This document shows, one piece after another, positions 1 through 64,000 of a stretch of DNA of 64,000 nt (position 1 is its first letter; each line of letters starts with the position of its first letter). The DNA comes from Corynebacterium freiburgense. Its GTDB lineage: Bacteria > Actinomycetota > Actinomycetes > Mycobacteriales > Mycobacteriaceae. A model generated the notes under the pieces. The model saw only the letters and a program-made list of their open reading frames with translations. It ran no database searches and was not told the DNA's origin. The stretch covers positions 992,001-1,056,000 of the forward strand of contig NZ_CP047355.1 of NCBI RefSeq assembly GCF_030408815.1, given 5' to 3'. A program made the translations under genes and the position numbers.

Positions 1-1319
1 CGAATGGTGCCAGCATGAAGTAACGGGCGCTGAAATACGGTCGCAATATTTTGGTACATATCGACGTCGCTCAATGTTGCGATATCGCGGCCGTCTATGT
101 GAATGCTTCCCTCTGTAGGGGTATGAAAACGCATGAGCAATTCTGCCAACGTAGATTTTCCAGAACCAGACGGTCCAACGAGTGCAGTGGTGGTACCATG
201 CGGCATTGTAAACGAAATATCGTCTAATACTTTCTGGCCCGGTTCGTATTCGAATGAAACACTGATGAATTCGATGTCTGGATTGGTGCTTTGAAAAGGC
301 TCACGATTATTATTCTGCGGTGTTGATTCTGAAAGAATTGCGGCTATTTGTTGAGCGCCGTTGGCAAGAATTGGCAACACCACGAGCCGATAAAACACTT
401 TCACTAGTGGCAGTGTATAAAAAGGCCCAACAATAAAAAACAGCACTAAGTCAACGGCAGATACATTGCCTGACTGATACAACAAGACGCCGACAGGGAC
501 AATGACTGTCAAGCCTGAAACAATGAATGTGGAAAACGGGGATCCCCATGTAACAAATGCTCGCCCCCAATTACTTTGTAGCTCTGCGTTGTTTCGTATT
601 GCTTGGGCAGTTCGTTCATGGGAGTCGCCAACGCGATTAAACGTTCGTACAACGGGGAGAGCGGTAAGGAAATCAATAATTGCAGCGTTCATGGCTGTAT
701 TCGCACTTACCCAATCGCCCATGCGATGACTATTTGAACGCATTGCGTGGAGCATCGTAAGGAAAGCGATTGGTACCAGTGAAATAGTGGCGAGCGTAAG
801 CCAAGGATTTATCACACACAACCACACAGTAACCATGAGCCACACGCCAATAGATGCCACAGATTCAGGAACCGCGTGGGCAATGAAAATCTCCAAGCGT
901 TCACAATGATCAATAGCTGTGGTTTTTGCAGTTGCTGAATGTTTGCTGGAGAGTTTTCCCACGGGTGTGGAAATCCACACCTTGCCAAGATGTTTACGAA
1001 TAGCAGCAATCACATCAAATGCCACCAAATGCGATACGGCAGTTGAAAGCCCAAAAAATACTTGCTGAAAAATGATTAGTACAAGTGAGAGTATTGTGCA
1101 AATAAACACTATTTGACCAATCTCAACGGTAATAATTGCATCACGTTGCAGAACCGTTGATAACACGTGCCAAATGATGGAAGCTATTAAGACTTCGCAG
1201 ATCGCACTACAAAAAGCCAGAATTGCAGCAAGGGTAAGACGAAACCAATGACCATCCATATGGTCTCGTATTAAGCGAAGGGCGGAACGATAGTCTGGTC
1301 CTTTGTTATCCATTGACAT
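1..1319 (-). CDS. ABC exporter half-transporter (TMD-ATPase fusion), 3' end outside window
   Basis: About 440 residues are present; the C-terminus runs off the left edge. The N-terminal two thirds is an ABC transmembrane domain with several hydrophobic helices. It is followed by an ATPase domain with Walker A GPSGSGKST (around base 150) and a Q-loop VFQRPLL near the edge; signature and Walker B lie outside. Such fusions export peptides, lipids or siderophores. ATG at 1319 or 1313 both fit, with a GATGAGG ribosome site just upstream. It diverges from an Opp-type importer operon, with a DtxR-like box in the shared 0.87-kb gap. C. diphtheriae has an iron-regulated cdtQP-sidBA-ddpABCD locus with similar ingredients, so a siderophore exporter is a reasonable inference, not a demonstrated one. 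Confidence 0.85.
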   Translation of the reverse strand, partial: MSMDNKGPDYRSALRLIRDHMDGHWFRLTLAAILAFCSAICEVLIASIIWHVLSTVLQRDAIITVEIGQIVFICTILSLVLIIFQQVFFGLSTAVSHLVAFDVIAAIRKHLGKVWISTPVGKLSSKHSATAKTTAIDHCERLEIFIAHAVPESVASIGVWLMVTVWLCVINPWLTLATISLVPIAFLTMLHAMRSNSHRMGDWVSANTAMNAAIIDFLTALPVVRTFNRVGDSHERTAQAIRNNAELQSNWGRAFVTWGSPFSTFIVSGLTVIVPVGVLLYQSGNVSAVDLVLFFIVGPFYTLPLVKVFYRLVVLPILANGAQQIAAILSESTPQNNNREPFQSTNPDIEFISVSFEYEPGQKVLDDISFTMPHGTTTALVGPSGSGKSTLAELLMRFHTPTEGSIHIDGRDIATLSDVDMYQNIATVFQRPLLHAGTI

Positions 1320-1561
1320 GTACCTCATCTAAAGAATCAGATGACATCACAGTAGTGAACTCATTCTTCGAACAGTGTGAGTAGCTATTTGATCGAAAGT
1401 ACGTGGTTGCGGATCCCAGGCGGGCTGACAAGCTAAAAGAGCCATGCCCATAGGTTTGCTGACAAAATAACATCTTTAAGGAAGCCTAGTTCGGGATTTT
1501 CGAAGTCCATTATGCTAAAAAGGCTGGCGACGTCATAGAAATTGGGTAGGTTGCGCACACT

Positions 1562-1605
1562 TGTCACAAATTCCATAAAATCCGCTAAAACAAGATTTTG
1601 CGACA
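1562..1605. repeat. Degenerate copy of the 46-bp palindrome (copy A1)
   Basis: The left arm TGTCACAAATTCCAT and the following AAAA match the family, but the right half is decayed, keeping only TTTTGCGACA. Length is 44 bp. It is probably an old copy. Confidence 0.7.
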
Positions 1606-1641
1606 AAAAATAATATAGTGCGCAACCATTCACCAGGCATC

Positions 1642-1698
1642 TGTCACAGATTCCATAAAATCGCCCGAAAATCGCCCGAAAAAATGGAATTTGTGACA
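1642..1698. repeat. Copy of the palindrome family with an 11-bp internal duplication (copy A2)
   Basis: Both 15-bp arms are intact: TGTCACAGATTCCAT and ATGGAATTTGTGACA. The centre contains TCGCCCGAAAA twice in tandem (1661-1671 and 1672-1682), making this copy 57 bp, exactly 46 plus 11. The element tolerates a longer centre while the arms stay paired. Confidence 0.85.
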
Positions 1699-2053
1699 TT
1701 GACAGGCTAGGGTGCGCTCCACCCTTAGCCCTTAAAATTATTTTGTGATGTATCTTACCCAATTAGTGTTTTACAGCCCTATTGAAAGAGTCTAAACCCG
1801 TTAGATTTCCCACTGAGTATGCCAGGTATGTGGATGGTCAAGGTTTATATGTAAAGGTGTGCGCCGGGGTGTCAATGCGCTCGACCTAACCGCTAATTGC
1901 GTTGCATGTGATGGGCAAGCTTGGAACATTATGTAATCCTTCCTTATGTATTGCGGGCCAATTTCCCTATGGTTAGCGTCAAGCTTATTGGAAATATGTT
2001 TCAATATAGTAGAATCCCGGCAGTAGGCAAGTTCTCGGCAAAAGTGTAGTAAA

Positions 2054-2072
2054 TTAGTTTAGGCTAACCAAT
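2054..2072. promoter_or_regulatory. Putative DtxR operator
   Basis: The 19-mer TTAGTTTAGGCTAACCAAT matches 16 of 19 positions of the DtxR consensus (TTAGGTTAGSCTAACCTAA), including the central TAGGCTAACC. It lies 117 bases before the importer lipoprotein start. DtxR with ferrous iron represses iron-acquisition genes in Corynebacterium, so the importer operon, and perhaps the divergent exporter, should be derepressed in low iron. Confidence 0.75.
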
Positions 2073-2188
2073 CTTACATGAGCTGATTACCTCGCAATGA
2101 GGTTAAAAATTGTTTTGTCATCATCAAAAAGTTGCTGTGCTCGTTGTTGCAGTTTTTTGGAGTGCTGCGTGAAAGGGTTCTGTTTTCC

Positions 2189-3697
2189 ATGAAGCGTCGT
2201 CAATTTATGAAGTTACTTGCAGTTGGCGCTACGGTCGCTGCGGCTGCACCGGTCTTTGCAGCATGTTCGCAACCTGAGAGTACCCAGGGTGATGCATCGG
2301 GCACAGAGGAGAAAAAGAATGCACTCCGAGTTGCTGCTATCGGAAGTCCTGGTGACCAGTTAGATCCCTCAGCGGCATCGAGTACGGCAACCTGGGCTGG
2401 CATTTATGCACTATTTGAGTCATTGGTAGTCACTGGTGCAACAGGGCCAGTCATGCAACTGGCAGCTTCAGCTGAACCGAATAAAGATGCTACCGAGTGG
2501 ACCGTGAAATTGCGGGATGGAGCTAAGTTTTCGGATGGTTCTCCGGTGACCGCTGAGGATGTGTTAGCTTCATTCAAGTTTACGGCTGATTCCCAAATGC
2601 TCGGTGCAACGATAGCGAGCATTGATATAAAGAAGAGCAGCGCAAAAGATGACAATACTGTGGTGTTTACGCTGCAGCAGCCTCGAGCAGACTTTGTGGA
2701 AAGTGTGTTGGCAAAGTCTAGCTTGGTATTTAAAGGCGGGGATCCCGCTAAAGGTATTGGTTCTGGGCCATATGTACTGGAAAACGGTTCCGCAGCTGAT
2801 GGCTGGTCGTTTAAGGCCAATGAGCATTTCCCAGCTGAAAAGCGAATTTCTGACACACTAGAGGTTCGGGTTATTGCAGATGCAGATGCGCGTATTCGTG
2901 CAGTCAACTCAGGTGAAGTTGATTTGGCTTTGGATTTGCCGGTTGTGGCGGCAAAGACATTGGGAGACAGTGCTGAAATCTGGACCTATGGTCCTTCTGA
3001 TTCCAAGAATCTGGGGCTGTTTTTAAATACCTCTGTTGCGCCCTTTGATGATGTGCATGCTCGTCAAGCATTCAAACTTGCAATCGATCGTGAAAAACTA
3101 TCCAAAGCAATTTTCGATGGACACGGAAAACCCGGTGATGATGTTCCGGGTAAAGGCATGGAAAGCTACCCCAAGAACCTCGCAGCTAAGCGCGACGTCG
3201 AAAAAGCCAAGAAGTTGTTTGCAGAAGCGAATGTGAAGGAGCTGACGCTAACAACCGCAGACGTTAGCCCAGGAATGAATGATGCCGCACACCTTATTGC
3301 TGAGCAGTTAAAGGAAGCAGGTGTGAGTGTCAAAGTTGATGAGCGTGATGCGTCCAGCTACTACAGTGATATTCCAGGTCTCATGAAGTTGCCGTTGTTT
3401 GCTACGTACCTGCAGAATTTCCCAACCGAATATGGGTTGCAATTTACTTCCGGAACCAACGGTACGTTCAATTTGTCCGGTTGGGGCAAGAACGCGGAGT
3501 GGGATGCAAAACTCGCCAAGATTGGTGCCACAGTTGATGACGCTGAGCGTACCAAGCTCGTTAATGAGCTGGCTGAAACCTATGCAAAAGACGGTGGAAC
3601 GGTGTTGTGGGGTGTACAGGATACGCTGCATGGTCGAGTTAAGGGGACTCCTGATGTGATTATGTCGCAAGGAGCACCTGTATTTGTTGCTCAGTGA
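2189..3697 (+). CDS. Opp/Dpp-family substrate-binding lipoprotein, Tat-type signal
   Basis: Family-5 extracellular solute-binding protein of about 502 residues. I chose ATG 2189, not an upstream in-frame start at 2132, because GAAAGGG lies 11 bases before it and the product then begins MKRRQFMK. That is a twin-arginine motif followed by a hydrophobic stretch and the lipobox VFAAC. The mature protein has typical SBP_bac_5 features such as LRDGAKFSDGSPVTAEDV. It should bind the substrate outside the membrane and hand it to the next two permeases. First gene of a tight five-gene operon behind a DtxR-like box. The ligand could be a ferric siderophore or metallophore instead of a peptide; this is inferred from context. 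It resembles the ddpA position of C. diphtheriae. Confidence 0.85.
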   Translation: MKRRQFMKLLAVGATVAAAAPVFAACSQPESTQGDASGTEEKKNALRVAAIGSPGDQLDPSAASSTATWAGIYALFESLVVTGATGPVMQLAASAEPNKDATEWTVKLRDGAKFSDGSPVTAEDVLASFKFTADSQMLGATIASIDIKKSSAKDDNTVVFTLQQPRADFVESVLAKSSLVFKGGDPAKGIGSGPYVLENGSAADGWSFKANEHFPAEKRISDTLEVRVIADADARIRAVNSGEVDLALDLPVVAAKTLGDSAEIWTYGPSDSKNLGLFLNTSVAPFDDVHARQAFKLAIDREKLSKAIFDGHGKPGDDVPGKGMESYPKNLAAKRDVEKAKKLFAEANVKELTLTTADVSPGMNDAAHLIAEQLKEAGVSVKVDERDASSYYSDIPGLMKLPLFATYLQNFPTEYGLQFTSGTNGTFNLSGWGKNAEWDAKLAKIGATVDDAERTKLVNELAETYAKDGGTVLWGVQDTLHGRVKGTPDVIMSQGAPVFVAQ

Positions 3698-4611
3698 TGT
3701 TCATTGTGCGGCACGTGGTCCGTGGTGTCGTTACCCTGTTTCTGGCTGCGGTGTCAATCTATTTAATTATGGATTTTCTGCCCGGCGATGCTGCAACCCA
3801 GTCCTTGGGCCCAGCGAACGCTGAACAATTATCGGTTCGGCGTACAGAGCTGGGTCTTGATCGACCTGTGTGGGAACGACTTGCCGAATGGCTAGTACGC
3901 ATCTTTCGGGGCGACTTGGGGAATGTGCTTGTTTCTGGAAAGCCAGTTGTGGAGTTAGCGTTACCAGCTGCACGTAATACCGCAATCCTTGCTGCTGTTG
4001 CTGTGCCATTGGTGCTATGTATCGGCGTGGCAGGCGGGGTATTTGCTGGAGTGCGCAACTCTCGAGTTGCCCAAGGTGTTGCTCAAACATTTATTGCAAT
4101 TCCGGATTTTGCGGTGGCAACGCTCTTAGTGATTTTACTTGCGGTGCAATGGCAACTTGTGCCTCAGGTTTCCCTTGTACGCCCAGGTAGTACACCACTG
4201 GAAACTCCAATCATCTTGGTGATACCCGCACTAGCATTGGGCATTGCTGCAGGTAGTTGGTTATTGCGAATGGTGTGTTCAGTCATTATCGACGTCGCTA
4301 ACCTGCCGCATGTGCAGGCGGCCCGGCTGGCCGGCATTCACCCTTGGCGGGTGATTTGGAAACATATGTTGCCAGTTGCTGCTGCCCCCATTGCGCAACT
4401 TGTTGCTGCAGTTGTGCCGTACCTAATTTCGGGAGCGGTCGTTATTGAATCTGTGGTCGGTTATCCCGGTATTGGTGGATTGCTTACAGGATTAGTTTCT
4501 CAACGGGAAACCGAAGCAGTGGCGTCACTGACCACTGTGATTGCGGCGATTACGCTTGTAGGTTTTGCAATTGCAGACCAACAGAAGCGGAGGTTGGTGG
4601 TGGCAAAATGA
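3697..4611 (+). CDS. ABC importer permease, DppB type
   Basis: Integral membrane permease of about 304 residues, family BPD_transp_1. It opens with the DppB-type helix (FIVRHVVRGVVTLFLAAVSIYL) and carries the EAA-like cytoplasmic loop (QAARLAGIHPWRVIWKHMLP) that contacts the ATPase, then the ending VIESVVGYPGIGGL typical of DppB. ATG 3697 overlaps the lipoprotein stop as TGATG; a GTG at 3694 is a weaker alternative. Translational coupling to the preceding gene is likely. It pairs with the next permease to form the channel. Confidence 0.9.
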   Translation: MFIVRHVVRGVVTLFLAAVSIYLIMDFLPGDAATQSLGPANAEQLSVRRTELGLDRPVWERLAEWLVRIFRGDLGNVLVSGKPVVELALPAARNTAILAAVAVPLVLCIGVAGGVFAGVRNSRVAQGVAQTFIAIPDFAVATLLVILLAVQWQLVPQVSLVRPGSTPLETPIILVIPALALGIAAGSWLLRMVCSVIIDVANLPHVQAARLAGIHPWRVIWKHMLPVAAAPIAQLVAAVVPYLISGAVVIESVVGYPGIGGLLTGLVSQRETEAVASLTTVIAAITLVGFAIADQQKRRLVVAK

Positions 4612-5378
4612 TCCGTGGCGTGATGTGGTCAGTGTGGTCGGTTGCAATTGTTTTAGCACTTGCGGGGCCTATGGTTGCGGGCGTGCTTGAGTTGCCAAAT
4701 CCCCAGGAACCGATAGGTGGTTTATTCGAACCTGCTTCTGCCGAGCACATTTTTGGCACAGACCGTCTTGGTCGCGACATAGCAGCCCGTATGCTTGCGG
4801 GCAATGCCATTTTGGTAGTTGTCCCTTTGATCTCCGCAGTATTGTCCACTGCAACAGGGTTATTGCTTGGTACTCTTGCGGTGCGCTATGCAAAGCCAGG
4901 ATTCCGAATGTTCCTTGATGCATTGCTGGTCATCCCGCCGATTATTCTTATGCTTGCCATTGCTGCCTCAACTGGGTTGTCTCCTGGTTGGTTGGTGTTT
5001 GGCAGTGTCTTGCTTTCGCTTCCTTTTTCGAGCCGTTTCTTTGAATCAATATTGCAGCGGGTCTTAGCTGCGGGATTTATTGAAACTGCGTTATGCTCTG
5101 GGCAGCGATGGCAGGATATTTTGCTTCATGAGGTTTTGCCAGTGCTGGCACGGCCAATAGGCACTGATATGTCGTTACGGTTTATCGCAACTGTGTATCT
5201 CACGGCTACGGCATCATTTCTTGGTGGTGGCAATGGTGATGATACGTGGGCAACATTGATTCATTCAGGTCTGAGTGGTGTGACCTTGAATCCATGGGGT
5301 GTTGCTGCACCAGCGTTAGCGATTATCGCATTAACAGTACCGCCAAGTGTATTGCTGGATCAGGGGGATTCCTTATGA
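4608..5378 (+). CDS. ABC importer permease, DppC type
   Basis: Second permease, 256 residues, somewhat shorter than typical DppC (about 280-300). It overlaps the previous gene by ATGA. The periplasmic segment EHIFGTDRLGRDIAARMLAG is the conserved DppC hallmark, and the EAA-like loop (ALCSGQRWQDILLHEVLP) lies near residue 165. It ends by overlapping the ATPase start, again as ATGA. Together with the preceding permease it should form the membrane channel of the iron-linked importer. Confidence 0.88.
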   Translation: MIRGVMWSVWSVAIVLALAGPMVAGVLELPNPQEPIGGLFEPASAEHIFGTDRLGRDIAARMLAGNAILVVVPLISAVLSTATGLLLGTLAVRYAKPGFRMFLDALLVIPPIILMLAIAASTGLSPGWLVFGSVLLSLPFSSRFFESILQRVLAAGFIETALCSGQRWQDILLHEVLPVLARPIGTDMSLRFIATVYLTATASFLGGGNGDDTWATLIHSGLSGVTLNPWGVAAPALAIIALTVPPSVLLDQGDSL

Positions 5379-6658
5379 TTTCAGCGAAAAACCTTGGCGT
5401 AAAGACCACTACAGGTCGGTGTTTATTCGATGACTTTCACCTTGAAGTGAGACCTGGTGAAACAGTGGCGCTTATGGGCGAATCTGGAGTTGGGAAAAGC
5501 ACTATTGCCAAACTATTACTTGGAGAATGTCCGAGTGGACTAGTGGTGTCAAGCGGTGAAATATCTGTGCTTGAGCATTCGCCGCTTAAGCTTTCTGGTG
5601 GCGCATTGCGGCAATTCCGACAGCGAATTTCTTATATTGACCAAGACCCTGGATCTTCGCTTACTCCGCATATGACATTGCGGCAATTATTTGCGGAGCG
5701 CACTAAAGCGGATCCAATGCCGCTTGCAACAGCGCTTGAAATCGAGCATCTGATCGACGCATTACCAAGTCAACTTTCTGGTGGACAGCGGCGTAGAGCA
5801 GCAATTATTCGTGGACTTATCTCATCCCCCGAGATTGTGATTTTCGACGAACCAACGGCTGGTTTAGATTCGAAAGTGCTCTCCAAAGTCGGGTCAGTTC
5901 TCAGTGCATTGAAGTCTACGTCGGTATTAGTAATCACGCATGACGAGCAATTTGCCCAAGCGTTCGCAGATAGAATCGTATATTTGGGATATAAACCAGG
6001 CGCAGTAAGAAACACACGTTCTGGTAATCAAGATGGTCAAACTGTGGTGTTTGAAGTCTGTGACTTACTTGCTGGGCATGGAGATGTACCTCGGACGAAT
6101 CCGCTAAATCTGAAACTTCACGCAGGCGAGGTGATTGCGATTTCGGGTCCTTCTGGGTGTGGAAAAACCACATTATTGCGTGCCATGCTTGGTCTCCATA
6201 GGCCAGATAGTGGCTCGGTATTCCTTCAAGGTGATCAGTTACCACCCCAACTCTGGCAGCGTAGCTTGACGCAACGTCAGCAGATAGGTTGGGTGCCTCA
6301 GGACGCGGCATTGAGCTTGAATCCTGCTGTGAAGATTGGCCGATTGTTGCGTCATCGGGCTCGCACAGAAGATATGTCGATTCTTCACCGATTACGGATC
6401 GAACAATATATTGACCGTAAACCACGAGAACTTTCTGGTGGTCAGCGGCAGCGTGTGCTTATTGCAGCCGCTGTTTTGCAAAAACCATCAGTGTTGTTTC
6501 TTGATGAAGCGACATCCGCTCTCGATTCTGAGACGCGGGATATAGTCCTTGCCGAAGTGGATAGCCTTTGCCAAACAGGCATGGCCGTGTTGGCGGTGAG
6601 CCATGAACCTGAGGTTTGCGCTTGGGCTGATCAAACTATCGAACTAGAAAGGCATTGA
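5375..6658 (+). CDS. Double-domain ABC ATPase (DppD-DppF fusion) of the importer
   Basis: About 427 residues with two complete nucleotide-binding domains. The first has Walker A GESGVGKST, signature LSGGQRRR and Walker B VIFDEP. The second has GPSGCGKTT, LSGGQRQR and VLFLDEA. ATG 5375 overlaps the permease stop as ATGA; a longer frame from 5246 reads through the permease and is not credible. At about 430 residues it is short for a DppDF fusion because the C-terminal oligopeptide-transporter extensions are missing. It energises the importer. Confidence 0.9.
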   Translation: MISAKNLGVKTTTGRCLFDDFHLEVRPGETVALMGESGVGKSTIAKLLLGECPSGLVVSSGEISVLEHSPLKLSGGALRQFRQRISYIDQDPGSSLTPHMTLRQLFAERTKADPMPLATALEIEHLIDALPSQLSGGQRRRAAIIRGLISSPEIVIFDEPTAGLDSKVLSKVGSVLSALKSTSVLVITHDEQFAQAFADRIVYLGYKPGAVRNTRSGNQDGQTVVFEVCDLLAGHGDVPRTNPLNLKLHAGEVIAISGPSGCGKTTLLRAMLGLHRPDSGSVFLQGDQLPPQLWQRSLTQRQQIGWVPQDAALSLNPAVKIGRLLRHRARTEDMSILHRLRIEQYIDRKPRELSGGQRQRVLIAAAVLQKPSVLFLDEATSALDSETRDIVLAEVDSLCQTGMAVLAVSHEPEVCAWADQTIELERH

Positions 6659-6659
6659 G

Positions 6660-7562
6660 ATGACAGTATTTGATGTAGCAATCATTGGTGGGGGTCCGGC
6701 TGGCTTATCGGCTGCATTGGTCTTAGGGCGTCAACAGCGGCACGTTTTGCTAGTTGATTCGTCCGACCCGCGAAATGCGCCTGCTCCTGAAATGCATATG
6801 TACCTTACCCGGGATGGTATTTCTCCACATGATTTCTTGCGTCTTGGACGGGCTGAATTAAACGAGTATCCAGGTATTGAACGTAGGACAGCTACTGTGG
6901 AACGCATTACAGGTGAGTTGGGTAATTTTGAGATTACATTTAATGGGAGGACTGCGACTGCAAAGTACCTTCTCCTTGCCACCGGTCAACATGATCAGCT
7001 TGGTGGTTTATCAGGGCTTTCCGAACGCTGGGGTAATGGTGTGTATCACTGCTCGTACTGTCATGGATTTGAATCAACCGACGCTACGATCGGGGTACTG
7101 GTTTCCAGGCCACTTGATGTGTTTATTGCTCGATATTTGCTCGACCGTTTTAGCCAAGACGTCATAGTGTTTACACAAGGAATAGAAGTAGAAGCAGATG
7201 ATTTGATCACGGTAGACACTCCTGTAATTCGTATTTCAGGGGCTGAGCCAGAATTACTATTGCATCTTGAAAATGGCGAAACTGTTGTGCGGAATCGAAT
7301 CTTTTATCGTCCTGATGCTGTGCAAAGTAATCGCTTCGCTGAAAGCCTCGGATGTGAGATAAGCGAAGATTGGAAGACGATCATGGTTGATGCACAGCAC
7401 CAGAGCAGTGTGCCCGGGGTGTATGCAGTGGGAGATTGCTCAATGAACCGGGATGCTTTCGCCCCCTTAGGATTTGTTGCTGCTGGTGTAGGTGAAGGTC
7501 AATGTGCTGGTATCTGCATTGATCAGCAGTTATTTATGGCATCATTGTCTGCTACTGATTAA
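6660..7562 (+). CDS. Thioredoxin-reductase-like FAD oxidoreductase with CxxC and no clear NADPH motif
   Basis: 300 residues. The FAD-binding GGGPAG is at residues 10-15, a redox CSYC followed by HGFE at 131-138, and the C-terminal FAD motif is GVYAVGDC. In ordinary thioredoxin reductases a GxGxxA NADPH motif follows the CxxC; here that place reads IGVLVSRPLD, with no glycine pair. The CxxCHG arrangement resembles the dithiol-oxidase branch (GliT, HlmI, DepH) more than thioredoxin reductase proper. It starts two bases after the ATPase stop, so it is the last gene of the DtxR-linked importer operon. It may act on a thiol or disulfide in the imported compound, or release iron; both are inferences. 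Confidence 0.8.
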   Translation: MTVFDVAIIGGGPAGLSAALVLGRQQRHVLLVDSSDPRNAPAPEMHMYLTRDGISPHDFLRLGRAELNEYPGIERRTATVERITGELGNFEITFNGRTATAKYLLLATGQHDQLGGLSGLSERWGNGVYHCSYCHGFESTDATIGVLVSRPLDVFIARYLLDRFSQDVIVFTQGIEVEADDLITVDTPVIRISGAEPELLLHLENGETVVRNRIFYRPDAVQSNRFAESLGCEISEDWKTIMVDAQHQSSVPGVYAVGDCSMNRDAFAPLGFVAAGVGEGQCAGICIDQQLFMASLSATD

Positions 7563-7582
7563 TTGAGCATCCTTCTAGGTCA

Positions 7583-8176
7583 CTATCCTGCCCTAACGCC
7601 GCTAACTTTTAAAATGGCGATGTCTGGATTAGTGCAGGTAGTGGCTTGAAAGGGGAGAAGAATGGAAGCATGTTCTTCCGGCGGGTAGATTTTCAGGTGA
7701 GTTGCGGTGTCGGTGGCAGAGCAGGTTTTCGGATCGTATGCCAGTGCATTTTGAATTCGTAGTGTAAAAGAGGCCTGGCCGCCTGGTAATAGCGTGACTG
7801 GTGTTCCAGGGTCACCGGATTCACGGTCGGCAGGAGCGCCAAGCTGGTTGTCTTTTGCATCTACAAGAGATACGCCGGGGTATCCAATGAGTGAACATTC
7901 GGTGTCTGCAGTATTGGTAAACGTTACGGTGTGGAACATGCTTCCCGCAGCGCCTTCACTGTCGGAGGTTTCGGCAGTGAGTTGTTGAGCAGAGCAACTG
8001 GGGGAATTGGTGCGTTTGGCATGGGAGCGTGGCGGTGTGCTTGGCTCTGGGGAGCCTGCTTGTGTGTTCGGATTTGGTTGCGGGATTGAGGAAGGTTCAC
8101 AGGCGGTAAGTGTAGCGGCGACGATGAGCATGGCAGCGTAACTAAAGGTATGGATGTTACTGTTGTGATTGCTCAT
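7583..8176 (-). CDS. DUF4232 lipoprotein
   Basis: 197 residues. The signal peptide ends in the lipobox LTAC near residue 26, followed by a Pro/Ser-rich linker. The body is a DUF4232 domain: CSAQQL near its start, then TNTADTECSLIGYPGVSLVD, and LLPGGQASFTLRI. Four later cysteines suggest disulfides. DUF4232 proteins are exported in Actinobacteria and have no defined function. It converges with the flavoprotein gene (20-base gap) and diverges from the thiamine-regulated operon. No partner is evident. Confidence 0.85.
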   Translation of the reverse strand: MSNHNSNIHTFSYAAMLIVAATLTACEPSSIPQPNPNTQAGSPEPSTPPRSHAKRTNSPSCSAQQLTAETSDSEGAAGSMFHTVTFTNTADTECSLIGYPGVSLVDAKDNQLGAPADRESGDPGTPVTLLPGGQASFTLRIQNALAYDPKTCSATDTATHLKIYPPEEHASILLPFQATTCTNPDIAILKVSGVRAG

Positions 8177-8219
8177 ACCTTAAGAGTAGCCCTGGTTGTG
8201 GGCAACGTATAGTAGGTGC

Positions 8220-8302
8220 AGCGCGGGTGTCCAAATTTCTTTTGGGCTGAGACGTATACGACGAACCGTTTGAACCTGAACCGGGTAACGCCGGCGGAGG
8301 AA
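8220..8302 (+). ncRNA. TPP riboswitch (THI element)
   Basis: The leader contains the conserved pieces in order: GGGTGTC near 8225, GGGCTGAGA at 8244-8252, then GAACCGTTTGAACCTGAACC and GGGTAACGCCGGCGGAGGAA at 8283-8302. These match the TPP aptamer core (CTGAGA, ACCTGA, GGGTAAnGCCGGCG). It ends on the ribosome site of the next gene, so control is probably translational; I see no separate terminator hairpin. TPP binding should shut off the YkoEDC operon. Confidence 0.93.
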
Positions 8303-8304
8303 GG

Positions 8305-8898
8305 ATGCAGGTAATGGCTACGCATTGGCGTGTTGTAGATATTGTTGTTGCTGCTGTTTTAGGGGTGGCTTGCGGCTTAATTTTTTGGGTTTGGAATTCC
8401 ATTGGCTATGCCTGGTATACCGCAGCAGATGCTTTTACCCCCGGTTTGGGGGGTGTTGCAAATGGGGTGTGGCTTCTTGGCGGCGTTTTAGGCGGATTGA
8501 TTATCCGTAAACCTGGTGCCGCAATCTTTGTGGAAGTTGTGGCGGCAACAGTTTCAGCACTCATTGGCAATCAATGGGGAATTGAAACGTTGTATTCGGG
8601 TATTGCCCAAGGGCTTGGGGCGGAATTGGTGTTTTTTGTATTCGGTTACCGGCGATTCGGCATCGTTGTGGCGGCACTGGCAGGTGTGGGAGCGGCTCTG
8701 GGGGGTTGGTGCCTTGAACTTGTTACAAGCGCGAATTATGCCAAGGGGGCTATTTTTAATGCTATTTATTTAGCGTCTTCATCGTTGTCTGGGGTATTCC
8801 TTGCTGGCATTTTGGCGTTTATTCTTGTGAGGGCATTAGCCGCCACAGGAGCATTGGATCGTTTTGCAGCAGGCCGAGAAAGGCAGCATTTAGTGTAA
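8305..8898 (+). CDS. ykoE: YkoE-family substrate-binding membrane subunit of an ECF transporter (thiamine precursor)
   Basis: 197 residues with about five or six hydrophobic helices. Sequences such as DAFTPGLGGVANGVWLLGG and EVVAATVSALIGNQWG are typical of YkoE. This S component recognises hydroxymethylpyrimidine or thiamine. The TPP riboswitch directly upstream supports the substrate. ATG 8305 follows GGAGGAAGG closely; ATG 8314 has better spacing (8 bases from AAGGA) and may be the true start. It overlaps the next gene as TAATG. Confidence 0.9.
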   Translation: MQVMATHWRVVDIVVAAVLGVACGLIFWVWNSIGYAWYTAADAFTPGLGGVANGVWLLGGVLGGLIIRKPGAAIFVEVVAATVSALIGNQWGIETLYSGIAQGLGAELVFFVFGYRRFGIVVAALAGVGAALGGWCLELVTSANYAKGAIFNAIYLASSSLSGVFLAGILAFILVRALAATGALDRFAAGRERQHLV

Positions 8899-10250
8899 TG
8901 GCAGGCAGTGAAGTTGTAGCAAAAGATTTCGGTTGGCGTCATGCTGGGCGGAAAGACCCTGTATTGCAAAACGTAAGTTTTCGGATTCGGCCTGGTGAAA
9001 GAGTGCTTTTACTCGGTGAATCTGGCTCCGGAAAGTCAACGCTTTTAGCTGCACTTGCTGGTGTGCTTGGGGACCATGATGACGGTGAACGCGCCGGGGA
9101 GATATCTATTGAACCCGGCCCCGTTGGCATGGTGTTGCAAAATCCTGATTCTCAAGTAATTTCAAGTCGGGTTGGTGACGATATCGCCTTTGGGTGTGAA
9201 AATCTCCGTGTGCCCAAATGTGAGATTTGGCCACGCGTGGAGTTTGCGCTTCATGCCGTAGGGCTGGGTGTGCCATTGGATTACCCGACGGCGCGGCTTT
9301 CCGGAGGGCAAAAACAACGCTTAGCATTGGCTGGAGTATTGGCAATGCATGCGGGCTTAATTTTGCTTGATGAACCGACGGCGAATTTAGATCCAAACGG
9401 CGTTGAGGAAGTTGTCCATGCTGTGCAACAGGCAATTACAGAAACAGGTGCAACACTTATTGTGGTCGAGCATCGTGTTGCACAGTGGTTGGATGTTATT
9501 GATCGGGTGATCGTCTTGGGGGATGGTGGCGTGGTTGCTGATGGTCCTCCCGAGATTTTAGAGTCGCTTGATTTACCTGGGGTGTGGCTTCCTAATACTC
9601 CGATGCCCAAGCTAGAACGACGGCAATCAGATACTAAAGTTTTGGTTGCCCAGGATTTAATTACTGGTTATTCTTCACCGATTGGAGAACCTCGGAATCT
9701 TGCATTGCGTCAGGGCACGTCGACGGTAATTACCGGTCCGAATGGGGTGGGTAAGACTACATTGGCTTTGACTTTGGCTGGTTTGCTTCGCCCTCTAGGT
9801 GGAACGATTAAGGGCTTTGCATCACCGCCATATACCTGGAAATCTCGTGAGCTTGCTCGAAGAATTGGATATGTGTTCCAAGATCCTGAACATCAGTTTG
9901 TGGCACGTAATGTATGGGAAGAATTGCAGATTGGTCCAAAGGTGATGGGGGTCAATGCAGACAATCGCATTGAGGAGTTATTGCACCGGCTACGTTTGGA
10001 ACATCTTGCTCAGGCAAATCCTTTTACCCTTTCGGGTGGACAAAAGCGCAGGTTATCGGTTGCTACTGCATTGGTAGCTTCGCCGGAAGTATTGATTCTT
10101 GATGAGCCGACCTTTGGGCAGGATCGCCGTACTTTTATGGAGCTTGTACAAATTCTTCGGGACTTAACAGAAGACGGTATTAGCATTTGTTCAATTTCGC
10201 ATGATGAGCTTTTTCTACAGGCACTTGGCGATTATGAGGTTGCACTATGA
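8898..10250 (+). CDS. ykoD: YkoD: ECF transporter ATPase with two ABC domains
   Basis: 450 residues. Domain one has [22 protein letters not shown] and ILLDEPTANLDP. Domain two has TGPNGVGKTT, LSGGQKRRLSVA and LILDEPTFGQD. The fusion of the two EcfA-type ATPases is the usual YkoD architecture. It couples ATP hydrolysis to import through YkoC and YkoE. The start overlaps ykoE by one base and the end overlaps ykoC by four (ATGA), so the three are translated together. Confidence 0.93.
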   Translation: MAGSEVVAKDFGWRHAGRKDPVLQNVSFRIRPGERVLLLGESGSGKSTLLAALAGVLGDHDDGERAGEISIEPGPVGMVLQNPDSQVISSRVGDDIAFGCENLRVPKCEIWPRVEFALHAVGLGVPLDYPTARLSGGQKQRLALAGVLAMHAGLILLDEPTANLDPNGVEEVVHAVQQAITETGATLIVVEHRVAQWLDVIDRVIVLGDGGVVADGPPEILESLDLPGVWLPNTPMPKLERRQSDTKVLVAQDLITGYSSPIGEPRNLALRQGTSTVITGPNGVGKTTLALTLAGLLRPLGGTIKGFASPPYTWKSRELARRIGYVFQDPEHQFVARNVWEELQIGPKVMGVNADNRIEELLHRLRLEHLAQANPFTLSGGQKRRLSVATALVASPEVLILDEPTFGQDRRTFMELVQILRDLTEDGISICSISHDELFLQALGDYEVAL

Positions 10251-10981
10251 ATCCGGTGACCAGGATTTTAGGGTTGATTATTGTGACAACCCCACTGCTA
10301 TTGAGTGTTGATGTTGTCTCGGCGGGTGTGTCACTGGTGTGGACGATTATATTGGCGCCACTAGCCGGAGTGAATCTTATAGTCCTTGCACGCCGAAGTA
10401 TTCCAGTATTTTTAGCAGCCCCGATTTCGGGGATCTCTATGGCACTGTATGGGCGCCCGGAGGGGCATGAATATTTCTCGTTTCTTTTCGCACGGGTGAC
10501 CGATAATTCGCTTGAGCTTGCGCTAGCAATTATGGTGCGTGTCCTCGCTGTGGGCATTCCTGTTGTTGTACTTACTGCAAAGATAGATCCCACAGATTTA
10601 GGCGATGGCCTGGCGCAGATTTTGCGTCTACCTGCTCGTTTTGTGGTTGGAGCCGTTGCCGGTGTGCGGCTTGTGAGTCTATTCCGTCAGGATTGGGACG
10701 CAATGGGCCGTGCGCGCCGTGCGCGAGGTATCGCGGATCAGAGCCGCATTCGATACGCGTTTACTATGGTGTTTGGTTTATTAGTGTTGGCGTTGCGGCG
10801 TGGTGCTGCATTGGCAACGGCAATGGAAGCCAGGGGTTTTGGTTCCAGCGAGCGTACGTGGGCGCGGGTATCTCGGCTTTCGCGTATCGACGCCGCGGCA
10901 CTACTGATTTGTATTGGGGTCGCGGTTTGCTCACTTGGTGTTTCAATTGCTGTGGGTTCATTCCGTTTTTTGGGTGCCTGA
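10247..10981 (+). CDS. ykoC: YkoC: ECF transporter transmembrane subunit (EcfT/CbiQ family)
   Basis: 244 residues. Hydrophobic N-terminal helices are followed by the cytoplasmic coupling segment DWDAMGRARRARGIAD, then MEARGFGSSERTW. The two Ala-Arg-Gly type motifs (RARRARG and AMEARGFG) are the EcfT hallmarks that contact the ATPases. It completes the ECF transporter encoded by the two genes before it and shares their TPP control. Confidence 0.92.
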   Translation: MNPVTRILGLIIVTTPLLLSVDVVSAGVSLVWTIILAPLAGVNLIVLARRSIPVFLAAPISGISMALYGRPEGHEYFSFLFARVTDNSLELALAIMVRVLAVGIPVVVLTAKIDPTDLGDGLAQILRLPARFVVGAVAGVRLVSLFRQDWDAMGRARRARGIADQSRIRYAFTMVFGLLVLALRRGAALATAMEARGFGSSERTWARVSRLSRIDAAALLICIGVAVCSLGVSIAVGSFRFLGA

Positions 10982-11426
10982 TGTGATCATTCTTATTGAC
11001 GGCCGTTCGGGATCAGGAAAAACAACACTGGCTCATGCTCTTGGGAAGCACCTCGATTGGCCAGTAGTGCATCTCGATGATTTTTATCCAGGGTGGGATG
11101 GTTTAGCCGCTGGGCGAGCTGCTGTCCCTTCCGTTATTACAGAACGAAGGTTCCAGCGATGGGATTGGGAACATAATATCGCTGGAACATGGGTTGATGT
11201 ACCCCGTGGTGACCTCATTATTGAAGGGGTAGGAGCGGTGACTGCGGCGTCGATACGCGCCGCTGGTGATGATGTATTGACCATTGTTGTGCAGGCGCCT
11301 GTAGAAGTTCGAAAAGCGCGTGCGTTACGGCGTGACCCAGGCTTTGCAGAATACTGGGATATGTGGGCGGCGCAGGAAGACGAACATTTTGCAAATTTTG
11401 TACCAGTTGACATGATCGTTCGGTGA
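10974..11426 (+). CDS. P-loop nucleoside/nucleotide kinase-like protein
   Basis: About 150 residues. The P-loop DGRSGSGKTT sits at the very N-terminus, followed by HLDDFYPGWDG, a lid-like region and RRDP. The layout resembles the uridine-kinase/ATPase branch of P-loop kinases, but the substrate is unknown. No ATG exists near the conserved start; GTG 10974 (8-base overlap with ykoC) or GTG 10983 are the candidates and neither has a good ribosome site. Its place behind ykoEDC suggests it is read with the thiamine transport operon. Confidence 0.75.
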   Translation: MPDVIILIDGRSGSGKTTLAHALGKHLDWPVVHLDDFYPGWDGLAAGRAAVPSVITERRFQRWDWEHNIAGTWVDVPRGDLIIEGVGAVTAASIRAAGDDVLTIVVQAPVEVRKARALRRDPGFAEYWDMWAAQEDEHFANFVPVDMIVR

Positions 11427-11818
11427 AGGAAATACGTATCGCGGCAATGGTGCTCCGTAATGCGGCTGGTGATGTTTTGAGCGTGCGAAAACAAGGAACA
11501 CATGCATTTATGCTGCCCGGCGGAAAAGTTGAAACTGGAGAAGATCCTCGGCACACTGCCTGCCGGGAAATACAAGAAGAACTCGGACTACTGATCGACC
11601 CAGACACACTCGAATATTTCGGTGAATTTACGGCGCCAGCGGCAAATGAACCCGGATGGAATGTACGTTGCGATGTTTTTATTCTCCCCAAACCGCTAGA
11701 CATATTGCCGCGAGCGCGAGCGGAAATTGTGGAAAGTGTGTGGTGTTCCCTAACTGAGGAAACGCGCCAGTTAGCACCTTTGAGCAGGGATATTGTTTTT
11801 CCAGCATTATGTAACTAA
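11423..11818 (+). CDS. Nudix hydrolase
   Basis: 131 residues with a complete Nudix box: GGKVETGEDPRHTACREIQ then EELGL, which fits GX5EX7REUXEEXGU. It is preceded by the usual beta strand (IRIAAMVLRNAAGDVLSVRK). Such enzymes cleave nucleoside diphosphates linked to another group; the substrate cannot be read. GTG 11423 overlaps the kinase-like gene as GTGA, so it is the last gene of the riboswitch-led operon. A house-cleaning or (d)NTP role is the default guess. Confidence 0.85.
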   Translation: MKEIRIAAMVLRNAAGDVLSVRKQGTHAFMLPGGKVETGEDPRHTACREIQEELGLLIDPDTLEYFGEFTAPAANEPGWNVRCDVFILPKPLDILPRARAEIVESVWCSLTEETRQLAPLSRDIVFPALCN

Positions 11819-11926
11819 TACAGTTCGAACATAGATATGGGGGTGTTTAATGGGGGGATTTCACCATGCCTACTTATAGTTTGCGTAAAACGTGTGCGGG
11901 AGCCGATATTTTTCATCGGACGTGGT

Positions 11927-11937
11927 TTGTATAACAA
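11927..11937. promoter_or_regulatory. Putative LldR operator upstream of lactate permease
   Basis: The sequence TTGTATAACAA fits the TNGTNNNACNA motif described for the lactate-responsive regulator LldR of C. glutamicum. It lies 93 bases before the permease start, in a 211-base gap. A motif this short could occur by chance, but its position fits. Confidence 0.45.
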
Positions 11938-12029
11938 TAGTCAACAGAATTCCATGCTCTATGCTGGTTTCGTTCATTGAGCAGTTTTCGTATTTCAATC
12001 GACCCATCAATACCGTGTAAGGAGTTGCA

Positions 12030-13700
12030 GTGAACACTTTTACCGCTGTGACTGACTCAGTTGGCGGGAGCCTTGGTCTTTCCGCCCTTGTGGCGTGTAT
12101 TCCACTCTTGGCATTTTTTGTAATGCTGATTGGTGTAAAAGCTCGCGCCCATGTATCCGCAGCTGTGGCCACCCTCACCGCAATGATCGTTGCAATCGCC
12201 GGATTTAATATGCCTGGCGAACTTGCCTTTATGTCGGTGCTTCGTGGTGGTGTATTTGGCTTTTTCCCAATCGTTTGGGTAATCGTTATGGCGATCTGGT
12301 TCTACCAGATCACCGTAGCTTCAGGCCGTTTTGAAGACCTCCGCCGTACCTTTGACAAGTTAGGTGATGGTGATGTTCGCATCCAAGCCATCTTGATCGC
12401 ATTCTGTTTCGGTGGTCTTCTTGAGGCTCTCGCTGGTTTCGGTGCGCCGGTTGCCATTACCGCAACCATGATTCTGGCGCTTGGTGTAAAGCCACTCAAG
12501 GCCGCTACTGTGGTACTTCTCGCTAACACCGCTCCCGTGGCATTCGGTGCTGTGGCTATTCCAATTACTACCGCAGGTAATGTGTCGGATCGTACATTGG
12601 AGCAGACCCAAAACATTGCTGCAATCGTAGGTCATCAGGCACCATTGATTGCAGTATTCGTACCTGCAATCCTGCTGTTTATCCTCGATGGTATGCGGGG
12701 TGTCCGTGAGGCATGGATCCCAGCATTCGTTATTGGTATTTCATTTGCAATCGCACAGTGGGCAACCTCAAACTACTTTGCATACCAGCTTACCGACGTC
12801 GTGGCCTGTATCGTCTCACTTGGTGCGGCTTTCCTTTTCCTCCGTTTCTGGGAGCCACGTGGCATCGATGAAATGCGCAAGCGTATGGACTTGCCGCCAG
12901 CAGCCGTCAACGAAGAACTTCCAGTAGGCCGAGTTTGGATGGCACTTATGCCATACTTTGTAGTGACCGTTGTATTCGGTATTGCCAACCTCAGCGAAAC
13001 CGTAAAGGGCTTGCTCAAAACAGCAACTATCACCATTGATTGGCCATTGCTCAAGGATCGCCTGGTGACCGCTTCTGGGAAGCCAGTTAAGACCGCTTAC
13101 GATCTCGACCTGCTGTTTAATCCAGGAACACTGCTCTTAATTTCTGGCCTTATCGTTGCAATCACGTACATGATTTACAACGAAAACGGCAAATACTCTC
13201 TTAGCCCGGTTCAGGTATGGAATGAATTCACCGGAACCTGGTACCGCATGCGCTGGTCAGCAGTAACCATTGTGCTCGTCCTCGGCTTGGCATATGTGAT
13301 GAACTACTCTGGCCAAACGATTGCAATTGGTCAATACGTTGCTTCTCTTGGCGCGGTATACGCTTTCCTTGCACCAACTCTTGGCTGGATTGGTACCGCA
13401 GTTACCGGCTCCGACACCTCTGCCAACGCTCTATTTGGCAAGATGCAGGTTACAGCTGCAGAACATGCTGGACTTAACCCAGACCTTATGCTTGCCGCCA
13501 ATACCACCGGTGGTGTTGTAGGTAAGATGATCTCGCCTCAGTCCTTGGCTATTGCAGCTACTGCAGTGCAGATGGAAGGTCGGGAATCCGATATCTTCAA
13601 GGCAGTAGTTGGCTGGTCCTTCGTGCTTCTACTCGTGGTTTGCTGCCTTATCTTCCTGCAAACAAACGTACTTGCCTTTATGGCTCCAGTGGTCAACTAA
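12030..13700 (+). CDS. lctP: L-lactate permease
   Basis: 556 residues, the normal length for LctP family transporters, with about 12-14 membrane helices. The conserved segment GGLLEALAGFGAPVAITATM and the C-terminal GSDTSANALFGKMQ are family signatures. It should import lactate, or glycolate, with protons. The GTG start has AAGGAG five bases upstream. The gene stands alone, with no lldD lactate dehydrogenase next to it, unlike C. glutamicum where permease and dehydrogenase are paired. It ends at a strong hairpin. Confidence 0.93.
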   Translation: MNTFTAVTDSVGGSLGLSALVACIPLLAFFVMLIGVKARAHVSAAVATLTAMIVAIAGFNMPGELAFMSVLRGGVFGFFPIVWVIVMAIWFYQITVASGRFEDLRRTFDKLGDGDVRIQAILIAFCFGGLLEALAGFGAPVAITATMILALGVKPLKAATVVLLANTAPVAFGAVAIPITTAGNVSDRTLEQTQNIAAIVGHQAPLIAVFVPAILLFILDGMRGVREAWIPAFVIGISFAIAQWATSNYFAYQLTDVVACIVSLGAAFLFLRFWEPRGIDEMRKRMDLPPAAVNEELPVGRVWMALMPYFVVTVVFGIANLSETVKGLLKTATITIDWPLLKDRLVTASGKPVKTAYDLDLLFNPGTLLLISGLIVAITYMIYNENGKYSLSPVQVWNEFTGTWYRMRWSAVTIVLVLGLAYVMNYSGQTIAIGQYVASLGAVYAFLAPTLGWIGTAVTGSDTSANALFGKMQVTAAEHAGLNPDLMLAANTTGGVVGKMISPQSLAIAATAVQMEGRESDIFKAVVGWSFVLLLVVCCLIFLQTNVLAFMAPVVN

Positions 13701-13725
13701 GGTCTCTACGATTACACAACACATG

Positions 13726-13772
13726 CCTGGGCTGTGCTGCTTCCCTATATTTGAGAAGCAGCACAGCCCAGG
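13726..13772 (+). terminator. Strong hairpin terminator after lactate permease
   Basis: A perfect 17-bp stem (CCTGGGCTGTGCTGCTT paired with its complement at 13756-13772) with a 13-base loop. The sequence after it (TTGTGTGTTTAT) is T-rich but not a clean T-run. Flanking ACACAA and TTGTGT extend the pairing. Confidence 0.8.
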
Positions 13773-13966
13773 TTGTGTGTTTATAGCTTGAAATGATGCC
13801 TTTAAGCCATCAAGCTAATAAAGGGGTAAAAAAGGGGGTAAGGGCAGGGGAGGGGGTGTAATTCCTATTGTGCGCTTTGCTTTAGTGCAATTTGCCAAGG
13901 TCGCGCGCTTTTCATGCTGGATGTTTAAATGAAGCAAATGTTAACTCTATGTAAGCGGATTCATGT

Positions 13967-13982
13967 TTTGACTTAGCTCACA
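13967..13982. promoter_or_regulatory. Putative GlxR (CRP-type) site upstream of peptide importer
   Basis: TTTGACTTAGCTCACA matches the GlxR consensus TGTGANNTANNTCACA except for one base in the left half-site. It lies 42 bases before the lipoprotein ATG and overlaps a TTGACT. GlxR is the global cAMP-responsive regulator of Corynebacterium. Confidence 0.6.
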
Positions 13983-14023
13983 GTTAGGATACGAAGAACC
14001 CAGAATTTCTAGGAGGTTTCAAC

Positions 14024-15607
14024 ATGGCTTGGAAAAAGACGCTCGCGGTAACCGCCGCAACCGCTCTTACATTCGGTCTTGCTGCTTGCTCAAATGACAG
14101 TGGCTCCGGTGGTGCGACTGGTGGCGCAAATTACATCACTGTCTATGGCAGTGAACCGCAAAATCCGCTGCATCCCGCAAACACAAATGAAACGGGTGGC
14201 GGTAACGTTATTGACGTTATCTTTGCTGGATTGTCCTACTATGACTCTGATGGAAAAATCCATAACGAGGTTGCAAAGTCTGTTGAACTTGAGGGCGAAA
14301 AAACCTATAAAGTCACGCTCAAAGACGATCAGAAATTCTCTGATGGAACCCAAGTAAAAGCTGATAACTTTGTAAAAGCTTGGAATTACGCGGTTGAAAA
14401 CTCCTGGAATAATGCCCATTTCTTTGAATCAATCAAAGGCTTTGAAGAAGGCAAACCTCTTGAAGGTCTGAAGGTTATTGATGATAAAACCTTCACCATT
14501 GAACTTACCCAGCCTGAGGCAGATTTCCCACTACGCTTGGGATATTCTGCATTTTTCCCATTGCCTGATGTGGCTTTTGAAGACATGGAAGCCTTTGGCG
14601 AAAAGCCAGTTGGTAATGGTCCATTTAAGGTCAGCGAATGGAACCACAACCAAGACATCACACTGGAACCGAATGGCGAGTATAAGGGTGATCGCCAAGT
14701 TCAAAACGATGGTGTAAAGTTCGTCTTCTATCCAAAACTAGATGCCGCCTATGCGGATTTGTTGGCTGGCAACTTGGACGTCCTGGATACGGTTCCAGAA
14801 AGCGCATTTGCTAACTACCAAGAAGAACTTGGTGACCGTTGGGTAAACCAGCCAGCTGCCGTATTCCAATCCTTTACCATTCCAGAAAAGCTGGAACATT
14901 TCTCTGGTGAAGAAGGAAAACTCCGCCGCGAGGCAATTTCATTGGCAATTAACCGTAAGGAGATCACTGAAAAGATCTTCCAAGGTACCCGCACCCCTGC
15001 AACAGATTTCACCTCCCCAGTTATCGATGGACACACCGATTCCCTTAAAGGTGAAGAAGTCCTGGAATACAACCCTGAAAAAGCAAAAGAACTGTGGGCA
15101 AAAGCCGACGCCATGAATAAGTTCACTGGCGAATTCTCCCTTGCTTACAATGCTGATGGTGGCCACCAGCCTTGGGTAGACGCGGTAGTGAACTCTATTA
15201 AAAATGTATTGGGCATTGAAGCCGTTGGCGCACCATACCCAGACTTCAAGTCATTCCGCGATGATATTACTAACCGCACTATCGGTTCTGCATTCCGTAC
15301 CGGCTGGCAAGGTGATTACCCTGGCCTTGGCAACTTCCTTGTGCCGCTTTATGCCACCGGTGGAAGCTCCAATGATGGTGACTACTCCAATGCTGAAGTA
15401 GATGCACTGTTTAAGAAGGCTGCTGGTGCTGATTCCGTTGAAGAATCCACCAAGATCTACAATGAAGCACAGGAAGTTCTACTTAAGGATTTGCCAGCTA
15501 TTCCAACTTGGTACTCCAATGTGACTGCGGGCTGGTCCGAAAATGTAGAAAATGTGAAGTTCAACTGGAAATCCAAGCCTGAACTGCACGCCATTACTAA
15601 GAAGTAA
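14024..15607 (+). CDS. Oligopeptide/dipeptide ABC substrate-binding lipoprotein
   Basis: 527 residues, SBP_bac_5 family, OppA-like. The signal peptide MAWKKTLAVTAATALTFG ends in the lipobox LAAC. The family motif DDQKFSDGTQVKADNFVKAW is near residue 105. AGGAGG lies 7 bases before the ATG. It should capture peptides outside the membrane for the permeases that follow. First gene of a four-gene operon ending at a good terminator. Resembles the opp operon of C. glutamicum. Unlike the lipoprotein at 2189 it carries no twin-arginine motif. Confidence 0.92.
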   Translation: MAWKKTLAVTAATALTFGLAACSNDSGSGGATGGANYITVYGSEPQNPLHPANTNETGGGNVIDVIFAGLSYYDSDGKIHNEVAKSVELEGEKTYKVTLKDDQKFSDGTQVKADNFVKAWNYAVENSWNNAHFFESIKGFEEGKPLEGLKVIDDKTFTIELTQPEADFPLRLGYSAFFPLPDVAFEDMEAFGEKPVGNGPFKVSEWNHNQDITLEPNGEYKGDRQVQNDGVKFVFYPKLDAAYADLLAGNLDVLDTVPESAFANYQEELGDRWVNQPAAVFQSFTIPEKLEHFSGEEGKLRREAISLAINRKEITEKIFQGTRTPATDFTSPVIDGHTDSLKGEEVLEYNPEKAKELWAKADAMNKFTGEFSLAYNADGGHQPWVDAVVNSIKNVLGIEAVGAPYPDFKSFRDDITNRTIGSAFRTGWQGDYPGLGNFLVPLYATGGSSNDGDYSNAEVDALFKKAAGADSVEESTKIYNEAQEVLLKDLPAIPTWYSNVTAGWSENVENVKFNWKSKPELHAITKK

Positions 15608-15715
15608 TGCCGTGAATACCTAATAATGCCGTTGCCCTGGTCGCACAATTTGCACCAGGGCATTCGGTGTCTACTCGTATTCTTTTTGTAACGTTCATTT
15701 TTAGGATTTCCCACT

Positions 15716-16642
15716 ATGTTGCGCTATGTAGGGCGCCGATTGCTTCAAACAATTCCCGTATTTTTTGGGGCAACGCTACTTATTTACGCCCTTGTATTTT
15801 TAATGCCAGGTGATCCGGTCCAGGCGCTTGGCGGAGATCGCGGACTCAGTGAAGCCGCAGCGGCTAGAATTCGCGCCCAATATAATTTGGATCAGCCATT
15901 TATTATTCAGTATTTGCTGTACGTCAAAGGAATTTTCTTCCTAGATTTCGGCACCACTTTCTCGGGGCGCCCGGTATCTGAAGCGATGGCAAATGCCTTT
16001 CCGGTAACCATCAAACTTGCCACAATGGCATTGGTATTTGAAGGCGTCCTAGGAGTAGCCTTCGGTTTCTTTGCCGGAATCCGTCGCGGTGGAATTTTCG
16101 ATTCCACGGTATTGGTAATGTCCCTGTTTGTTATTGCTGTTCCTTCATTTGTAATCGGTTTTGTTTTCCAATTCCTCGTTGGTGTGAAGTGGAAATTGCT
16201 CCCAGTAACCGTTGGCTCGAATGTTTCATTTACGTCATTACTTATGCCGGCGATAGTGCTTGGTGCCGTATCATTTGCCTATGTTTTGCGGCTTACTCGA
16301 CAGTCTGTAAGTGAGAATCTTTCTGCAGATTATGTTCGAACCGCTCGTGCCAAGGGACTTTCCAATGGTTCGGTGTTGCGGCGACATGTCCTCCGCAATT
16401 CGCTTATTCCTGTGGCGACCTATCTTGGTGCTGACCTTGGTACCTTAATGGCCGGCGCTATTGTGACCGAAGGTATTTTTGGAATTAATGGTGTGGGCGG
16501 CACTATGTATCAAGCAATTCTTAAGGGTGAGCCAACCACAATCGTCTCATTTACCACCGCGCTTGTTGTGGTGTATATCTTTGCGAACTTAGTGGTGGAT
16601 ATGGTTTACGCAATTCTAGATCCGAGGATTCGCTATGCCTGA
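15716..16642 (+). CDS. Peptide ABC importer permease, OppB/DppB type
   Basis: 308 residues, begins MLRYVGRRLLQTIPVFFGAT as expected for OppB/DppB. About six membrane helices. The ATPase-contact loop reads YVRTARAKGLSNGSVLRRHV, followed by the family ending EGIFGINGVGG. The gap of 108 bases after the lipoprotein gene contains a weak GC-rich hairpin (GTTGCCCTGG / CCAGGGC, 15631-15662) that may lower expression of the membrane genes relative to the binding protein. Confidence 0.93.
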   Translation: MLRYVGRRLLQTIPVFFGATLLIYALVFLMPGDPVQALGGDRGLSEAAAARIRAQYNLDQPFIIQYLLYVKGIFFLDFGTTFSGRPVSEAMANAFPVTIKLATMALVFEGVLGVAFGFFAGIRRGGIFDSTVLVMSLFVIAVPSFVIGFVFQFLVGVKWKLLPVTVGSNVSFTSLLMPAIVLGAVSFAYVLRLTRQSVSENLSADYVRTARAKGLSNGSVLRRHVLRNSLIPVATYLGADLGTLMAGAIVTEGIFGINGVGGTMYQAILKGEPTTIVSFTTALVVVYIFANLVVDMVYAILDPRIRYA

Positions 16643-17585
16643 TAAGAAAATTTATCCTGGACAGGAACGGTTTATTGCTGAAACAGATGAGACCGGTCTC
16701 GGCGCGGTCGATGCTGTGGCCGATGAATCCGCCCCTACATCAGTGTGGGGTGAAGCGTGGCGGTATCTCCGTAAGCGTCCACTGTTTTGGTGCGCTGCAA
16801 CCCTTATTGTGATTGCCATTCTTCTGGCTTTAGTTCCGCAACTATTTACTAATACTGATCCGCGGTTATGTGAGCTTTCCCGCTCGTTGGACGACCCTTC
16901 GTCAGGGCATCCCTTTGGGTTTGATCGACAGGGATGTGATATTTACGCCCGCACGATCTATGGTGCCCGCGCTTCAGTTACTGTTGGTGTGCTTACTACA
17001 CTGCTTGTTGTATTTATCGGCGTTGTGTTTGGCTCGCTTGCGGGTTACTTCGGTGGCATTATCGACGCCATCCTCTCCCGTGTCACCGACGTGTTTTACG
17101 CTATACCGTTCGTACTGGCAGCAATTGTGGTGATGCAGCTTTTTAAAGAGCACCGCACGATTTTCACCGTGGTTATTGTGCTTGGTCTTTTTGGTTGGAC
17201 CAATATTGCTCGTATTACTCGTGGAGCGGTCTTAAGCGTTAAAAACGAGGAATATGTTACGGCCGCCCGCGCGGTTGGGGCGTCGAAAACGAAAATTCTT
17301 TTGACGCATATTCTGCCCAACGCTGCGGCCCCAATTATTGTGTACGCTACCGTGGCATTAGGCACGTTTATTGTGGCTGAGGCTACCCTGTCCTTCCTAG
17401 GTATTGGGTTGCCTACCACTATTGTGTCCTGGGGTGGAGATATTTCGAATGCACAAACTTCCTTACGCACGCAACCAATGGTGCTGTTCTACCCGGCCAT
17501 GGCTTTGGCTGCTACAGTTTTGAGCTTCATCATGATGGGTGATGTGGTCCGTGACGCGCTAGATCCAAAATCAAGGAAGCGATAA
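16635..17585 (+). CDS. Peptide ABC importer permease, OppC/DppC type
   Basis: 316 residues with a long hydrophilic N-terminus of about 50 residues before the first helix, as in OppC. The motif HPFGFDRQGCDIYARTIYGA marks the family, and the coupling loop is YVTAARAVGASKTKILLTHI. It overlaps the preceding permease by 8 bases. The C-terminal end GDVVRDALDPKSRKR is typical. It forms the channel together with the other permease. Confidence 0.93.
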   Translation: MPDKKIYPGQERFIAETDETGLGAVDAVADESAPTSVWGEAWRYLRKRPLFWCAATLIVIAILLALVPQLFTNTDPRLCELSRSLDDPSSGHPFGFDRQGCDIYARTIYGARASVTVGVLTTLLVVFIGVVFGSLAGYFGGIIDAILSRVTDVFYAIPFVLAAIVVMQLFKEHRTIFTVVIVLGLFGWTNIARITRGAVLSVKNEEYVTAARAVGASKTKILLTHILPNAAAPIIVYATVALGTFIVAEATLSFLGIGLPTTIVSWGGDISNAQTSLRTQPMVLFYPAMALAATVLSFIMMGDVVRDALDPKSRKR

Positions 17586-17587
17586 TC

Positions 17588-19261
17588 ATGCAAGAAATGC
17601 AACCATTGCTTGAATTGAAGGATCTGAAAATCTCCTTCACCTCATCTACTGGAACAGTCGATGCAGTCCGCGGCATTAATATGACGATTTATCCTGGACA
17701 ATCCGTCGCAATTGTGGGCGAATCCGGGTCTGGTAAGTCGACCGCTGCGATGTCGATTATTGGTTTGCTGCCCGGCACCGGCAGAGTCACTGGTGGGCAA
17801 ATTTTGTTTGAAGGAAAAGACATCACTAAGCTTTCCGAAAAACAAATGCAAGAGTACCGGGGTTCGAAAATAGGTTTGGTTCCTCAAGACCCAATGAGCA
17901 ACCTTAACCCGGTGTGGCGAATTGGCACCCAAGTAAAAGAATCCTTGCGTGCAAATAATGTAGTTCCCAAGAGCGAGGCGGATAAACGCGTAGCCGAACT
18001 TTTAGAAAATGCTGGTTTGCCTGACGCTGAACGTCGCGCAAAACAATATCCGCATGAATTTTCTGGCGGTATGAGGCAACGTGCATTGATTGGTATTGGA
18101 TTAGCTGCCAAGCCTAAGCTCCTTATTGCAGACGAACCAACATCCGCGTTAGATGTAACGGTGCAACGCCGAATCCTGGATCACCTGCAAGAGCTCACCG
18201 AGGAACTGGGCACGGCGGTATTGTTTATTACCCACGACCTTGGTCTAGCTGCGGAACGGGCTTCTCACCTTGTGGTTATGCATCGTGGACGTATTGTTGA
18301 ATCTGGTCCATCGCTTGATATTTTGCGGGATCCTCAACACCCATATACGCAACGGTTAGTGAAAGCTGCACCATCGTTGGCATCGGCACGTATTCGATCC
18401 GCAAAGGAACAAGGAATCGAATCGAAAGAATTGCTGACCTCCACGTCAGAAGAATTTCACGAGGAAGTTATCCGCGTAGAAAATCTCACTAAAGTGTTCG
18501 ATATTCGTGGGGCAAAAGGTGTGAAAAAGCACTTTAAGGCCGTGGATAATGTGTCATTTACATTACGGCGTGGCACTACCTTGGCATTAGTAGGTGAGTC
18601 TGGTTCTGGCAAATCCACTGTAGCCAATATTGTGTTGAACCTTCTAGACCCAACGGAAGGGAAAGTGTTTTACAAAGGCACAGACCTTTCAAAACTAAGC
18701 CAAGCTGATCTTTTTGCAATGCGCCGGAAACTGCAGGTGGTATTCCAAAATCCTTATGGGTCCTTGGATCCCACCTATTCGATTTTCCGCTGTATTGAAG
18801 AGCCTTTAAAGGTGCACAAAGTAGGCAACCGTGCCGAGCGAGAAAAACGGGTAGCGGAATTACTGGATATGGTTGCTATGCCGCGTTCTGCAATGCGCAG
18901 GTACCCTAATGAGCTTTCGGGCGGTCAGCGGCAACGTATTGCGGTGGCACGAGCATTGGCATTGGATCCAGAAGTTGTGGTCTTGGATGAAGCAGTATCG
19001 GCATTGGATGTGTTGGTGCAAAACCAGATTCTGCAATTGCTTTCGAATCTGCAAGAAGAACTGGAGTTAAGTTACCTGTTTATTACTCACGACCTTGCGG
19101 TGGTGCGTCAAACCGCTGACGACGTTGTAGTAATGAAGCAAGGTCAGGTTGTGGAAACCGGCACTACCGATGAAGTGTTTGAAAACCCGAAGCAAGACTA
19201 TACCCGCGATCTGATTGAATCAGTCCCTGGTCTAGGAATCGAACTCGGAGTTGGCTTCTAA
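17588..19261 (+). CDS. Peptide ABC importer ATPase, OppD-OppF fusion
   Basis: 557 residues with two complete OppD/OppF-type ATPase domains. The first has GESGSGKST, FSGGMRQRALIG and LLIADEPTSALD. The second has [24 protein letters not shown] and VVLDEAVSALD. The segment between them includes the oligopeptide-transporter C-terminal extension of the OppD half (DPQHPYTQRLVKAAP). It begins two bases after the permease stop; ATG 17597 is a possible later start. It closes the operon at a bidirectional terminator. Confidence 0.94.
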   Translation: MQEMQPLLELKDLKISFTSSTGTVDAVRGINMTIYPGQSVAIVGESGSGKSTAAMSIIGLLPGTGRVTGGQILFEGKDITKLSEKQMQEYRGSKIGLVPQDPMSNLNPVWRIGTQVKESLRANNVVPKSEADKRVAELLENAGLPDAERRAKQYPHEFSGGMRQRALIGIGLAAKPKLLIADEPTSALDVTVQRRILDHLQELTEELGTAVLFITHDLGLAAERASHLVVMHRGRIVESGPSLDILRDPQHPYTQRLVKAAPSLASARIRSAKEQGIESKELLTSTSEEFHEEVIRVENLTKVFDIRGAKGVKKHFKAVDNVSFTLRRGTTLALVGESGSGKSTVANIVLNLLDPTEGKVFYKGTDLSKLSQADLFAMRRKLQVVFQNPYGSLDPTYSIFRCIEEPLKVHKVGNRAEREKRVAELLDMVAMPRSAMRRYPNELSGGQRQRIAVARALALDPEVVVLDEAVSALDVLVQNQILQLLSNLQEELELSYLFITHDLAVVRQTADDVVVMKQGQVVETGTTDEVFENPKQDYTRDLIESVPGLGIELGVGF

Positions 19262-19270
19262 ACGCCAAGA

Positions 19271-19310
19271 TATACAAAAAGGACCCGCAAACGCGGGTCC
19301 TTTTTGTATA
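19271..19310. terminator. Bidirectional intrinsic terminator
   Basis: An 18-bp perfect stem: TATACAAAAAGGACCCGC, loop AAAC, then the exact complement ending CCTTTTTGTATA. A run of T follows the GC core on either strand, so it can stop both the importer operon and the convergent protease gene that ends at 19315. Confidence 0.93.
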
Positions 19311-19314
19311 TGAA

Positions 19315-20103
19315 TTAACTACTTCCAAGTGGGTAGTTAATTAAGGAATCGATATAGGAGCTTCCTAAAACCGGGCCAACTGCAGGTGCCTGAGTTGGGT
19401 GTTGCACGGCGTCGACAAGTGGTGCTGGTCCACCGATTTGGCCAGGAACAGGAATACCAGTTTGGCGTTGAATCCAATCGAGATGTTCTGCAACCGGTAC
19501 ATACCAGGCGACGGTGCCGGCTGGGTCGTTACCCTGATTGGAGTAAGCAGTAACACCTGCGAGCTGGCCATTTACTATAAAGGGCCCGCCGGAATCACCA
19601 TGTGTAATGCGCCCACGGTTTACCCAAGCTTCAATGAGGTTTTGGTCCGGGGTAGCGCCTGGAACATTAAACACGCGACGCTGCACAGTGGCATCTGCGG
19701 CTTGTGGTTGTAGGAAGTGATGCTGTGCAACACCGCCCCAACCTTCAACCACACCGACGGTCCCCGGATACAAATGGGCGCCAGAAATTGCAGTTGGTGC
19801 GGCGCCAACAGGGGCGTTTAATTCGATCACTGCTAACTCAACGGTCGGATGCATATACACATTCGTTGCGTGGCGAATCTCATTGTTGACTGAAATTGAA
19901 TTAGCATCGCCATTTCCTACACAGTGTTTTGCGGATAAGACCCATGTAGGACTAATCAGAGTGCCGCTGCAACTCATGTCGCCCAAAATAACACGGGAGG
20001 CAGTTCCTCCTGGCCTTCCGCCAACAACTGCATGGGCGGCTGGGGTTGCGGTGGTAATACTGCCAAAAATGGCGAGGGCGGCTACGAGACGCTTAAATTT
20101 CAT
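19315..20103 (-). CDS. Secreted trypsin-like serine protease (S1), Glu in the catalytic Asp position
   Basis: 262 residues. A signal peptide of about 26 residues ends AHAVVGG, giving the usual VVGG start of the mature enzyme. The catalytic His is in SAKHC (His60) and the Ser in HGDSGGP (Ser171). The Asp position, normally in a D-L/I-A-V/L motif, reads VELAVIEL, so residue 89 is Glu. That change usually weakens catalysis strongly. ATG 20103 has AAAGG 9 bases upstream; GTG 20109 is an alternative. Isolated gene; secreted function unknown. Confidence 0.87.
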   Translation of the reverse strand: MKFKRLVAALAIFGSITTATPAAHAVVGGRPGGTASRVILGDMSCSGTLISPTWVLSAKHCVGNGDANSISVNNEIRHATNVYMHPTVELAVIELNAPVGAAPTAISGAHLYPGTVGVVEGWGGVAQHHFLQPQAADATVQRRVFNVPGATPDQNLIEAWVNRGRITHGDSGGPFIVNGQLAGVTAYSNQGNDPAGTVAWYVPVAEHLDWIQRQTGIPVPGQIGGPAPLVDAVQHPTQAPAVGPVLGSSYIDSLINYPLGSS

Positions 20104-20179
20104 TGGCACTGCCTTTAGGGGAATTGGGAATTCGGGTTAACAGTATAACTGGCTATCTTTTTGTGCGAAATGGGGGGAC

Positions 20180-20524
20180 TTACAGGATTTCTTCTATAAC
20201 CGCAGTTGGGCGGGCGATTCGTGCGCCCTTTTTCGTAACTACGATCGGACGTTCGATAAGGATTGGGTGGGCAACCATTGTGGCAATGAGTTTTTCTTCC
20301 GGGGTTTCTTGTGACAACCCAAGTTCTGTATAGATTGGCTCATTGGTTCGAATGGCTTGATGGGCTTGAAGATTTGCAGATTTAAGTAGGGCAGTAAGTG
20401 ATTCTTTGGTGGGGGCATTTTTCAGATATTCAATCACTGTCAGTTCGATATCGTGTTCGCGAAGGAAATCGAGGGCTGCTCGGGACTTGGAGCACGCTGG
20501 ATTGTGGTAGATCGTTGCTTGCAT
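20180..20524 (-). CDS. ArsC-family thioredoxin-fold protein
   Basis: 114 residues. It begins MQATIYHNPACSKSRAALDF, the ArsC/YfgD pattern with the reactive cysteine at position 11. It also has ERPIVVTKKGARIARP near the C-terminus, matching the arginines that bind the oxyanion in glutaredoxin-linked arsenate reductases. No other ars genes are nearby, so a general thiol-reductase role is as likely as arsenate reduction. The longer frame from 20578 reads into the upstream gene; ATG 20524 lies one base after that gene's stop. Confidence 0.85.
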   Translation of the reverse strand: MQATIYHNPACSKSRAALDFLREHDIELTVIEYLKNAPTKESLTALLKSANLQAHQAIRTNEPIYTELGLSQETPEEKLIATMVAHPILIERPIVVTKKGARIARPTAVIEEIL

Positions 20525-20525
20525 G

Positions 20526-21059
20526 TCACTCAATTGTAGAAAGTTTAACGCTTTCTGCCCACGTAAGGTTGATGCCACGCGAAGAAAGCCATAAGGAAAT
20601 ATTATCGCTGTGACGGGTAATGCCTTCTACTGCGGCAAGTGTTGCTTCAATCGCTTTTTCTGCATCTTCAGCTGGGAGAATTCCTGCAGCGGTCGCGGCT
20701 GAAAGCTCATCAATGTCCCAAACATCGACTGGTTTGCCAATATTGCAGATAAGGTCGATATAAAGATCACGTGTTTGCCAAATGCCGTCTTTATGGGTGA
20801 TATCTACAACATCAACATAAAAATCTTGTTCTTCTTCAGCGCCTTTGCGGAAATGAAAAATACTCACCCGAAGTTTTAAATCAGGGATTAGCCAGGATTC
20901 CAAATAACCAAATCTTGGGTGATCTGCACCGCGAGCCATATAGAGGCCGAAATCGGTCTCTTTGAAAGTATCCACGTGGCGGTGGAACCCTTTCGGGTCC
21001 GTGTTCACATTTGTGGTGGTATCAAAGGTTTCACATTTTACTGGGTGCAAATCTGCCAT
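20526..21059 (-). CDS. DUF402 protein (nucleotide phosphatase-like fold)
   Basis: 177 residues. The central region (GYLESWLIPDLKLRVSIFHF, then YVDVVDITHKDGIWQTRDLY, IDLICN) carries the acidic clusters of the DUF402 family. Some members hydrolyse nucleoside tri- and diphosphates or organophosphates. The residues DVVD and DLYIDL are likely metal ligands. It sits between a secreted-protein gene (9 bases upstream) and the ArsC-like gene. The substrate cannot be told. Confidence 0.8.
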   Translation of the reverse strand: MADLHPVKCETFDTTTNVNTDPKGFHRHVDTFKETDFGLYMARGADHPRFGYLESWLIPDLKLRVSIFHFRKGAEEEQDFYVDVVDITHKDGIWQTRDLYIDLICNIGKPVDVWDIDELSAATAAGILPAEDAEKAIEATLAAVEGITRHSDNISLWLSSRGINLTWAESVKLSTIE

Positions 21060-21068
21060 GGTTGATCC

Positions 21069-21749
21069 TTAGACGGTGAACATTCCTGCTGTGGGGATGA
21101 AATTGCATTGGTGACCTTCGGTGGAAACCCCACCAATGGCGATTGCTACTACGGTGCCGCGTCCGGTGTTGGCAATACCGCTTACTGTTGCTGGACCTTC
21201 AGCATTAATGCCTTGGGCGGTGAGCGGAGTCGCGCCGAAACGGAGATTATTTATATTCATCCAATGGATGGTCATTCCAGAATGGTTCTGATCAGCAGGT
21301 CCAGTGCCAAGGGCGGTAAATATAAATGCGGCTTGGGTTTCAGGAACTCCAGGGACGGGGAGTGGGGCAGGGCCTGGGACGGCGATCATGGTGCCAGTTG
21401 ATCGGTGCTGCCCACTAATACAGCGATCCGCCGTGGTGGGCCAAATAAATTGAGAGAAATTTGGTGCATCCTCAGGCAATGGGACGCCACCCCCGCCTGA
21501 ACCTTCGAAAAAAATAATAGCCGAGTGAAGTGTGTCCCTCGCAGGGCCGGGAAGCCATGGTGCGTCCGCAAGTCCACGAATATGGTCGAGCGTGCCAGCG
21601 GATGGACGCCCAAGGTGGTCAAACGAGAGGGGAATCGACGGTGGGCTGGCAAAAGCCGGTGCTGGCGATGCAAATGCAATACCAAGAGCAGTCAGAATTG
21701 CCGCTAGACGCTTCGAACCTAGTTTCACAAAGACCTTCTCATTAGTCAC
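21069..21749 (-). CDS. Secreted protein of unknown function
   Basis: 226 residues. A signal peptide (KRLAAILTALGIAFASPAPA) ends near residue 34. The mature part has a Gly-rich stretch (FFEGSGGGGVPLPEDAP) and two cysteines (RCISG and HQCNF) that may form a disulfide. A proline-rich stretch PGPAPLPVPGVP precedes ALGTGPA. I recognise no catalytic motif; similar exported proteins are found in mycolic-acid bacteria. It diverges from typA with 204 bases between, where I see no clear operator. Confidence 0.75.
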   Translation of the reverse strand: MTNEKVFVKLGSKRLAAILTALGIAFASPAPAFASPPSIPLSFDHLGRPSAGTLDHIRGLADAPWLPGPARDTLHSAIIFFEGSGGGGVPLPEDAPNFSQFIWPTTADRCISGQHRSTGTMIAVPGPAPLPVPGVPETQAAFIFTALGTGPADQNHSGMTIHWMNINNLRFGATPLTAQGINAEGPATVSGIANTGRGTVVAIAIGGVSTEGHQCNFIPTAGMFTV

Positions 21750-21953
21750 TTTAGTTAACTTGAATTTACTTCAGTCACAAACCTTAGTGGAATGAACATA
21801 TATACACCACCCGTGTGTGTCGCTATAGAACAAGTCGTACATGCTGTGGGCAGTGTTACGCCAGTATTAAAATATTCGCCTACCCTGGGGGTAGCGGGGT
21901 ACATTCAGTAACCGATAAAAAATCCGCACAATTTTGGCAGGAGTAAGCCACTA

Positions 21954-23864
21954 GTGACCCAAACAGAATTCCGCAATGTTGCTATTGTCGCACACGTTGA
22001 TCACGGAAAAACCACCCTTGTAAATGCGATGCTGGAGCAGTCCGGTGTCTTTGGGGATCACGGGGAAGTTACCGACCGTATTATGGATTCGGGCGACCTC
22101 GAACGCGAGAAGGGCATTACCATCCTCGCCAAAAACACCGCAATCCGCCGTAAAGGTGCTGGTAAAAGCGGTCAGGACCTTATTATTAATGTGATTGACA
22201 CTCCCGGCCACGCCGATTTTGGCGGGGAAGTGGAGCGTGCGCTTTCCATGGTTGATGGAGTTGTGCTCCTTGTTGATGCCTCCGAAGGCCCACTACCTCA
22301 AACACGTTTTGTTTTGGGTAAGGCCTTGGCGGCAAAAATGCCAGTGATTATCGCCGTAAATAAGACCGATCGCCCGGACGCTCGAATTGATGAAGTGGTA
22401 GAAGAATCCCACGATCTGCTTCTTGAACTTGCTTCTTCCTTGGAAGACCCTGAGGCAGCAGATGCTGCAGAAAATCTTTTGGACTTGCCTGTACTGTATG
22501 CATCCGGCAGGGAAGGCAAAGCTTCCACGAAAAACCCAGGTAATGGCAATATTCCAGATGCGTCAGACTTGCAAGAGCTTTTTGATGTGCTGTATAAGGT
22601 GTTGCCGGAGCCAACGGCAGAACTCGACGCCCCATTACAGGCTCATGTGACCAATCTTGATTCTTCCTCATTCTTGGGCCGAATCGGCTTGGTACGCGTC
22701 CATGCTGGGCGGTTGCGTAAAGGTCAACAGGTCGCCTGGATTCATTACGATTCTGATGGTAACCCCCACACCAAAACCGCAAAGATTGCCGAACTTTTAC
22801 GCACTGTTGGTGTGACCCGTGTACCAACCGACGAAGTAATTGCTGGCGATATCGCCGCCATTTCTGGCATCGATGAAATTATGATCGGCGATACTCTTGC
22901 AGATGTAAATAATCCAGTGGCTCTACCTCGTATTACGGTGGATGAACCAGCCATTTCTATGACCATTGGTGTGAATACATCACCATTAGCTGGCCGTGGT
23001 GGCGGGGATAAACTCACCGCTCGTGTGGTGAAAGCACGGCTGGATCAAGAATTGATTGGCAATGTGTCTATTAGGGTTTTGCCTACCGAACGTCCGGACG
23101 CTTGGGAGGTTCAGGGCCGTGGTGAAATGGCACTTTCGGTCTTGGTTGAAACTATGCGCCGTGAAGGTTTTGAATTAACAGTCGGAAAACCTCAGGTTGT
23201 GCCCAAGACTATTGATGGCAAGATTTACGAGCCTTTTGAACATGTGGTTATCGACGTCCCGTCCGAATACCAGGGTGCAGTCACCCAGCTCATGGCTGTA
23301 CGTAAAGGCCAAATGGTTTCTATGGATAACTCTGGTGGGGATTGGGTTCGTATGGAATTTAAAATCCCTGCCCGTGGTTTGATTGGTTTCCGCACTACCT
23401 TTATGACTGAAACCCGTGGAACGGGTATTGCGAACCATTACTCCGAAGGGTACGAGCCGTGGGCTGGCGATATTAAAGATCGCGCTACGGGATCGTTGGT
23501 TGCGGACCGATCTGGACAGATTACAGCATATGCACTGCAGCAATTGGCTGATCGTGGCAGCTTCTTTGTGGAGCCTGGCACTGAAGCCTATGAAGGCATG
23601 GTCGTTGGCGCAAATAATCGTGATGAAGATATGGATATCAATATCACTCGTGAGAAGAAGCTCACTAATATGCGCTCCGCCACATCTGAAGCTACAGTGA
23701 CTTTGGCTAAGGCACGGAATCTTTCGCTTGATGAAGCTATGGAGTTCTGTGGTCAGGATGAATGTGTTGAAGTAACGCCAGAAACAATCCGTGTACGTAA
23801 AGTTCTTCTTAATGCTACGGACCGTGCGCGTGCTCGTTCCCGAGAGAAGCAACGAAATAAGTAA
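21954..23864 (+). CDS. typA: GTP-binding ribosome-associated protein TypA/BipA
   Basis: 636 residues. G1 AHVDHGKTT is at residues 13-21, G3 DTPGH near 81, and G4 NKTD follows. EF-G-like domains and the BipA C-terminal region ([20 protein letters not shown]) follow. TypA acts on the ribosome in assembly and stress adaptation. GTG 21954 has GGAG upstream. The typA-lpqW-mshB order is conserved with M. tuberculosis Rv1165-Rv1166-Rv1170. Confidence 0.95.
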
Positions 23865-23899
23865 GCGTTTGCGTATGTAATGCTGGTAAAAAGGGAGGG

Positions 23900-25435
23900 G
23901 TGAATCGCCTCCCTTTTGTCTCGTTGTTAGCCTGCATTATGCTTGCTGGTTGCGCGGCTTCGCCAGGGCCACCACCAGTGGCTGAGCCGGGGGAAGAACA
24001 AAAGCAGGCGGCTGAGCCGAAAAATAATACTGCGAACACTCTAGAAATCGGGATTGATCCAATTAAAAATGGCTTAAATCCACATTTGGTTTCGGATGAT
24101 AGTGCGTTCGTGCAGTCGCTAGCGAGCCTGGTTCTTCCAAGTACTTTTGTTCAGGGGGAAATGGATACTGCGGTTTTGGAAAAAGCCGAGGAAGTACCGG
24201 TCACGGAGCCTGGGGTTGCGCAATCAGTGCGGTATATTATCCGCAAAGAAGCCCAGTGGAGTGACGGCACTCCAATTACCGGTGCGGATTTTCGGTACTT
24301 GTGGCGCAATATGGTAACTACACCTGGGGTTATTGATCCCGCTGGCTATGAATCGGTTATGCAAATCCGAACATCCAATAGTGGCAAAACTGTCGATGTG
24401 GATTTCCGCCGCAAAGTAGCCGATTGGAAATTACTCTTCAATAATTTGGTGCCAAGTCATTTATTTGGCACGGGTACGGATTCATTTGACCAGGTCTTGG
24501 AAGATGTAGTTCCAGCTTCTGCAGGGCGTTATATGGTGCGCACAGTGGATCGAAATCGGGGAGTGGTTACGTTGACTCGAAATGACCGGTATTGGGGGAA
24601 AAAGCCTGCGGTAACGGAAACATTGATTTTCCGGGAAATAAGGTCAGCGAACCAAGGGCGGCAAATGGTCCGTAGTGGTCAGGTGGGATTCCTTGATGTT
24701 ACTCCATCTGAAGTGGGAGTTTCGGTATTTGAGCTTATGCCGAAAACCCAATTACGAATATTTCAACGAGAGTCTCGTCTCGAACTTACGTTTAATGCAA
24801 GTACATTGAATACGCCGGAACTTCGACGGGGCGTCGCCAAGCAAATTGATGCGAAGCTTATTGCGGAGATCGCAGCGGGGCGTCGAACTGAGTTAGCAGT
24901 GCCAGACTTTACGCCGAGCATGGGTGCAGAGGAATTGCCTAAGCGGGTGCGGATAGCTGCCGATCCTGCTGATGATGCAGCGGCCTCGGCTGCTGCGAGC
25001 ATCGTGGACATGTTGCGCGGCAAGGATATGAATGCCGAAGTGGTCCTAAGTGATTTTGAGGAAATTACTGGCAGATTATTACCAGAAGGCAGAGTGGATG
25101 CAGTGGTATCTTGGCAGCGGACTACGCAGTCTTCAATCACATCTGCGAGTAGGTATATGTGTTTGCCCACGGCGGAACGGGCAGGAAATCTTGCCGGTGC
25201 ATGCGATCATGATTTTGATAAAGAACTGCTTTCCGCGTTGGCAAGTGGGAAATATATTGATGGTTCAAACTTCTATTCGCAGCAAGTTTTGGGCATACCC
25301 CTGATTGAAGACACCCGAATTGAGGTACTTGGGGTTGGTATTGTAGGTCCAAACCCAGCCTTGGAACAGTGGCCAATGCACCAACCTGCGGGCGCATTGG
25401 CCACTGCGGCTACCTGGAGGAGAAGTGATGAGTGA
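23900..25435 (+). CDS. lpqW: LpqW-type lipoprotein
   Basis: 511 residues with a short signal peptide and the lipobox LAGC at about residues 15-18. The body is of the SBP_bac_5 fold (IRKEAQWSDGTPITGADFRY). In mycobacteria LpqW lies between typA and mshB and steers phosphatidylinositol mannosides toward lipoarabinomannan, so it is not a transporter subunit there. The same place and fold here suggest the same role. It starts at GTG 23900 after a GGGAGGG ribosome site and overlaps mshB by 8 bases. Confidence 0.87.
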   Translation: MNRLPFVSLLACIMLAGCAASPGPPPVAEPGEEQKQAAEPKNNTANTLEIGIDPIKNGLNPHLVSDDSAFVQSLASLVLPSTFVQGEMDTAVLEKAEEVPVTEPGVAQSVRYIIRKEAQWSDGTPITGADFRYLWRNMVTTPGVIDPAGYESVMQIRTSNSGKTVDVDFRRKVADWKLLFNNLVPSHLFGTGTDSFDQVLEDVVPASAGRYMVRTVDRNRGVVTLTRNDRYWGKKPAVTETLIFREIRSANQGRQMVRSGQVGFLDVTPSEVGVSVFELMPKTQLRIFQRESRLELTFNASTLNTPELRRGVAKQIDAKLIAEIAAGRRTELAVPDFTPSMGAEELPKRVRIAADPADDAAASAAASIVDMLRGKDMNAEVVLSDFEEITGRLLPEGRVDAVVSWQRTTQSSITSASRYMCLPTAERAGNLAGACDHDFDKELLSALASGKYIDGSNFYSQQVLGIPLIEDTRIEVLGVGIVGPNPALEQWPMHQPAGALATAATWRRSDE

Positions 25436-26306
25436 TCTTGTTGGTGCGCGTGTTGTTGCGGTACATGCCCATCCTGATGATGAAGCGATATGGACCGGTG
25501 GGACATTAGCAACTCTAAGCGCACGTGGCGCTGAAGTGACGGTTGTGACCTGCACTCTCGGAGAACAAGGTGAAGTTATTGGCGAACCCTATCAGGGGTT
25601 AGTGCGTACCGATCAGCTCGGGGGCTTTCGGATTCATGAGCTTGCAAACTCACTTGATCATCTTGGTGTACGTGGGGAATTTCTTGGTGGCGTGGCTTGC
25701 TGGCGGGATTCTGGCATGATTGGAGATCCCGCAAACGATCGCCCCGGCGCTTTTGTGCATTCTGGAGAAGCCGCGGTCCACCAGCTTAAAGAGATTTTGG
25801 AGCGTTTGCGTCCACATTTGGTTATTACTTATGGGCCCGATGGGGGATATGGGCACCCAGACCATATCCGTGCCCATGAAATTACCCATGCTGCAGTGGC
25901 CGGTACTTCTGTACAACGTGTGCTTTGGGCTGTAACAGGCGCTAATGATTTCGAACGTGGTTTGGCCGCAATTGAAGAAATTCCGCAGGTTTGGCGGCGG
26001 GCCGATCATGAGCTTGCGCGGCAACAGGATGTGGATGTGCGGATTGCGCTTTCCGACGCCGCATATGCAGCCAAGGTACGAGCCTTTGAGGCTCACGCAA
26101 CCCAACTGTGGGTGGCCAATGGCAGTGTAAGCGCGGTAAACCCCTTAGCTGCTTTCGCACGTACCTCCAATATTGATGCTGCCCCACTGGTGTTCGCATT
26201 AAGTAATCTAATCGCCCAGCCACTTATGCGCTATGAGCATTTTCAGTACGGCTGGGGTACCCCGTTAACACTTGCGCAATGCCCTATGGAAGGCTTATCC
26301 TGGTGA
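25428..26306 (+). CDS. mshB: MshB: GlcNAc-Ins deacetylase of mycothiol synthesis
   Basis: 292 residues, PIG-L/LmbE family. The zinc motif AHPDDE is at residues 14-19 and YGPDGGYGHPDHIRAH near 137 supplies the third ligand. The enzyme deacetylates GlcNAc-inositol to give GlcN-Ins, the second committed step toward mycothiol. ATG 25428 has GGAGGAG just upstream; an in-frame GTG at 25425 is less likely. It overlaps lpqW and, by GTGA, the next membrane gene. Confidence 0.94.
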   Translation: MSDLVGARVVAVHAHPDDEAIWTGGTLATLSARGAEVTVVTCTLGEQGEVIGEPYQGLVRTDQLGGFRIHELANSLDHLGVRGEFLGGVACWRDSGMIGDPANDRPGAFVHSGEAAVHQLKEILERLRPHLVITYGPDGGYGHPDHIRAHEITHAAVAGTSVQRVLWAVTGANDFERGLAAIEEIPQVWRRADHELARQQDVDVRIALSDAAYAAKVRAFEAHATQLWVANGSVSAVNPLAAFARTSNIDAAPLVFALSNLIAQPLMRYEHFQYGWGTPLTLAQCPMEGLSW

Positions 26307-26671
26307 ACTTTTCCAAAGCTGAAGTATTTTGGGGATTAGCCTGGTTAAGTCTTGGCGCATTGATATCGGTACTGCTGGAAATCGTGTATTTGGGTACCTG
26401 GATTCATATTGGTGGCAAAGCTATTGCTGTTCCATATACCATTCCTATCGCGTTTTTCTTTACTGGTGTGCTAACCCGCACGGCATTGTTATGGACCCGA
26501 CGAATTATCTATGCCGCGATCCCACTGTTTACCTGGATAGGGGGATTCTTTCTACTTACATTTTGGGTGTCTTTTTCCGGGGATATTCTTGTGGGGGAGA
26601 ATGCAAGGAGTATGCTTCTTTTGTTTGCCGGTGTTATTGGCGGCGGTTGGCCGCTTATGCGGGCGAAGTGA
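26303..26671 (+). CDS. Small membrane protein, four predicted helices
   Basis: About 122 residues, mostly hydrophobic, with four probable helices and no recognisable domain. The GTG at 26303 overlaps the mshB stop as GTGA, so it is coupled to mshB; the earlier in-frame start at 26279 would lie within mshB. Similar small proteins occur behind mshB in other Corynebacteriales. Its function is not known. Confidence 0.75.
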   Translation: MNFSKAEVFWGLAWLSLGALISVLLEIVYLGTWIHIGGKAIAVPYTIPIAFFFTGVLTRTALLWTRRIIYAAIPLFTWIGGFFLLTFWVSFSGDILVGENARSMLLLFAGVIGGGWPLMRAK

Positions 26672-26738
26672 CACAATACATGGGGAAGCACTCACCTCTC
26701 CCTGGCCGTTTTCTTAGTTTTGGAGTTTCCGTTCACCG

Positions 26739-27056
26739 ATGACCTACACAATCGCACAGCCCTGCGTTGACGTCATGGATAAAGCCTGCGTCGAAGAATG
26801 CCCTGTCGACTGCATCTATGAAGGCAAGCGTTCCCTTTATATTCACCCAGACGAATGTGTGGATTGCGGCGCCTGCGAACCAGTGTGCCCAGTCGAAGCC
26901 ATTTTCTATGAAGATGATGTTCCTGATGAATGGATCGAATATAACGACGCAAACGCAGCATTTTTTGATGATTTGGGTTCACCAGGTGGTGCGGCGAAGC
27001 TTGGCCCACAGGATTTTGACCCACCGCTGGTAGCGGGTCTACCACCTCAGGCCTAA
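26739..27056 (+). CDS. fdxC: Seven-iron ferredoxin FdxC/FdxA
   Basis: 105 residues. Cysteines at 9, 17, 21, 25, 40, 43, 46 and 50 match the pattern of Azotobacter FdI-type ferredoxins shifted by one: one 3Fe-4S and one 4Fe-4S cluster plus the free cysteine (25). The acidic C-terminal half ([20 protein letters not shown]) is typical. It carries electrons at low potential. It precedes dapC as in M. tuberculosis (fdxC Rv1177, dapC Rv1178). Confidence 0.94.
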
Positions 27057-27096
27057 TCACCCCATTGACCGAAAGAAGTACCGAGGAATAGTAACC

Positions 27097-28215
27097 ATGC
27101 CTGACCGCACACCTGCACAATTGCCAGACTTCCCTTGGGATAGCCTTGCGGAAGCGAAAGCAAAAGCAATGGAACATCCTGATGGCATAGTTAATCTTTC
27201 GGTCGGTACTCCGGTTGATGAGGTAGCCCCAGGCATTCAATTAGCACTAGCGGAGGCAGCGGCTGCCCCTGGGTATCCTCAAACCGTTGGCACGATGGAG
27301 CTGCGGTCCGCGATTGTGGCATCTTTGGAGCGCCGTTACCATGTTTCTGGCCTGGATATTCATTCAGTTTTGCCGGTGATAGGGACAAAGGAAGCCATCG
27401 CCTGGTTACCAAAACTCTTAGGTATTGGGACTGGTCACACGGTGGTTATTCCAGAAGTTGCTTACCCAACATATGAAGTGTCTGCGCTGCTTTCCGGGGC
27501 TACCCCACAGCGTGCGGATTCATTAACGCAAATTGGTCCTGCCCGTCCAACATTGATGTTTATTAATTCCCCGGCAAATCCGACAGGGAAGGTGCTTGGG
27601 ATTGAACACTTGCGCAAAGTCGTATCCTGGGCACAGGAACGCGATGTTATTTTGGCTTCTGATGAGTGCTACTTAGGGCTTGGCTGGGGAGAGGAAGAAC
27701 CGCTTTCCATTCTGGATCCGCGGGTTTGCGATGGTGACCATACAAACCTTTTGGCTATTCATTCCCTTTCAAAAACTTCGAACTTGGCTTCGTATCGCGC
27801 TGGATTCCTCGCCGGAGATCCGAAACTTATTGCGGAGCTTTTAGAGGTTCGTAAGCATGCTGGACTTATGGTTCCTGGCCCAATTCAAGCAGCGATGATT
27901 GCGGCTTTGCAGGATGATAACCAAGAGGCTGCCCAGAAACTACGCTATGCCCAACGCCGTGTCACATTAATGCGCGCGCTTAGTGGCGCCGGATTTACCA
28001 TTGATGAATCTGAGGCCGGTCTGTATTTGTGGGTGACTCGCGGTGAGCCGTGTCGCATCACCGTAGACTGGTTTGCTGAGCACGGCATTCTTGTGGCGCC
28101 AGGGGATTTTTATGGTCCACGCGGTGTCCAGCATGTTCGGGTAGCGCTTACCGCCTCCGATGAGCGTATCGACGCCGCCGCAAAACGCTTGGCAGAAGCC
28201 TCCAAGTCCCAGTAA
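27097..28215 (+). CDS. dapC: Succinyldiaminopimelate aminotransferase DapC
   Basis: 372 residues, class I/II PLP aminotransferase. NSPANPTG is at residues 157-164 and the PLP lysine is in SLSKTSN (Lys226), followed by a conserved RAGF. It makes N-succinyl-LL-diaminopimelate from the 6-oxo precursor on the succinylase route to lysine and peptidoglycan. dapD, a dapD paralogue and dapE lie 3-9 kb downstream. It starts 40 bases after fdxC, so co-transcription is likely. Confidence 0.93.
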   Translation: MPDRTPAQLPDFPWDSLAEAKAKAMEHPDGIVNLSVGTPVDEVAPGIQLALAEAAAAPGYPQTVGTMELRSAIVASLERRYHVSGLDIHSVLPVIGTKEAIAWLPKLLGIGTGHTVVIPEVAYPTYEVSALLSGATPQRADSLTQIGPARPTLMFINSPANPTGKVLGIEHLRKVVSWAQERDVILASDECYLGLGWGEEEPLSILDPRVCDGDHTNLLAIHSLSKTSNLASYRAGFLAGDPKLIAELLEVRKHAGLMVPGPIQAAMIAALQDDNQEAAQKLRYAQRRVTLMRALSGAGFTIDESEAGLYLWVTRGEPCRITVDWFAEHGILVAPGDFYGPRGVQHVRVALTASDERIDAAAKRLAEASKSQ

Positions 28216-28402
28216 TTGAGCGAAATGTGTGCGAAGACACGTTAGGTTTTTCTTTCGCGTGCTGACCAGCACAATCAAAATAATTCTGGGCAATATATCC
28301 GGGTATCAAAAGCGTAAAAAAGAACTTGTAATAGCGTGAAATGACACTGAGCCGGAGTAAGATTAAGCAGTCAGTCCGCACAGTTTTTTTACGGAGTAAG
28401 CA

Positions 28403-28939
28403 TTGAGTCACACCAATAAATACCTCAATAGCATGAAGCAATTCATAAAATTTGGTGTTGTTGGTGGTTCCGGCGTTCTGGTCAATATGGTGGTTCTGGC
28501 CATTGTTAAGCGGATTGCCTACCATGGTTTTAATATTTCCAGTGTAGACCCGGTGTTGAATCTGCTGGGCTCACCATTCCACATTCGCTGGTACCACATT
28601 ATGGTCACTATTGCGTTTTTAGTGGCCAATACTTGGAATTACCAACTCAACCGGATGTGGACTTTCCGCGGAAGCCGACAACGCAGCTGGATACGCGGCT
28701 TTTTCCCGTTCCTGTTCACCGGCCTTGGGGCTTTTGCAGTGACCCTATTGGTGACCACCGCGTTAATGAACCCGGAATCACCTATTGCATTACCTTCAGA
28801 CATTTTGGATGATTCCACAGGCTTTAGAACCCGCATTTACTGGGCAAATATGATTGCCATTATCGTGGCAATGCCAATTAATTTCATGGTAAATAAACTG
28901 TGGACTTTCCGCGGTCATCGAGTTATTTCGCAAACCTAA
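28403..28939 (+). CDS. GtrA-family membrane protein
   Basis: 178 residues with four hydrophobic helices. The motifs FIKFGVVGGSGVLVNM, NYQLNRMWTFR and NFMVNKLWTFR are characteristic of GtrA. Such proteins are thought to flip or handle prenyl-linked sugars for cell-wall or arabinogalactan synthesis. TTG 28403 has GGAG 8 bases upstream; ATG 28433 is the alternative. A polysaccharide deacetylase follows 53 bases later, suggesting a shared envelope role. Confidence 0.87.
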   Translation: MSHTNKYLNSMKQFIKFGVVGGSGVLVNMVVLAIVKRIAYHGFNISSVDPVLNLLGSPFHIRWYHIMVTIAFLVANTWNYQLNRMWTFRGSRQRSWIRGFFPFLFTGLGAFAVTLLVTTALMNPESPIALPSDILDDSTGFRTRIYWANMIAIIVAMPINFMVNKLWTFRGHRVISQT

Positions 28940-28992
28940 TATTTCACTGCGAATGTTTGCAAAGGCGGGTGCGTCAACATAAAGTTGTAGGA

Positions 28993-29715
28993 ATGAGCCA
29001 TATTCTTCGCGGTGCCACACTATATAGTGTCGTCGTGATTCTTCTGTGGTTTGCCCCAATGGCTCATGCCACACCGCCCACTATGCCCCTGCCATCGCGT
29101 CCCGCGCCCGATTGCAATACCGAACGCTGTATCGCCCTTACGTTTGATGATGGGCCTGGGTATTACACGCCGAAATTGCTAGACATTCTACGCGATCACC
29201 AAATCAAAGCAACGTTCTTCCTGATCGGCGCGAAAGTGCCAGGTGATGAGCGGGTAGTGCGCAGAATGATGCGCGACGGGCACGAGGTGGGAAACCATAG
29301 CTTCAGCCACTATGAGATGACATACCTTTCACCACTGGACACTTATTTGGAATGGTGGCGGGCCGGTACGATGATTCATAATGTCACCGGGTACTATCCC
29401 ACAATCGCCCGGCCCCCATACGGTGCCGCAAATAACACCACCTATGAGCAAATGGGTCGGCTTGGCATGTCCAGTATCCTCTGGTCGGTAGACCCTCGTG
29501 ACTGGGCCGACAAAGATAGCGAAACGGTGTGCCAGCGCATTATTCACGACACCCACCCCGGCGCAATCATTCTGCTGCACGATATCCATTCCACGAGTGT
29601 CGACGCTGTGCCCTGCGTTATCGAAAACCTCAGTGCGCAAGATTACCAATTTGTCACTGTTACCGAACTTCTTGGTGAAACCCAACCTGGGCACGCATAT
29701 CGGCTCAGGAAATAA
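28993..29715 (+). CDS. Secreted polysaccharide deacetylase (NodB domain), copy 1
   Basis: About 240 residues. A signal peptide (ILRGATLYSVVVILLWFAPM) is followed by a NodB domain holding all five motifs: TFDDGP, HEVGNHSFSH, RPPYGA, DPRDW and LLHDIH. It should remove N-acetyl groups from a cell-wall glycan using a metal. ATG 28993 has GTAGG just upstream; the longer frame from 28900 overlaps the GtrA gene. A close paralogue follows 499 bases later. Substrate is unknown; peptidoglycan is the usual candidate. Confidence 0.88.
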   Translation: MSHILRGATLYSVVVILLWFAPMAHATPPTMPLPSRPAPDCNTERCIALTFDDGPGYYTPKLLDILRDHQIKATFFLIGAKVPGDERVVRRMMRDGHEVGNHSFSHYEMTYLSPLDTYLEWWRAGTMIHNVTGYYPTIARPPYGAANNTTYEQMGRLGMSSILWSVDPRDWADKDSETVCQRIIHDTHPGAIILLHDIHSTSVDAVPCVIENLSAQDYQFVTVTELLGETQPGHAYRLRK

Positions 29716-30214
29716 CCCAAATTTCCTTTACCGCTGCCTGTTGGTGGCAACTTATGAACAAACTCTATGGGGAATCGGCATTTTCCACGGCATTATGAAT
29801 CTGAATATTTTCTTCCATCACTTGCACCGAGTGGCTTGCGGAACGGCTATTTTCTTGGCGTATCGCTGAACCCGTCGTTAGTCAGCTTTCTCGATGCCAG
29901 AAGTGATCTTTGCAAGGCGATCGTCTGCAATTGAAAAAATCGAGCTGTGATAAAAGTTTCTTAAATAAATTCTGGGGTGGACACTATCGTTAAAAACAAA
30001 ATGTAAGAAACGTCACTTTATGTACTTGGCGGGTGCAGAAAACTTATATCCTTTCAAGCCGTTCAGAGGAATGGCGGGGATCGTAATAGATAGGCTATTA
30101 ACGCAATAGTAAATAAACAATAAATGTTTCGGGGGTAGTTTAAGGGTATGTTCTCAAACATCGTTTTGTGGTGTGCATTTACAAAATATGGCGTATCAAC
30201 ATACAGTTTTAGGC
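29716..30214. other. Intergenic region between the two deacetylase genes
   Basis: About 499 bases, noticeably AT-rich from 29930 on. I see no gene, hairpin terminator or known operator. A short open frame at 29498-29869 begins inside the first deacetylase and is a shadow. The promoter of the second copy should lie here. Confidence 0.5.
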
Positions 30215-31030
30215 ATGAATAACTGTTTTTATGACGTGCTGGAATCGCAAAAAATTGTCTCCTTTAAAATTGCTTGTATTGCAATTCTCGGTGTAATTGC
30301 AATTATTGCTTGGTCCGTGCCATCGGCCGAGGCAAGTACAGGCCCCTCAAGTGTGGGTTTGCAAACTGACCGGCCTTCAAAAACTAGCTCGATACACCAT
30401 GAACTCAATTGCTCCAAAGATAATTGTGTTGCACTAACTTTTGACGATGGTCCGGGCCCATATACGCCAAAACTTCTCGATATTCTGCGGGGCTATGGCG
30501 TGAAAAGTACTTTTTATCTTCTGGGGTCAAGTATTCCCGGTGATGAACGTGTAATCCGCAGAATGGTGCTTGAGGGCCATGAAGTTGGTAACCACAGCAT
30601 GCATCATTATGAAATGACCACGCTTTCCCCGGCGGAGGTATATGCGGAGTGGCACGACACAAGCGAACTCATATATGGGGTCACGGGAAGCCGCCCCAAA
30701 ACAGCTCGCCCGCCATACGGTGCGGCAGACGAAGTAACATATGCGCAAATGGAACGGCTTGGTATGGCCGGGGTTTTGTGGTCGATAGACCCGCGCGACT
30801 GGGCCGACAGAAATAGCGCACTTGTGTGCGAGCGCATCGCTACTGAGGCCCATCCGGGGGCAATCATTCTTCTTCATGATGTTCACTCAACGTCTGTCGA
30901 CGCCGTGCCATGCATCATCGAACGCCTCGCTGCGAAAGGCTACAAATTCACCACCGTGACCGAACTTCTTGGCGATCCAGTACCTGGACGCGCGTACTGG
31001 TACCGAGAAATGCCAGAAGTGAAGAAATAG
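30215..31030 (+). CDS. Secreted polysaccharide deacetylase (NodB domain), copy 2
   Basis: About 271 residues, clearly a paralogue of the gene before it. The NodB motifs TFDDGP, HEVGNHSMHH, RPPYGA, DPRDW and LLHDVH are all kept. The N-terminus is longer and differs (hydrophobic IVSFKIACIAILGVIAIIAW, then SAEAS). The start is uncertain: ATG 30215, ATG 30188 and GTG 30173 are all in frame and none has a good ribosome site. Shared residues between copies continue to the C-terminal TVTELLG, so this is a whole-gene duplication. Confidence 0.86.
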   Translation: MNNCFYDVLESQKIVSFKIACIAILGVIAIIAWSVPSAEASTGPSSVGLQTDRPSKTSSIHHELNCSKDNCVALTFDDGPGPYTPKLLDILRGYGVKSTFYLLGSSIPGDERVIRRMVLEGHEVGNHSMHHYEMTTLSPAEVYAEWHDTSELIYGVTGSRPKTARPPYGAADEVTYAQMERLGMAGVLWSIDPRDWADRNSALVCERIATEAHPGAIILLHDVHSTSVDAVPCIIERLAAKGYKFTTVTELLGDPVPGRAYWYREMPEVKK

Positions 31031-31074
31031 TCACGCAATCGCGATGTAAATACTGGAAGTATTGCGAGCGTAAA

Positions 31075-31101
31075 AGCCCTGCCAAGCGAGGGGGCAGGGC
31101 T
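31075..31101 (-). terminator. Terminator of dapD
   Basis: A 9-bp stem (AGCCCTGCC pairing with GGCAGGGCT) with a 9-base loop. On the minus strand it is followed by TTTTACG, so it ends the transcript of the convergent dapD gene. On the plus strand the flank is A-rich and less effective. Confidence 0.8.
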
Positions 31102-31140
31102 AAAAGGCTGCGGAATGCAGGTGGGTCCAGCTCGGGGGGT

Positions 31141-32118
31141 TTAGTTAGCGTGGAGGTCGGCGTTGAGTTCTACGGCCTCAGATTTCCAGGCGGTCGCTTC
31201 GATTGCGCCGGTAATTGAGTTGCGGCGGAACAAAACATTATTGGCGCCAGAAAGCTCAATTGCTTTTACGGCGTAGCCATTGTTTTTGCCCAGGGCCGAG
31301 GCTACTTCGCCAAAGACGGTTACTTTTGAACCGGCAGTTACATACAAGCCAGCTTCGATTACACAGTCATTGCCAAGCGAGATTCCCAAGCCTGAATTGG
31401 CACCAAGAAGACACCGTTTTCCAACGGAGATTACTTCTTTCCCGCCACCAGAAAGGGTTCCCATAATGGATGCGCCGCCGCCGATATCAGTGCCATCGGC
31501 AATTACAACACCCCCGGAAATACGTCCCTCTACCATTGAGGAGCCCAGAGTGCCGGCATTAAAGTTTACAAATCCCTCGTGCATTACAGTGGTGCCTTCA
31601 GCGAGGTGAGCGCCAAGGCGGACCCGGTCGGCGTCGCCAATGCGCACACCAGCGGGGGTGACGTAGTCGACCATGCGGGGGAATTTATCGATGGAGTACA
31701 CAGTGACGGGGCCACGAGTTTGTAGCGCAGCCCGTGTGCGTTCGAATCCTTGGACGGAGCATGGGCCGTGGTTGGTCCAAACAACGTTGGTCAGTAAGCC
31801 AAACACACCATCGAGATTTGCCCCATGGGGCTGAATAAGGCGGTGGGAAAGGAGATGAAGCCGCAGGTAAGCATCGTGCGCATCGATCGGGGCGTCGCTA
31901 AGCGATGCAATGCTTGTGCGGATAAGCACACGACGTGTTTTGCGGAGTTCATCCTCGCCCTCAAGGGCGCTTAAATAGGCGTATTCGCCGGAATCTTTGA
32001 TGTGTTCGGTGCCTGAGGTGGCGACGTTATCTCCGAGGATAGGTTCGGGGAACCAACAATCGAGAACGTCGCCATTTTCGGCGTATGTTGCAAGGCCAAT
32101 GCCGGTAGCTGAAGTCAT
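31141..32118 (-). CDS. dapD: Tetrahydrodipicolinate N-succinyltransferase DapD
   Basis: 325 residues, actinobacterial DapD type. The N-terminal part ([20 protein letters not shown]) precedes a left-handed beta-helix of hexapeptide repeats ([20 protein letters not shown], then [20 protein letters not shown]). It joins succinyl-CoA to tetrahydrodipicolinate as the first step of the succinylase lysine route. It lies 10 bases after the amino-acid permease gene on the same strand, so the two are likely co-transcribed. A second DapD-like gene lies 2.5 kb away. Confidence 0.93.
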
Positions 32119-32128
32119 GGATAATAAA

Positions 32129-33538
32129 CTACCGCACGTCTTTTTGTGTGTGCACTACTTCGTCGTGAGCATTAGCGTTTCGACGCCGCGGAATCAACGA
32201 AAGTCCGATCAGTACAACGCAAATCACCGTTACGGAAGTAATCTGGCTACGCGAGCCTTCGTCAGAAAGCATAAGAATAATAAGCCCCACTAAGCTGGCT
32301 ACCGTTAACCATGGCAACCACGGCCAACCCCACATGCGCACTGGAACATCTTTTTCTTGAGCCAATTCAGGCCGCAATTTAATGTAACTCAGACCAATGG
32401 CAATCCACATAACCACCAAACAGCCACCAACAGCATTGAGAAGGAAATCTAACAGCCCCTCTGGATTCCAATACTGCAAACCAACTGATGCAAATGCGAA
32501 CACCATAGAAAGCAATACCGCATTAATTGGGACGCCGTTTTTATTCGTAGTGCCAAACATAGCCGGGGCGTCGCCACGCTGAGCTAGGGAATAGCACAAG
32601 CGTGAAGTGGCGTAAATCTGTGCGTTAAATGCGGATAATAACGCCAATACAATAACCGCCTCCATAATCCCGACAATGCCCGGAATATTCGCCTTTCCTA
32701 GAATAATTGTAAATGGTGATTCCGCAGCGGACTTTGCGCCATCAATCTGCGAATATGGCAAAAGGAAAGTAATAATCAACACAGCGCCAAGATAAAACAC
32801 CGAAATGCGCCAAATTACGGAGCGAACAGCGGTGGCAATAGCGGTTTTAGGATTATCAGATTCCGCAGCGGCAATTGTAACGATCTCAATACCGCCGAAT
32901 GCGAATGCAACGGCCAAAAGACCCGCTGCCCATCCGGAAATACCATTCGGCATAAAACCTGCTTCACCCAAGAAATTCGTGGTGCCAACATACTCAGAGC
33001 CTGGTAGTAGACCGAAAATTAGCAGCGTGCCAATCACTAGGAAAATAATAATTACAGCAACTTTGATAAAAGCGAACCAGAACTCGAATTCACCGAAACC
33101 GCCAACTTGGGCAAGATTTACAGCGGCAAAAAACGCAACACAAATTAATGCAGGAATCCATGGCTCTACCCCAAACCATTTACCCATTAGTGCTGCCGCG
33201 CCGGTCATTTCAGCACCAAGCACCATGGTCAACATAAACCAGTAGAGCCAGCCCAAGGAGAAGCCAGCCCAACGCCCAAATGCCATTTCTGCATAGGTTG
33301 AAAACGAACCAGAAGCAGGGCGCGCTGCTGCCATTTCACCAAGCATTTGCATAATGCACACAATCACCGCGCCGGCGAGCATATAAGCCAAAAGGACAGA
33401 AGGGCCAGCAGCTCGAATACCAACGCCAGTGCCTAAGAAGAGGCCAGCGCCAATAGCTGAGCCGAGCCCCATCATCGTGAGGTGGCGTGTTTTTAGGCCA
33501 GACCCCAACTTTGTGTCTGGAGTATCCACGTTTGTCAT
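32129..33538 (-). CDS. Amino-acid permease, APC superfamily (AAT family)
   Basis: 469 residues with about 12 helices. The N-terminal [20 protein letters not shown] and the segment [20 protein letters not shown] are signatures of the AAT group (AroP, GabP, ProY). In C. glutamicum a permease annotated as AroP lies beside dapD in the same arrangement. The substrate here cannot be read; aromatic or related amino acids are likely. The gene is transcribed toward dapD. Upstream lies a long repeat-rich gap. Confidence 0.88.
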
Positions 33539-33733
33539 GGGGAATACCCTATATTGAAATCACTGAAATAGAGCTACGGAGGCCCAAGAAACTCTTCATT
33601 TGCCCCCGAGAGTGTTGATTTTTAAGGTTTATCAACCTGGAAAACCATAATCCGGGGGTAATTCTGGGCCCGTTCCCAAAAGTTAGACCGGGTTTTTGTT
33701 CTAGGGTGTTTTGGGGCTATTCGGGGTGATGGT

Positions 33734-33812
33734 GCGGGTGGGCTTGAAGCAGCTAGTTGTTGGCGCGGGTGGGCTTGAAGTAGCTGGTTGTTGGCGCGGG
33801 TGGGCTTGGGTT
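33734..33812. repeat. 31-bp tandem repeat, about 2.5 units
   Basis: Units start at 33734, 33765 and 33796 with GCGGGTGGGCTTGAAG, followed by a variable AGCTRGTTGTTGGC. The third unit is truncated. G-rich on the plus strand. Confidence 0.85.
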
Positions 33813-33849
33813 GAAGCTTGGGAAAGCCTGGGTGAGACATGGAGTCAGT

Positions 33850-33892
33850 CTGGAATAGGCCTGGAATGGGCCTGGAATAAGCCTGGAATAGG
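33850..33892. repeat. 11-bp tandem repeat, four units
   Basis: CTGGAATAGGC and close variants repeat at 33850, 33861, 33872 and 33883. The last unit is incomplete. It follows the 31-bp repeat after a 37-base gap. Confidence 0.85.
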
Positions 33893-34137
33893 AAGATTTG
33901 ACGTATGTTGTGGGCGACGGAAGGCAGATTTGTGTTGTGGGCTTTTGGTTTGGGGGTGTGAGCTGGGGGAATGCGGTGGTGGGTTGTGGGTGATGTGAAA
34001 TCTGCCTGATTTTCGGGGCGGGTTGGCTGCTTTTCCCGAGTTTTTGGAGTGGGGCGGCTGATTTCCAGGGTCTTCGAGTTGGTTTCCAGGGGTTTAATAG
34101 GCGCACCCTATCAAACTAGTGATGTTTCTATCCCTAC

Positions 34138-34183
34138 TGTCGCAGATTCCATAAAACAGCTTGAAAAAATGGAATTTGTGACA
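34138..34183. repeat. 46-bp palindrome, copy B1
   Basis: Arms TGTCGCAGATTCCAT and ATGGAATTTGTGACA, centre AAAACAGCTTGAAAAA. Arms pair over 15 bases with two G-T or T-G type mismatches. Confidence 0.92.
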
Positions 34184-34219
34184 GCAACCAACATTGCGCA
34201 CAATCGTTGACCTTGGGTT

Positions 34220-34265
34220 TGTCGCAGATTCCATAAAAACAGCGAAAAAAATGGAATTCGTGACA
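34220..34265. repeat. 46-bp palindrome, copy B2
   Basis: Arms TGTCGCAGATTCCAT and ATGGAATTCGTGACA, centre AAAAACAGCGAAAAAA. Begins 36 bases after B1. Confidence 0.92.
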
Positions 34266-34281
34266 GGTTCCCTACCTATCG

Positions 34282-34327
34282 TGTCGCAGATTCCATAAAA
34301 TCGGCCGAAAAAATGGAATCTGTGACA
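34282..34327. repeat. 46-bp palindrome, copy B3
   Basis: Arms TGTCGCAGATTCCAT and ATGGAATCTGTGACA, centre AAAATCGGCCGAAAAA, which is itself palindromic at TCGGCCGA. Begins 16 bases after B2. Confidence 0.92.
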
Positions 34328-34670
34328 ACACGCCCAACCAGCACCCAAAAAGACCAACCAGCGCCAGAAAAGACCGGCCGGTGGCCAAAAAGACTGAGCA
34401 CACAACCAAACCACCGGCTATAAAGCTGGGCCAAACCCCGCTACAAAACCAAGCCACAAACCCCACAGCCGCAGCCCAAACCCAGCCCTTCGACATGCCA
34501 ACCTACCGGAATCCCCGGCACCAAAACCACAAGGGTCTCAATAGACACTCTGGCTTTAATGGATCCTCAAGGCCGGCCTCAAAGACCACACCAGTCAGAG
34601 AATCTAACAAGTAGTGAGCAGTTCATCCGGCGTGGCGAGCTCTCCATGATTTGTGTATTACTTCTTTTGG

Positions 34671-35606
34671 TCAGGGACGTCGGGCAACGATTTCATGGCG
34701 GTATGGTTCGAGTCCTAGACGCCAATTGTTTTGGCCTGCGATTTGTGCTGCAGGGGCCAGTTCATCTCGTTGTGCGAAATACAGCAGCGTTGTGGGTTCA
34801 ACAATGACATTATTTCCGATTTGGCAGCCATCGCCGAGCGAAATACCAATAACGCCCGAGCTGACGCCAAACCGACAGTTTTCGCCAACAATAAGAGGTG
34901 TGCGGCCGCCATCCGGAGTGCGCTCGCACATGATTGTGGCTGATAATCCGATTTTTGTACCTTCGCCAATAACTACGCCAGAAGATAACCGGCCCTCTAC
35001 TTTCGCAGGACCGAGGGTGCCGGAATTATAGGAAACAAAACCTTCTCGCATTACGGAAGTTCCAGGGGAGAGGTATGCGCCTAGGCGTACCCGTTCAGCT
35101 TCCGCAATATGGACTCCAGTAGGTACTACATAGTCGACCATTCGGGGAAGCCGATCAATTCCATAGACATGGATCAGGCCGCGTGATCGTAGAGAAGTGC
35201 GGACAAACTCAAAATTATCTGGCAAGCATGGGCCTTTATTAGTCCATACGACGGTGGCGAGCCGGTCCATAATGCCCTCAACATTGATCTCGTGCGGGCG
35301 AACTAGTCGGTGCGATAGCAGATGCAGCCGTAGGTAGGCATCGTGGGCGTCGATAGCTGGTTTAGCCAAGGAAGCGATAGATGTCTTTACGGCTACCTGT
35401 TCGACCATGCGATCTTCGTCTAACTTGACCAAGGAGAGCATCTTTGGGGATAAATCCTGGGCCCCAAGACGAACTGTGCCGGTCTGGTTGATCCCAGATG
35501 ACAGCTCTGGGTGGGGGAACCAAGTATCGAGAACTGTGCCATCCATGGCAATATTCGCAATACCTACAGCGTGTGCGCCCATACCTTGCAAACCCTGAAT
35601 CGTCAT
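34671..35606 (-). CDS. dapD2: Second DapD-like succinyltransferase
   Basis: 311 residues, homologous along its length to the dapD product encoded at 31141. Shared pieces include [51 protein letters not shown] and hexapeptide repeats. It lacks the long C-terminal extension of DapD. C. glutamicum also has a dapD2 next to dapE. It may be a diverged paralogue with another acceptor, because one DapD suffices for lysine. It diverges from dapE. Confidence 0.87.
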   Translation of the reverse strand: MTIQGLQGMGAHAVGIANIAMDGTVLDTWFPHPELSSGINQTGTVRLGAQDLSPKMLSLVKLDEDRMVEQVAVKTSIASLAKPAIDAHDAYLRLHLLSHRLVRPHEINVEGIMDRLATVVWTNKGPCLPDNFEFVRTSLRSRGLIHVYGIDRLPRMVDYVVPTGVHIAEAERVRLGAYLSPGTSVMREGFVSYNSGTLGPAKVEGRLSSGVVIGEGTKIGLSATIMCERTPDGGRTPLIVGENCRFGVSSGVIGISLGDGCQIGNNVIVEPTTLLYFAQRDELAPAAQIAGQNNWRLGLEPYRHEIVARRP

Positions 35607-35666
35607 ACCTTTATCGTACTGTGCGGGGTGACCACCACCCGCGATTAGGTGGCTAGAGTTGGGTGC

Positions 35667-36746
35667 GTGACTTTTTTAGATCTTGCAGCCGACCCCGTAG
35701 AACTCACTACCGCATTGGTGGATATTCCTAGTCCTTCGCACGATGAAGGCCCCATTGCAGACGCTGTTGAAACTGCCTTACGCGCCATTCCTGGAATAGA
35801 AGTATTGCGGTTTCACAATAATGTGCTTGCACGCACACATCGTGGTTTGCCAAGCCGAGTAATCCTTGCTGGGCATCTAGACACAGTGCCGATCGCTGAT
35901 AATGTTCCCACTCGACGAGAAGGCGATATTTTGTTCGGTTGTGGGACGGTAGATATGAAAAGTGGTGATGCGGTATTTCTACATGCCCTTGCAACACTCG
36001 CGCAATCCTCTGAGCTCCGGCGTGACATTACCCTTATCTGTTATGAGGGCGAAGAAGTAGCCGATGAATTTAATGGCCTAGGGCATATTGCCAAACAATA
36101 CCCGGAATGGCTCAAAGGTGATGTGGCGATTCTTGGTGAACCTTCCGGTGCAATCATTGAAGCTGGCTGCCAAGGAAGCATACGTCTAAAAATTACCGCT
36201 ACCGGTGTGCGTGCACATTCCGCCCGCGCATGGATGGGGGAAAACGCTATGCATAAGCTCGCGCCGGTGATTTCCCGGATCGCAAACTATCAAGCAAAAG
36301 AGGAAAACATTGATGGCTGTATATATCGGGAAGGACTCAATATTGTGCACTGTGAGTCTGGGGTAGCAACAAATACCATCCCCGATGAAGCTTGGTTGTT
36401 TGTGAATTTCAGGTTTTCGCCGTCCCGTAGTGTAGACCAAGCGCTGTCCCACATGCTTGAAGTACTCGACCTGCCAGAAGGTGTTTCGTATCATATCGAT
36501 GATGCTGTGGGTGGTGCGCTTCCTGGTTTGCAACAACCAGCCGCAGCGGAACTCGTGTCGGCTACCGGAGGAAAGTTCCGTGCAAAGTATGGTTGGACCG
36601 ATGTGTCTAGGTTTTCCGAACTCGGAATTCCTGCCGTGAATTTCGGTCCAGGCGACCCCGCATATTGCCATAAGCGAGACGAGCAGTGTCCGGTGAGCAT
36701 GATTACTGAAGTATCGGAAACGCTGCATCAGTATTTAACAACATAA
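35667..36746 (+). CDS. dapE: Succinyl-diaminopimelate desuccinylase DapE
   Basis: About 359 residues, M20 peptidase family. [12 protein letters not shown] holds the first zinc ligand and catalytic Asp; [10 protein letters not shown] the bridging Asp; CYEGEEVAD the catalytic and metal Glu residues; [13 protein letters not shown] [18 protein letters not shown] the C-terminal His. It releases succinate to give LL-diaminopimelate. GTG 35667 (product starting TFLDLAADP) matches the C. glutamicum start better than the upstream GTG at 35649. It completes the dapC-dapD-dapE set in this window. Confidence 0.92.
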
Positions 36747-36772
36747 TAGTATTATATCTGATAGGAAATTAT

Positions 36773-37504
36773 ATGATGATAAAAAAGCGAGTCCGCCATA
36801 TGCGTGGCCCGGTGCTTTCAACGCGCCCAGAAGAAACCACAACCGACCAAAGGCTCCTCGATGGAGTGCATGATGCTGATTGGTTGCACACAGATCCTTG
36901 GCGTGTATTGCGAATTCAAAGTGAATTTGTCAATGGGTTTGGTGCATTGGCTGAAATTCCCGAAGCCGTTACGGTTTTTGGTTCTGCACGAATTCGGGAA
37001 GGACACCCATTTTATGAGCAGGGGGTGGATTTAGGTCATAAATTAGTTCAGGCTGGATATGCGGTGATTACTGGTGGCGGTCCGGGGCTTATGGAAGCGC
37101 CGAATCGGGGAGCGGTGGAAGCTGAAGGGCTTTCCATTGGATTGGGGATTGAATTACCACATGAGCAGCATCTTAATGATTGGGTCGATCTGGGCTTAAA
37201 TTTCCGCTACTTCTTTGTGCGCAAGACTATGTTCCTGAAGTATTCTCAGGCATTTATTTGTTTGCCTGGCGGTTTTGGTACCCTCGATGAACTGTTCGAA
37301 GCGCTATGTATGGTGCAAACTGGCAAAATTACAAACTATCCGATCGTGCTGATTGGCACGGAATTTTGGGGACCGCTTGTGGATTGGATTCGTGAGCAAC
37401 TCGTTGGTGAAGGCATGATTTCAGCTAAAGATATGGATCTGTTTCACCTTACAGATTCTGTTGATGATGCTGTGAACTTTGTTGTTGCGGCCCACGGTAG
37501 ATAG
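36773..37504 (+). CDS. LOG family protein (TIGR00730 Rossmann fold)
   Basis: 243 residues with GGGPGLMEAPNRGA at 101-114 and PGGFGTLDE at 165-173, the two LOG-family motifs. Many members are cytokinin-activating phosphoribohydrolases acting on nucleoside monophosphates. The N-terminal extension of about 60 residues is typical of the actinobacterial cousin of M. tuberculosis Rv1205. It follows dapE by 26 bases, as in other Corynebacteriales. Physiological substrate unknown. Confidence 0.9.
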   Translation: MMIKKRVRHMRGPVLSTRPEETTTDQRLLDGVHDADWLHTDPWRVLRIQSEFVNGFGALAEIPEAVTVFGSARIREGHPFYEQGVDLGHKLVQAGYAVITGGGPGLMEAPNRGAVEAEGLSIGLGIELPHEQHLNDWVDLGLNFRYFFVRKTMFLKYSQAFICLPGGFGTLDELFEALCMVQTGKITNYPIVLIGTEFWGPLVDWIREQLVGEGMISAKDMDLFHLTDSVDDAVNFVVAAHGR

Positions 37505-37511
37505 GAAGTAT

Positions 37512-37793
37512 ATGCTACTCTGGTTGCTATTTTTGGTAGGGGTTTTGGCTATTGTTATTATCCTTACCTTTGTATTCGCCGCATTGTTCGGGCGAGGCGA
37601 GGCGTTGCCGCCGCTGCCCCCAGCGAATGAAATTAAGTCGCACAATCGTGCGGCAATTGATAGGGGTGATTTTGATGCTCTGCGCTTTGAAGTGGTCCCG
37701 AGAGGCTATCGGCAAGACCAAGTTGATGAGGTAATTGCTTACTTGCTAAAACAACAGGGCATAAAAGGGTTAGACTTGGAAGAAACCAATTAA
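37512..37793 (+). CDS. Small membrane-anchored DivIVA-domain protein
   Basis: 93 residues: an N-terminal membrane helix (LLWLLFLVGVLAIVIILTFV) followed by a short DivIVA-like motif (LRFEVVPRGYRQDQVDEVIA). That pattern occurs in Wag31/DivIVA N-termini that bind curved polar membrane. ATG 37512 has AGGAAG upstream. It lies 7 bases after the LOG gene, so they are probably one transcript. A role in polar growth is possible but not shown. Confidence 0.8.
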   Translation: MLLWLLFLVGVLAIVIILTFVFAALFGRGEALPPLPPANEIKSHNRAAIDRGDFDALRFEVVPRGYRQDQVDEVIAYLLKQQGIKGLDLEETN

Positions 37794-37825
37794 TAACCTG
37801 AGTAATGTTTGGAGTTGGGGCACCG

Positions 37826-37993
37826 ATGGCAGCGATGAAGCCTAGGACCGGAAACGGGCCGATGGAAGCGGCAGAAGAAGGCCGGAAGATCGTTATGAGG
37901 ATCCCCACAGATGGCGGCGGCCGCCTTGTGGTGGAGCTTAATAAGGAAGAGGCTGCCGAACTAGGCGCACTATTGGTTGCTGCAGCTCAGTAG
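37826..37993 (+). CDS. DUF3117 small protein
   Basis: 55 residues, begins MAAMKPRTGNGPMEA and ends with RLVVELNKEEAAELGALL, the DUF3117 pattern found throughout Actinobacteria (M. tuberculosis Rv1211, near glgA). Function unknown. ATG 37826 matches the family start better than ATG 37805, which would add seven residues. Neighbours are the same as in other corynebacteria. Confidence 0.88.
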   Translation: MAAMKPRTGNGPMEAAEEGRKIVMRIPTDGGGRLVVELNKEEAAELGALLVAAAQ

Positions 37994-38130
37994 TAGTCTT
38001 TTGTAAAATACCTTACGTACATACAAGAGTATTTTTCACGCCTAAATTTTGGGGTACCTGTTATTGTCGAGTTCGCGTTACCATTTCACATGTGCCTTGG
38101 TAATTTTTACTATGTAAGGAGCTCGAAAAT

Positions 38131-39000
38131 ATGTTGACCGATGTTCTTGATGTTCTCGCTGATCCAATAGATGGCACAGCACTTTCTATGGGCAATGGCG
38201 TACTGATCTCAACATCGGGCAATAAGTATCCTATTGCGGACGAAGGCTATGTCACACTCGTAGGTGGGTCTGGGCTGCGTTATACCGGTGATGATGCGAC
38301 CATGATTCAATCCCGCGAATATTTTCTTTCCCGCGGACATTATGGGCCTTTTGTTGAGGCTGTGTCGAATCATGTGCATCACGCATTGGATGACGCGTCA
38401 ATTACTGATGATATCCACCCGGTGATTTGCGAGGTTGGCGCTGGCACTGGCTATTATCTTTCCCATACGCTAGATGATGTCGCTGGTGCTCGCGGCGTCG
38501 GCATTGATGTTTCCGTTCCCGCCGCTGAGCACTTAGCTCGATGCCATCCGCGCGCCGGCGCTGTAGTTGCTGATGCGTGGGCAAGGCTTCCGCTGCGCGA
38601 TAATTCTATCGACGTTATTACTGTGGTTTTCGCCCCAAGAAATGCGGCCGAATTCGCTCGCGTGCTTAAACCGGGCGGCCAGGTAGTAGTGCTTACTGAC
38701 GACGCCGGCCACCTTGCGCAGCTGCGTGAACCGCTTGGGATTATCGACGTCGAGCGCGGAAAAGTTGACCGCATGATCGAACAGGCCGCAGGGCACCTTG
38801 TCCCAATAGGTGACCCTGAATCTGTGGAATTCAATATGATCCTCGATCAAGAATCCATTGCTCACCAAATTGGCATGAGCCCATCCGCCCGGCACATCCA
38901 TCCAGACGTGCTTGCGGAACGTATTGCTGCGCTGCCAAAGCAAATGGAAGTAACCGCCCGCGCTGTAATCACGCGGCTTGCATGCAAAAGCCCTGTATAG
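38131..39000 (+). CDS. RlmA-like 23S rRNA guanine N1-methyltransferase without zinc cysteines
   Basis: 289 residues. The N-terminal part (KYPIADEGYVTLVGG, then YFLSRGHYGPF) aligns with RlmA, and the SAM-binding core is CEVGAGTGYYLSHTL. In E. coli RlmA two CxxC-type pairs bind zinc at the N-terminus; here those places read LADPIDG and SGNKYP with no cysteine, so the finger is lost. It may still methylate rRNA near helix 35. AAGGAGC precedes the ATG. It borders the sucrose island. Confidence 0.85.
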   Translation: MLTDVLDVLADPIDGTALSMGNGVLISTSGNKYPIADEGYVTLVGGSGLRYTGDDATMIQSREYFLSRGHYGPFVEAVSNHVHHALDDASITDDIHPVICEVGAGTGYYLSHTLDDVAGARGVGIDVSVPAAEHLARCHPRAGAVVADAWARLPLRDNSIDVITVVFAPRNAAEFARVLKPGGQVVVLTDDAGHLAQLREPLGIIDVERGKVDRMIEQAAGHLVPIGDPESVEFNMILDQESIAHQIGMSPSARHIHPDVLAERIAALPKQMEVTARAVITRLACKSPV

Positions 39001-39017
39001 CGCAGATACCTAGCCGC

Positions 39018-39034
39018 GCCCAAAGGGCATTTTT
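39018..39034 (+). terminator. Weak terminator after the RlmA-like gene
   Basis: Short hairpin GCCC-AAA-GGGC followed by ATTTTTG. Only four base pairs, but with a T-run and placed 17 bases after the stop. Confidence 0.4.
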
Positions 39035-39044
39035 GAGTTTCCCG

Positions 39045-40412
39045 CTATAGTTTGGTTCCTTTGACTTCATAGCATTGGTGGAGTTCGGCGCCGCCGGTGG
39101 CTTCGATTTCCAGGTGTGAGCAGATGTTGTTGAAGTAGATTCTGCTGGCCATAGTGGCCATGCCTCCGTCTGCAAAGACTTCTACTGTTGAGCCGTCGAT
39201 AAGGATTGTAAGGGCGTCGGTGTCGGCGGCTATTAGTTCGGCGCGGGCGACAGGGGAGCCGTGGTGGTGGGGGTTCATAGATCTGTCGAGGGCGAGGTGG
39301 TCACCGGAGTGGCGGATCACGGCGGCGATACTGTCATCGGGATTGTAAAGCGTGACGGTCACTTCGCCGTCATTGGCTTCGAAGAGTCCTGTCCACATGC
39401 GGGCATAGTCGGATTCTGCAACTGCGCTTGGGAGTCCGAACGCGGGGGTTTGGAAGAGAAGTCCGCCTTCAAGAGTGGTGAGGCGGGGAATGCTTAGGCA
39501 GTTGGCCCATTGTTCGGTGGTTAAGCTGGGGTGGGTTGTGGGGTCGTCGTATCGACCGATACCGTTCATAAGGCCGAAAAGGGCGGCGCGTCCGTAGGTG
39601 GTGCGGTCGAGGGTATTTGTATTGCGGGGGCGGGTAAAGTCGTGGCCAAAGTCGAGGCGCTGGAACGGGGTGCGGACGTGGAAAGTAGTTCCATGGAGGG
39701 CCCCAACAAGGTACCCGGAGTGGTCGATGCCATCGCGTTCGAGTGTGACGATAAGGATATCGAATACTTCATCAGCGTTTGGGGAAAGCTCGTCGCGCAG
39801 GCGAATAATGCGAGGTGCTACTAGCCGAGTTTCGGTTTCGATATTAGTAGTGCCTCGGAATGTAAGCGGCCCTTGGACATTCCAAGTTCTGCGGTCTAAG
39901 GATTCCGCAATTACTAGGGTGGGGTGCTCACTGGGCCCGGTGACACACAGCATGAGCCAACCATCGTCTTTGGCAATAACGCAAGGGGAGCGGAAGTCGG
40001 TGTATTTATCGGTGTCACCAAGGATTTCGCCGTGGCGCACTACGTGCTCATCTAAATGGAGGGCATCATTAGATACTTCTTCTAGGGTTTCGGCAATATT
40101 GCGTATCGACGCCACGTGCACGCTTGAGCGTTCCCCAACTACTGACGTGAAAAATAGATCGAGCTCATCATTGTCACTAATAACTGAACCCGCACGTAGT
40201 CGAGTTTCATCCCCGATTGGTGCAAGCACATCATCACAAATATCCCAATCATAGGGGGCGGCTGAAGATACTTGGTGAGCCCAGCGGGCGGGGGCGTCGA
40301 TACTCGGCTGGTATTGGTGGAACAAATGCCAAGCATCTGCGCTGCGCAAAATACCCGCAGGTGCGTTTAAGATGCCTTGTTCGGCAGTTGCATGAAGTTC
40401 CGGATGATGCAT
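39045..40412 (-). CDS. GH32-family protein lacking all catalytic residues (pseudoenzyme)
   Basis: 455 residues with the GH32 layout: five-bladed propeller motifs and a C-terminal beta-sandwich (ILIDGSTVEVFADGG). The three acids of GH32 are gone. The nucleophile motif NDPNG reads NAPAG (16-20), the RDP motif reads FRSP (140-143), and the acid/base ECP reads VAP (198-200). The rest, including WHLFHQYQP and WAHQ, is well kept, so this looks like a conserved non-catalytic protein, perhaps sugar-binding. It starts 4 bases after the acetolactate decarboxylase stop and is the last gene of the sucrose group. Confidence 0.85.
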   Translation of the reverse strand: MHHPELHATAEQGILNAPAGILRSADAWHLFHQYQPSIDAPARWAHQVSSAAPYDWDICDDVLAPIGDETRLRAGSVISDNDELDLFFTSVVGERSSVHVASIRNIAETLEEVSNDALHLDEHVVRHGEILGDTDKYTDFRSPCVIAKDDGWLMLCVTGPSEHPTLVIAESLDRRTWNVQGPLTFRGTTNIETETRLVAPRIIRLRDELSPNADEVFDILIVTLERDGIDHSGYLVGALHGTTFHVRTPFQRLDFGHDFTRPRNTNTLDRTTYGRAALFGLMNGIGRYDDPTTHPSLTTEQWANCLSIPRLTTLEGGLLFQTPAFGLPSAVAESDYARMWTGLFEANDGEVTVTLYNPDDSIAAVIRHSGDHLALDRSMNPHHHGSPVARAELIAADTDALTILIDGSTVEVFADGGMATMASRIYFNNICSHLEIEATGGAELHQCYEVKGTKL

Positions 40413-40416
40413 GATA

Positions 40417-41157
40417 TTAACCCTTGACTTCTGTGGCGTGGAGTTGATCGTCTAGATCGGTGGGGTCCAGGTTTGCGTTAGAAAAATCCTGCGAAAGCGG
40501 AAGACGTAGCTGCAGGTCTGTGCCCGGGCAAATCGCGATATTGGCTTCATCGATCGTGAAATCTAAAACATGCCCGCCGGTTGTGTGGTGTGAGTCGATA
40601 AAATGCACATGGCATCCTGGTACCGAAATGCCCTTCTCATATACAGGGGTTCTAAACCCCACCATCACCCCCGCAATATTATGAAATGTTAATTCTGCAT
40701 CACTTTCAACGGCCTCAAGCATTGGTGGATACGGCTTTTGTTGTTTCGTGACCGTGCGGACGGTGACACTGCGGAAGGTACCCGAAATACGCAATGCATA
40801 CATATAATTTTTGCTTGGCAAAAGCTGATCAATAAACTTTGAGATCTGGTCGCGCGTAAAACCTACTGGTGAGTGTGCAGTAATTCGGGGCACAAAATTC
40901 GTGGCCACAGCATACGGTGATCGTTGCGAAAGCTCGGCAATCTGGGCGCTACCATCACCCCGAAGCTGGTAGCAAACGCCGTCAAGAATCACCATTTCCC
41001 CATCAAGGGCATCAAAAGTCCCGATCCCGAAATTTCCGTAGCTCAGTAATTCACTAACCGACATTTCCCCGTCATAGATGCCATCGAGCAATGCGGTCAT
41101 TAAGGAATTCTGAAAAATTGTGTGGCGCTCCAAAGGAAGGCTTTGCACTTCACTCAT
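40417..41157 (-). CDS. budA: Alpha-acetolactate decarboxylase
   Basis: About 246 residues. It matches AlsD/BudA throughout: SLMTALLDGIYDGEMSVSEL, YGNFGIGTFDALDGEM, LPSKNYMYALRISG, and the zinc motif HVHFIDSHHTTGGHVLDF. It turns acetolactate into acetoin. No acetolactate synthase for acetoin lies nearby. The start is uncertain: ATG 41157, ATG 41175 and GTG 41193 are in frame, and ATG 41157 follows a perfect 10-bp hairpin by two bases. Its place inside a sucrose PTS operon suggests overflow disposal of pyruvate during sugar fermentation. Confidence 0.9.
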   Translation of the reverse strand: MSEVQSLPLERHTIFQNSLMTALLDGIYDGEMSVSELLSYGNFGIGTFDALDGEMVILDGVCYQLRGDGSAQIAELSQRSPYAVATNFVPRITAHSPVGFTRDQISKFIDQLLPSKNYMYALRISGTFRSVTVRTVTKQQKPYPPMLEAVESDAELTFHNIAGVMVGFRTPVYEKGISVPGCHVHFIDSHHTTGGHVLDFTIDEANIAICPGTDLQLRLPLSQDFSNANLDPTDLDDQLHATEVKG

Positions 41158-41159
41158 GC

Positions 41160-41183
41160 CCCCGAGGATAGACATCCTCGGGG
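41160..41183 (-). promoter_or_regulatory. Perfect hairpin directly before the acetolactate decarboxylase start
   Basis: CCCCGAGGAT and ATCCTCGGGG pair over 10 bases with a 4-base loop. It lies between the PTS stop (41196) and ATG 41157 on the minus strand and could hide the ribosome site or protect processed mRNA ends. No T-run follows, so it is not a classic terminator. Confidence 0.65.
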
Positions 41184-41195
41184 AATAGTGCACGA

Positions 41196-43154
41196 CTAGT
41201 CAGCTTTTGCAAGCAACTTTGGGTGTACTTTCGCAGCATGATCACCTGCGGAAATAGTTCCAGGAGCGATGATTTCAACCGGTCCACGTTTCCGGTGATT
41301 TGACACTACAACCGGAGTCGTTGGGTCCAAACCTGCTTTTTCTATAGCTGCAATATCAAACTCAACAAGTACATCTCCCTTGCGGACAATATCGCCCTTT
41401 TGGACCTTGAGCTCAAAGCCTTCGCCTTCCATCTTTACCGTGTCAAAACCAATATGCATCAATACCTCCACACCATCATTTGTTGCTAAAGCCACAGCGT
41501 GACCCGTGGGGAATGCCACCTTGACGCGGCCATCAGCGGGGGCATACAACACACCTTTGCTTGGAATCACCGCAAAACCAGGTCCAAGTTTTCCGCCAGC
41601 AAACATCGGATCAGAAACCTCCGCAAGAGGAATTAACTCACCGTGTAAAGGGCTTGCGAGTTCGGCAATAACCTCAGAGTCTTGGACCGGCGCCGAAACA
41701 GCTTGTTTTGCTGAAGGGACGTCTACTGTTTTATCGGCAACTACGGCTGGGGTCCTGCGCCGGAGGTGCAACGCCCATGCAAAGGAAGCAGCAAAAGAGA
41801 TAACAAAGGAAGTAAACACACAAACAAAGAACATTGGAATATCGCTTGCCTTAATGGACACAAATCCAATAAAGCCAGCTGCTCCCAATGCCACAGCTTT
41901 AACCTTAAATAGCGCGATCATGGCACCAGTGATTGCAGCGGTACCCATGCCAATATAGAACGGCCAACGAAGGCGAAGATTCACACCGAAAATCGCAGGC
42001 TCTGTAATACCAAAACATGCAGACACACCAGATGCGCTCGCTAGACCACGGAGTTTTTCATCACGAGTGGTCATTGCTACCGCAAGTGTTGCGGCACCTT
42101 GTGCAACATTGGCAACTGAAGCAGTGGCAAAAATAAACGAGCCACCCGTGGCAAATAATTGCAATTCAACTGGTGGGAACGATTGATGCAAGCCGGTAAT
42201 AACGATAGGCGAGTACACCAAACCGAAGAGGAAACCACCAATAGGTCCGGCAGTATCGTATATAGATTGCAAACCATGAGCGAGAGTATCACCCAACCAA
42301 CGCATTGCGGGACCAACGGCAATAAAGGTCGCAAAGCCAGTCACCAATAATGTAAGCACTGGAGTTAGCAGGAAATCCACTGTGCCAGAAAGCTTAGAAT
42401 GCAGGAATTTTTCCACGCGGCTAAGGATCCACGCCACCAAAAGTACGGGCAAAACGGTGCCTTGGTAACCAGCCTGCGCTACCTGCAAACCAAATAGGTC
42501 CCAGTACTCCATTTTATTTTCCGCAATGGCTTCGGCTACTTCGTAGCCATTGATCAAACTTGGGAAGACCATTGCCATTGCAATACCAGCGCCGAGGAAT
42601 TCATTTCCACCAAAACGCTTTGTAGCAGTAAAACCAACAAGAACAGGTAAGAACGCAAATGGTGCAGCGGCAAGAAGGTTAATCATTGCCGCGAAGTCTG
42701 TAATAACGGGGAATTGTTCAACGAGGGGTTTTGGGCCAAAAAGATTCTCGGCAGTGAGAATATTATTAATGGCCATAAGCAGACCGCCGCCGACCAAAAT
42801 TGGAATAAGCGGCACAAAAATATCTGCCAGTACTTTAATGGCGCGACTTACTGGATTGCCGCCTTGAGCCGCAACATTTTTTAATTCCTCCGTGCTTACA
42901 GTCTTATTGCCAGTAAGCTTGGTGAATTCTTCATAGACCAAATCCACATCGCCAGGCCCGACAATAATCTGAAACATTCCGCCAGCGGAAAATGTGCCTT
43001 TGAGATCGGGGTCATCGTCAAGGGCATTTTGGTTGATGAGCGCTTCATCATCAACCACCAACCTCATACGCGTAGCGCAATGCGCCGCCGCCTTAATATT
43101 CGATTCGCCGCCGAGCGCTTCAAGCATTCTGCGGGCGACGTCTGCATGGTTCAC
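41196..43154 (-). CDS. ptsS: Sucrose-type PTS enzyme II (EIIBCA)
   Basis: 652 residues in the order IIB-IIC-IIA as in C. glutamicum PtsS. The IIB phosphocysteine is Cys26 in AAHCATRMRL, the IIC domain has about ten helices with GITEPAIFGVNLRLRWPF, and the IIA histidine is His567 in MHIGFDTV. It imports and phosphorylates sucrose (or a related beta-fructoside). GTG 43154 is preceded by GGGAGG. An operator-like palindrome and a GlxR box lie in the 82-base gap behind the sucrase gene. Confidence 0.92.
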   Translation of the reverse strand: MNHADVARRMLEALGGESNIKAAAHCATRMRLVVDDEALINQNALDDDPDLKGTFSAGGMFQIIVGPGDVDLVYEEFTKLTGNKTVSTEELKNVAAQGGNPVSRAIKVLADIFVPLIPILVGGGLLMAINNILTAENLFGPKPLVEQFPVITDFAAMINLLAAAPFAFLPVLVGFTATKRFGGNEFLGAGIAMAMVFPSLINGYEVAEAIAENKMEYWDLFGLQVAQAGYQGTVLPVLLVAWILSRVEKFLHSKLSGTVDFLLTPVLTLLVTGFATFIAVGPAMRWLGDTLAHGLQSIYDTAGPIGGFLFGLVYSPIVITGLHQSFPPVELQLFATGGSFIFATASVANVAQGAATLAVAMTTRDEKLRGLASASGVSACFGITEPAIFGVNLRLRWPFYIGMGTAAITGAMIALFKVKAVALGAAGFIGFVSIKASDIPMFFVCVFTSFVISFAASFAWALHLRRRTPAVVADKTVDVPSAKQAVSAPVQDSEVIAELASPLHGELIPLAEVSDPMFAGGKLGPGFAVIPSKGVLYAPADGRVKVAFPTGHAVALATNDGVEVLMHIGFDTVKMEGEGFELKVQKGDIVRKGDVLVEFDIAAIEKAGLDPTTPVVVSNHRKRGPVEIIAPGTISAGDHAAKVHPKLLAKAD

Positions 43155-43165
43155 TGCATCCTCCC

Positions 43166-43196
43166 AATGTTGGTTTATGTTGGTAAAACCAACATT
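43166..43196. promoter_or_regulatory. Operator-like palindrome upstream of the sucrose PTS gene
   Basis: AATGTTGGTTT is matched by AAACCAACATT with a 9-base gap, and inside it TGTTGGT-AAA-ACCAACA (43178-43194) forms a second palindrome. Three TGTTGGT half-sites thus overlap. It lies just upstream of the GTG and resembles a binding site for a local sugar repressor. No regulator gene is in the window. Confidence 0.7.
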
Positions 43197-43230
43197 ATCG
43201 GAAGTGGCGAGCGTTGCAAAGAGTAAATAT

Positions 43231-43246
43231 TGTGAATTAAGTCACT
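43231..43246. promoter_or_regulatory. Putative GlxR (CRP-type) site upstream of the sucrose PTS gene
   Basis: TGTGAATTAAGTCACT matches the consensus TGTGANNTANNTCACA at all but the last base. It overlaps the stop codon of the sucrase gene and is about 77 bases before the PTS start, suggesting cAMP-linked control. Confidence 0.65.
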
Positions 43247-44541
43247 AAAATATGTGAGAATGCCACGTTTTTAAATGCCCGAACGGACATGGCAATGTTG
43301 CCTTTTCCAAAAAATGCTTCAATGCATGATCCGTCTATAAGAAGTTGGACGTCTACGGGGCCAGTGCCTGAAAGTGGCGCGCGGCGAATATCTCCGCCTT
43401 CGTGATATGTTTGCGCTGAACGGTTCAGCTCAATATGATCTTGGCCGATATAAAACCGTAAAATTTCCTCTCCCGCAGTGTCGATTAATCGCAAGTTTGA
43501 GCCACGCGATACGGCAATGCGCTGATGCTCCCCAAACGGTTGCTGCAATAAAGCGCCACCAGCTAATTGCAACCGGCGAACAACGGTTAATGCATGAACC
43601 CAGCCAGCATCCTTAGTGGGTTGATTATCTTGATCTGGCAATCCCATCCAACCCATAAGCCAAGGTTCGGGTGCATTATGTACTATCTGCGGCGCATAAA
43701 ATTCGGTGCCGTAATCGAGCTCACTAAAGCCCCGCTCAACACTAAATACCGTGCCATCAAGCTGCCCGACGATATAACCACATTGGTGATTATTGGCATA
43801 GTGGTAACCATGTTGTTCTAAACCTTGAGGAAGTATGATCAATACATCTTTTTCCATTTGGTCTACTTCATCCCAAATGCGAATGAGATTTGGGCATTCC
43901 CACATGTAACCACCGGGTATCATATCTGGTGCGTTGCCCAAGATAGCATTTGAACAATCGAAAGTAATTTCTCCGAGAAATTCCCAGGATCGCCGATCAT
44001 TTGAGCGATACAATACCACCGCGCCAGATTCATCCACTCGTTGAGCTCCCAACAGCATGAGCCATTGACCATCCCGTAAGAACACTTGTGGATCACGGTA
44101 GTGTGCGGTAAATCCGGGTGCGGGCCCATCAATAAGGGGATTATCGGCGGAGCGGACATGTGTGCCTCCGTGTTTTGCATGCCGATCTGTGACCCGCACG
44201 AGGTTTTGTGTAGCGCGCCGAACGCCATCTGTTTTTGCATTTCCCGTATAGAACAATTCCAGCTCACCGTCAACTAGAACCGCGCAACCTGAATAGCATC
44301 CATGGGAATCGTAATCAACCGCGGGGTAGAGGGCGTCGGGTAAGTGTTCCCAGGATTGAAAATCGCTATCTAATCTGGCGATGGCATGCCCCCAGCCTGT
44401 GCGTTTCTGAGCGATCGGCCATTGAGGATCGTGCTGGAAGTACGCATGCAAAATTCCATTATCGTAGTACAAACCATTAGGATCATTGAGCCGACCAATT
44501 GGAGGGGAAAGGTGAAATTTTGGACGATAATGTTCGCTCAT
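43237..44541 (-). CDS. scrB: Sucrose-6-phosphate hydrolase (GH32)
   Basis: About 434 residues. All catalytic motifs are present: NDPNG at 19-23 (nucleophile Asp20), YRDP at 148-151 (transition-state Asp150) and WECP (acid/base Glu215). A C-terminal beta-sandwich follows (LLIDGSCIEAFFGKGN). It should split sucrose-6-phosphate from the PTS into glucose-6-phosphate and fructose. ATG 44541 has GGAAGG 10 bases upstream. It is the first gene of the sucrose group. A non-catalytic relative lies downstream. Confidence 0.92.
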   Translation of the reverse strand: MSEHYRPKFHLSPPIGRLNDPNGLYYDNGILHAYFQHDPQWPIAQKRTGWGHAIARLDSDFQSWEHLPDALYPAVDYDSHGCYSGCAVLVDGELELFYTGNAKTDGVRRATQNLVRVTDRHAKHGGTHVRSADNPLIDGPAPGFTAHYRDPQVFLRDGQWLMLLGAQRVDESGAVVLYRSNDRRSWEFLGEITFDCSNAILGNAPDMIPGGYMWECPNLIRIWDEVDQMEKDVLIILPQGLEQHGYHYANNHQCGYIVGQLDGTVFSVERGFSELDYGTEFYAPQIVHNAPEPWLMGWMGLPDQDNQPTKDAGWVHALTVVRRLQLAGGALLQQPFGEHQRIAVSRGSNLRLIDTAGEEILRFYIGQDHIELNRSAQTYHEGGDIRRAPLSGTGPVDVQLLIDGSCIEAFFGKGNIAMSVRAFKNVAFSHILVT

Positions 44542-44742
44542 GCCGATACTGCCTTCCGTGCAATGCAAGCTGTTTTACCTATTAAAATACCCGGACCTGG
44601 CATTAGCGTGGATAGGATTAAAAAGTTTTGTGAAAACAGCACATCACAAGTATCAGTTAAGGGGGATTGTTATACTCGCTAAAAGTTCATTGCGCGCAAC
44701 ACTTGATTGCAAGTATGCCGTTAGTAAGGAGTGGCCGTAGCC

Positions 44743-45162
44743 ATGCAAACCTGGATTAATCCGTATTTGACCTTCCGTAGTTCTGCCCGAGAAGCTATGA
44801 ATTTCTATCAAGGTATTTTTGGTGGAAAACTCGACATGGTTACATTTGGTGAGTTTGGTGCAGCAGAAGCGCCAGAGCAAGAAAACCTTATTATGCACTC
44901 TCACTTAGAGACCCCAGATGGTTGGACCTTTATGGCAGCAGATGCTGGCCAAGATTTTCACCCTGACACCAGTATTGAGCTTGCAATAGGCGGAAAACTC
45001 TCTGAACTGGAAAAAGTGACCCAATGGTTTGAGGCACTCGCTGAAGGTGGCTCAATTATTATGCCGCTTGCCAAAGCGCCATGGGGAGATCATTTTGGCA
45101 ACCTGGTGGATAAGTTCGGTGTGAAGTGGATGGTGAATATAGCCGGAACGCAAGAACAATAG
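44743..45162 (+). CDS. VOC-fold protein, PhnB/3-demethylubiquinone-like
   Basis: 139 residues. The N-terminus NPYLTFRSSAREAMNFYQGI and C-terminus APWGDHFGNLVDKFGVKWM are typical of the PhnB-like branch of the vicinal-oxygen-chelate fold. Metal residues usual in glyoxalases are not conserved, so catalysis is uncertain. ATG 44743 has AAGGAG 11 bases upstream; the GTG at 44731 overlaps that site and is unlikely. Stands alone; converges with the MacB-like gene across a terminator. Confidence 0.83.
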   Translation: MQTWINPYLTFRSSAREAMNFYQGIFGGKLDMVTFGEFGAAEAPEQENLIMHSHLETPDGWTFMAADAGQDFHPDTSIELAIGGKLSELEKVTQWFEALAEGGSIIMPLAKAPWGDHFGNLVDKFGVKWMVNIAGTQEQ

Positions 45163-45186
45163 CTGCCTCAGGCAAATAACAATGGA

Positions 45187-45220
45187 AAGGTCTGCCGAGT
45201 GTATACATTCGGCAGACCTT
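45187..45220. terminator. Bidirectional terminator
   Basis: A 12-bp perfect stem (AAGGTCTGCCGA and its complement) with a 10-base loop between two convergent genes. Both ends of the stem are followed by T-rich bases on the respective strand. Confidence 0.88.
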
Positions 45221-45249
45221 GTGTGTATTTGTGCTTTTGTGCAGATTAC

Positions 45250-46515
45250 CTACTCATGGCGTAGTGCATCGATCGGATGTAACTTCGCTGCTTTATTGGC
45301 TGGATAGTAGCCAAAGAATAAACCGACACCCACAGAGAACAATAACGCGATAATAATTCCGCTGATAGGAGGTGTAACCACTGTTTTCATAAAGTATGCT
45401 CCGAGCATGCCAAAAGCAGAGCCAAGGACAACGCCAAAGATTCCACCTATAAGCCCTACAATCATCGCTTCAACAATAAATTGAATTCGTATATCCCGGC
45501 GAGTAGCACCTAGTGCTTTTCGAATACCAATTTCCCGAGTGCGTTCAGTGACCGTCACTAACATAATATTCATTACGCCAATACCGCCAACGAGCAATGA
45601 AATACCGCCAATAGCGGAAACCACCAGTTTCATTGTTGTAAGTAAGGTATTAAGTTCGGCGAGCTGCTTACTCAAATCGGTGACTTTAGCTGTGTAGTCC
45701 TCGTTATTTTCGTACTGGTCGTCAAAATACTGTTGGAGTGATTTTTTAAATTGTTCTGGATTAAGGTCAGCACTTGGTCGCACACTTATGGTGTCCCAGG
45801 CATCGTCTACGTCTGCGATACGTTGCTCCGAAGGCCACGGCACATAGAGTGTTGATGGGTTGTATCCTCCTGTTATTAGGCCGCCACTGTCATCATCTTT
45901 ATACACACCAATAATGACAAATGAGGTGGCTTCACCCGTGGCAGTTGTAAAGTCAATTTCGGCTCCAAGTGCCTGATTCAAATCCCCATAAAAAACTTCT
46001 TCGAGGGTTTGCGGAGAAATCACGGCAACTTGCCGATCTCCAGAAACATCTTCTTCCGTAAAAGCCCGGCCAGCTTTGATTTTCACGCCTTTAAGGTCAA
46101 AGTATTCTTCATTAACTGCCATTAATGTTGTTGTAGATTTTTCTCCTTCAAGGGTGGCATTTCCTTTATGGCTCGAATATTCTCCAATAGCAACACCGTC
46201 GATCTGGTCACCGAATCGTGTTCGCATATCGTCGATGAGATCAGGACCGATTTTGCTGTCTGCCTCAATCTCGTCAATGCTTCCATATTCTATTTCGTCT
46301 GATTCATTTGCGCGGAGTTGAACGCGAACAGTGAAGTCGTTGACACCAACGCTTGCCAAATTATCAGAAGTTTGTTTCTCTAGCGCCTTTCCAAGTGTAA
46401 GAATCGTAATAACCGCAGCGATACCAATAATCACACCAAGTAGTGTGAGCAAAGCGCGCATTTTATTAGTGCGCAGACTTGTTAATGCTAGGGAAATTGA
46501 TTCGGCAAAACTCAT
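45250..46515 (-). CDS. MacB-type ABC permease (FtsX family)
   Basis: 421 residues: helix 1 (ALLTLLGVIIGIAAVITILT), a large extracytoplasmic MacB_PCD domain, then three C-terminal helices of the FtsX family (VTERTREIGIRKALGATRRD is the signature loop). MacB-like permeases work by mechanotransmission and do not pass substrate through the membrane. It overlaps the ATPase gene by 4 bases. With the ATPase and adaptor upstream it makes a complete MacAB-like system. Confidence 0.9.
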   Translation of the reverse strand: MSFAESISLALTSLRTNKMRALLTLLGVIIGIAAVITILTLGKALEKQTSDNLASVGVNDFTVRVQLRANESDEIEYGSIDEIEADSKIGPDLIDDMRTRFGDQIDGVAIGEYSSHKGNATLEGEKSTTTLMAVNEEYFDLKGVKIKAGRAFTEEDVSGDRQVAVISPQTLEEVFYGDLNQALGAEIDFTTATGEATSFVIIGVYKDDDSGGLITGGYNPSTLYVPWPSEQRIADVDDAWDTISVRPSADLNPEQFKKSLQQYFDDQYENNEDYTAKVTDLSKQLAELNTLLTTMKLVVSAIGGISLLVGGIGVMNIMLVTVTERTREIGIRKALGATRRDIRIQFIVEAMIVGLIGGIFGVVLGSAFGMLGAYFMKTVVTPPISGIIIALLFSVGVGLFFGYYPANKAAKLHPIDALRHE

Positions 46516-47228
46516 GAGCTTATTTCCGTTTTGGTAATTACACCGTCCACCATTACAACAGTGCGGGAAGTTTCCGCAGCTAATTCAGGGTTATGCGTAA
46601 TAAAAACAATGGTTTTATGCTGTTCCTGATTGAGCTTATGGAACATATCCATAACTAACCGTCCGGTGACGGAATCAAGTGCACCGGTGGGTTCGTCGGC
46701 GAGTAAAAGGTCAGGGTTATTGGCTAAAGCACGGGCAATTGCTACACGTTGTTTTTGGCCACCAGATAATTCGTTAGGTTGATGGTTCATACGGTCGCCC
46801 ATATCAACCATTTCTAGTAATTCTTTTGCACGCTCGTTTCGTTCGCGGGCTGAGTAGCCGGCGTAAAGCATTGGCATTTCAACGTTTTTGAGTGCGCTAA
46901 TTCTGGAAATAAGGTTGAAGTTTTGGAAAATAAACCCAATGTTCTGGCTGCGATAATGCGCTAACTCATCGTCGTTTGTATCAAGCATATTCTCGCCACC
47001 AAAGAAATAGGTTCCTTGAGTGGGACGATCAAGCAATCCAATAATATTCATTAGTGTGGATTTGCCAGAGCCAGATGCACCGACAATTGATACAAACTCA
47101 CCTTTATTCACATCGAAGTCGCATCCGGGAATTACGGTTAATTCGGCCGGAGTGCCAATATTAAACGTTTTGACAATATTGCGCATCTCAATAAGACGCT
47201 CATTGTCTTGTATTTGATAGTCAAGCAT
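46512..47228 (-). CDS. ABC ATPase, MacB/LolD type
   Basis: 238 residues. Walker [10 protein letters not shown] is at 50-58, signature [15 protein letters not shown], and Walker [14 protein letters not shown]. The TGALDS ending and the loop ([20 protein letters not shown]) mark the LolD/MacB branch. It starts directly at the adaptor stop and overlaps the permease gene, so the three are one operon. Confidence 0.92.
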
Positions 47229-49124
47229 CTACTCACCTTTTTCGGTTGTAGAAGATTCAGAACTTGACGACGTTTCATCAACAACTATTGGGCTACCAAC
47301 CATATTGCGGTAGTTTTCCGGTTTGGTAATAATAATGTCGTTTGCTTTTAGTGATCCATTATCAATAACAGCTTCCACATCATTGGAAGTTTTGATCTTG
47401 ATTTTTCGTTCCTCAATAATGCGGGAACCGTTCTTTTCCGCAGCTACCAGCACGGCCTTGGCGCCGTCATCAGTGGAGAAAATAGCATCTCTTGGAACCG
47501 TAATTACATTCGGAATTTCGTCAGTAATAATCTGCAGCTTTGCTGAGCCACCGATAAGCAGGCCGTCGCGATCGCCAACAACTTCAATCTCTACCGGGAA
47601 TGTGGCTTTTTTGCTTGACGACGTCGCAGAACCACCGCCGCCACCGGCTCCATTGCTTCCTGCAGTCGGGGCTGCTTGCTCTGCCTCATTAGTGCCGACC
47701 GGGGAAACGGAGGTTACACGTCCGCTGAATTTCTTATTTCCCGTGGCTAAGGTTGTGAAAATTACTGGTTTACCCGGAGTGATTTTTGAAACATCAACTT
47801 CTTTTACCTCAGTGCGGATAAGCAACGTTGAGTCATCACCGACAGCAAGTACCGCGCCATTTGCGGGTTGTCCTTCTTCGGTCATGATCTTGGTAACTAC
47901 ACCATTAAAAGGTGCTCGAATCTCAGATGAAGAAATATCGTAGCGAAGTTGGTTGGCGCTTTGTTCAGTAACTACGTGTCCGGCTTCGGCTGCGCGAACT
48001 GCGTGGTTTACCGCCTGTTCGTAACTTTGTACCTTGTGGTCGGAAGCAAGAATGGTGGATTCTAAAGCTGTTGCTGCTTCTTTTTTGCTTTCGAAGGCAC
48101 CACCGATTGCGCGTTGAGCTGCAGCCAGATCTTGGTCGATTTTAGCGAGGTTATCGATGTATGTTCGTTCCTGCAACGCTAGATTCTGGTTAGCATTATT
48201 GAGCTGATTTAAGGCATCGGCACCATTAAGTAAGGAACTTGACCCTGTGCCAAGCCCACCACTACCAGGTGAACCTTGGCCGCCTGTTCCCGGAGTGTCG
48301 CCACCACCAGGATTGCCAGTGCCTCCTACTGCTGTATTGCCGGTACCCGTCCCGCCTGTATCACCAGCACCGCCGCCGGGAGTGTTACCACCGGGGTTGC
48401 CACCATTACCTGGAGAACTACCGCTCGGATTACCTCCAAGGATTTGTGCAATACCGAGACCTGCGCGAACGGTATTAATCGCGGCGGTAAGGACTTGGGA
48501 GCGAGCATTTTCTACGGCCATACCTTGATCACGAATTAATGGGTCTCGGCCAAGGTCCTTATCGGCTTGCTTATTTTCAAAAGTTTTAACAGCTTCATTG
48601 TATTGGTCTTCAGCTGTACGCAAAGCTGCTTGTGCACTATTTATTTCAGGGTTTAAACCTTTATTGATTGCTTCTTGATATTGGTTTAGCTGAGTGCGTG
48701 CCTGTTCCACCTGATTGAGATTGCCAGCTTCTGTACTTGCCTGCTCGGCCATCTGGCGGTTGAGTTCACGCTCGACATCGGATACATCAATTTGTGCGAT
48801 TAATTGTTCAGCGTTTACGCGATCACCAATTTTTACGTCAACTTTAGAAACTGGCCCTTTGAGATGGGTAAAGAGGGTTGCGGTTTTCCCTGGTGCCACC
48901 GCGCCTGTGACTGCAACTTTATTGGAATATTTTTGAGTTTTAAGGACCTTATAATCACTCGAAGTGACTGTAATACCACTGCTGGACTGTGCCATCCAGA
49001 ACCATCCCAGGGCAGCGACCACTAACAAAGCGAGGGCCGCGAGCAGGATTTTGCCGCGGTTGGCTAGCATCTTCTTTGTTTTGTGTCGAGGCTTAGGGGA
49101 ACCTGCGACAGCTGCCGTATTCAA
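47229..49124 (-). CDS. Membrane-fusion adaptor (MacA/HlyD type) with Gly-rich insert
   Basis: About 631 residues, long for MacA (about 370). One N-terminal membrane helix, then a biotinyl-lipoyl half, a coiled-coil hairpin and beta-barrel domains ending with VITVPRDAIFS. Residues about 232-298 (bases 48237-48437) are almost wholly Gly/Pro/Thr/Ser/Asn and lie where the hairpin tip should be. A second short Gly run is GAGGGGG. TTG 49124 has AGGAGG 7 bases before it; TTG 49130 is too close. It should link the ABC pair to the envelope; no TolC partner is known in this group. Confidence 0.88.
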   Translation of the reverse strand: MNTAAVAGSPKPRHKTKKMLANRGKILLAALALLVVAALGWFWMAQSSSGITVTSSDYKVLKTQKYSNKVAVTGAVAPGKTATLFTHLKGPVSKVDVKIGDRVNAEQLIAQIDVSDVERELNRQMAEQASTEAGNLNQVEQARTQLNQYQEAINKGLNPEINSAQAALRTAEDQYNEAVKTFENKQADKDLGRDPLIRDQGMAVENARSQVLTAAINTVRAGLGIAQILGGNPSGSSPGNGGNPGGNTPGGGAGDTGGTGTGNTAVGGTGNPGGGDTPGTGGQGSPGSGGLGTGSSSLLNGADALNQLNNANQNLALQERTYIDNLAKIDQDLAAAQRAIGGAFESKKEAATALESTILASDHKVQSYEQAVNHAVRAAEAGHVVTEQSANQLRYDISSSEIRAPFNGVVTKIMTEEGQPANGAVLAVGDDSTLLIRTEVKEVDVSKITPGKPVIFTTLATGNKKFSGRVTSVSPVGTNEAEQAAPTAGSNGAGGGGGSATSSSKKATFPVEIEVVGDRDGLLIGGSAKLQIITDEIPNVITVPRDAIFSTDDGAKAVLVAAEKNGSRIIEERKIKIKTSNDVEAVIDNGSLKANDIIITKPENYRNMVGSPIVVDETSSSSESSTTEKGE

Positions 49125-49464
49125 TGTCAATCCTCCTGGCTGCTAAGCGGATGGTTCAACGGTCGTGGTGTTACGTCTATTTTTCAGCAAAGTTTAATAC
49201 AAAGCTTGGCATGCTTTTTGGTTGATGCCCCTTATCAACGCAATAGCATCTACGAATCTTCAAATATAAAGCTTGCTGCAAATTGATCTAGGAGCAAGCT
49301 TAATTGTCGGAAGCGTTCAAAACATCGGGGAAAACCCTGAGTTGTCCCCTACTTTAGATAGTTCGTTAGCGCAAAAGAAAGAATTGTGGGCAATATCTCA
49401 GAAGGTTTGCTATATGAATAAGCTTATCTTTTAAGCTACTGCCCAAGTTCGTGCCGTACACGAA
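49125..49464. other. Intergenic region upstream of the MacAB-like operon
   Basis: 340 bases without a gene. It holds a 9-bp inverted repeat AAGCTTGCT/AGCAAGCTT (49269-49301), which may be an operator, and a short hairpin (49446-49466) overlapping the glgA stop codon. Confidence 0.6.
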
Positions 49465-50637
49465 CTAGATGAGAGATCGATAAATATCTACCGTTTGTTC
49501 GGCGATGGTAGCCCAGGAGAAATCTTCGATGGCGCGGCGTCGTCCAGCGTCACCAAATTGCTTGGTTTGCTCAGGATTGGCAGCCAATGTGTTTATTGCA
49601 GAAGCAAGCCCTTGCTCAAAACCTTCTGGGTCAGCTTCGTCATAGTGAACGAGTGTCCCGGTCGTTCCATTGACCACAACCTCTGGAATGCCGCCAACAT
49701 CGGAAGCAATAACGGCGGTGCCACATGCCATGGCCTCAAGATTGACAATGCCTAGAGGTTCATAGATGGATGGGCAAGCAAAAATACTTGCAGCGCTCAA
49801 TATTTCCTGGACTTTTTCTTTGGGGAGCATTTCTTGCACCCAGAAAATTCCGTCATGCGTGGTTTGCAATTCTTCGACAAGTGCTTTGGTTTCTGCGGCG
49901 ATCTCTGGGGTATCCGGAGCGCCTGCACAGAGCACAAGTTGAATTTCTGGATCAAAAAGTTTCGCTGCCTTTACAAGGTGTCCAACGCCTTTTTGGCGTG
50001 TAATACGACCAACAAAAGCAACAATTGGGCGGGAGGGGTCGACGCCGAGCTCTTGCAGGATCGAATCAGGCGCGGCGTCGAAAATCGGCCGAGGTTGCCA
50101 GAGCTCTGTGTCAATACCATTGAGCACCACATGTACGCGTTCTGGCTCAATACGTGGATAAGCATCGAGTACTGCGTCCTTCATACGTGAAGAAACTGCG
50201 ATAACTGCGTCAGCATATTCCATTGCGTTTTGCTCAGACCAACTTGAAACGTCATATCCGCCGCCAAGTTGTTCACGTTTCCATGGACGGTGCGGCTCCA
50301 GCGAATGTGCCGTAACTACGTGAGGGATTCCATACAGTTTGCCTGCAAGATGTCCTCCTAATCCTGAATACCAGGTGTGTGAATGGACAACATCAACATT
50401 ATTAGCAGCATGAGCCATTCGAAGCCCGGTAGATAATGTCTGCAATGCGCCATTAGCATCCTGCAAGACTGGATCTACTCCATGCGCAAATACATTCGGT
50501 TCGTTACGTGGTTTACCCATGCAATGAACATCTACTTCAACGAGTTTTCGCATATAACGCGTTAACTCCGCGACGTGTACACCCGCACCACCGTAAATTT
50601 CTGGCGGGTACTCCTTAGTCAACATTCCTACTCGCAT
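49465..50637 (-). CDS. glgA: Glycogen/maltose-1-phosphate synthase GlgA (GT4)
   Basis: 390 residues, the GT4 actinobacterial type (like Rv1212c, GlgM), not the GT5 bacterial GlgA. MLTKEYPPEIYGGAGVHVAE opens the protein; FVGRITRQKGVGHLVKAA and the C-terminal IYEPLGIVNLEAMACGTAVI motif (E-x7-E retaining glycosyltransferase) are present. It uses ADP-glucose from the divergent glgC for alpha-glucan or maltose-1-phosphate synthesis. The gap to glgC is 220 bases. Confidence 0.93.
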   Translation of the reverse strand: MRVGMLTKEYPPEIYGGAGVHVAELTRYMRKLVEVDVHCMGKPRNEPNVFAHGVDPVLQDANGALQTLSTGLRMAHAANNVDVVHSHTWYSGLGGHLAGKLYGIPHVVTAHSLEPHRPWKREQLGGGYDVSSWSEQNAMEYADAVIAVSSRMKDAVLDAYPRIEPERVHVVLNGIDTELWQPRPIFDAAPDSILQELGVDPSRPIVAFVGRITRQKGVGHLVKAAKLFDPEIQLVLCAGAPDTPEIAAETKALVEELQTTHDGIFWVQEMLPKEKVQEILSAASIFACPSIYEPLGIVNLEAMACGTAVIASDVGGIPEVVVNGTTGTLVHYDEADPEGFEQGLASAINTLAANPEQTKQFGDAGRRRAIEDFSWATIAEQTVDIYRSLI

Positions 50638-50857
50638 AATTCCGAGCGTAGACGTGTGAACGTGGGTTTTGCAGGAAAACTTATGTGCTCATTCAGGCAA
50701 ACTTTTACCTTAACGCCGGTATTGTGTCCGGTACGAGACCAGCTGGATAGCGTTGTATGTCACAAGGGCTAATTGTGACCTGGGATTTCTATAATTTTCG
50801 GGGTTGTTTGTCTCACTTTCGCGGCAAGAATATGTCAAAGGTTATAGTTTGGAATAT

Positions 50858-52075
50858 GTGAGGAGCCAACCACATGTCTTAGCAATTGTCCTTGCCGGTG
50901 GTGAGGGTAAGCGTCTGTTTCCGCTCACTGCGGACCGCGCAAAACCCGCCGTGCCTTTTGGCGGAACCTACCGGCTCATTGACTTCGTACTGTCTAATCT
51001 GGTGAACGCCGGATATATGCAAATTTGTGTATTAACCCAGTACAAGTCTCACTCTTTGGATCGCCACATTTCCCAGTCGTGGCAATTGTCCGGTTTAGCT
51101 GGACAGTATATTACCCCTGTGCCGGCACAGCAGCGGCTCGGTAAACGTTGGTTTACTGGCTCCGCAGATGCCATTTTGCAGTCTCTTAACCTGATTTATG
51201 ACGAGGACCCCGAGTACGTCATCGTATTTGGTGCAGACCACGTCTATCGTATGGATCCAAGCCAAATGGTTGAGGAGCACATCGCTTCAGGTAAGTCTGT
51301 TTCCGTTGCAGGTATTCGAATTCCGCGGTCCGAGGCCAGTGCATTCGGCTGTATTCAATCAGACAGCGAAGGAAACATTACCGAATTCTTGGAAAAGCCA
51401 GCTGACCCACCTGGAACCCCAGATGACCCAGACGTCACCTATGCATCAATGGGTAACTACGTGTTCACAACCAAAGCGCTTATTGAGGCTTTAAAGCAAG
51501 ATGCTGAGCGCGAGGACACTGAGCACGATATGGGTGGAGACATTATCCCTTATTTCGTATCTAAAAACGATGCGCATGTTTATGATTTCTCCAAGAATGC
51601 TGTCCCAGGGGAAACTGAACGTGATAAAGGGTACTGGCGGGATGTTGGTACTATCGACGCCTTCTATGAAGCCCATATGGACCTTATTTCCGTTCATCCG
51701 GTGTTTAACCTATACAACCGCCGTTGGCCGATTCATAACACGGATGATGGCAATCTGCCTCCTGCAAAGTTTGTGCAGGGCGGCATAGCGCAATCTTCGA
51801 TGGTGGCATCTGGTTCGATTATTTCTGCCGGTACTGTCCGTAACTCTGTGCTTTCTAATAACGTGATTATTGAAGAAGGTGCAACGGTTGAGGGCTCAGT
51901 GCTTATGCCTGGTGTCCGAGTGGGCAAGGGCGCTGTAGTGCGTCATGCCATTTTGGATAAAAACGTTGTTGTTTCTGACGGCGAGTTTATTGGCGTTGAT
52001 CATGAACGGGACGCAGCTCGTTTCCAAATCAGTCCTGGTGGCGTGGTTTGTGTTGGCAAAAATGAAGTAGTGTAG
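50858..52075 (+). CDS. glgC: Glucose-1-phosphate adenylyltransferase GlgC
   Basis: About 405 residues. The N-terminal [20 protein letters not shown] is the nucleotidyltransferase signature, followed by [22 protein letters not shown]-terminal beta-helix follows ([20 protein letters not shown]). It makes ADP-glucose for glgA. GTG 50858 gives the expected [15 protein letters not shown] start; the frame from 50804 adds 18 residues not seen in relatives. GGA lies 5 bases before the GTG. Confidence 0.93.
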
Positions 52076-52100
52076 TCGGCTTATAACCTCGTACACTGCA

Positions 52101-52141
52101 AAAATGCTCTGCTGGATGTTGTATATCTGGCAGAGCATTTT
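52101..52141 (+). terminator. Terminator of glgC
   Basis: A 12-bp stem AAAATGCTCTGC / GCAGAGCATTTT with a 17-base loop, followed by TGG. It lies 25 bases after the glgC stop and can also serve the convergent methyltransferase gene. Confidence 0.85.
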
Positions 52142-52166
52142 GGTTGTAAGCCTTGCTATGTGGAGG

Positions 52167-52847
52167 CTAGCTTACATCGGAGTTTTGACTAATTCGGCGT
52201 TTTGAAACAATGGTCATTCCAGCGCCGAGAGGAAGTCGGCTTACCACGGCGTCTTCAAGAAGGTTTAAATATTCGTCGATTTCGCGGGCAGCCAAGGTAT
52301 CGCGGTCTTTGCGGGTTTCGTCTGCAAGAGTGCCATCAAGCAAAGAATCTGCAAGCACTAGTACGCCACCTTCTTCCAAAAGCGGCCAAGCAATTTTAAA
52401 GAATGCTTTGAGTTCAGTTGGGCGGACTTCCCCGTAGATAAAATTGTAGGAGTCTGCCGCAAGACGATTCATTACCTCGAGGGGTCGTGAGGGGAGGAAG
52501 CGCACAGCACTTGGTCGGTAGCCTGCGTGGCGAAATGTGGTGCGTGCTTGGGCTTGTAGCTCGGTTTCGGGGTCGATACACGTAAGGTGTCCTTCTTTTC
52601 CAAGCCCGTGCAAGATGTGGAGCCCTACAACGCCTGCGGCTGGTGTGACTGCGATCGCTGCCGCATTTTCGGGTGTCGCGGCACCTGCCGCGAGGGTGCT
52701 CAACAGTGAACCAGTGAGGATGTCTGGCACGGTGACGCCGAATTCTTGTGCATCTTGTCGAGCTTCGGCGAGTGCTGCAGGTACTTCAATGGTCGAGGTT
52801 ATATAGGAGTTGAGAGTATCGAGAGCGGTGTCAGTCACAAAGGTCAT
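52167..52847 (-). CDS. SAM-dependent O-methyltransferase (family 3)
   Basis: 226 residues, related to Rv1220. The SAM site resembles GVVGLHILHGLGKEGHLTCID, followed by the LPSRPLEVM and FIYGEV elements of catechol/caffeoyl-CoA type methyltransferases. Substrate unknown. In all Corynebacteriales it sits next to and divergent from sigE, here with 169 bases between. Confidence 0.87.
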   Translation of the reverse strand: MTFVTDTALDTLNSYITSTIEVPAALAEARQDAQEFGVTVPDILTGSLLSTLAAGAATPENAAAIAVTPAAGVVGLHILHGLGKEGHLTCIDPETELQAQARTTFRHAGYRPSAVRFLPSRPLEVMNRLAADSYNFIYGEVRPTELKAFFKIAWPLLEEGGVLVLADSLLDGTLADETRKDRDTLAAREIDEYLNLLEDAVVSRLPLGAGMTIVSKRRISQNSDVS

Positions 52848-52886
52848 TTTATGTCGCGCGCGTTCGGTCCTGCAGTTGTACTCGCC

Positions 52887-52909
52887 GGAATGTTACTAGT
52901 GGTAGAGTT
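52887..52909 (+). promoter_or_regulatory. Possible ECF-sigma promoter upstream of sigE
   Basis: GGAAT and GTT are separated by 15 bases (GGAA-N16-GTT), similar to sigma-H/E promoters of Actinobacteria. It would allow self-activation of sigE. The motif is short and the spacing marginal. Confidence 0.3.
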
Positions 52910-53016
52910 GTGTCCTATCGTGACAAGTGGCAATCCATTTTAAAGTCACGTTATATAAACGAATCCAAGCTCTCAGCGTGGTCTTATTGGAGATTAGGGG
53001 CTATACTAGTACAACA

Positions 53017-53640
53017 ATGCAAAATCGAATCATGATCACGCGCGCAGATGAGTCCCCATCCGACGATATTGAGGCATCATTGTCTGGAACTGCAGCTTTT
53101 GATGCTGGTCAAGGGGAGATGCCTTCCTGGGCTGAGTTGGTCCAGGAACATGCGGATAGTGTGTATCGCTTAGCGTTCCGGTTGACTGGTAACCAACATG
53201 ATGCGGAAGACCTTACCCAAGAAACCTTTATGCGGGTATTCCGTTCGCTCAAAAACTATAAACCTGGAACTTTTGAGGGTTGGCTGCACCGTATTACTAC
53301 GAACCTCTTCTTAGATATGGTTCGGCATCGCAATAAGATCCATATGGAAGCTTTGCCTGAGGATTATGATCGCGTTCCAGGCAATGATATGACTCCTGAA
53401 CAGGCATATCACTTTGCCAATTTAGATCCTGCTTTGCAACGTGCACTGGATGAATTGAGTCCAGACTTCCGTGTTGCAGTGGTGTTGTGTGATGTTGTGG
53501 GCATGACCTATGACGAAATCGCAGATACCCTTGGTGTGAAAATGGGTACAGTCCGTAGTCGTATTCACCGAGGTAGAAGCCAGTTACGTGCAAGTTTAGA
53601 AGCGAATCCGGACGCCGAACAATTTGTCGCGGCGCAATAA
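53017..53640 (+). CDS. sigE: ECF sigma factor SigE
   Basis: About 207 residues. Region 2 carries [20 protein letters not shown] and region 4 the helix-turn-helix [20 protein letters not shown]. It directs RNA polymerase to envelope-stress genes. ATG 53017 ([13 protein letters not shown]) or ATG 53032 are the likely starts; the frame from 52927 reads through the promoter area. The anti-sigma gene lies 42 bases downstream, as in C. glutamicum (sigE-cseE) and M. tuberculosis (sigE-rseA). Confidence 0.93.
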
Positions 53641-53682
53641 TTTCCATTCCGGCGTATCCTCGTGGGAAAAGGAGGCGTGACG

Positions 53683-54042
53683 ATGCGTAAACAACCCAAG
53701 CAATTTGCTTCAGTTGAGCACCTAAGCGCCGAGGCTGTCGCCGCTTTTGTTGATCATGAGCTAAGTCCAGGTGCAATGCACCGAGCGCGTATCCATTTAG
53801 TGCACTGCCCGGAGTGCCGTGCCGAGGTGGCACATCAGCGTCGGGCTTCGGAGCGTCTTCGCACTTGTGCCGATAGTGAAGATATTCGCGCGCCACAGGA
53901 TCTTTTAGCTCGGTTAGCAGATCTTGCGTCTTCCTGCCCACAAGGGCCTGGTGCGGAAGAGAAGATGAGCGGTAACCCCGAAACGTTGCTCGATCGCGTT
54001 GAAGTTATATACCGTGCTGTACGGCGTAGTCGCTTGCGGTAG
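53683..54042 (+). CDS. cseE: Zinc-binding anti-sigma factor (CseE/RseA)
   Basis: 119 residues. It has the zf-HC2 motif H-x3-C-x2-C (HLVHCPEC, near residue 36-43) preceded by AAFVDHELSPGAMHRARIH. Such ZAS anti-sigma factors hold SigE and let go on oxidation or phosphorylation. No membrane helix, so it is cytosolic. ATG 53683 has GGAGG 7 bases upstream; the GTG at 53677 is too close. Confidence 0.92.
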   Translation: MRKQPKQFASVEHLSAEAVAAFVDHELSPGAMHRARIHLVHCPECRAEVAHQRRASERLRTCADSEDIRAPQDLLARLADLASSCPQGPGAEEKMSGNPETLLDRVEVIYRAVRRSRLR

Positions 54043-54051
54043 GCTGGGGGA

Positions 54052-54498
54052 GTGTTTAGCAATGTCGGTTGGGGAGAGATTCTCTTCCTGTTTGTTATTG
54101 GTTTAATTGTCATTGGACCAGAGCGGCTTCCGCGCGTTATTGAAGATGTACGAGCCGCTATTTACGCAGCCAGGAACGCAATTGAAAATGCTAAAAAGGA
54201 TCTTAGTAAAGAGATAGGGCCAGAGTTTGATGAGTTGAGTAAGCCAATTGCTGAACTCGCTGCGCTAAAAAGCATGGGGCCAAAGGCCGTACTCACAAAA
54301 ACACTGTTGGATGGGGACGATAGCGTGTTAGATGCATTTAACCCAAAAAACATTATTAGCAAAGAAGAGCTACGTCTTGACGCCCCACCTTCTGCAGGAC
54401 CCAAAAAACCTGCACCTTCACCACAATCCGATGTAGAGTCCACTGCAACGCCAACTGGACAAGCAAAAGGTGGGTTTTCGTGGGTTGATGTTACATAG
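54052..54498 (+). CDS. tatB: Sec-independent translocase subunit TatB
   Basis: 148 residues. One N-terminal helix ([20 protein letters not shown]) with the conserved Glu and GPERLP hinge, then an amphipathic helix and an acidic Pro/Ser-rich tail. TatB joins TatC in recognising twin-arginine signals, such as the one on the lipoprotein at 2189. GTG start, 10 bases after cseE. Confidence 0.93.
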
Positions 54499-54519
54499 CC
54501 AATTTGGCTTTGTGCATAA

Positions 54520-56040
54520 TTAGCGGTAACCTTTCCGCAGGTCATCGACGATTCGAGGATGTTCAAGAGTAGATGGCTCAAGTGTGAGACGTTGATTATC
54601 TTTGCCAAATACGGTTGCGGCATCGAGTACCTCTTGGTTGAGGTAGCGTAAATCCGGAGCATCAGATCGTAATGTTGCTTTTTCGGCGCATAAGATAAAG
54701 CCCCAATCGCCAAATGTTGGTACATGGGTGTGATACGGGACCGTATGTTTACACCCAGCGTTTCGTAGCGTGGCGTCGATACGCCAAAATACTTCAGGGG
54801 TGGAGTATGCGCTGGAGGCTTGAACTACAAGACGTCCATGAGGCGTTAATGTACGTAATGCCATACCGTAAAATTCGGTGGAATATAAGCGGGCGAGTGT
54901 TGCCGAATCCGGGTCAGGAAGATCAATAATAACGGTGTCATAGGATTCGTGATGGCCTGCCCGCAGCCAAGTAAAAGCATCGTCAATAATGACATTTACG
55001 CGAGGATCGTCAAGTGCCCCGAGATTATCTTCACGCAATTGATTACGCGCAATTTCAATAACAGCAGGATCCAATTCAACTTGAGTGATTCGCATATCCG
55101 GGTAGCGGAGTAAATCTCGTGCAGCGAGACCATCACCGCCCCCGATAATCAGTGCTTTTTTCGCCTTTTCTGGAACAGCAGGATGTACTAAAGATTCGGT
55201 ATAACGGTGCTCATCACGGCTGGAATATTGCAAACCACCATTAAGAAAAAGTCGCCGGTCTGAACCATATTGAGTAATCACGATGTCTTGGTAATCAGAT
55301 TGTTGAGCGAAGACTACTGGGTCGCTATACAAGGCCTGGCGTGCGGTAGTTACAATTCCTTCACTCCGAAGCACTAAAACGATTAGCACTAATGCAGCAA
55401 TAATAAGGCTTGTTGTTTGAATCCAAAATGCACGCACCGAAAGGAGTGGGCGTAACAGCACTACTGCAATAAATAACGCGGCGCCAATATTAAGGAGTCC
55501 AGCTGCGAGTGTTCCCCGAACTAAACCAAGTGTGGGAAGCAAAAGAAACGGCCATGCAAGGCCGCCAATTAGTGCCCCAAAATAGTCTGCTGCATTTAAT
55601 GTAGCAACCTGCTGGCCGGCAACTTGTGCGGTTGCTGTGCGGCCATGTTGAAGCAGTGTCATAAGCAGTGGGACCTCGGCCCCAACGAGGATTCCGCTTA
55701 AAGCGGTAGCCACAACTAATGCGGATACTGACTGGCCAACAGTGGCAAAGAAAATATAGAGTGCCAGGGCCGAAATACCGCCGGTTAACCCAAGGAGTGT
55801 TTCTACTGCAAGAAACGTTTGTGCTGGCCAGCGAAGCAGTGGTTGAATACAAAATGCCCCGAATCCAAGGGAGGCCACATAGCCAGCAACAATAAGAGAG
55901 GTTTCTACCACACCACCACCATTAAGGCTGGTAGCAAGGGTGAGCAGTGCTAATTCATAGACTAAACCGGAAGCGGCGCAGATTCCTACGGAAATAAGCA
56001 GAAACCAGCGCCACTTTTTGGATATTGCTACGTTATGCAT
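54520..56040 (-). CDS. Membrane-bound spermidine-synthase-like protein
   Basis: 506 residues. The first half has about seven or more helices; the second is an aminopropyltransferase-like Rossmann domain with IIGGGDGLAARDLLRYP, VELDPAVIEIAR and IDLPDPDSATLARLYSTEFY. In true spermidine synthase an Asp in the 'YD' loop and an acidic pocket bind putrescine; here D-L-P-D-P fits. The fusion occurs in many Actinobacteria and its product is not established. Last gene of the five-gene DUF cluster, overlapping the DUF350 gene by 13 bases. Confidence 0.85.
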   Translation of the reverse strand: MHNVAISKKWRWFLLISVGICAASGLVYELALLTLATSLNGGGVVETSLIVAGYVASLGFGAFCIQPLLRWPAQTFLAVETLLGLTGGISALALYIFFATVGQSVSALVVATALSGILVGAEVPLLMTLLQHGRTATAQVAGQQVATLNAADYFGALIGGLAWPFLLLPTLGLVRGTLAAGLLNIGAALFIAVVLLRPLLSVRAFWIQTTSLIIAALVLIVLVLRSEGIVTTARQALYSDPVVFAQQSDYQDIVITQYGSDRRLFLNGGLQYSSRDEHRYTESLVHPAVPEKAKKALIIGGGDGLAARDLLRYPDMRITQVELDPAVIEIARNQLREDNLGALDDPRVNVIIDDAFTWLRAGHHESYDTVIIDLPDPDSATLARLYSTEFYGMALRTLTPHGRLVVQASSAYSTPEVFWRIDATLRNAGCKHTVPYHTHVPTFGDWGFILCAEKATLRSDAPDLRYLNQEVLDAATVFGKDNQRLTLEPSTLEHPRIVDDLRKGYR

Positions 56041-56441
56041 GCTGCATTAATCACAGAAATAACAATTATTGTAGTAGCGGCAACAAAAACACCAGCCCGA
56101 GGTTTTGGATCGCCGATCACATCACGGAATCGATGCGGTGTTAAAAACTCAATGCAGGCTAACGCGCCGGTTTGGATAAGTACACCAATACCGCCAAAGA
56201 CTGCAACATCGAATAAACCTGTTAAAAGGTCAGCAGAGGAATGCAAAATTGCCGAGACAATAATAATTCCAAGTGCAATCTGTTGTGCCCCAGTAATAAG
56301 GGCTGCATTGGGAAGATGTTTAACAAATACTAACTGCCGTAGTCTGCCCGGGGTAATAAGATCGAGCACTAAAAACCCGATAACCAAAATAACTATGGAA
56401 AGGGCAAAATATGCAAATGTAGCGGCGATTTCGTACAACAT
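56028..56441 (-). CDS. DUF350 membrane protein
   Basis: 137 residues with about four helices; FALSIVILVIGFLVLDLITP and the HLPNAALITGAQQIALGIII stretch match DUF350 (E. coli YjfL-like). Function unknown. It lies 16 bases after the DUF4247 gene and overlaps the spermidine-synthase-like gene. DUF350 next to polyamine enzymes recurs across bacteria, hinting at a membrane role linked to polyamine-like modification. Confidence 0.85.
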   Translation of the reverse strand: MLYEIAATFAYFALSIVILVIGFLVLDLITPGRLRQLVFVKHLPNAALITGAQQIALGIIIVSAILHSSADLLTGLFDVAVFGGIGVLIQTGALACIEFLTPHRFRDVIGDPKPRAGVFVAATTIIVISVINAACIT

Positions 56442-56457
56442 AATAACGAGAACTTTC

Positions 56458-56853
56458 TTACTTCACACCACTGGATGAACCTGAGGAGCCATTTGATGAA
56501 TTTGATGGCGAAGATGGTGAAAAACCAGTGCCAAGGAAGGTGTAAAAACCGGTATTGTATCTGGTGAGATCTTCAGTTTGTACAACGCAGTTGTTATTAC
56601 CTTTTGGCGTAATGGTAATTATTTCATTGCGGTACTTCAGATAGATGACGCCAGTTTTAGGATCAATTGCTTGTGCTTGTGGGGACGACCGATCGACAAT
56701 GCGGTTCATTGTTTTTTCTGGTCCTCCTTCGCAGCGGCGAGCTTTATCGTCAATAAGCGGTCGCGAATTCACAAGCACTGCGGAAGACATAAACAAGACA
56801 AGAGATAAACCGAAACTGATTAAAGAAATAATGCCCCAGTATTTGCGGTTCAT
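56458..56853 (-). CDS. DUF4247 membrane-anchored protein
   Basis: 131 residues: an N-terminal helix (ISLISFGLSLVLFMSSAVLV), then an exported part with GVIYLKYRNEIITITP and two cysteines (RRCEGG, NNCVV). It ends in a Ser/Gly-rich tail (SSNGSSGSSSG). Matches DUF4247. It overlaps the DUF2617 gene by 4 bases. Role unknown. Confidence 0.82.
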   Translation of the reverse strand: MNRKYWGIISLISFGLSLVLFMSSAVLVNSRPLIDDKARRCEGGPEKTMNRIVDRSSPQAQAIDPKTGVIYLKYRNEIITITPKGNNNCVVQTEDLTRYNTGFYTFLGTGFSPSSPSNSSNGSSGSSSGVK

Positions 56854-57320
56854 ATTATGTACCTACTTTGGGAAGTCACGATAGTCTGCTCCTCGGGGTA
56901 GAAATGAAGCGTTTGCCAATGTATGAGCGATGCATCCCAACTGCCTCGCAGCGCCGTAATGTGATACGGACTTTCTCCTGGAAAATAAGCCACAAGCCAT
57001 GAATCATCGAGTGATTCCGCCCACTGTGCAAGCTCTGTATTAGATACACTTTCTCTAGTGCTACGGAATTCGTATCCTGGAAATTCCCGGTGTTCTGGCA
57101 GGGGACCAGTAACATTGCACGACATTTCTTCGCGAAACACCAGTGTTCCTTGAAGCGTAATACTTGCAACATGTGAAGCCCCAATCACACCAAGATCAAG
57201 GTGGCCTTGAGGCCCAGCCACCCTGTGGTTTGCAAGAACATCGGGGAGCGGGCCGTCGAGAAGCAAGCCGAGATCCGCCGCTGAAACATCGGCGATTGGG
57301 CAGTGTATCTGATGAATCAT
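56850..57320 (-). CDS. DUF2617 protein
   Basis: 156 residues, soluble, no signal. Sequence features include LGVIGASHVASI and WLVAYFPGESPYHITALRG near the C-terminus, as in DUF2617. Found only with the neighbours listed here, as far as I know. It joins the DUF4178 gene at its start (overlap of one base) and the DUF4247 gene at its end, so it is part of one transcript. Confidence 0.82.
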   Translation of the reverse strand: MIHQIHCPIADVSAADLGLLLDGPLPDVLANHRVAGPQGHLDLGVIGASHVASITLQGTLVFREEMSCNVTGPLPEHREFPGYEFRSTRESVSNTELAQWAESLDDSWLVAYFPGESPYHITALRGSWDASLIHWQTLHFYPEEQTIVTSQSRYII

Positions 57321-57922
57321 TAACTGGTTGGCGCTGGATAGACAGTTAGTTCATGTTGGCCAATGGTTTCCCCAGTGGAGACTTCCCAGCCTGCGCCATC
57401 ATAGTTTTCCAATGATAACAGCAAGGATCCGGATGCATAATCCTGGAATTCCATATTCCCGGAAGGTGCAACTCCAGTAGTGCCTTCTGAAGTGTAAACG
57501 GCGGAACCAGTTTCCTCATGATTAAACGACAAACCATCAGCACTTACTGAACTGCTGCCGGTAAGGCCGTAGAGATCTTTTCGGCTACGCCACCACGTAA
57601 GCTGTAAAATGCCTTCATCAACTTCCACGCCAAGCCATTCACCATTATCAAATAAATGCGACCACCACACATAAGGTCCTTGGCGGTAGGAAATAGAACC
57701 ACGAACAACATAGTCGTGCCCATTTCGCGTAACTACAGCACCTGGCCCCAGAATTTGGGGCCCAAAATTGCCGGCGCCTGATGTTGAGGCAAGTGGATCT
57801 TCGCGGGTTGGCATAAACGATGCAGGTTGAGTGGGTTTTTTCAAAGCTTTGATTGCGGCAAAAATGCCAACAATCGCGAATAGTACGGCGAGGATAAAGA
57901 CAATAACGAACAGTGAACTCAC
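57320..57922 (-). CDS. DUF4178 membrane-anchored protein
   Basis: 200 residues: an N-terminal helix (FVIVFILAVLFAIVGIFAAI), then a DUF4178 domain with YVVRGSISYRQGPYVWWSHL and WEVSTGETIGQHELTVYP. First gene of the five-gene cluster. DUF4178 proteins are often encoded with DUF350 and spermidine-synthase-like proteins. The gap of 43 bases to mrp has no visible promoter, but the cluster is clearly a unit of its own. Confidence 0.85.
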   Translation of the reverse strand: MSSLFVIVFILAVLFAIVGIFAAIKALKKPTQPASFMPTREDPLASTSGAGNFGPQILGPGAVVTRNGHDYVVRGSISYRQGPYVWWSHLFDNGEWLGVEVDEGILQLTWWRSRKDLYGLTGSSSVSADGLSFNHEETGSAVYTSEGTTGVAPSGNMEFQDYASGSLLLSLENYDGAGWEVSTGETIGQHELTVYPAPTS

Positions 57923-57965
57923 AATAAAAACTCCTAAAGAGATTGCTGCAATTCTACCCTAGAAT

Positions 57966-59090
57966 TTAACGTTGCACACCTAAATTTAGTTGTCTGCCTA
58001 TCAGTGATTCACTTCGCACTGCCAGCTTGTTTGCAATTGCTTGCAACGCTTGACCAGTTGGAGATTCCGGATCTGCAATTGCAATTGGAACACCGTTATC
58101 GCCACCTTCACGCAGCTTTGGATCCAATGGCACCTTCCCTAATAGAGGAACCGGTGCACCGGTAAGATTCTGCAACCGGTTGGCCACAATATCGCCGCCG
58201 CCAGAACCAAATACATCCATTGTGGAACCATCCGGCAAAACCATTGCGGACATATTTTCAATAACACCAGCAATGCGTTGGCGAGTTTGCAAACTAATTG
58301 ATCCGGCACGCTCTGCAACCTCGGCTGATGCCGCTTGTGGAGTAGTTACAATAAGCAATTCAGCAGTGGGTACTAATTGTGCCACCGAAATAGCAATATC
58401 GCCGGTGCCTGGGGGTAAATCCATAAAGAGCACATCTAAATCACCCCAGAAAACCTCCGAGAGGAACTGTTGAATCGCCCGGTGAAGCATTGGACCACGC
58501 CAAACAACTGGCGCATTTCCTTCTGTGAATTGCGCAATAGAAATCATTTTTACGCCGTGTGCAATGGGCGGCATAATCATATCGTCCACCTTGCTTGGAC
58601 GATCATCTGAACCCATCATATGTGGAATGGAATGCCCATAAATATCCGCATCAAGGATGCCCACGCTCAAGCCCCGTGCCGCCAATGCTGCAGCTAGATT
58701 TACCGTCATTGAAGACTTACCGACGCCCCCCTTGCCTGAGGCAACCGCAAACACCCGTGTTGTTGAATCAGGGTCCGCGAACGGAATAGTTGGTTCCGCA
58801 GTGCCCCGAAGTTTTGTTCGCAGTTCACGCCGTTGCTCATCACTCATAACATCAGTGGTCACGGTGACGGTGTCAACGCCCTCCAATTCTTCCACTGCCG
58901 CCTGTGCATTAGTGGTAATTGTGGTTTTCATTGGGCAACCGGCAATAGTTAAATACAGCTCGATTGCAATATCGGCACCGGTAATCGATATAGATTTCAC
59001 CATGCCCAGCTCGGTAATAGGGCGGCCAATTTCGGGGTCCTCTACGCGGGACAGTGCGCCGCGGACAGCGGATTCAGTGAGAGTAGACAT
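57966..59090 (-). CDS. mrp: Mrp/ApbC-type P-loop iron-sulfur carrier
   Basis: About 374 residues: an N-terminal DUF59/MIP18 domain (ALSRVEDPEIGRPITELGMV) then a P-loop ATPase with GKGGVGKSS at 119-127 and FMDLPPGTGD. Such proteins deliver Fe-S clusters. The C-terminal CPxC pair typical of many Mrp proteins is absent: the segment reads NMSAMVLPDGSTMDVFGSGG. ATG 59090 has AGGAAG just before it. Precedes the DUF cluster on the same strand. Confidence 0.9.
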   Translation of the reverse strand: MSTLTESAVRGALSRVEDPEIGRPITELGMVKSISITGADIAIELYLTIAGCPMKTTITTNAQAAVEELEGVDTVTVTTDVMSDEQRRELRTKLRGTAEPTIPFADPDSTTRVFAVASGKGGVGKSSMTVNLAAALAARGLSVGILDADIYGHSIPHMMGSDDRPSKVDDMIMPPIAHGVKMISIAQFTEGNAPVVWRGPMLHRAIQQFLSEVFWGDLDVLFMDLPPGTGDIAISVAQLVPTAELLIVTTPQAASAEVAERAGSISLQTRQRIAGVIENMSAMVLPDGSTMDVFGSGGGDIVANRLQNLTGAPVPLLGKVPLDPKLREGGDNGVPIAIADPESPTGQALQAIANKLAVRSESLIGRQLNLGVQR

Positions 59091-59102
59091 CACTTCCTGA
59101 TA

Positions 59103-59684
59103 CTAGCGCTCTTGCGCAATATCACCTTGTGTAGGTTCCGTTAATTCGTGTGAATGATCGAATTCCCGATGTTCTCGGGCGATACGGGCGGCTGATTCAT
59201 CGTCTAGCTTCGCTTCAATGCGGTCCAATAAGGTGCGCAAATCCTCGAGTTCATGGCGCAAGTAATCTCGTGTGACTGTCTCGCCTAAAGCGATACGTAC
59301 ACCGGCAAGTTCACGAGCTAAGAATTCGGTATCAGCCTTGGTTTGTTCGGCACGGCGCCGATCCTCATTAAGAGTAACTCTGTCGCGGTCTTCTTGGCGG
59401 TTTTGTGCCAATAAGATTAAGGGCGCCGCATAGGCAGCCTGGGTGGAAAACGCCAGGTTTAGCAAGATAAAAGGATACGGATCCCAATTCCACCAAAATC
59501 CGCCAATATTTAGAGCAACCCAAATCAAAACAAAGACGGTCTGCCAGAATAAATATTCCCCTGTGCCGAAAAACCGCGCGACCTTTTCTGCAAAAGCGCC
59601 AACAGTATCCCCATCAAGTCGCAATAATTTTCGCCGCGAACCAACAAATGGGGTATCCAAGTCACTGCGTGCATAATCAGCCAC
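59103..59684 (-). CDS. DUF1003 membrane protein
   Basis: 193 residues with two helices (YLFWQTVFVLIWVALNIGGF and YPFILLNLAFSTQAAYAAPL) and the DUF1003 motif QNRQEDRDRVTLNEDRRRAE. The C-terminal third is a coiled coil (RHELEDLRTLLDRIEAKLDD). Function unknown; next to MgtE_N/CBS and corA genes it may relate to divalent cations. Conserved place in Corynebacteriales. Confidence 0.87.
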   Translation of the reverse strand: MADYARSDLDTPFVGSRRKLLRLDGDTVGAFAEKVARFFGTGEYLFWQTVFVLIWVALNIGGFWWNWDPYPFILLNLAFSTQAAYAAPLILLAQNRQEDRDRVTLNEDRRRAEQTKADTEFLARELAGVRIALGETVTRDYLRHELEDLRTLLDRIEAKLDDESAARIAREHREFDHSHELTEPTQGDIAQER

Positions 59685-59696
59685 TGCGGAACTCCT

Positions 59697-61004
59697 TTAC
59701 TTGGTTAATTGGGATTGCATGTGATGAGTAGTGCTATGCGGACGTAGTCCAGTCTCGCGCCAATTTTCTGGCAGCATATGGTCAAGAAGGTCATCAACCG
59801 CTACTGCGCCCAAAAGATGATTATCATCATCGAGCACAGGTCCGCACACTAGATTGTATGTGGCAAAATAGCGGGCAGCTGTTTCCTGGTTATCATCAGC
59901 ATAAAGAGGTGGTAAGTCAGGATCCAAAATTCCACCAATAAGAGAACTGGGGGGTTCCCGTAATAATTTCTGTAAGTGTACGCACCCTAAATATGTGCCA
60001 GTCGGAGTTGCTGTTGGCGGCCGTACTACAAAGACCAGAGAGGACAAAGATGTGGGCAACTCTGGATTCCGCGCCATTGCCAGTGCTTCCGCGACAGTTG
60101 TTTGGGGAGTTAAAATCAACGGTTCTGGGGTCATTAGTGCCCCCACAGTGTCTGGCGAAAATACCATCAAACGCCGCACTGGGGCGGATTCTTCAGGGTC
60201 CATTAGTTCGAGAAGCACATCGGCTTTTTCATCCGGAAGTTCCCCAAGAAGGTCTGCTGCATCATCGGGGTCCATTTCTTCCAGAACGTCGGCGGCGCGC
60301 TCAATATTTAAGCTTTCAATAACCTCAGTCTGGTGATCTTCTGGAAGCTCTTGCAGGATATCTGCAAGTCGCTCATCATCAAGCTCTTCGGCAACGCGTT
60401 GACGTTGTGCGGCCGAAAGATTATGCATCATTGTTGCCACGTCTGCTGGACGCATATCTTCAAATTGCGCAATAAGTTCCGCCGTGGCATTTGTTTGGCC
60501 AACACCGGCGGCCGTAATGCCATGAATATGAGCCCATGGAATTACATGAAGATCTCCGCGCCGCCCAAACGTGTGTTTTTCCCCAAAAACTGCAACTTTG
60601 GTAATAATCCAGTCGCGGGTGCGAGTGCGCTCGAGTTCAATATCGGCGATTTCTACGGCCCGAGCATGAAGATGATCCATCTCTGGGTCATCTGTTTGAA
60701 CCCGAGAACCAATAAGGTCATTCATAATGGTGAGTTCGCCGATACGGCGCTGGAAGGGGCGCATATTCACTTGGCCAGAGGAAAGCGTAATTTCCTGAGG
60801 TTCGATAGCAGATACGCGGAGCATGGGAACGAAAATGCGGCGCTTATTTACCATTTCCACGACCAAACCTATGGCACGAGAGGTCTGTCCGTTTGGTCGG
60901 ACAATAACCACTACATCGCGGACTCTTCCAATCGATTCCATGTCCGGTCCGCGCACTACCATGCCAGATAGCCTGCCGGCATACACTCGTGTCACAGGGC
61001 TCAT
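59697..61004 (-). CDS. Soluble MgtE_N/CBS protein with PRC-barrel-like N-terminus
   Basis: 435 residues, no membrane helices. The N-terminal part resembles a PRC-barrel (RLSGMVVRGPDMESIGRVRD). The middle is an MgtE intracellular domain with helical repeats (ADILQELPEDHQTEVIESLN, then LEEMDPDDAADLLGELPDEK). A CBS pair follows. Mg channel MgtE has the same cytoplasmic parts but also a channel domain, which is missing. It may sense Mg and act on a partner such as CorA. Rv1232c is the mycobacterial counterpart. Confidence 0.87.
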   Translation of the reverse strand: MSPVTRVYAGRLSGMVVRGPDMESIGRVRDVVVIVRPNGQTSRAIGLVVEMVNKRRIFVPMLRVSAIEPQEITLSSGQVNMRPFQRRIGELTIMNDLIGSRVQTDDPEMDHLHARAVEIADIELERTRTRDWIITKVAVFGEKHTFGRRGDLHVIPWAHIHGITAAGVGQTNATAELIAQFEDMRPADVATMMHNLSAAQRQRVAEELDDERLADILQELPEDHQTEVIESLNIERAADVLEEMDPDDAADLLGELPDEKADVLLELMDPEESAPVRRLMVFSPDTVGALMTPEPLILTPQTTVAEALAMARNPELPTSLSSLVFVVRPPTATPTGTYLGCVHLQKLLREPPSSLIGGILDPDLPPLYADDNQETAARYFATYNLVCGPVLDDDNHLLGAVAVDDLLDHMLPENWRETGLRPHSTTHHMQSQLTK

Positions 61005-61120
61005 GTTTGTAAAGTGTAATCACTCTTACAGTGGGCAAGGGATTTTTGGGAACTTAGTCCAGCTCAAGAACGTTATCTAAGTGATTGATCGGTTTTTATT
61101 TCGAAGGAGAAGTCTGCACT

Positions 61121-61624
61121 ATGACGACCCCAGGCAAGGGCGTTCAGCGTTCGTCGCGGCCTCTTCCGGAGGGCTGGCCGGTGGGGAGTTTTGCCACCTA
61201 CGATGAGGCACAAGCCGCTGTAGATATGCTGAGTGACCGCGGTGATTTCCCTGTCGCTGAGCTCACAATTGTGGGCGTTGACCTAATGGAAGTTGAACAA
61301 GTTGTCGGTCGATTAAGTTGGGGGCGAGTGCTTTTTGGTGGTGCTGCATCTGGCGCGTGGCTAGGGCTATTTATTGGAATTCTTATGGGCTTATTTAGTG
61401 ATGATTGGCTATCACCATTAGTCCTCGGTGTTGGTTTAGGAGTTATTTTTGGGGTGGTATATAGCGCCGTGCCATATGCAGCATCGCGCGGACGTCGAGA
61501 CTTTGCCACAACAACCCATATAGTTGCCGGGCGCTATGACGTATTGTGCACTCCTGCTCATGCGCGAGAAGCCCGAGATGCCATTGCTAAAGCCAATTAT
61601 TCTTCCGGAGCGACCACCACATAA
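61121..61624 (+). CDS. General-stress-protein-17M-like membrane protein
   Basis: 167 residues. The N-terminal half (SFATYDEAQAAVDMLSDRGD, then ELTIVGVDL) is like the heat-induced GSP17M domain. Two helices follow (GAASGAWLGLFIGILMGLFS and LGVGLGVIFGVVYSAVPYAA). Counterpart of Rv1231c. ATG 61121 has GAAGGAG 12 bases before it. The 3' end overlaps convergent corA by 38 bases. Confidence 0.87.
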   Translation: MTTPGKGVQRSSRPLPEGWPVGSFATYDEAQAAVDMLSDRGDFPVAELTIVGVDLMEVEQVVGRLSWGRVLFGGAASGAWLGLFIGILMGLFSDDWLSPLVLGVGLGVIFGVVYSAVPYAASRGRRDFATTTHIVAGRYDVLCTPAHAREARDAIAKANYSSGATTT

Positions 61625-62639
61625 TAAGTACTGAGCCAACCATGATGCCGAGCACTACAAAATAGGCATATTTCCATTGCAATTCTGGCATGTAGTTGAA
61701 ATTCATGCCGTAAATTCCCGCAATCATTGTTGGTAGTGCGGCCATACCAACGAGGGCGGAAATTTTCCTCATATCGCTGTTTTGTTGCAATGTAATCTTT
61801 GCGACGCCCGCGTCAATCAATGCCGAAAGACGCTCGTCGTAGCCAGCGACACGGTCAGCAACAATAAGTTCGTGATCCAAAACGTCACGAAAATAGGAGC
61901 GAATTGGTTTTGGCAGTAAGTCTTTGTGGTTTTGAATCAAAGCCTGCAGTGCTTGAGCTAGTGGGTCAATAGCATGGCGCATTTCCAGAATTTCTCGTTT
62001 AATCATATAGATTTGCTCAATATCAAAGCGCGAATTTGGCGTAAATACCTCGCTTTCTAGCTCGTCTACGTCATATCCCAATTGGGTAGAAATACTTAGG
62101 TATTCATCCACGAGGATATCGGCAATTCGCCATGCAACGGCGGAGGGGCCTAATGCGCATTGTTCTGGATCTTGCTCAACTTTTTGGCGTAAACCGGCAA
62201 TCTTTGTGTGCTCGCCGTGCCGAATTGTAATTATGAAATCTTTGCCGACGATCATTTGCACTTCACCTGTAGAAATAATCTCTTTGGCGTCAGATACAGA
62301 TTCGTGTTCTTGGTATTTTACTGACCGAACAACAAAAAATACTTGGTCGTCGTATCGCTCAACTTTGGGGCGTTGATGTGCGGAAACCGCATCCTCCACA
62401 ATCAGTTCGTGCAATCCAAACGCCTCGGCCACATTATTCATATGCTCCTCTGAGGGTTCCAGCATGCCCAACCACACAAAACTATTATTGCGGTTTCGCA
62501 CTTCAGCTAATGCTGCAGCATATGTAAATTCCTCCGGCAGCCGATGCCCATCCACGTAGACTCGACACCGCTCGATGACACTTTCTATTGTGCGGTGGGG
62601 GAGAGAAGAATTCCGAATATTTCTACGTGGCGTGACCAT
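61587..62639 (-). CDS. corA: Magnesium/cobalt transporter CorA
   Basis: 350 residues. A large cytoplasmic N-terminal domain, long stalk helix and two C-terminal helices with the YGMNF motif between them, which forms the selectivity filter. The C-terminus is basic (WWSLRKNNWL). Imports Mg2+ or Co2+ as a pentamer. The start at 62639 (ATG) fits the usual length. Its 3' end overlaps the convergent gene by 38 bases. Confidence 0.93.
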   Translation of the reverse strand: MVTPRRNIRNSSLPHRTIESVIERCRVYVDGHRLPEEFTYAAALAEVRNRNNSFVWLGMLEPSEEHMNNVAEAFGLHELIVEDAVSAHQRPKVERYDDQVFFVVRSVKYQEHESVSDAKEIISTGEVQMIVGKDFIITIRHGEHTKIAGLRQKVEQDPEQCALGPSAVAWRIADILVDEYLSISTQLGYDVDELESEVFTPNSRFDIEQIYMIKREILEMRHAIDPLAQALQALIQNHKDLLPKPIRSYFRDVLDHELIVADRVAGYDERLSALIDAGVAKITLQQNSDMRKISALVGMAALPTMIAGIYGMNFNYMPELQWKYAYFVVLGIMVGSVLIMWWSLRKNNWL

Positions 62640-62746
62640 AAACGTGAAAAACCTTTCCCGAAGGGGGACAAAACAGCTTTAGTGTACGCCGTCCGCGTAG
62701 AGTGGAATACGTTATCCATATTCCACACCGACCAAGGTTTACCTTT

Positions 62747-63424
62747 ATGCATCGTCGATTTCTTCCGGCCACCTTGGCCGTACTAGGTCTAGCGTCCACG
62801 CTAATCGCCTGCACCGATGAACCCAAACATCCCGAACGCGAACCTGACTATAAGCCTATTGAAATCGCGGTACTAGACCGGTCCAATGAACAACTCATTC
62901 TTGGCGAGCTCTATCAACACGCATTTAAGAAAAAAGAACGAAATGCGTTTCTTATTCGGCTTTCAAGTGACAAAGAAGTCCGCAAAGTCGAGCGTATTCG
63001 AAATCGCTCAGCGGACCTCGTTGTGGGTTGTACTGGTGAAATCCTCTATGAAGTAAATCCGAAACTTGCGGAGGAAATCTCGGCTGAATATCGCAAAGCG
63101 CTCGAATCCGGAAAAATTGATTCAAATAATGGTGAGTGGCGGGACAAAGTATATAAGGCGATGGTCGGTTCGCTTCCAGGAAAACTCGCCGCATCTGATC
63201 CTTCAAATGCGCTCGGCTGCGAAAACTATGAAGGCCCCGAATTGCCCCAAAATATTGTGCCGATTTTCCGCAATGAAGTACTCAACCGCAATGACAAACT
63301 GGTATTGAACTATATTAGTGGCACTATTAGTACAAATGATATGGCGAAGCTGGCCGAAGAGGTAGAGAAAGAAAAATCAGTTTCCGCAGTGGTTGATCGA
63401 TATATTAACCAAAAAGGCTTCTAA
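62747..63424 (+). CDS. Orphan lipoprotein, OpuAC-like fragment
   Basis: About 225 residues. The signal peptide MHRRFLPATLAVLGLASTL ends in the lipobox LIAC. The part IAVLDRSNEQLILGELYQHA resembles the start of OpuAC glycine-betaine-binding domains (KNFTEQ-IL-EL). The rest is shorter than a full binding protein, so ligand binding is uncertain. No ABC permease or ATPase lies nearby. AAGG lies 11 bases before the ATG. Confidence 0.75.
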   Translation: MHRRFLPATLAVLGLASTLIACTDEPKHPEREPDYKPIEIAVLDRSNEQLILGELYQHAFKKKERNAFLIRLSSDKEVRKVERIRNRSADLVVGCTGEILYEVNPKLAEEISAEYRKALESGKIDSNNGEWRDKVYKAMVGSLPGKLAASDPSNALGCENYEGPELPQNIVPIFRNEVLNRNDKLVLNYISGTISTNDMAKLAEEVEKEKSVSAVVDRYINQKGF

Positions 63425-63676
63425 TCGCACAATGCAGCCCCTTTAAAAGGCGCAACACCACCGATGTGTGGTAGGGGTGGACTGCTCCCCATTTATTGGA
63501 CTGTACTGTGCAAGGTTTTAGCCTGGTGTTGTGGGATTTGTGGCTGGTGGTTGGGTTGTGTGCGTCCGGTTACCTGGGATTTGGTTGGGGTGCATATGGG
63601 TTGGGTGGAGGTGCTTAATCTTTTCGGGCTGCTGGCCAGGAGGTGCTCAGTCTTTTTGGGTGCTGGTTGGGCGTGT

Positions 63677-63722
63677 TGTCACAGATTCCATTTTTTCGGC
63701 CGATTTTATGGAATCTGCGACA
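63677..63722. repeat. 46-bp palindrome, copy C3
   Basis: Matches B3 in inverse orientation. Arms TGTCACAGATTCCAT and ATGGAATCTGCGACA, with TCGGCCGA in the centre. Confidence 0.92.
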
Positions 63723-63738
63723 CGATAGGTAGGGAACC

Positions 63739-63784
63739 TGTCACGAATTCCATTTTTTTCGCTGTTTTTATGGAATCTGCGACA
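63739..63784. repeat. 46-bp palindrome, copy C2
   Basis: Matches B2 inverted. Arms TGTCACGAATTCCAT and ATGGAATCTGCGACA, centre TTTTTTTCGCTGTTTT. Confidence 0.92.
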
Positions 63785-63820
63785 CACCCCAGGTCAACGC
63801 TTGTGCGCAATGTTGGCTGC

Positions 63821-63866
63821 TGTCACAAATTCCATTTTTTCAGCCGATTTTATGGAATCTGCGACA
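63821..63866. repeat. 46-bp palindrome, copy C1
   Basis: Matches B1 inverted. Arms TGTCACAAATTCCAT and ATGGAATCTGCGACA; the centre TTTTTTCAGCCGATTTT differs from B1 in its middle bases while the arms still pair. Confidence 0.92.
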
Positions 63867-64000
63867 GTAGAGATAAAAACATCACTAATTTGATAGGGTG
63901 CGCCTATCAAACCGCAGGGAAAGCAGCTCCAACCCCAGGAAACCCAGCCAGGCTGCATGGAAATCGGCGTCAACCACCCAGATCAGTCACTTCCAACCAG

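Follow-up and report, generated by a model that had tools for sequence, protein, structure and literature searches.

The window, i.e., the whole 64,000-nucleotide stretch of Corynebacterium freiburgense DNA that was analysed, contains two ORFs resembling dapD paralogues (31141-32118 and 34671-35606, both on the minus strand), which flank a gene for an aroP-like permease (32129-33538); these names are given from sequence, and many genomes of the genus have two matches to the dapD-like ORF at 34671-35606. The sole Rfam match in the window, a TPP riboswitch, lies at 8213-8320 on the plus strand (59.1 bits versus a gathering score of 54.3). The gap between the aroP-like gene and the second dapD-like ORF carries three 46-bp palindromes, and three more lie in inverted order near the end of the window. 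The features are listed below; copy numbers and consensus sequences refer to the family described thereafter.

33665..34625, no strand assigned: element 1, non-coding and transposon-like, 961 bp, in the aroP-dapD gap; end scores 23.5 and 28.4
33665..33690, plus: left end of element 1, TGGGCCCGTTCCCAAAAGTTAGACCG (left-end family consensus TGAACTTGCCCCCGAAAGTTaGAcTG)
33691..34092, plus: left flank of element 1, G/T-rich, with oriented GCTGGTT-type words (from family averages and the window sequence)
34093..34115, plus: small inverted repeat TTTAATAGGCGCACCCTATCAAA of element 1, a box conserved among copies
34138..34183, plus: palindrome 1 of element 1, two 15-bp half-sites with a 16-bp centre
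34184..34219, plus: spacer sA of element 1, 36 bp, containing TTGCGCACAA
34220..34265, plus: palindrome 2 of element 1, with an A.C mismatch at position 7, 3′ arm
34266..34281, plus: 16-bp spacer GGTTCCCTACCTATCG of element 1, within the 22-bp family anchor, which is exact in 56/70 copies
34282..34327, plus: palindrome 3 of element 1
34328..34599, plus: right flank of element 1, C/A-rich (from family averages and the window sequence)
34600..34625, minus: right end of element 1, TGAACTGCTCACTACTTGTTAGATTC on the minus strand (right-end family consensus TGAACTGCTCCCCGTTTGTTGGACTc)
63478..64000, continuing beyond the window end, minus: element 2, inverted; right end scored 33.1, far end not recognised
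63677..63722, minus: palindrome 3 of element 2
63739..63784, minus: palindrome 2 of element 2
63821..63866, minus: palindrome 1 of element 2
63889..63911, minus: small inverted repeat of element 2, TTTGATAGGGTGCGCCTATCAAA as read on the plus strand
1562..1698, plus: older array resembling those of the MAG described below, with a decayed palindrome (1562-1605), a spacer and a 57-bp palindrome (1642-1698); outside the 70 triplets

An earlier note on this DNA had described six 46-bp palindromes with fixed arms and a variable centre, together with two divergent copies. All six are present, and far above chance: with at most three mismatches allowed, the window contains 20 arm matches versus 7.0 (sd 2.78) in shuffled sequence, and none of 100 shuffles reached 20. 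The arms are indeed fixed in most of them, but at 34220 and 63739 one arm each reads TGTCACGAATTCCAT, which on the element plus strand places an A opposite a C at arm position 7, where no G-U pair can form. Both divergent copies could be found as well, although the one at 1642 is 57 bp long, with a 27-base centre, and in the one at 1562 the 5′ arm alone is intact. What did not hold is the view of the palindromes as free-standing units: they form two mutually inverted triplets, in each of which 36 and 16 bp separate the palindromes, and both triplets lie inside larger elements, at 33665-34625 and from 63478 onwards.

A scan of the 2.96-Mb C. freiburgense genome for the arm pair, as the note had proposed, revealed a large repeat family with 177 exact hairpins; a reversed control pattern yielded none, and the exact hairpin pattern was absent from the other 60 genomes of the same scan. 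Seventy triplets, 31 on the plus and 39 on the minus strand, were located by a 22-bp anchor composed of the 16-bp spacer and six arm bases, which 56 of them match exactly, 12 with one mismatch and 2 with two; since only 2/70 anchors reach two mismatches, the cut-off of three leaves the family untruncated. BLAST searches with the 251-bp core in 242 genomes of the genus gave matches only in C. freiburgense and in G219, and a scan of genome contigs returned 36 stretches, all from the MAG Corynebacterium sp. S17M_Sa_7, which, judging by the matching places, we take to be the same genome as G219. Complete arrays in the MAG are diverged, symmetric and made of four hairpins, in the order HP1, 36-bp spacer, HP2, 15-bp near-palindromic centre, HP3, reversed spacer and HP4; the C. 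freiburgense triplet, preceded by its small inverted repeat, is the counterpart of HP1-spacer-HP2-16 bp-HP3. The MAG arrays (L083-L118) have different common flanks, including a palindrome around GGCGTCGAGAAGCTTTGCGACGCCGC, so that the context of the core differs between the two species. In C. freiburgense, the left flanks contain 70 occurrences of ATCTGCCT and 31 of its reverse complement, a further inverted repeat within the element.

The note knew of no described repeat with such a sequence, and nothing similar was found in Rfam or in searches of a library of open-access papers. That the family might be a known kind of element turned out to be partly true, in that its vehicle has ends of the IS3 family. 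A phage, plasmid or viral origin was rejected, because plasmid and phage collections gave no blastn match to window positions 33900-34700 at E 1e-5 and the exact hairpin pattern was absent from viral contigs. A CRISPR array was rejected as well, the spacers being common to the copies and of fixed length, not unique.

Copies can be aligned over at most about 700 bp, with a median identity of 84%, and the GC skew around the anchor amounts to +0.33 to +0.39 at -400 to -200 and to -0.43 at +100 to +200. GCTGGTT words are oriented, with 78 on the left, 92 on the right and 1 in the opposite sense; the Chi-like recombination hot spot that they brought to mind was set aside, as we know of no Chi sequence for Corynebacterium and, to our knowledge, corynebacteria are without RecBCD. 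Models of the two ends recognised a left end in 34 of the 70 copies, a right end in 29 and neither in 23, and 16 copies are two-ended, with element lengths of 653-1027 bp; the threshold for these counts was the 97th percentile of reversed controls, and the models were refined on the same 70 copies. While 27 left and all 29 right end matches exceed all 70 controls, some accepted left matches fall within the control range, the reversed-control maxima being 16.8 (left) and 8.4 (right).

We compared the insertion sites with those of related genomes and found several of them empty. The aroP-dapD gap measures 1132 bp in C. freiburgense and about 150, 251 and 99 bp in G219, G081 and G224, respectively, and contains no array in any of these three relatives, which identifies element 1 as an insertion. 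The second window site corresponds to a gap of 143 bp in G224 and to one of 466 bp, with no match to the array, in G219, and in G081 it is occupied by about 3 kb of other DNA. The site of a copy at 490 kb is empty in the MAG, and in C. freiburgense (G000) this copy is bounded by an AAAC duplication. Elements of the IS3 family duplicate 3-5 bp of target. Target-site duplications of at least 3 bp accompany 4 of the 16 two-ended copies (shuffle P 0.19 for 3 bp and 0.07 for 4 bp).

Both ends resemble those of intact IS3-family elements in other Corynebacterium species. The right-end word, with two mismatches allowed, occurs in 66 of the 242 genomes of the genus, versus 0 for a control among the matches listed, and in 12 of 30 fetched loci bearing this word a second end lies 1369-1441 bp away; those of the loci that were read contain an OrfA/OrfB pair. 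The IS ends differ from the family consensus ends at 2/26 and 3/26 positions, with the left end matching the IS end at 24 of 26. OrfB from one such locus, L233, is an IS3-family transposase (319.5 bits versus a cut-off of 160), while its OrfA scores below the cut-off of that model; the IS elements with matching ends presumably belong to the IS150-type subgroup. A palindrome of about 60 bp is part of the IS end, and in L232, L235, L253 and L254 it was seen alone, with no second end at the IS distance.

No autonomous parent was found in C. freiburgense, where a search yielded two rve matches, neither of them at a locus with element ends, so the mobiliser has presumably been lost; one rve protein resembles OrfB at 31% and the other has no similarity to it at E 1, and a transposase without an rve match may be present. 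When OrfA and OrfB of L233 were searched by tblastn against L119-L189, L230, L231 and the window, all matches fell outside the elements. One of them is an OrfB-like remnant at L150:2016-2243 (35%, E 8e-8), about 0.8-1.0 kb from the anchor of a copy: it lies 787-1014 bp to the left of the anchor, and the element end in L150 is at -243. A weak OrfA-like match is located at window positions 53440-53625 (E 3e-4). Overall, the palindromes are the core of a non-coding, MITE-like element present in about 70 copies. This view of the vehicle is well supported, and the element is probably extinct; against it count the target-site duplications in just 4/16 two-ended copies and the 23/70 copies without either end.

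Within the element, conservation is concentrated in the arms, each of which separately keeps the 15-bp word TGTCRCARATTCCAT. In the alignment of 70 copies, non-consensus bases make up 2.6, 2.6, 0.7, 4.3, 4.5 and 1.0% of the six arms, 11.5, 8.7 and 6.7% of the three centres, 9.3% of the 36-bp spacer, and 1.2% of the 16-bp spacer, the latter value being partly due to ascertainment since this spacer belongs to the anchor. Just upstream of the triplet they reach 14-15%, and in the flanks 30-32%, a figure to which misalignment of low-complexity DNA may contribute. Three places hold most of the arm variation: positions 5 and 8, which are invariably occupied by a purine, and, in one arm, position 7. 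Changes private to a single copy number 0.07 per column in the arms, 0.23 in the centres, 0.14 in the spacer and 0.35-0.47 in the flanks when one outlier copy is excluded, and 0.24, 0.56, 0.44 and 0.36-0.50, respectively, when it is included. The MAG keeps this word as well, in 246 arms; positions 5 and 8 are R there, and variants have C at position 1 (34 arms) or T at position 9 (17 arms); these arms were collected at no more than three mismatches, so that strongly decayed ones are uncounted. Compared with the core, the flanks show a stronger bias of between-copy changes towards G to T and C to A (G to T versus G to A is 8.5 versus 10.3% in the left flank and 1.0 versus 4.2% in the core), as if a G/T or C/A composition were kept, the alternative being misalignment of low-complexity DNA.

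The centre is 16 bp long in 177 of 204 hairpins in C. freiburgense and in 107 of 123 in the MAG, and its other lengths are 14-18, then 25-29, then 38 bp, with none at 19-24 or 30-37; the steps of about 11 bp may reflect helical phasing, or just slippage between A-tracts 11 bp apart. The centres of the six half-sites give a phase vector of 0.995 at 10.3 bp per turn and of 0.73 at 10.5, eight values having been scanned.

A plain dead MITE family could leave passive debris with much the same appearance, if gene conversion had made the arms look conserved or if copies had to have intact arms in order to move. The vehicle is decayed and parentless, and the spacing of copies along the chromosome is random-like (P 0.11 for the largest gap and 0.17 for evenness), so that a chromosome-scale placement signal was rejected; both facts would fit such debris. 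Conversion, however, should include the 16-bp centres, yet these differ at 6.7-11.5%; moreover, copy-private changes are also rarer in the arms, and both species keep one arm word though their spacers and flanks differ. We regard passive debris as unlikely.

Predicted genes could be identified on either side of 68 copies, every one of which lies in the gap between them: 20 gaps are convergent, 18 and 16 co-directional and 14 divergent. Convergent gaps account for 11 of 78 background gaps in the same stretches (p 0.027 versus 20/68), and for 4 of 45 when only gaps of at least 150 bp are counted (p 0.0098), a comparison that relies on the crude calls of a simple gene caller and on stretches some of which overlap. 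In six MAG stretches, the array shares a neighbouring gene with a C. freiburgense array: both neighbours are common to the two species for copies 12, 14, 20 and 35, and one neighbour for copies 10 and 63, and five of these six copies are convergent in C. freiburgense. This sample is biased, as it includes array-bearing MAG stretches only, and the two window sites and the 490-kb site are array-less in the MAG. We also considered a regulator encoded beside the arrays of both species, but Pfam assigned varied functions to the 10 flanking genes at five common sites, none of them a DNA-binding regulator and one without a match.

The preference for convergent gaps would be expected of a two-way Rho-dependent terminator, in which the outward C-rich, G-poor RNA would load Rho on read-through from both genes, and the hairpins would protect the RNA or cause pausing. 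In the 150 nt leading outward from the core, the C/G ratio is at least 2 in 83% of 70 copies on the right and in 69% on the left, as opposed to 3.7% of 434 other intergenic windows, and a Rho domain is encoded in C. freiburgense. However, the compositional bubble was inherited with one element, so that 70 copies are not 70 tests, and it is weak in the MAG arrays, where the skew beside the core is at most about 0.1. Apart from the crude gene calls, 14/68 copies lie in divergent gaps, and termination leaves unexplained why the arms are the most conserved part. A terminator is decidedly unlikely to be what maintains the palindromes.

It had also been suggested that arm differences of the A/G and C/T type, which keep G-U pairing, point to selection on RNA or cruciform structure; the palindromes would then be kept because one strand folds, as a small RNA, an mRNA-stabilising 3′ end, or a cruciform. 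In C. freiburgense, the differences do favour pairing on one strand, with 249 G.U versus 32 A.C cells in 64 complete triplets, but in the MAG the numbers are 75 and 72. Selection on pairing was not borne out, as there is no excess of compensatory changes and the arms pair no better than shuffled ones: double changes number 0, 0, 0 and 2 in four strand sets, versus 0.3, 7.6, 10.2 and 2.1 after shuffling. For 22 distinct arm pairs from C. freiburgense, pairing is 0.9818 versus 0.9824 with shuffled 3′ arms, a value reached by 388 of 500 shuffles; the 37 distinct pairs from the MAG are worse than 500/500 shuffles, to which the pooling of four hairpin classes contributes, and have 0 double changes where 7.6 are expected. 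On neither strand of either genome are distinct arm pairs better paired than shuffled. Mismatches of the A.C type occur at position 7 of hairpin 2 in 14/64 copies and at position 8 of hairpin 3 in 17/64. The MAG wobbles are mirrored (22 G.U to 6 A.C in hairpin 1, and 7 to 15 in hairpin 4), as expected from inverted duplication. As every copy in C. freiburgense descends from a single element, a founder effect may account for the strand bias of G.U there.

The triplet folds better than shuffled sequence on both strands (z -8.3 and -5.4), which is not diagnostic, because any palindrome would do so; in the minimum-energy fold, the three near-identical hairpins cross-pair, and the 16-base centres are mostly unpaired in C. 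freiburgense. Sigma-70-like promoters number 0 in 33500-34750, versus 0.9 in shuffles, and the palindromes have no Rfam match up to E 1. With neither covariation nor an Rfam match, an RNA element was rejected, and maintenance through folding of either kind has a slim chance. As for a REP/BIME-type repeat moved by RAYT, a Y1 transposase, it would account for many intergenic palindromes in inverted arrangement but is extremely improbable, as PF01797 has no match in either C. freiburgense or the MAG (88% complete), although 5 of 14 control genomes are positive, and the element ends are of the IS3 type.

The combination that we favour, and which we consider fairly likely from sequence, is that each array of palindromes provides paired half-sites of 15 bp (TGTCRCARATTCCAT) for a putative sequence-specific dsDNA-binding protein and is located inside a non-autonomous MITE-like element. 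On the side of observation stand the approximately 70 intergenic non-coding copies, the IS3-type ends, the empty sites, the failure to find a matching transposase, and arms without pairing covariation; whereas the element is seen directly, the binding protein is one that we infer. Such a protein would read the arms as double-stranded DNA rather than as an RNA fold, since the arms are near-constant while the rest of the copies have decayed. An IS3-family transposase may have spread the element in trans by way of its ends and later been lost. Arm conservation would reflect binding by a protein of the host or of the former mobile element, with the six phased half-sites of each copy possibly binding it cooperatively; as a guess at its role, a nucleoid, partition-like or insulating function might have been taken over by the host.

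A stronger version of the half-site reading, possible but doubtful, is that the host has recruited the core from mobile DNA as a functional set of phased protein-binding sites that spans the chromosome and is specific to the lineage; the vehicle would decay while selection holds the half-sites. To the binding-site reading it would add the presence of arrays beside the same genes in two species despite spacer turnover, preferably between convergent genes. If true, the roughly 70 scattered arrays would serve a dedicated binding protein in organising, partitioning or insulating the chromosome. Debate over why bacteria retain palindromic repeats usually opposes selfish spread, RNA structure and protein binding, and here the three can be separated from sequence alone, by a decayed vehicle, no pairing covariation, and near-constant arms in about 70 copies. 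This yields the concrete prediction of one binding protein for a known 15-bp word, and shows that wobble-type differences between its arms do not by themselves mark a palindrome as an RNA signal.

Comparison with known systems places the family closest to MITEs, with which it has in common imperfect terminal inverted repeats resembling those of intact IS3-family elements of the genus, many intergenic copies at sites that are empty in relatives, and no OrfA/OrfB remnant inside the elements examined. Unlike typical MITEs, the C. freiburgense element is longer (653-1027 bp), has no parent found in the genome, and carries a half-site array far better conserved than its ends. A survey of stem-loop families in bacterial genomes includes a table row for Corynebacterium diphtheriae (PMC2267715). 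REP, BIME and REPIN sequences are similar in being intergenic palindromes that are numerous, grouped, inverted and confined to a narrow lineage, but here no Y1/RAYT was found, and the arms are kept as words without covariation. Iteron, centromere and operator arrays are bound cooperatively; they resemble the present arrays in having phased half-sites, direct and inverted, with fixed spacings, and differ in that the approximately 70 copies described here are dispersed and their binding protein is putative. On sequence grounds, the family is thus a MITE-like, IS3-ended and probably dead element, whose palindromic core behaves like a half-site array for a putative dsDNA-binding protein.
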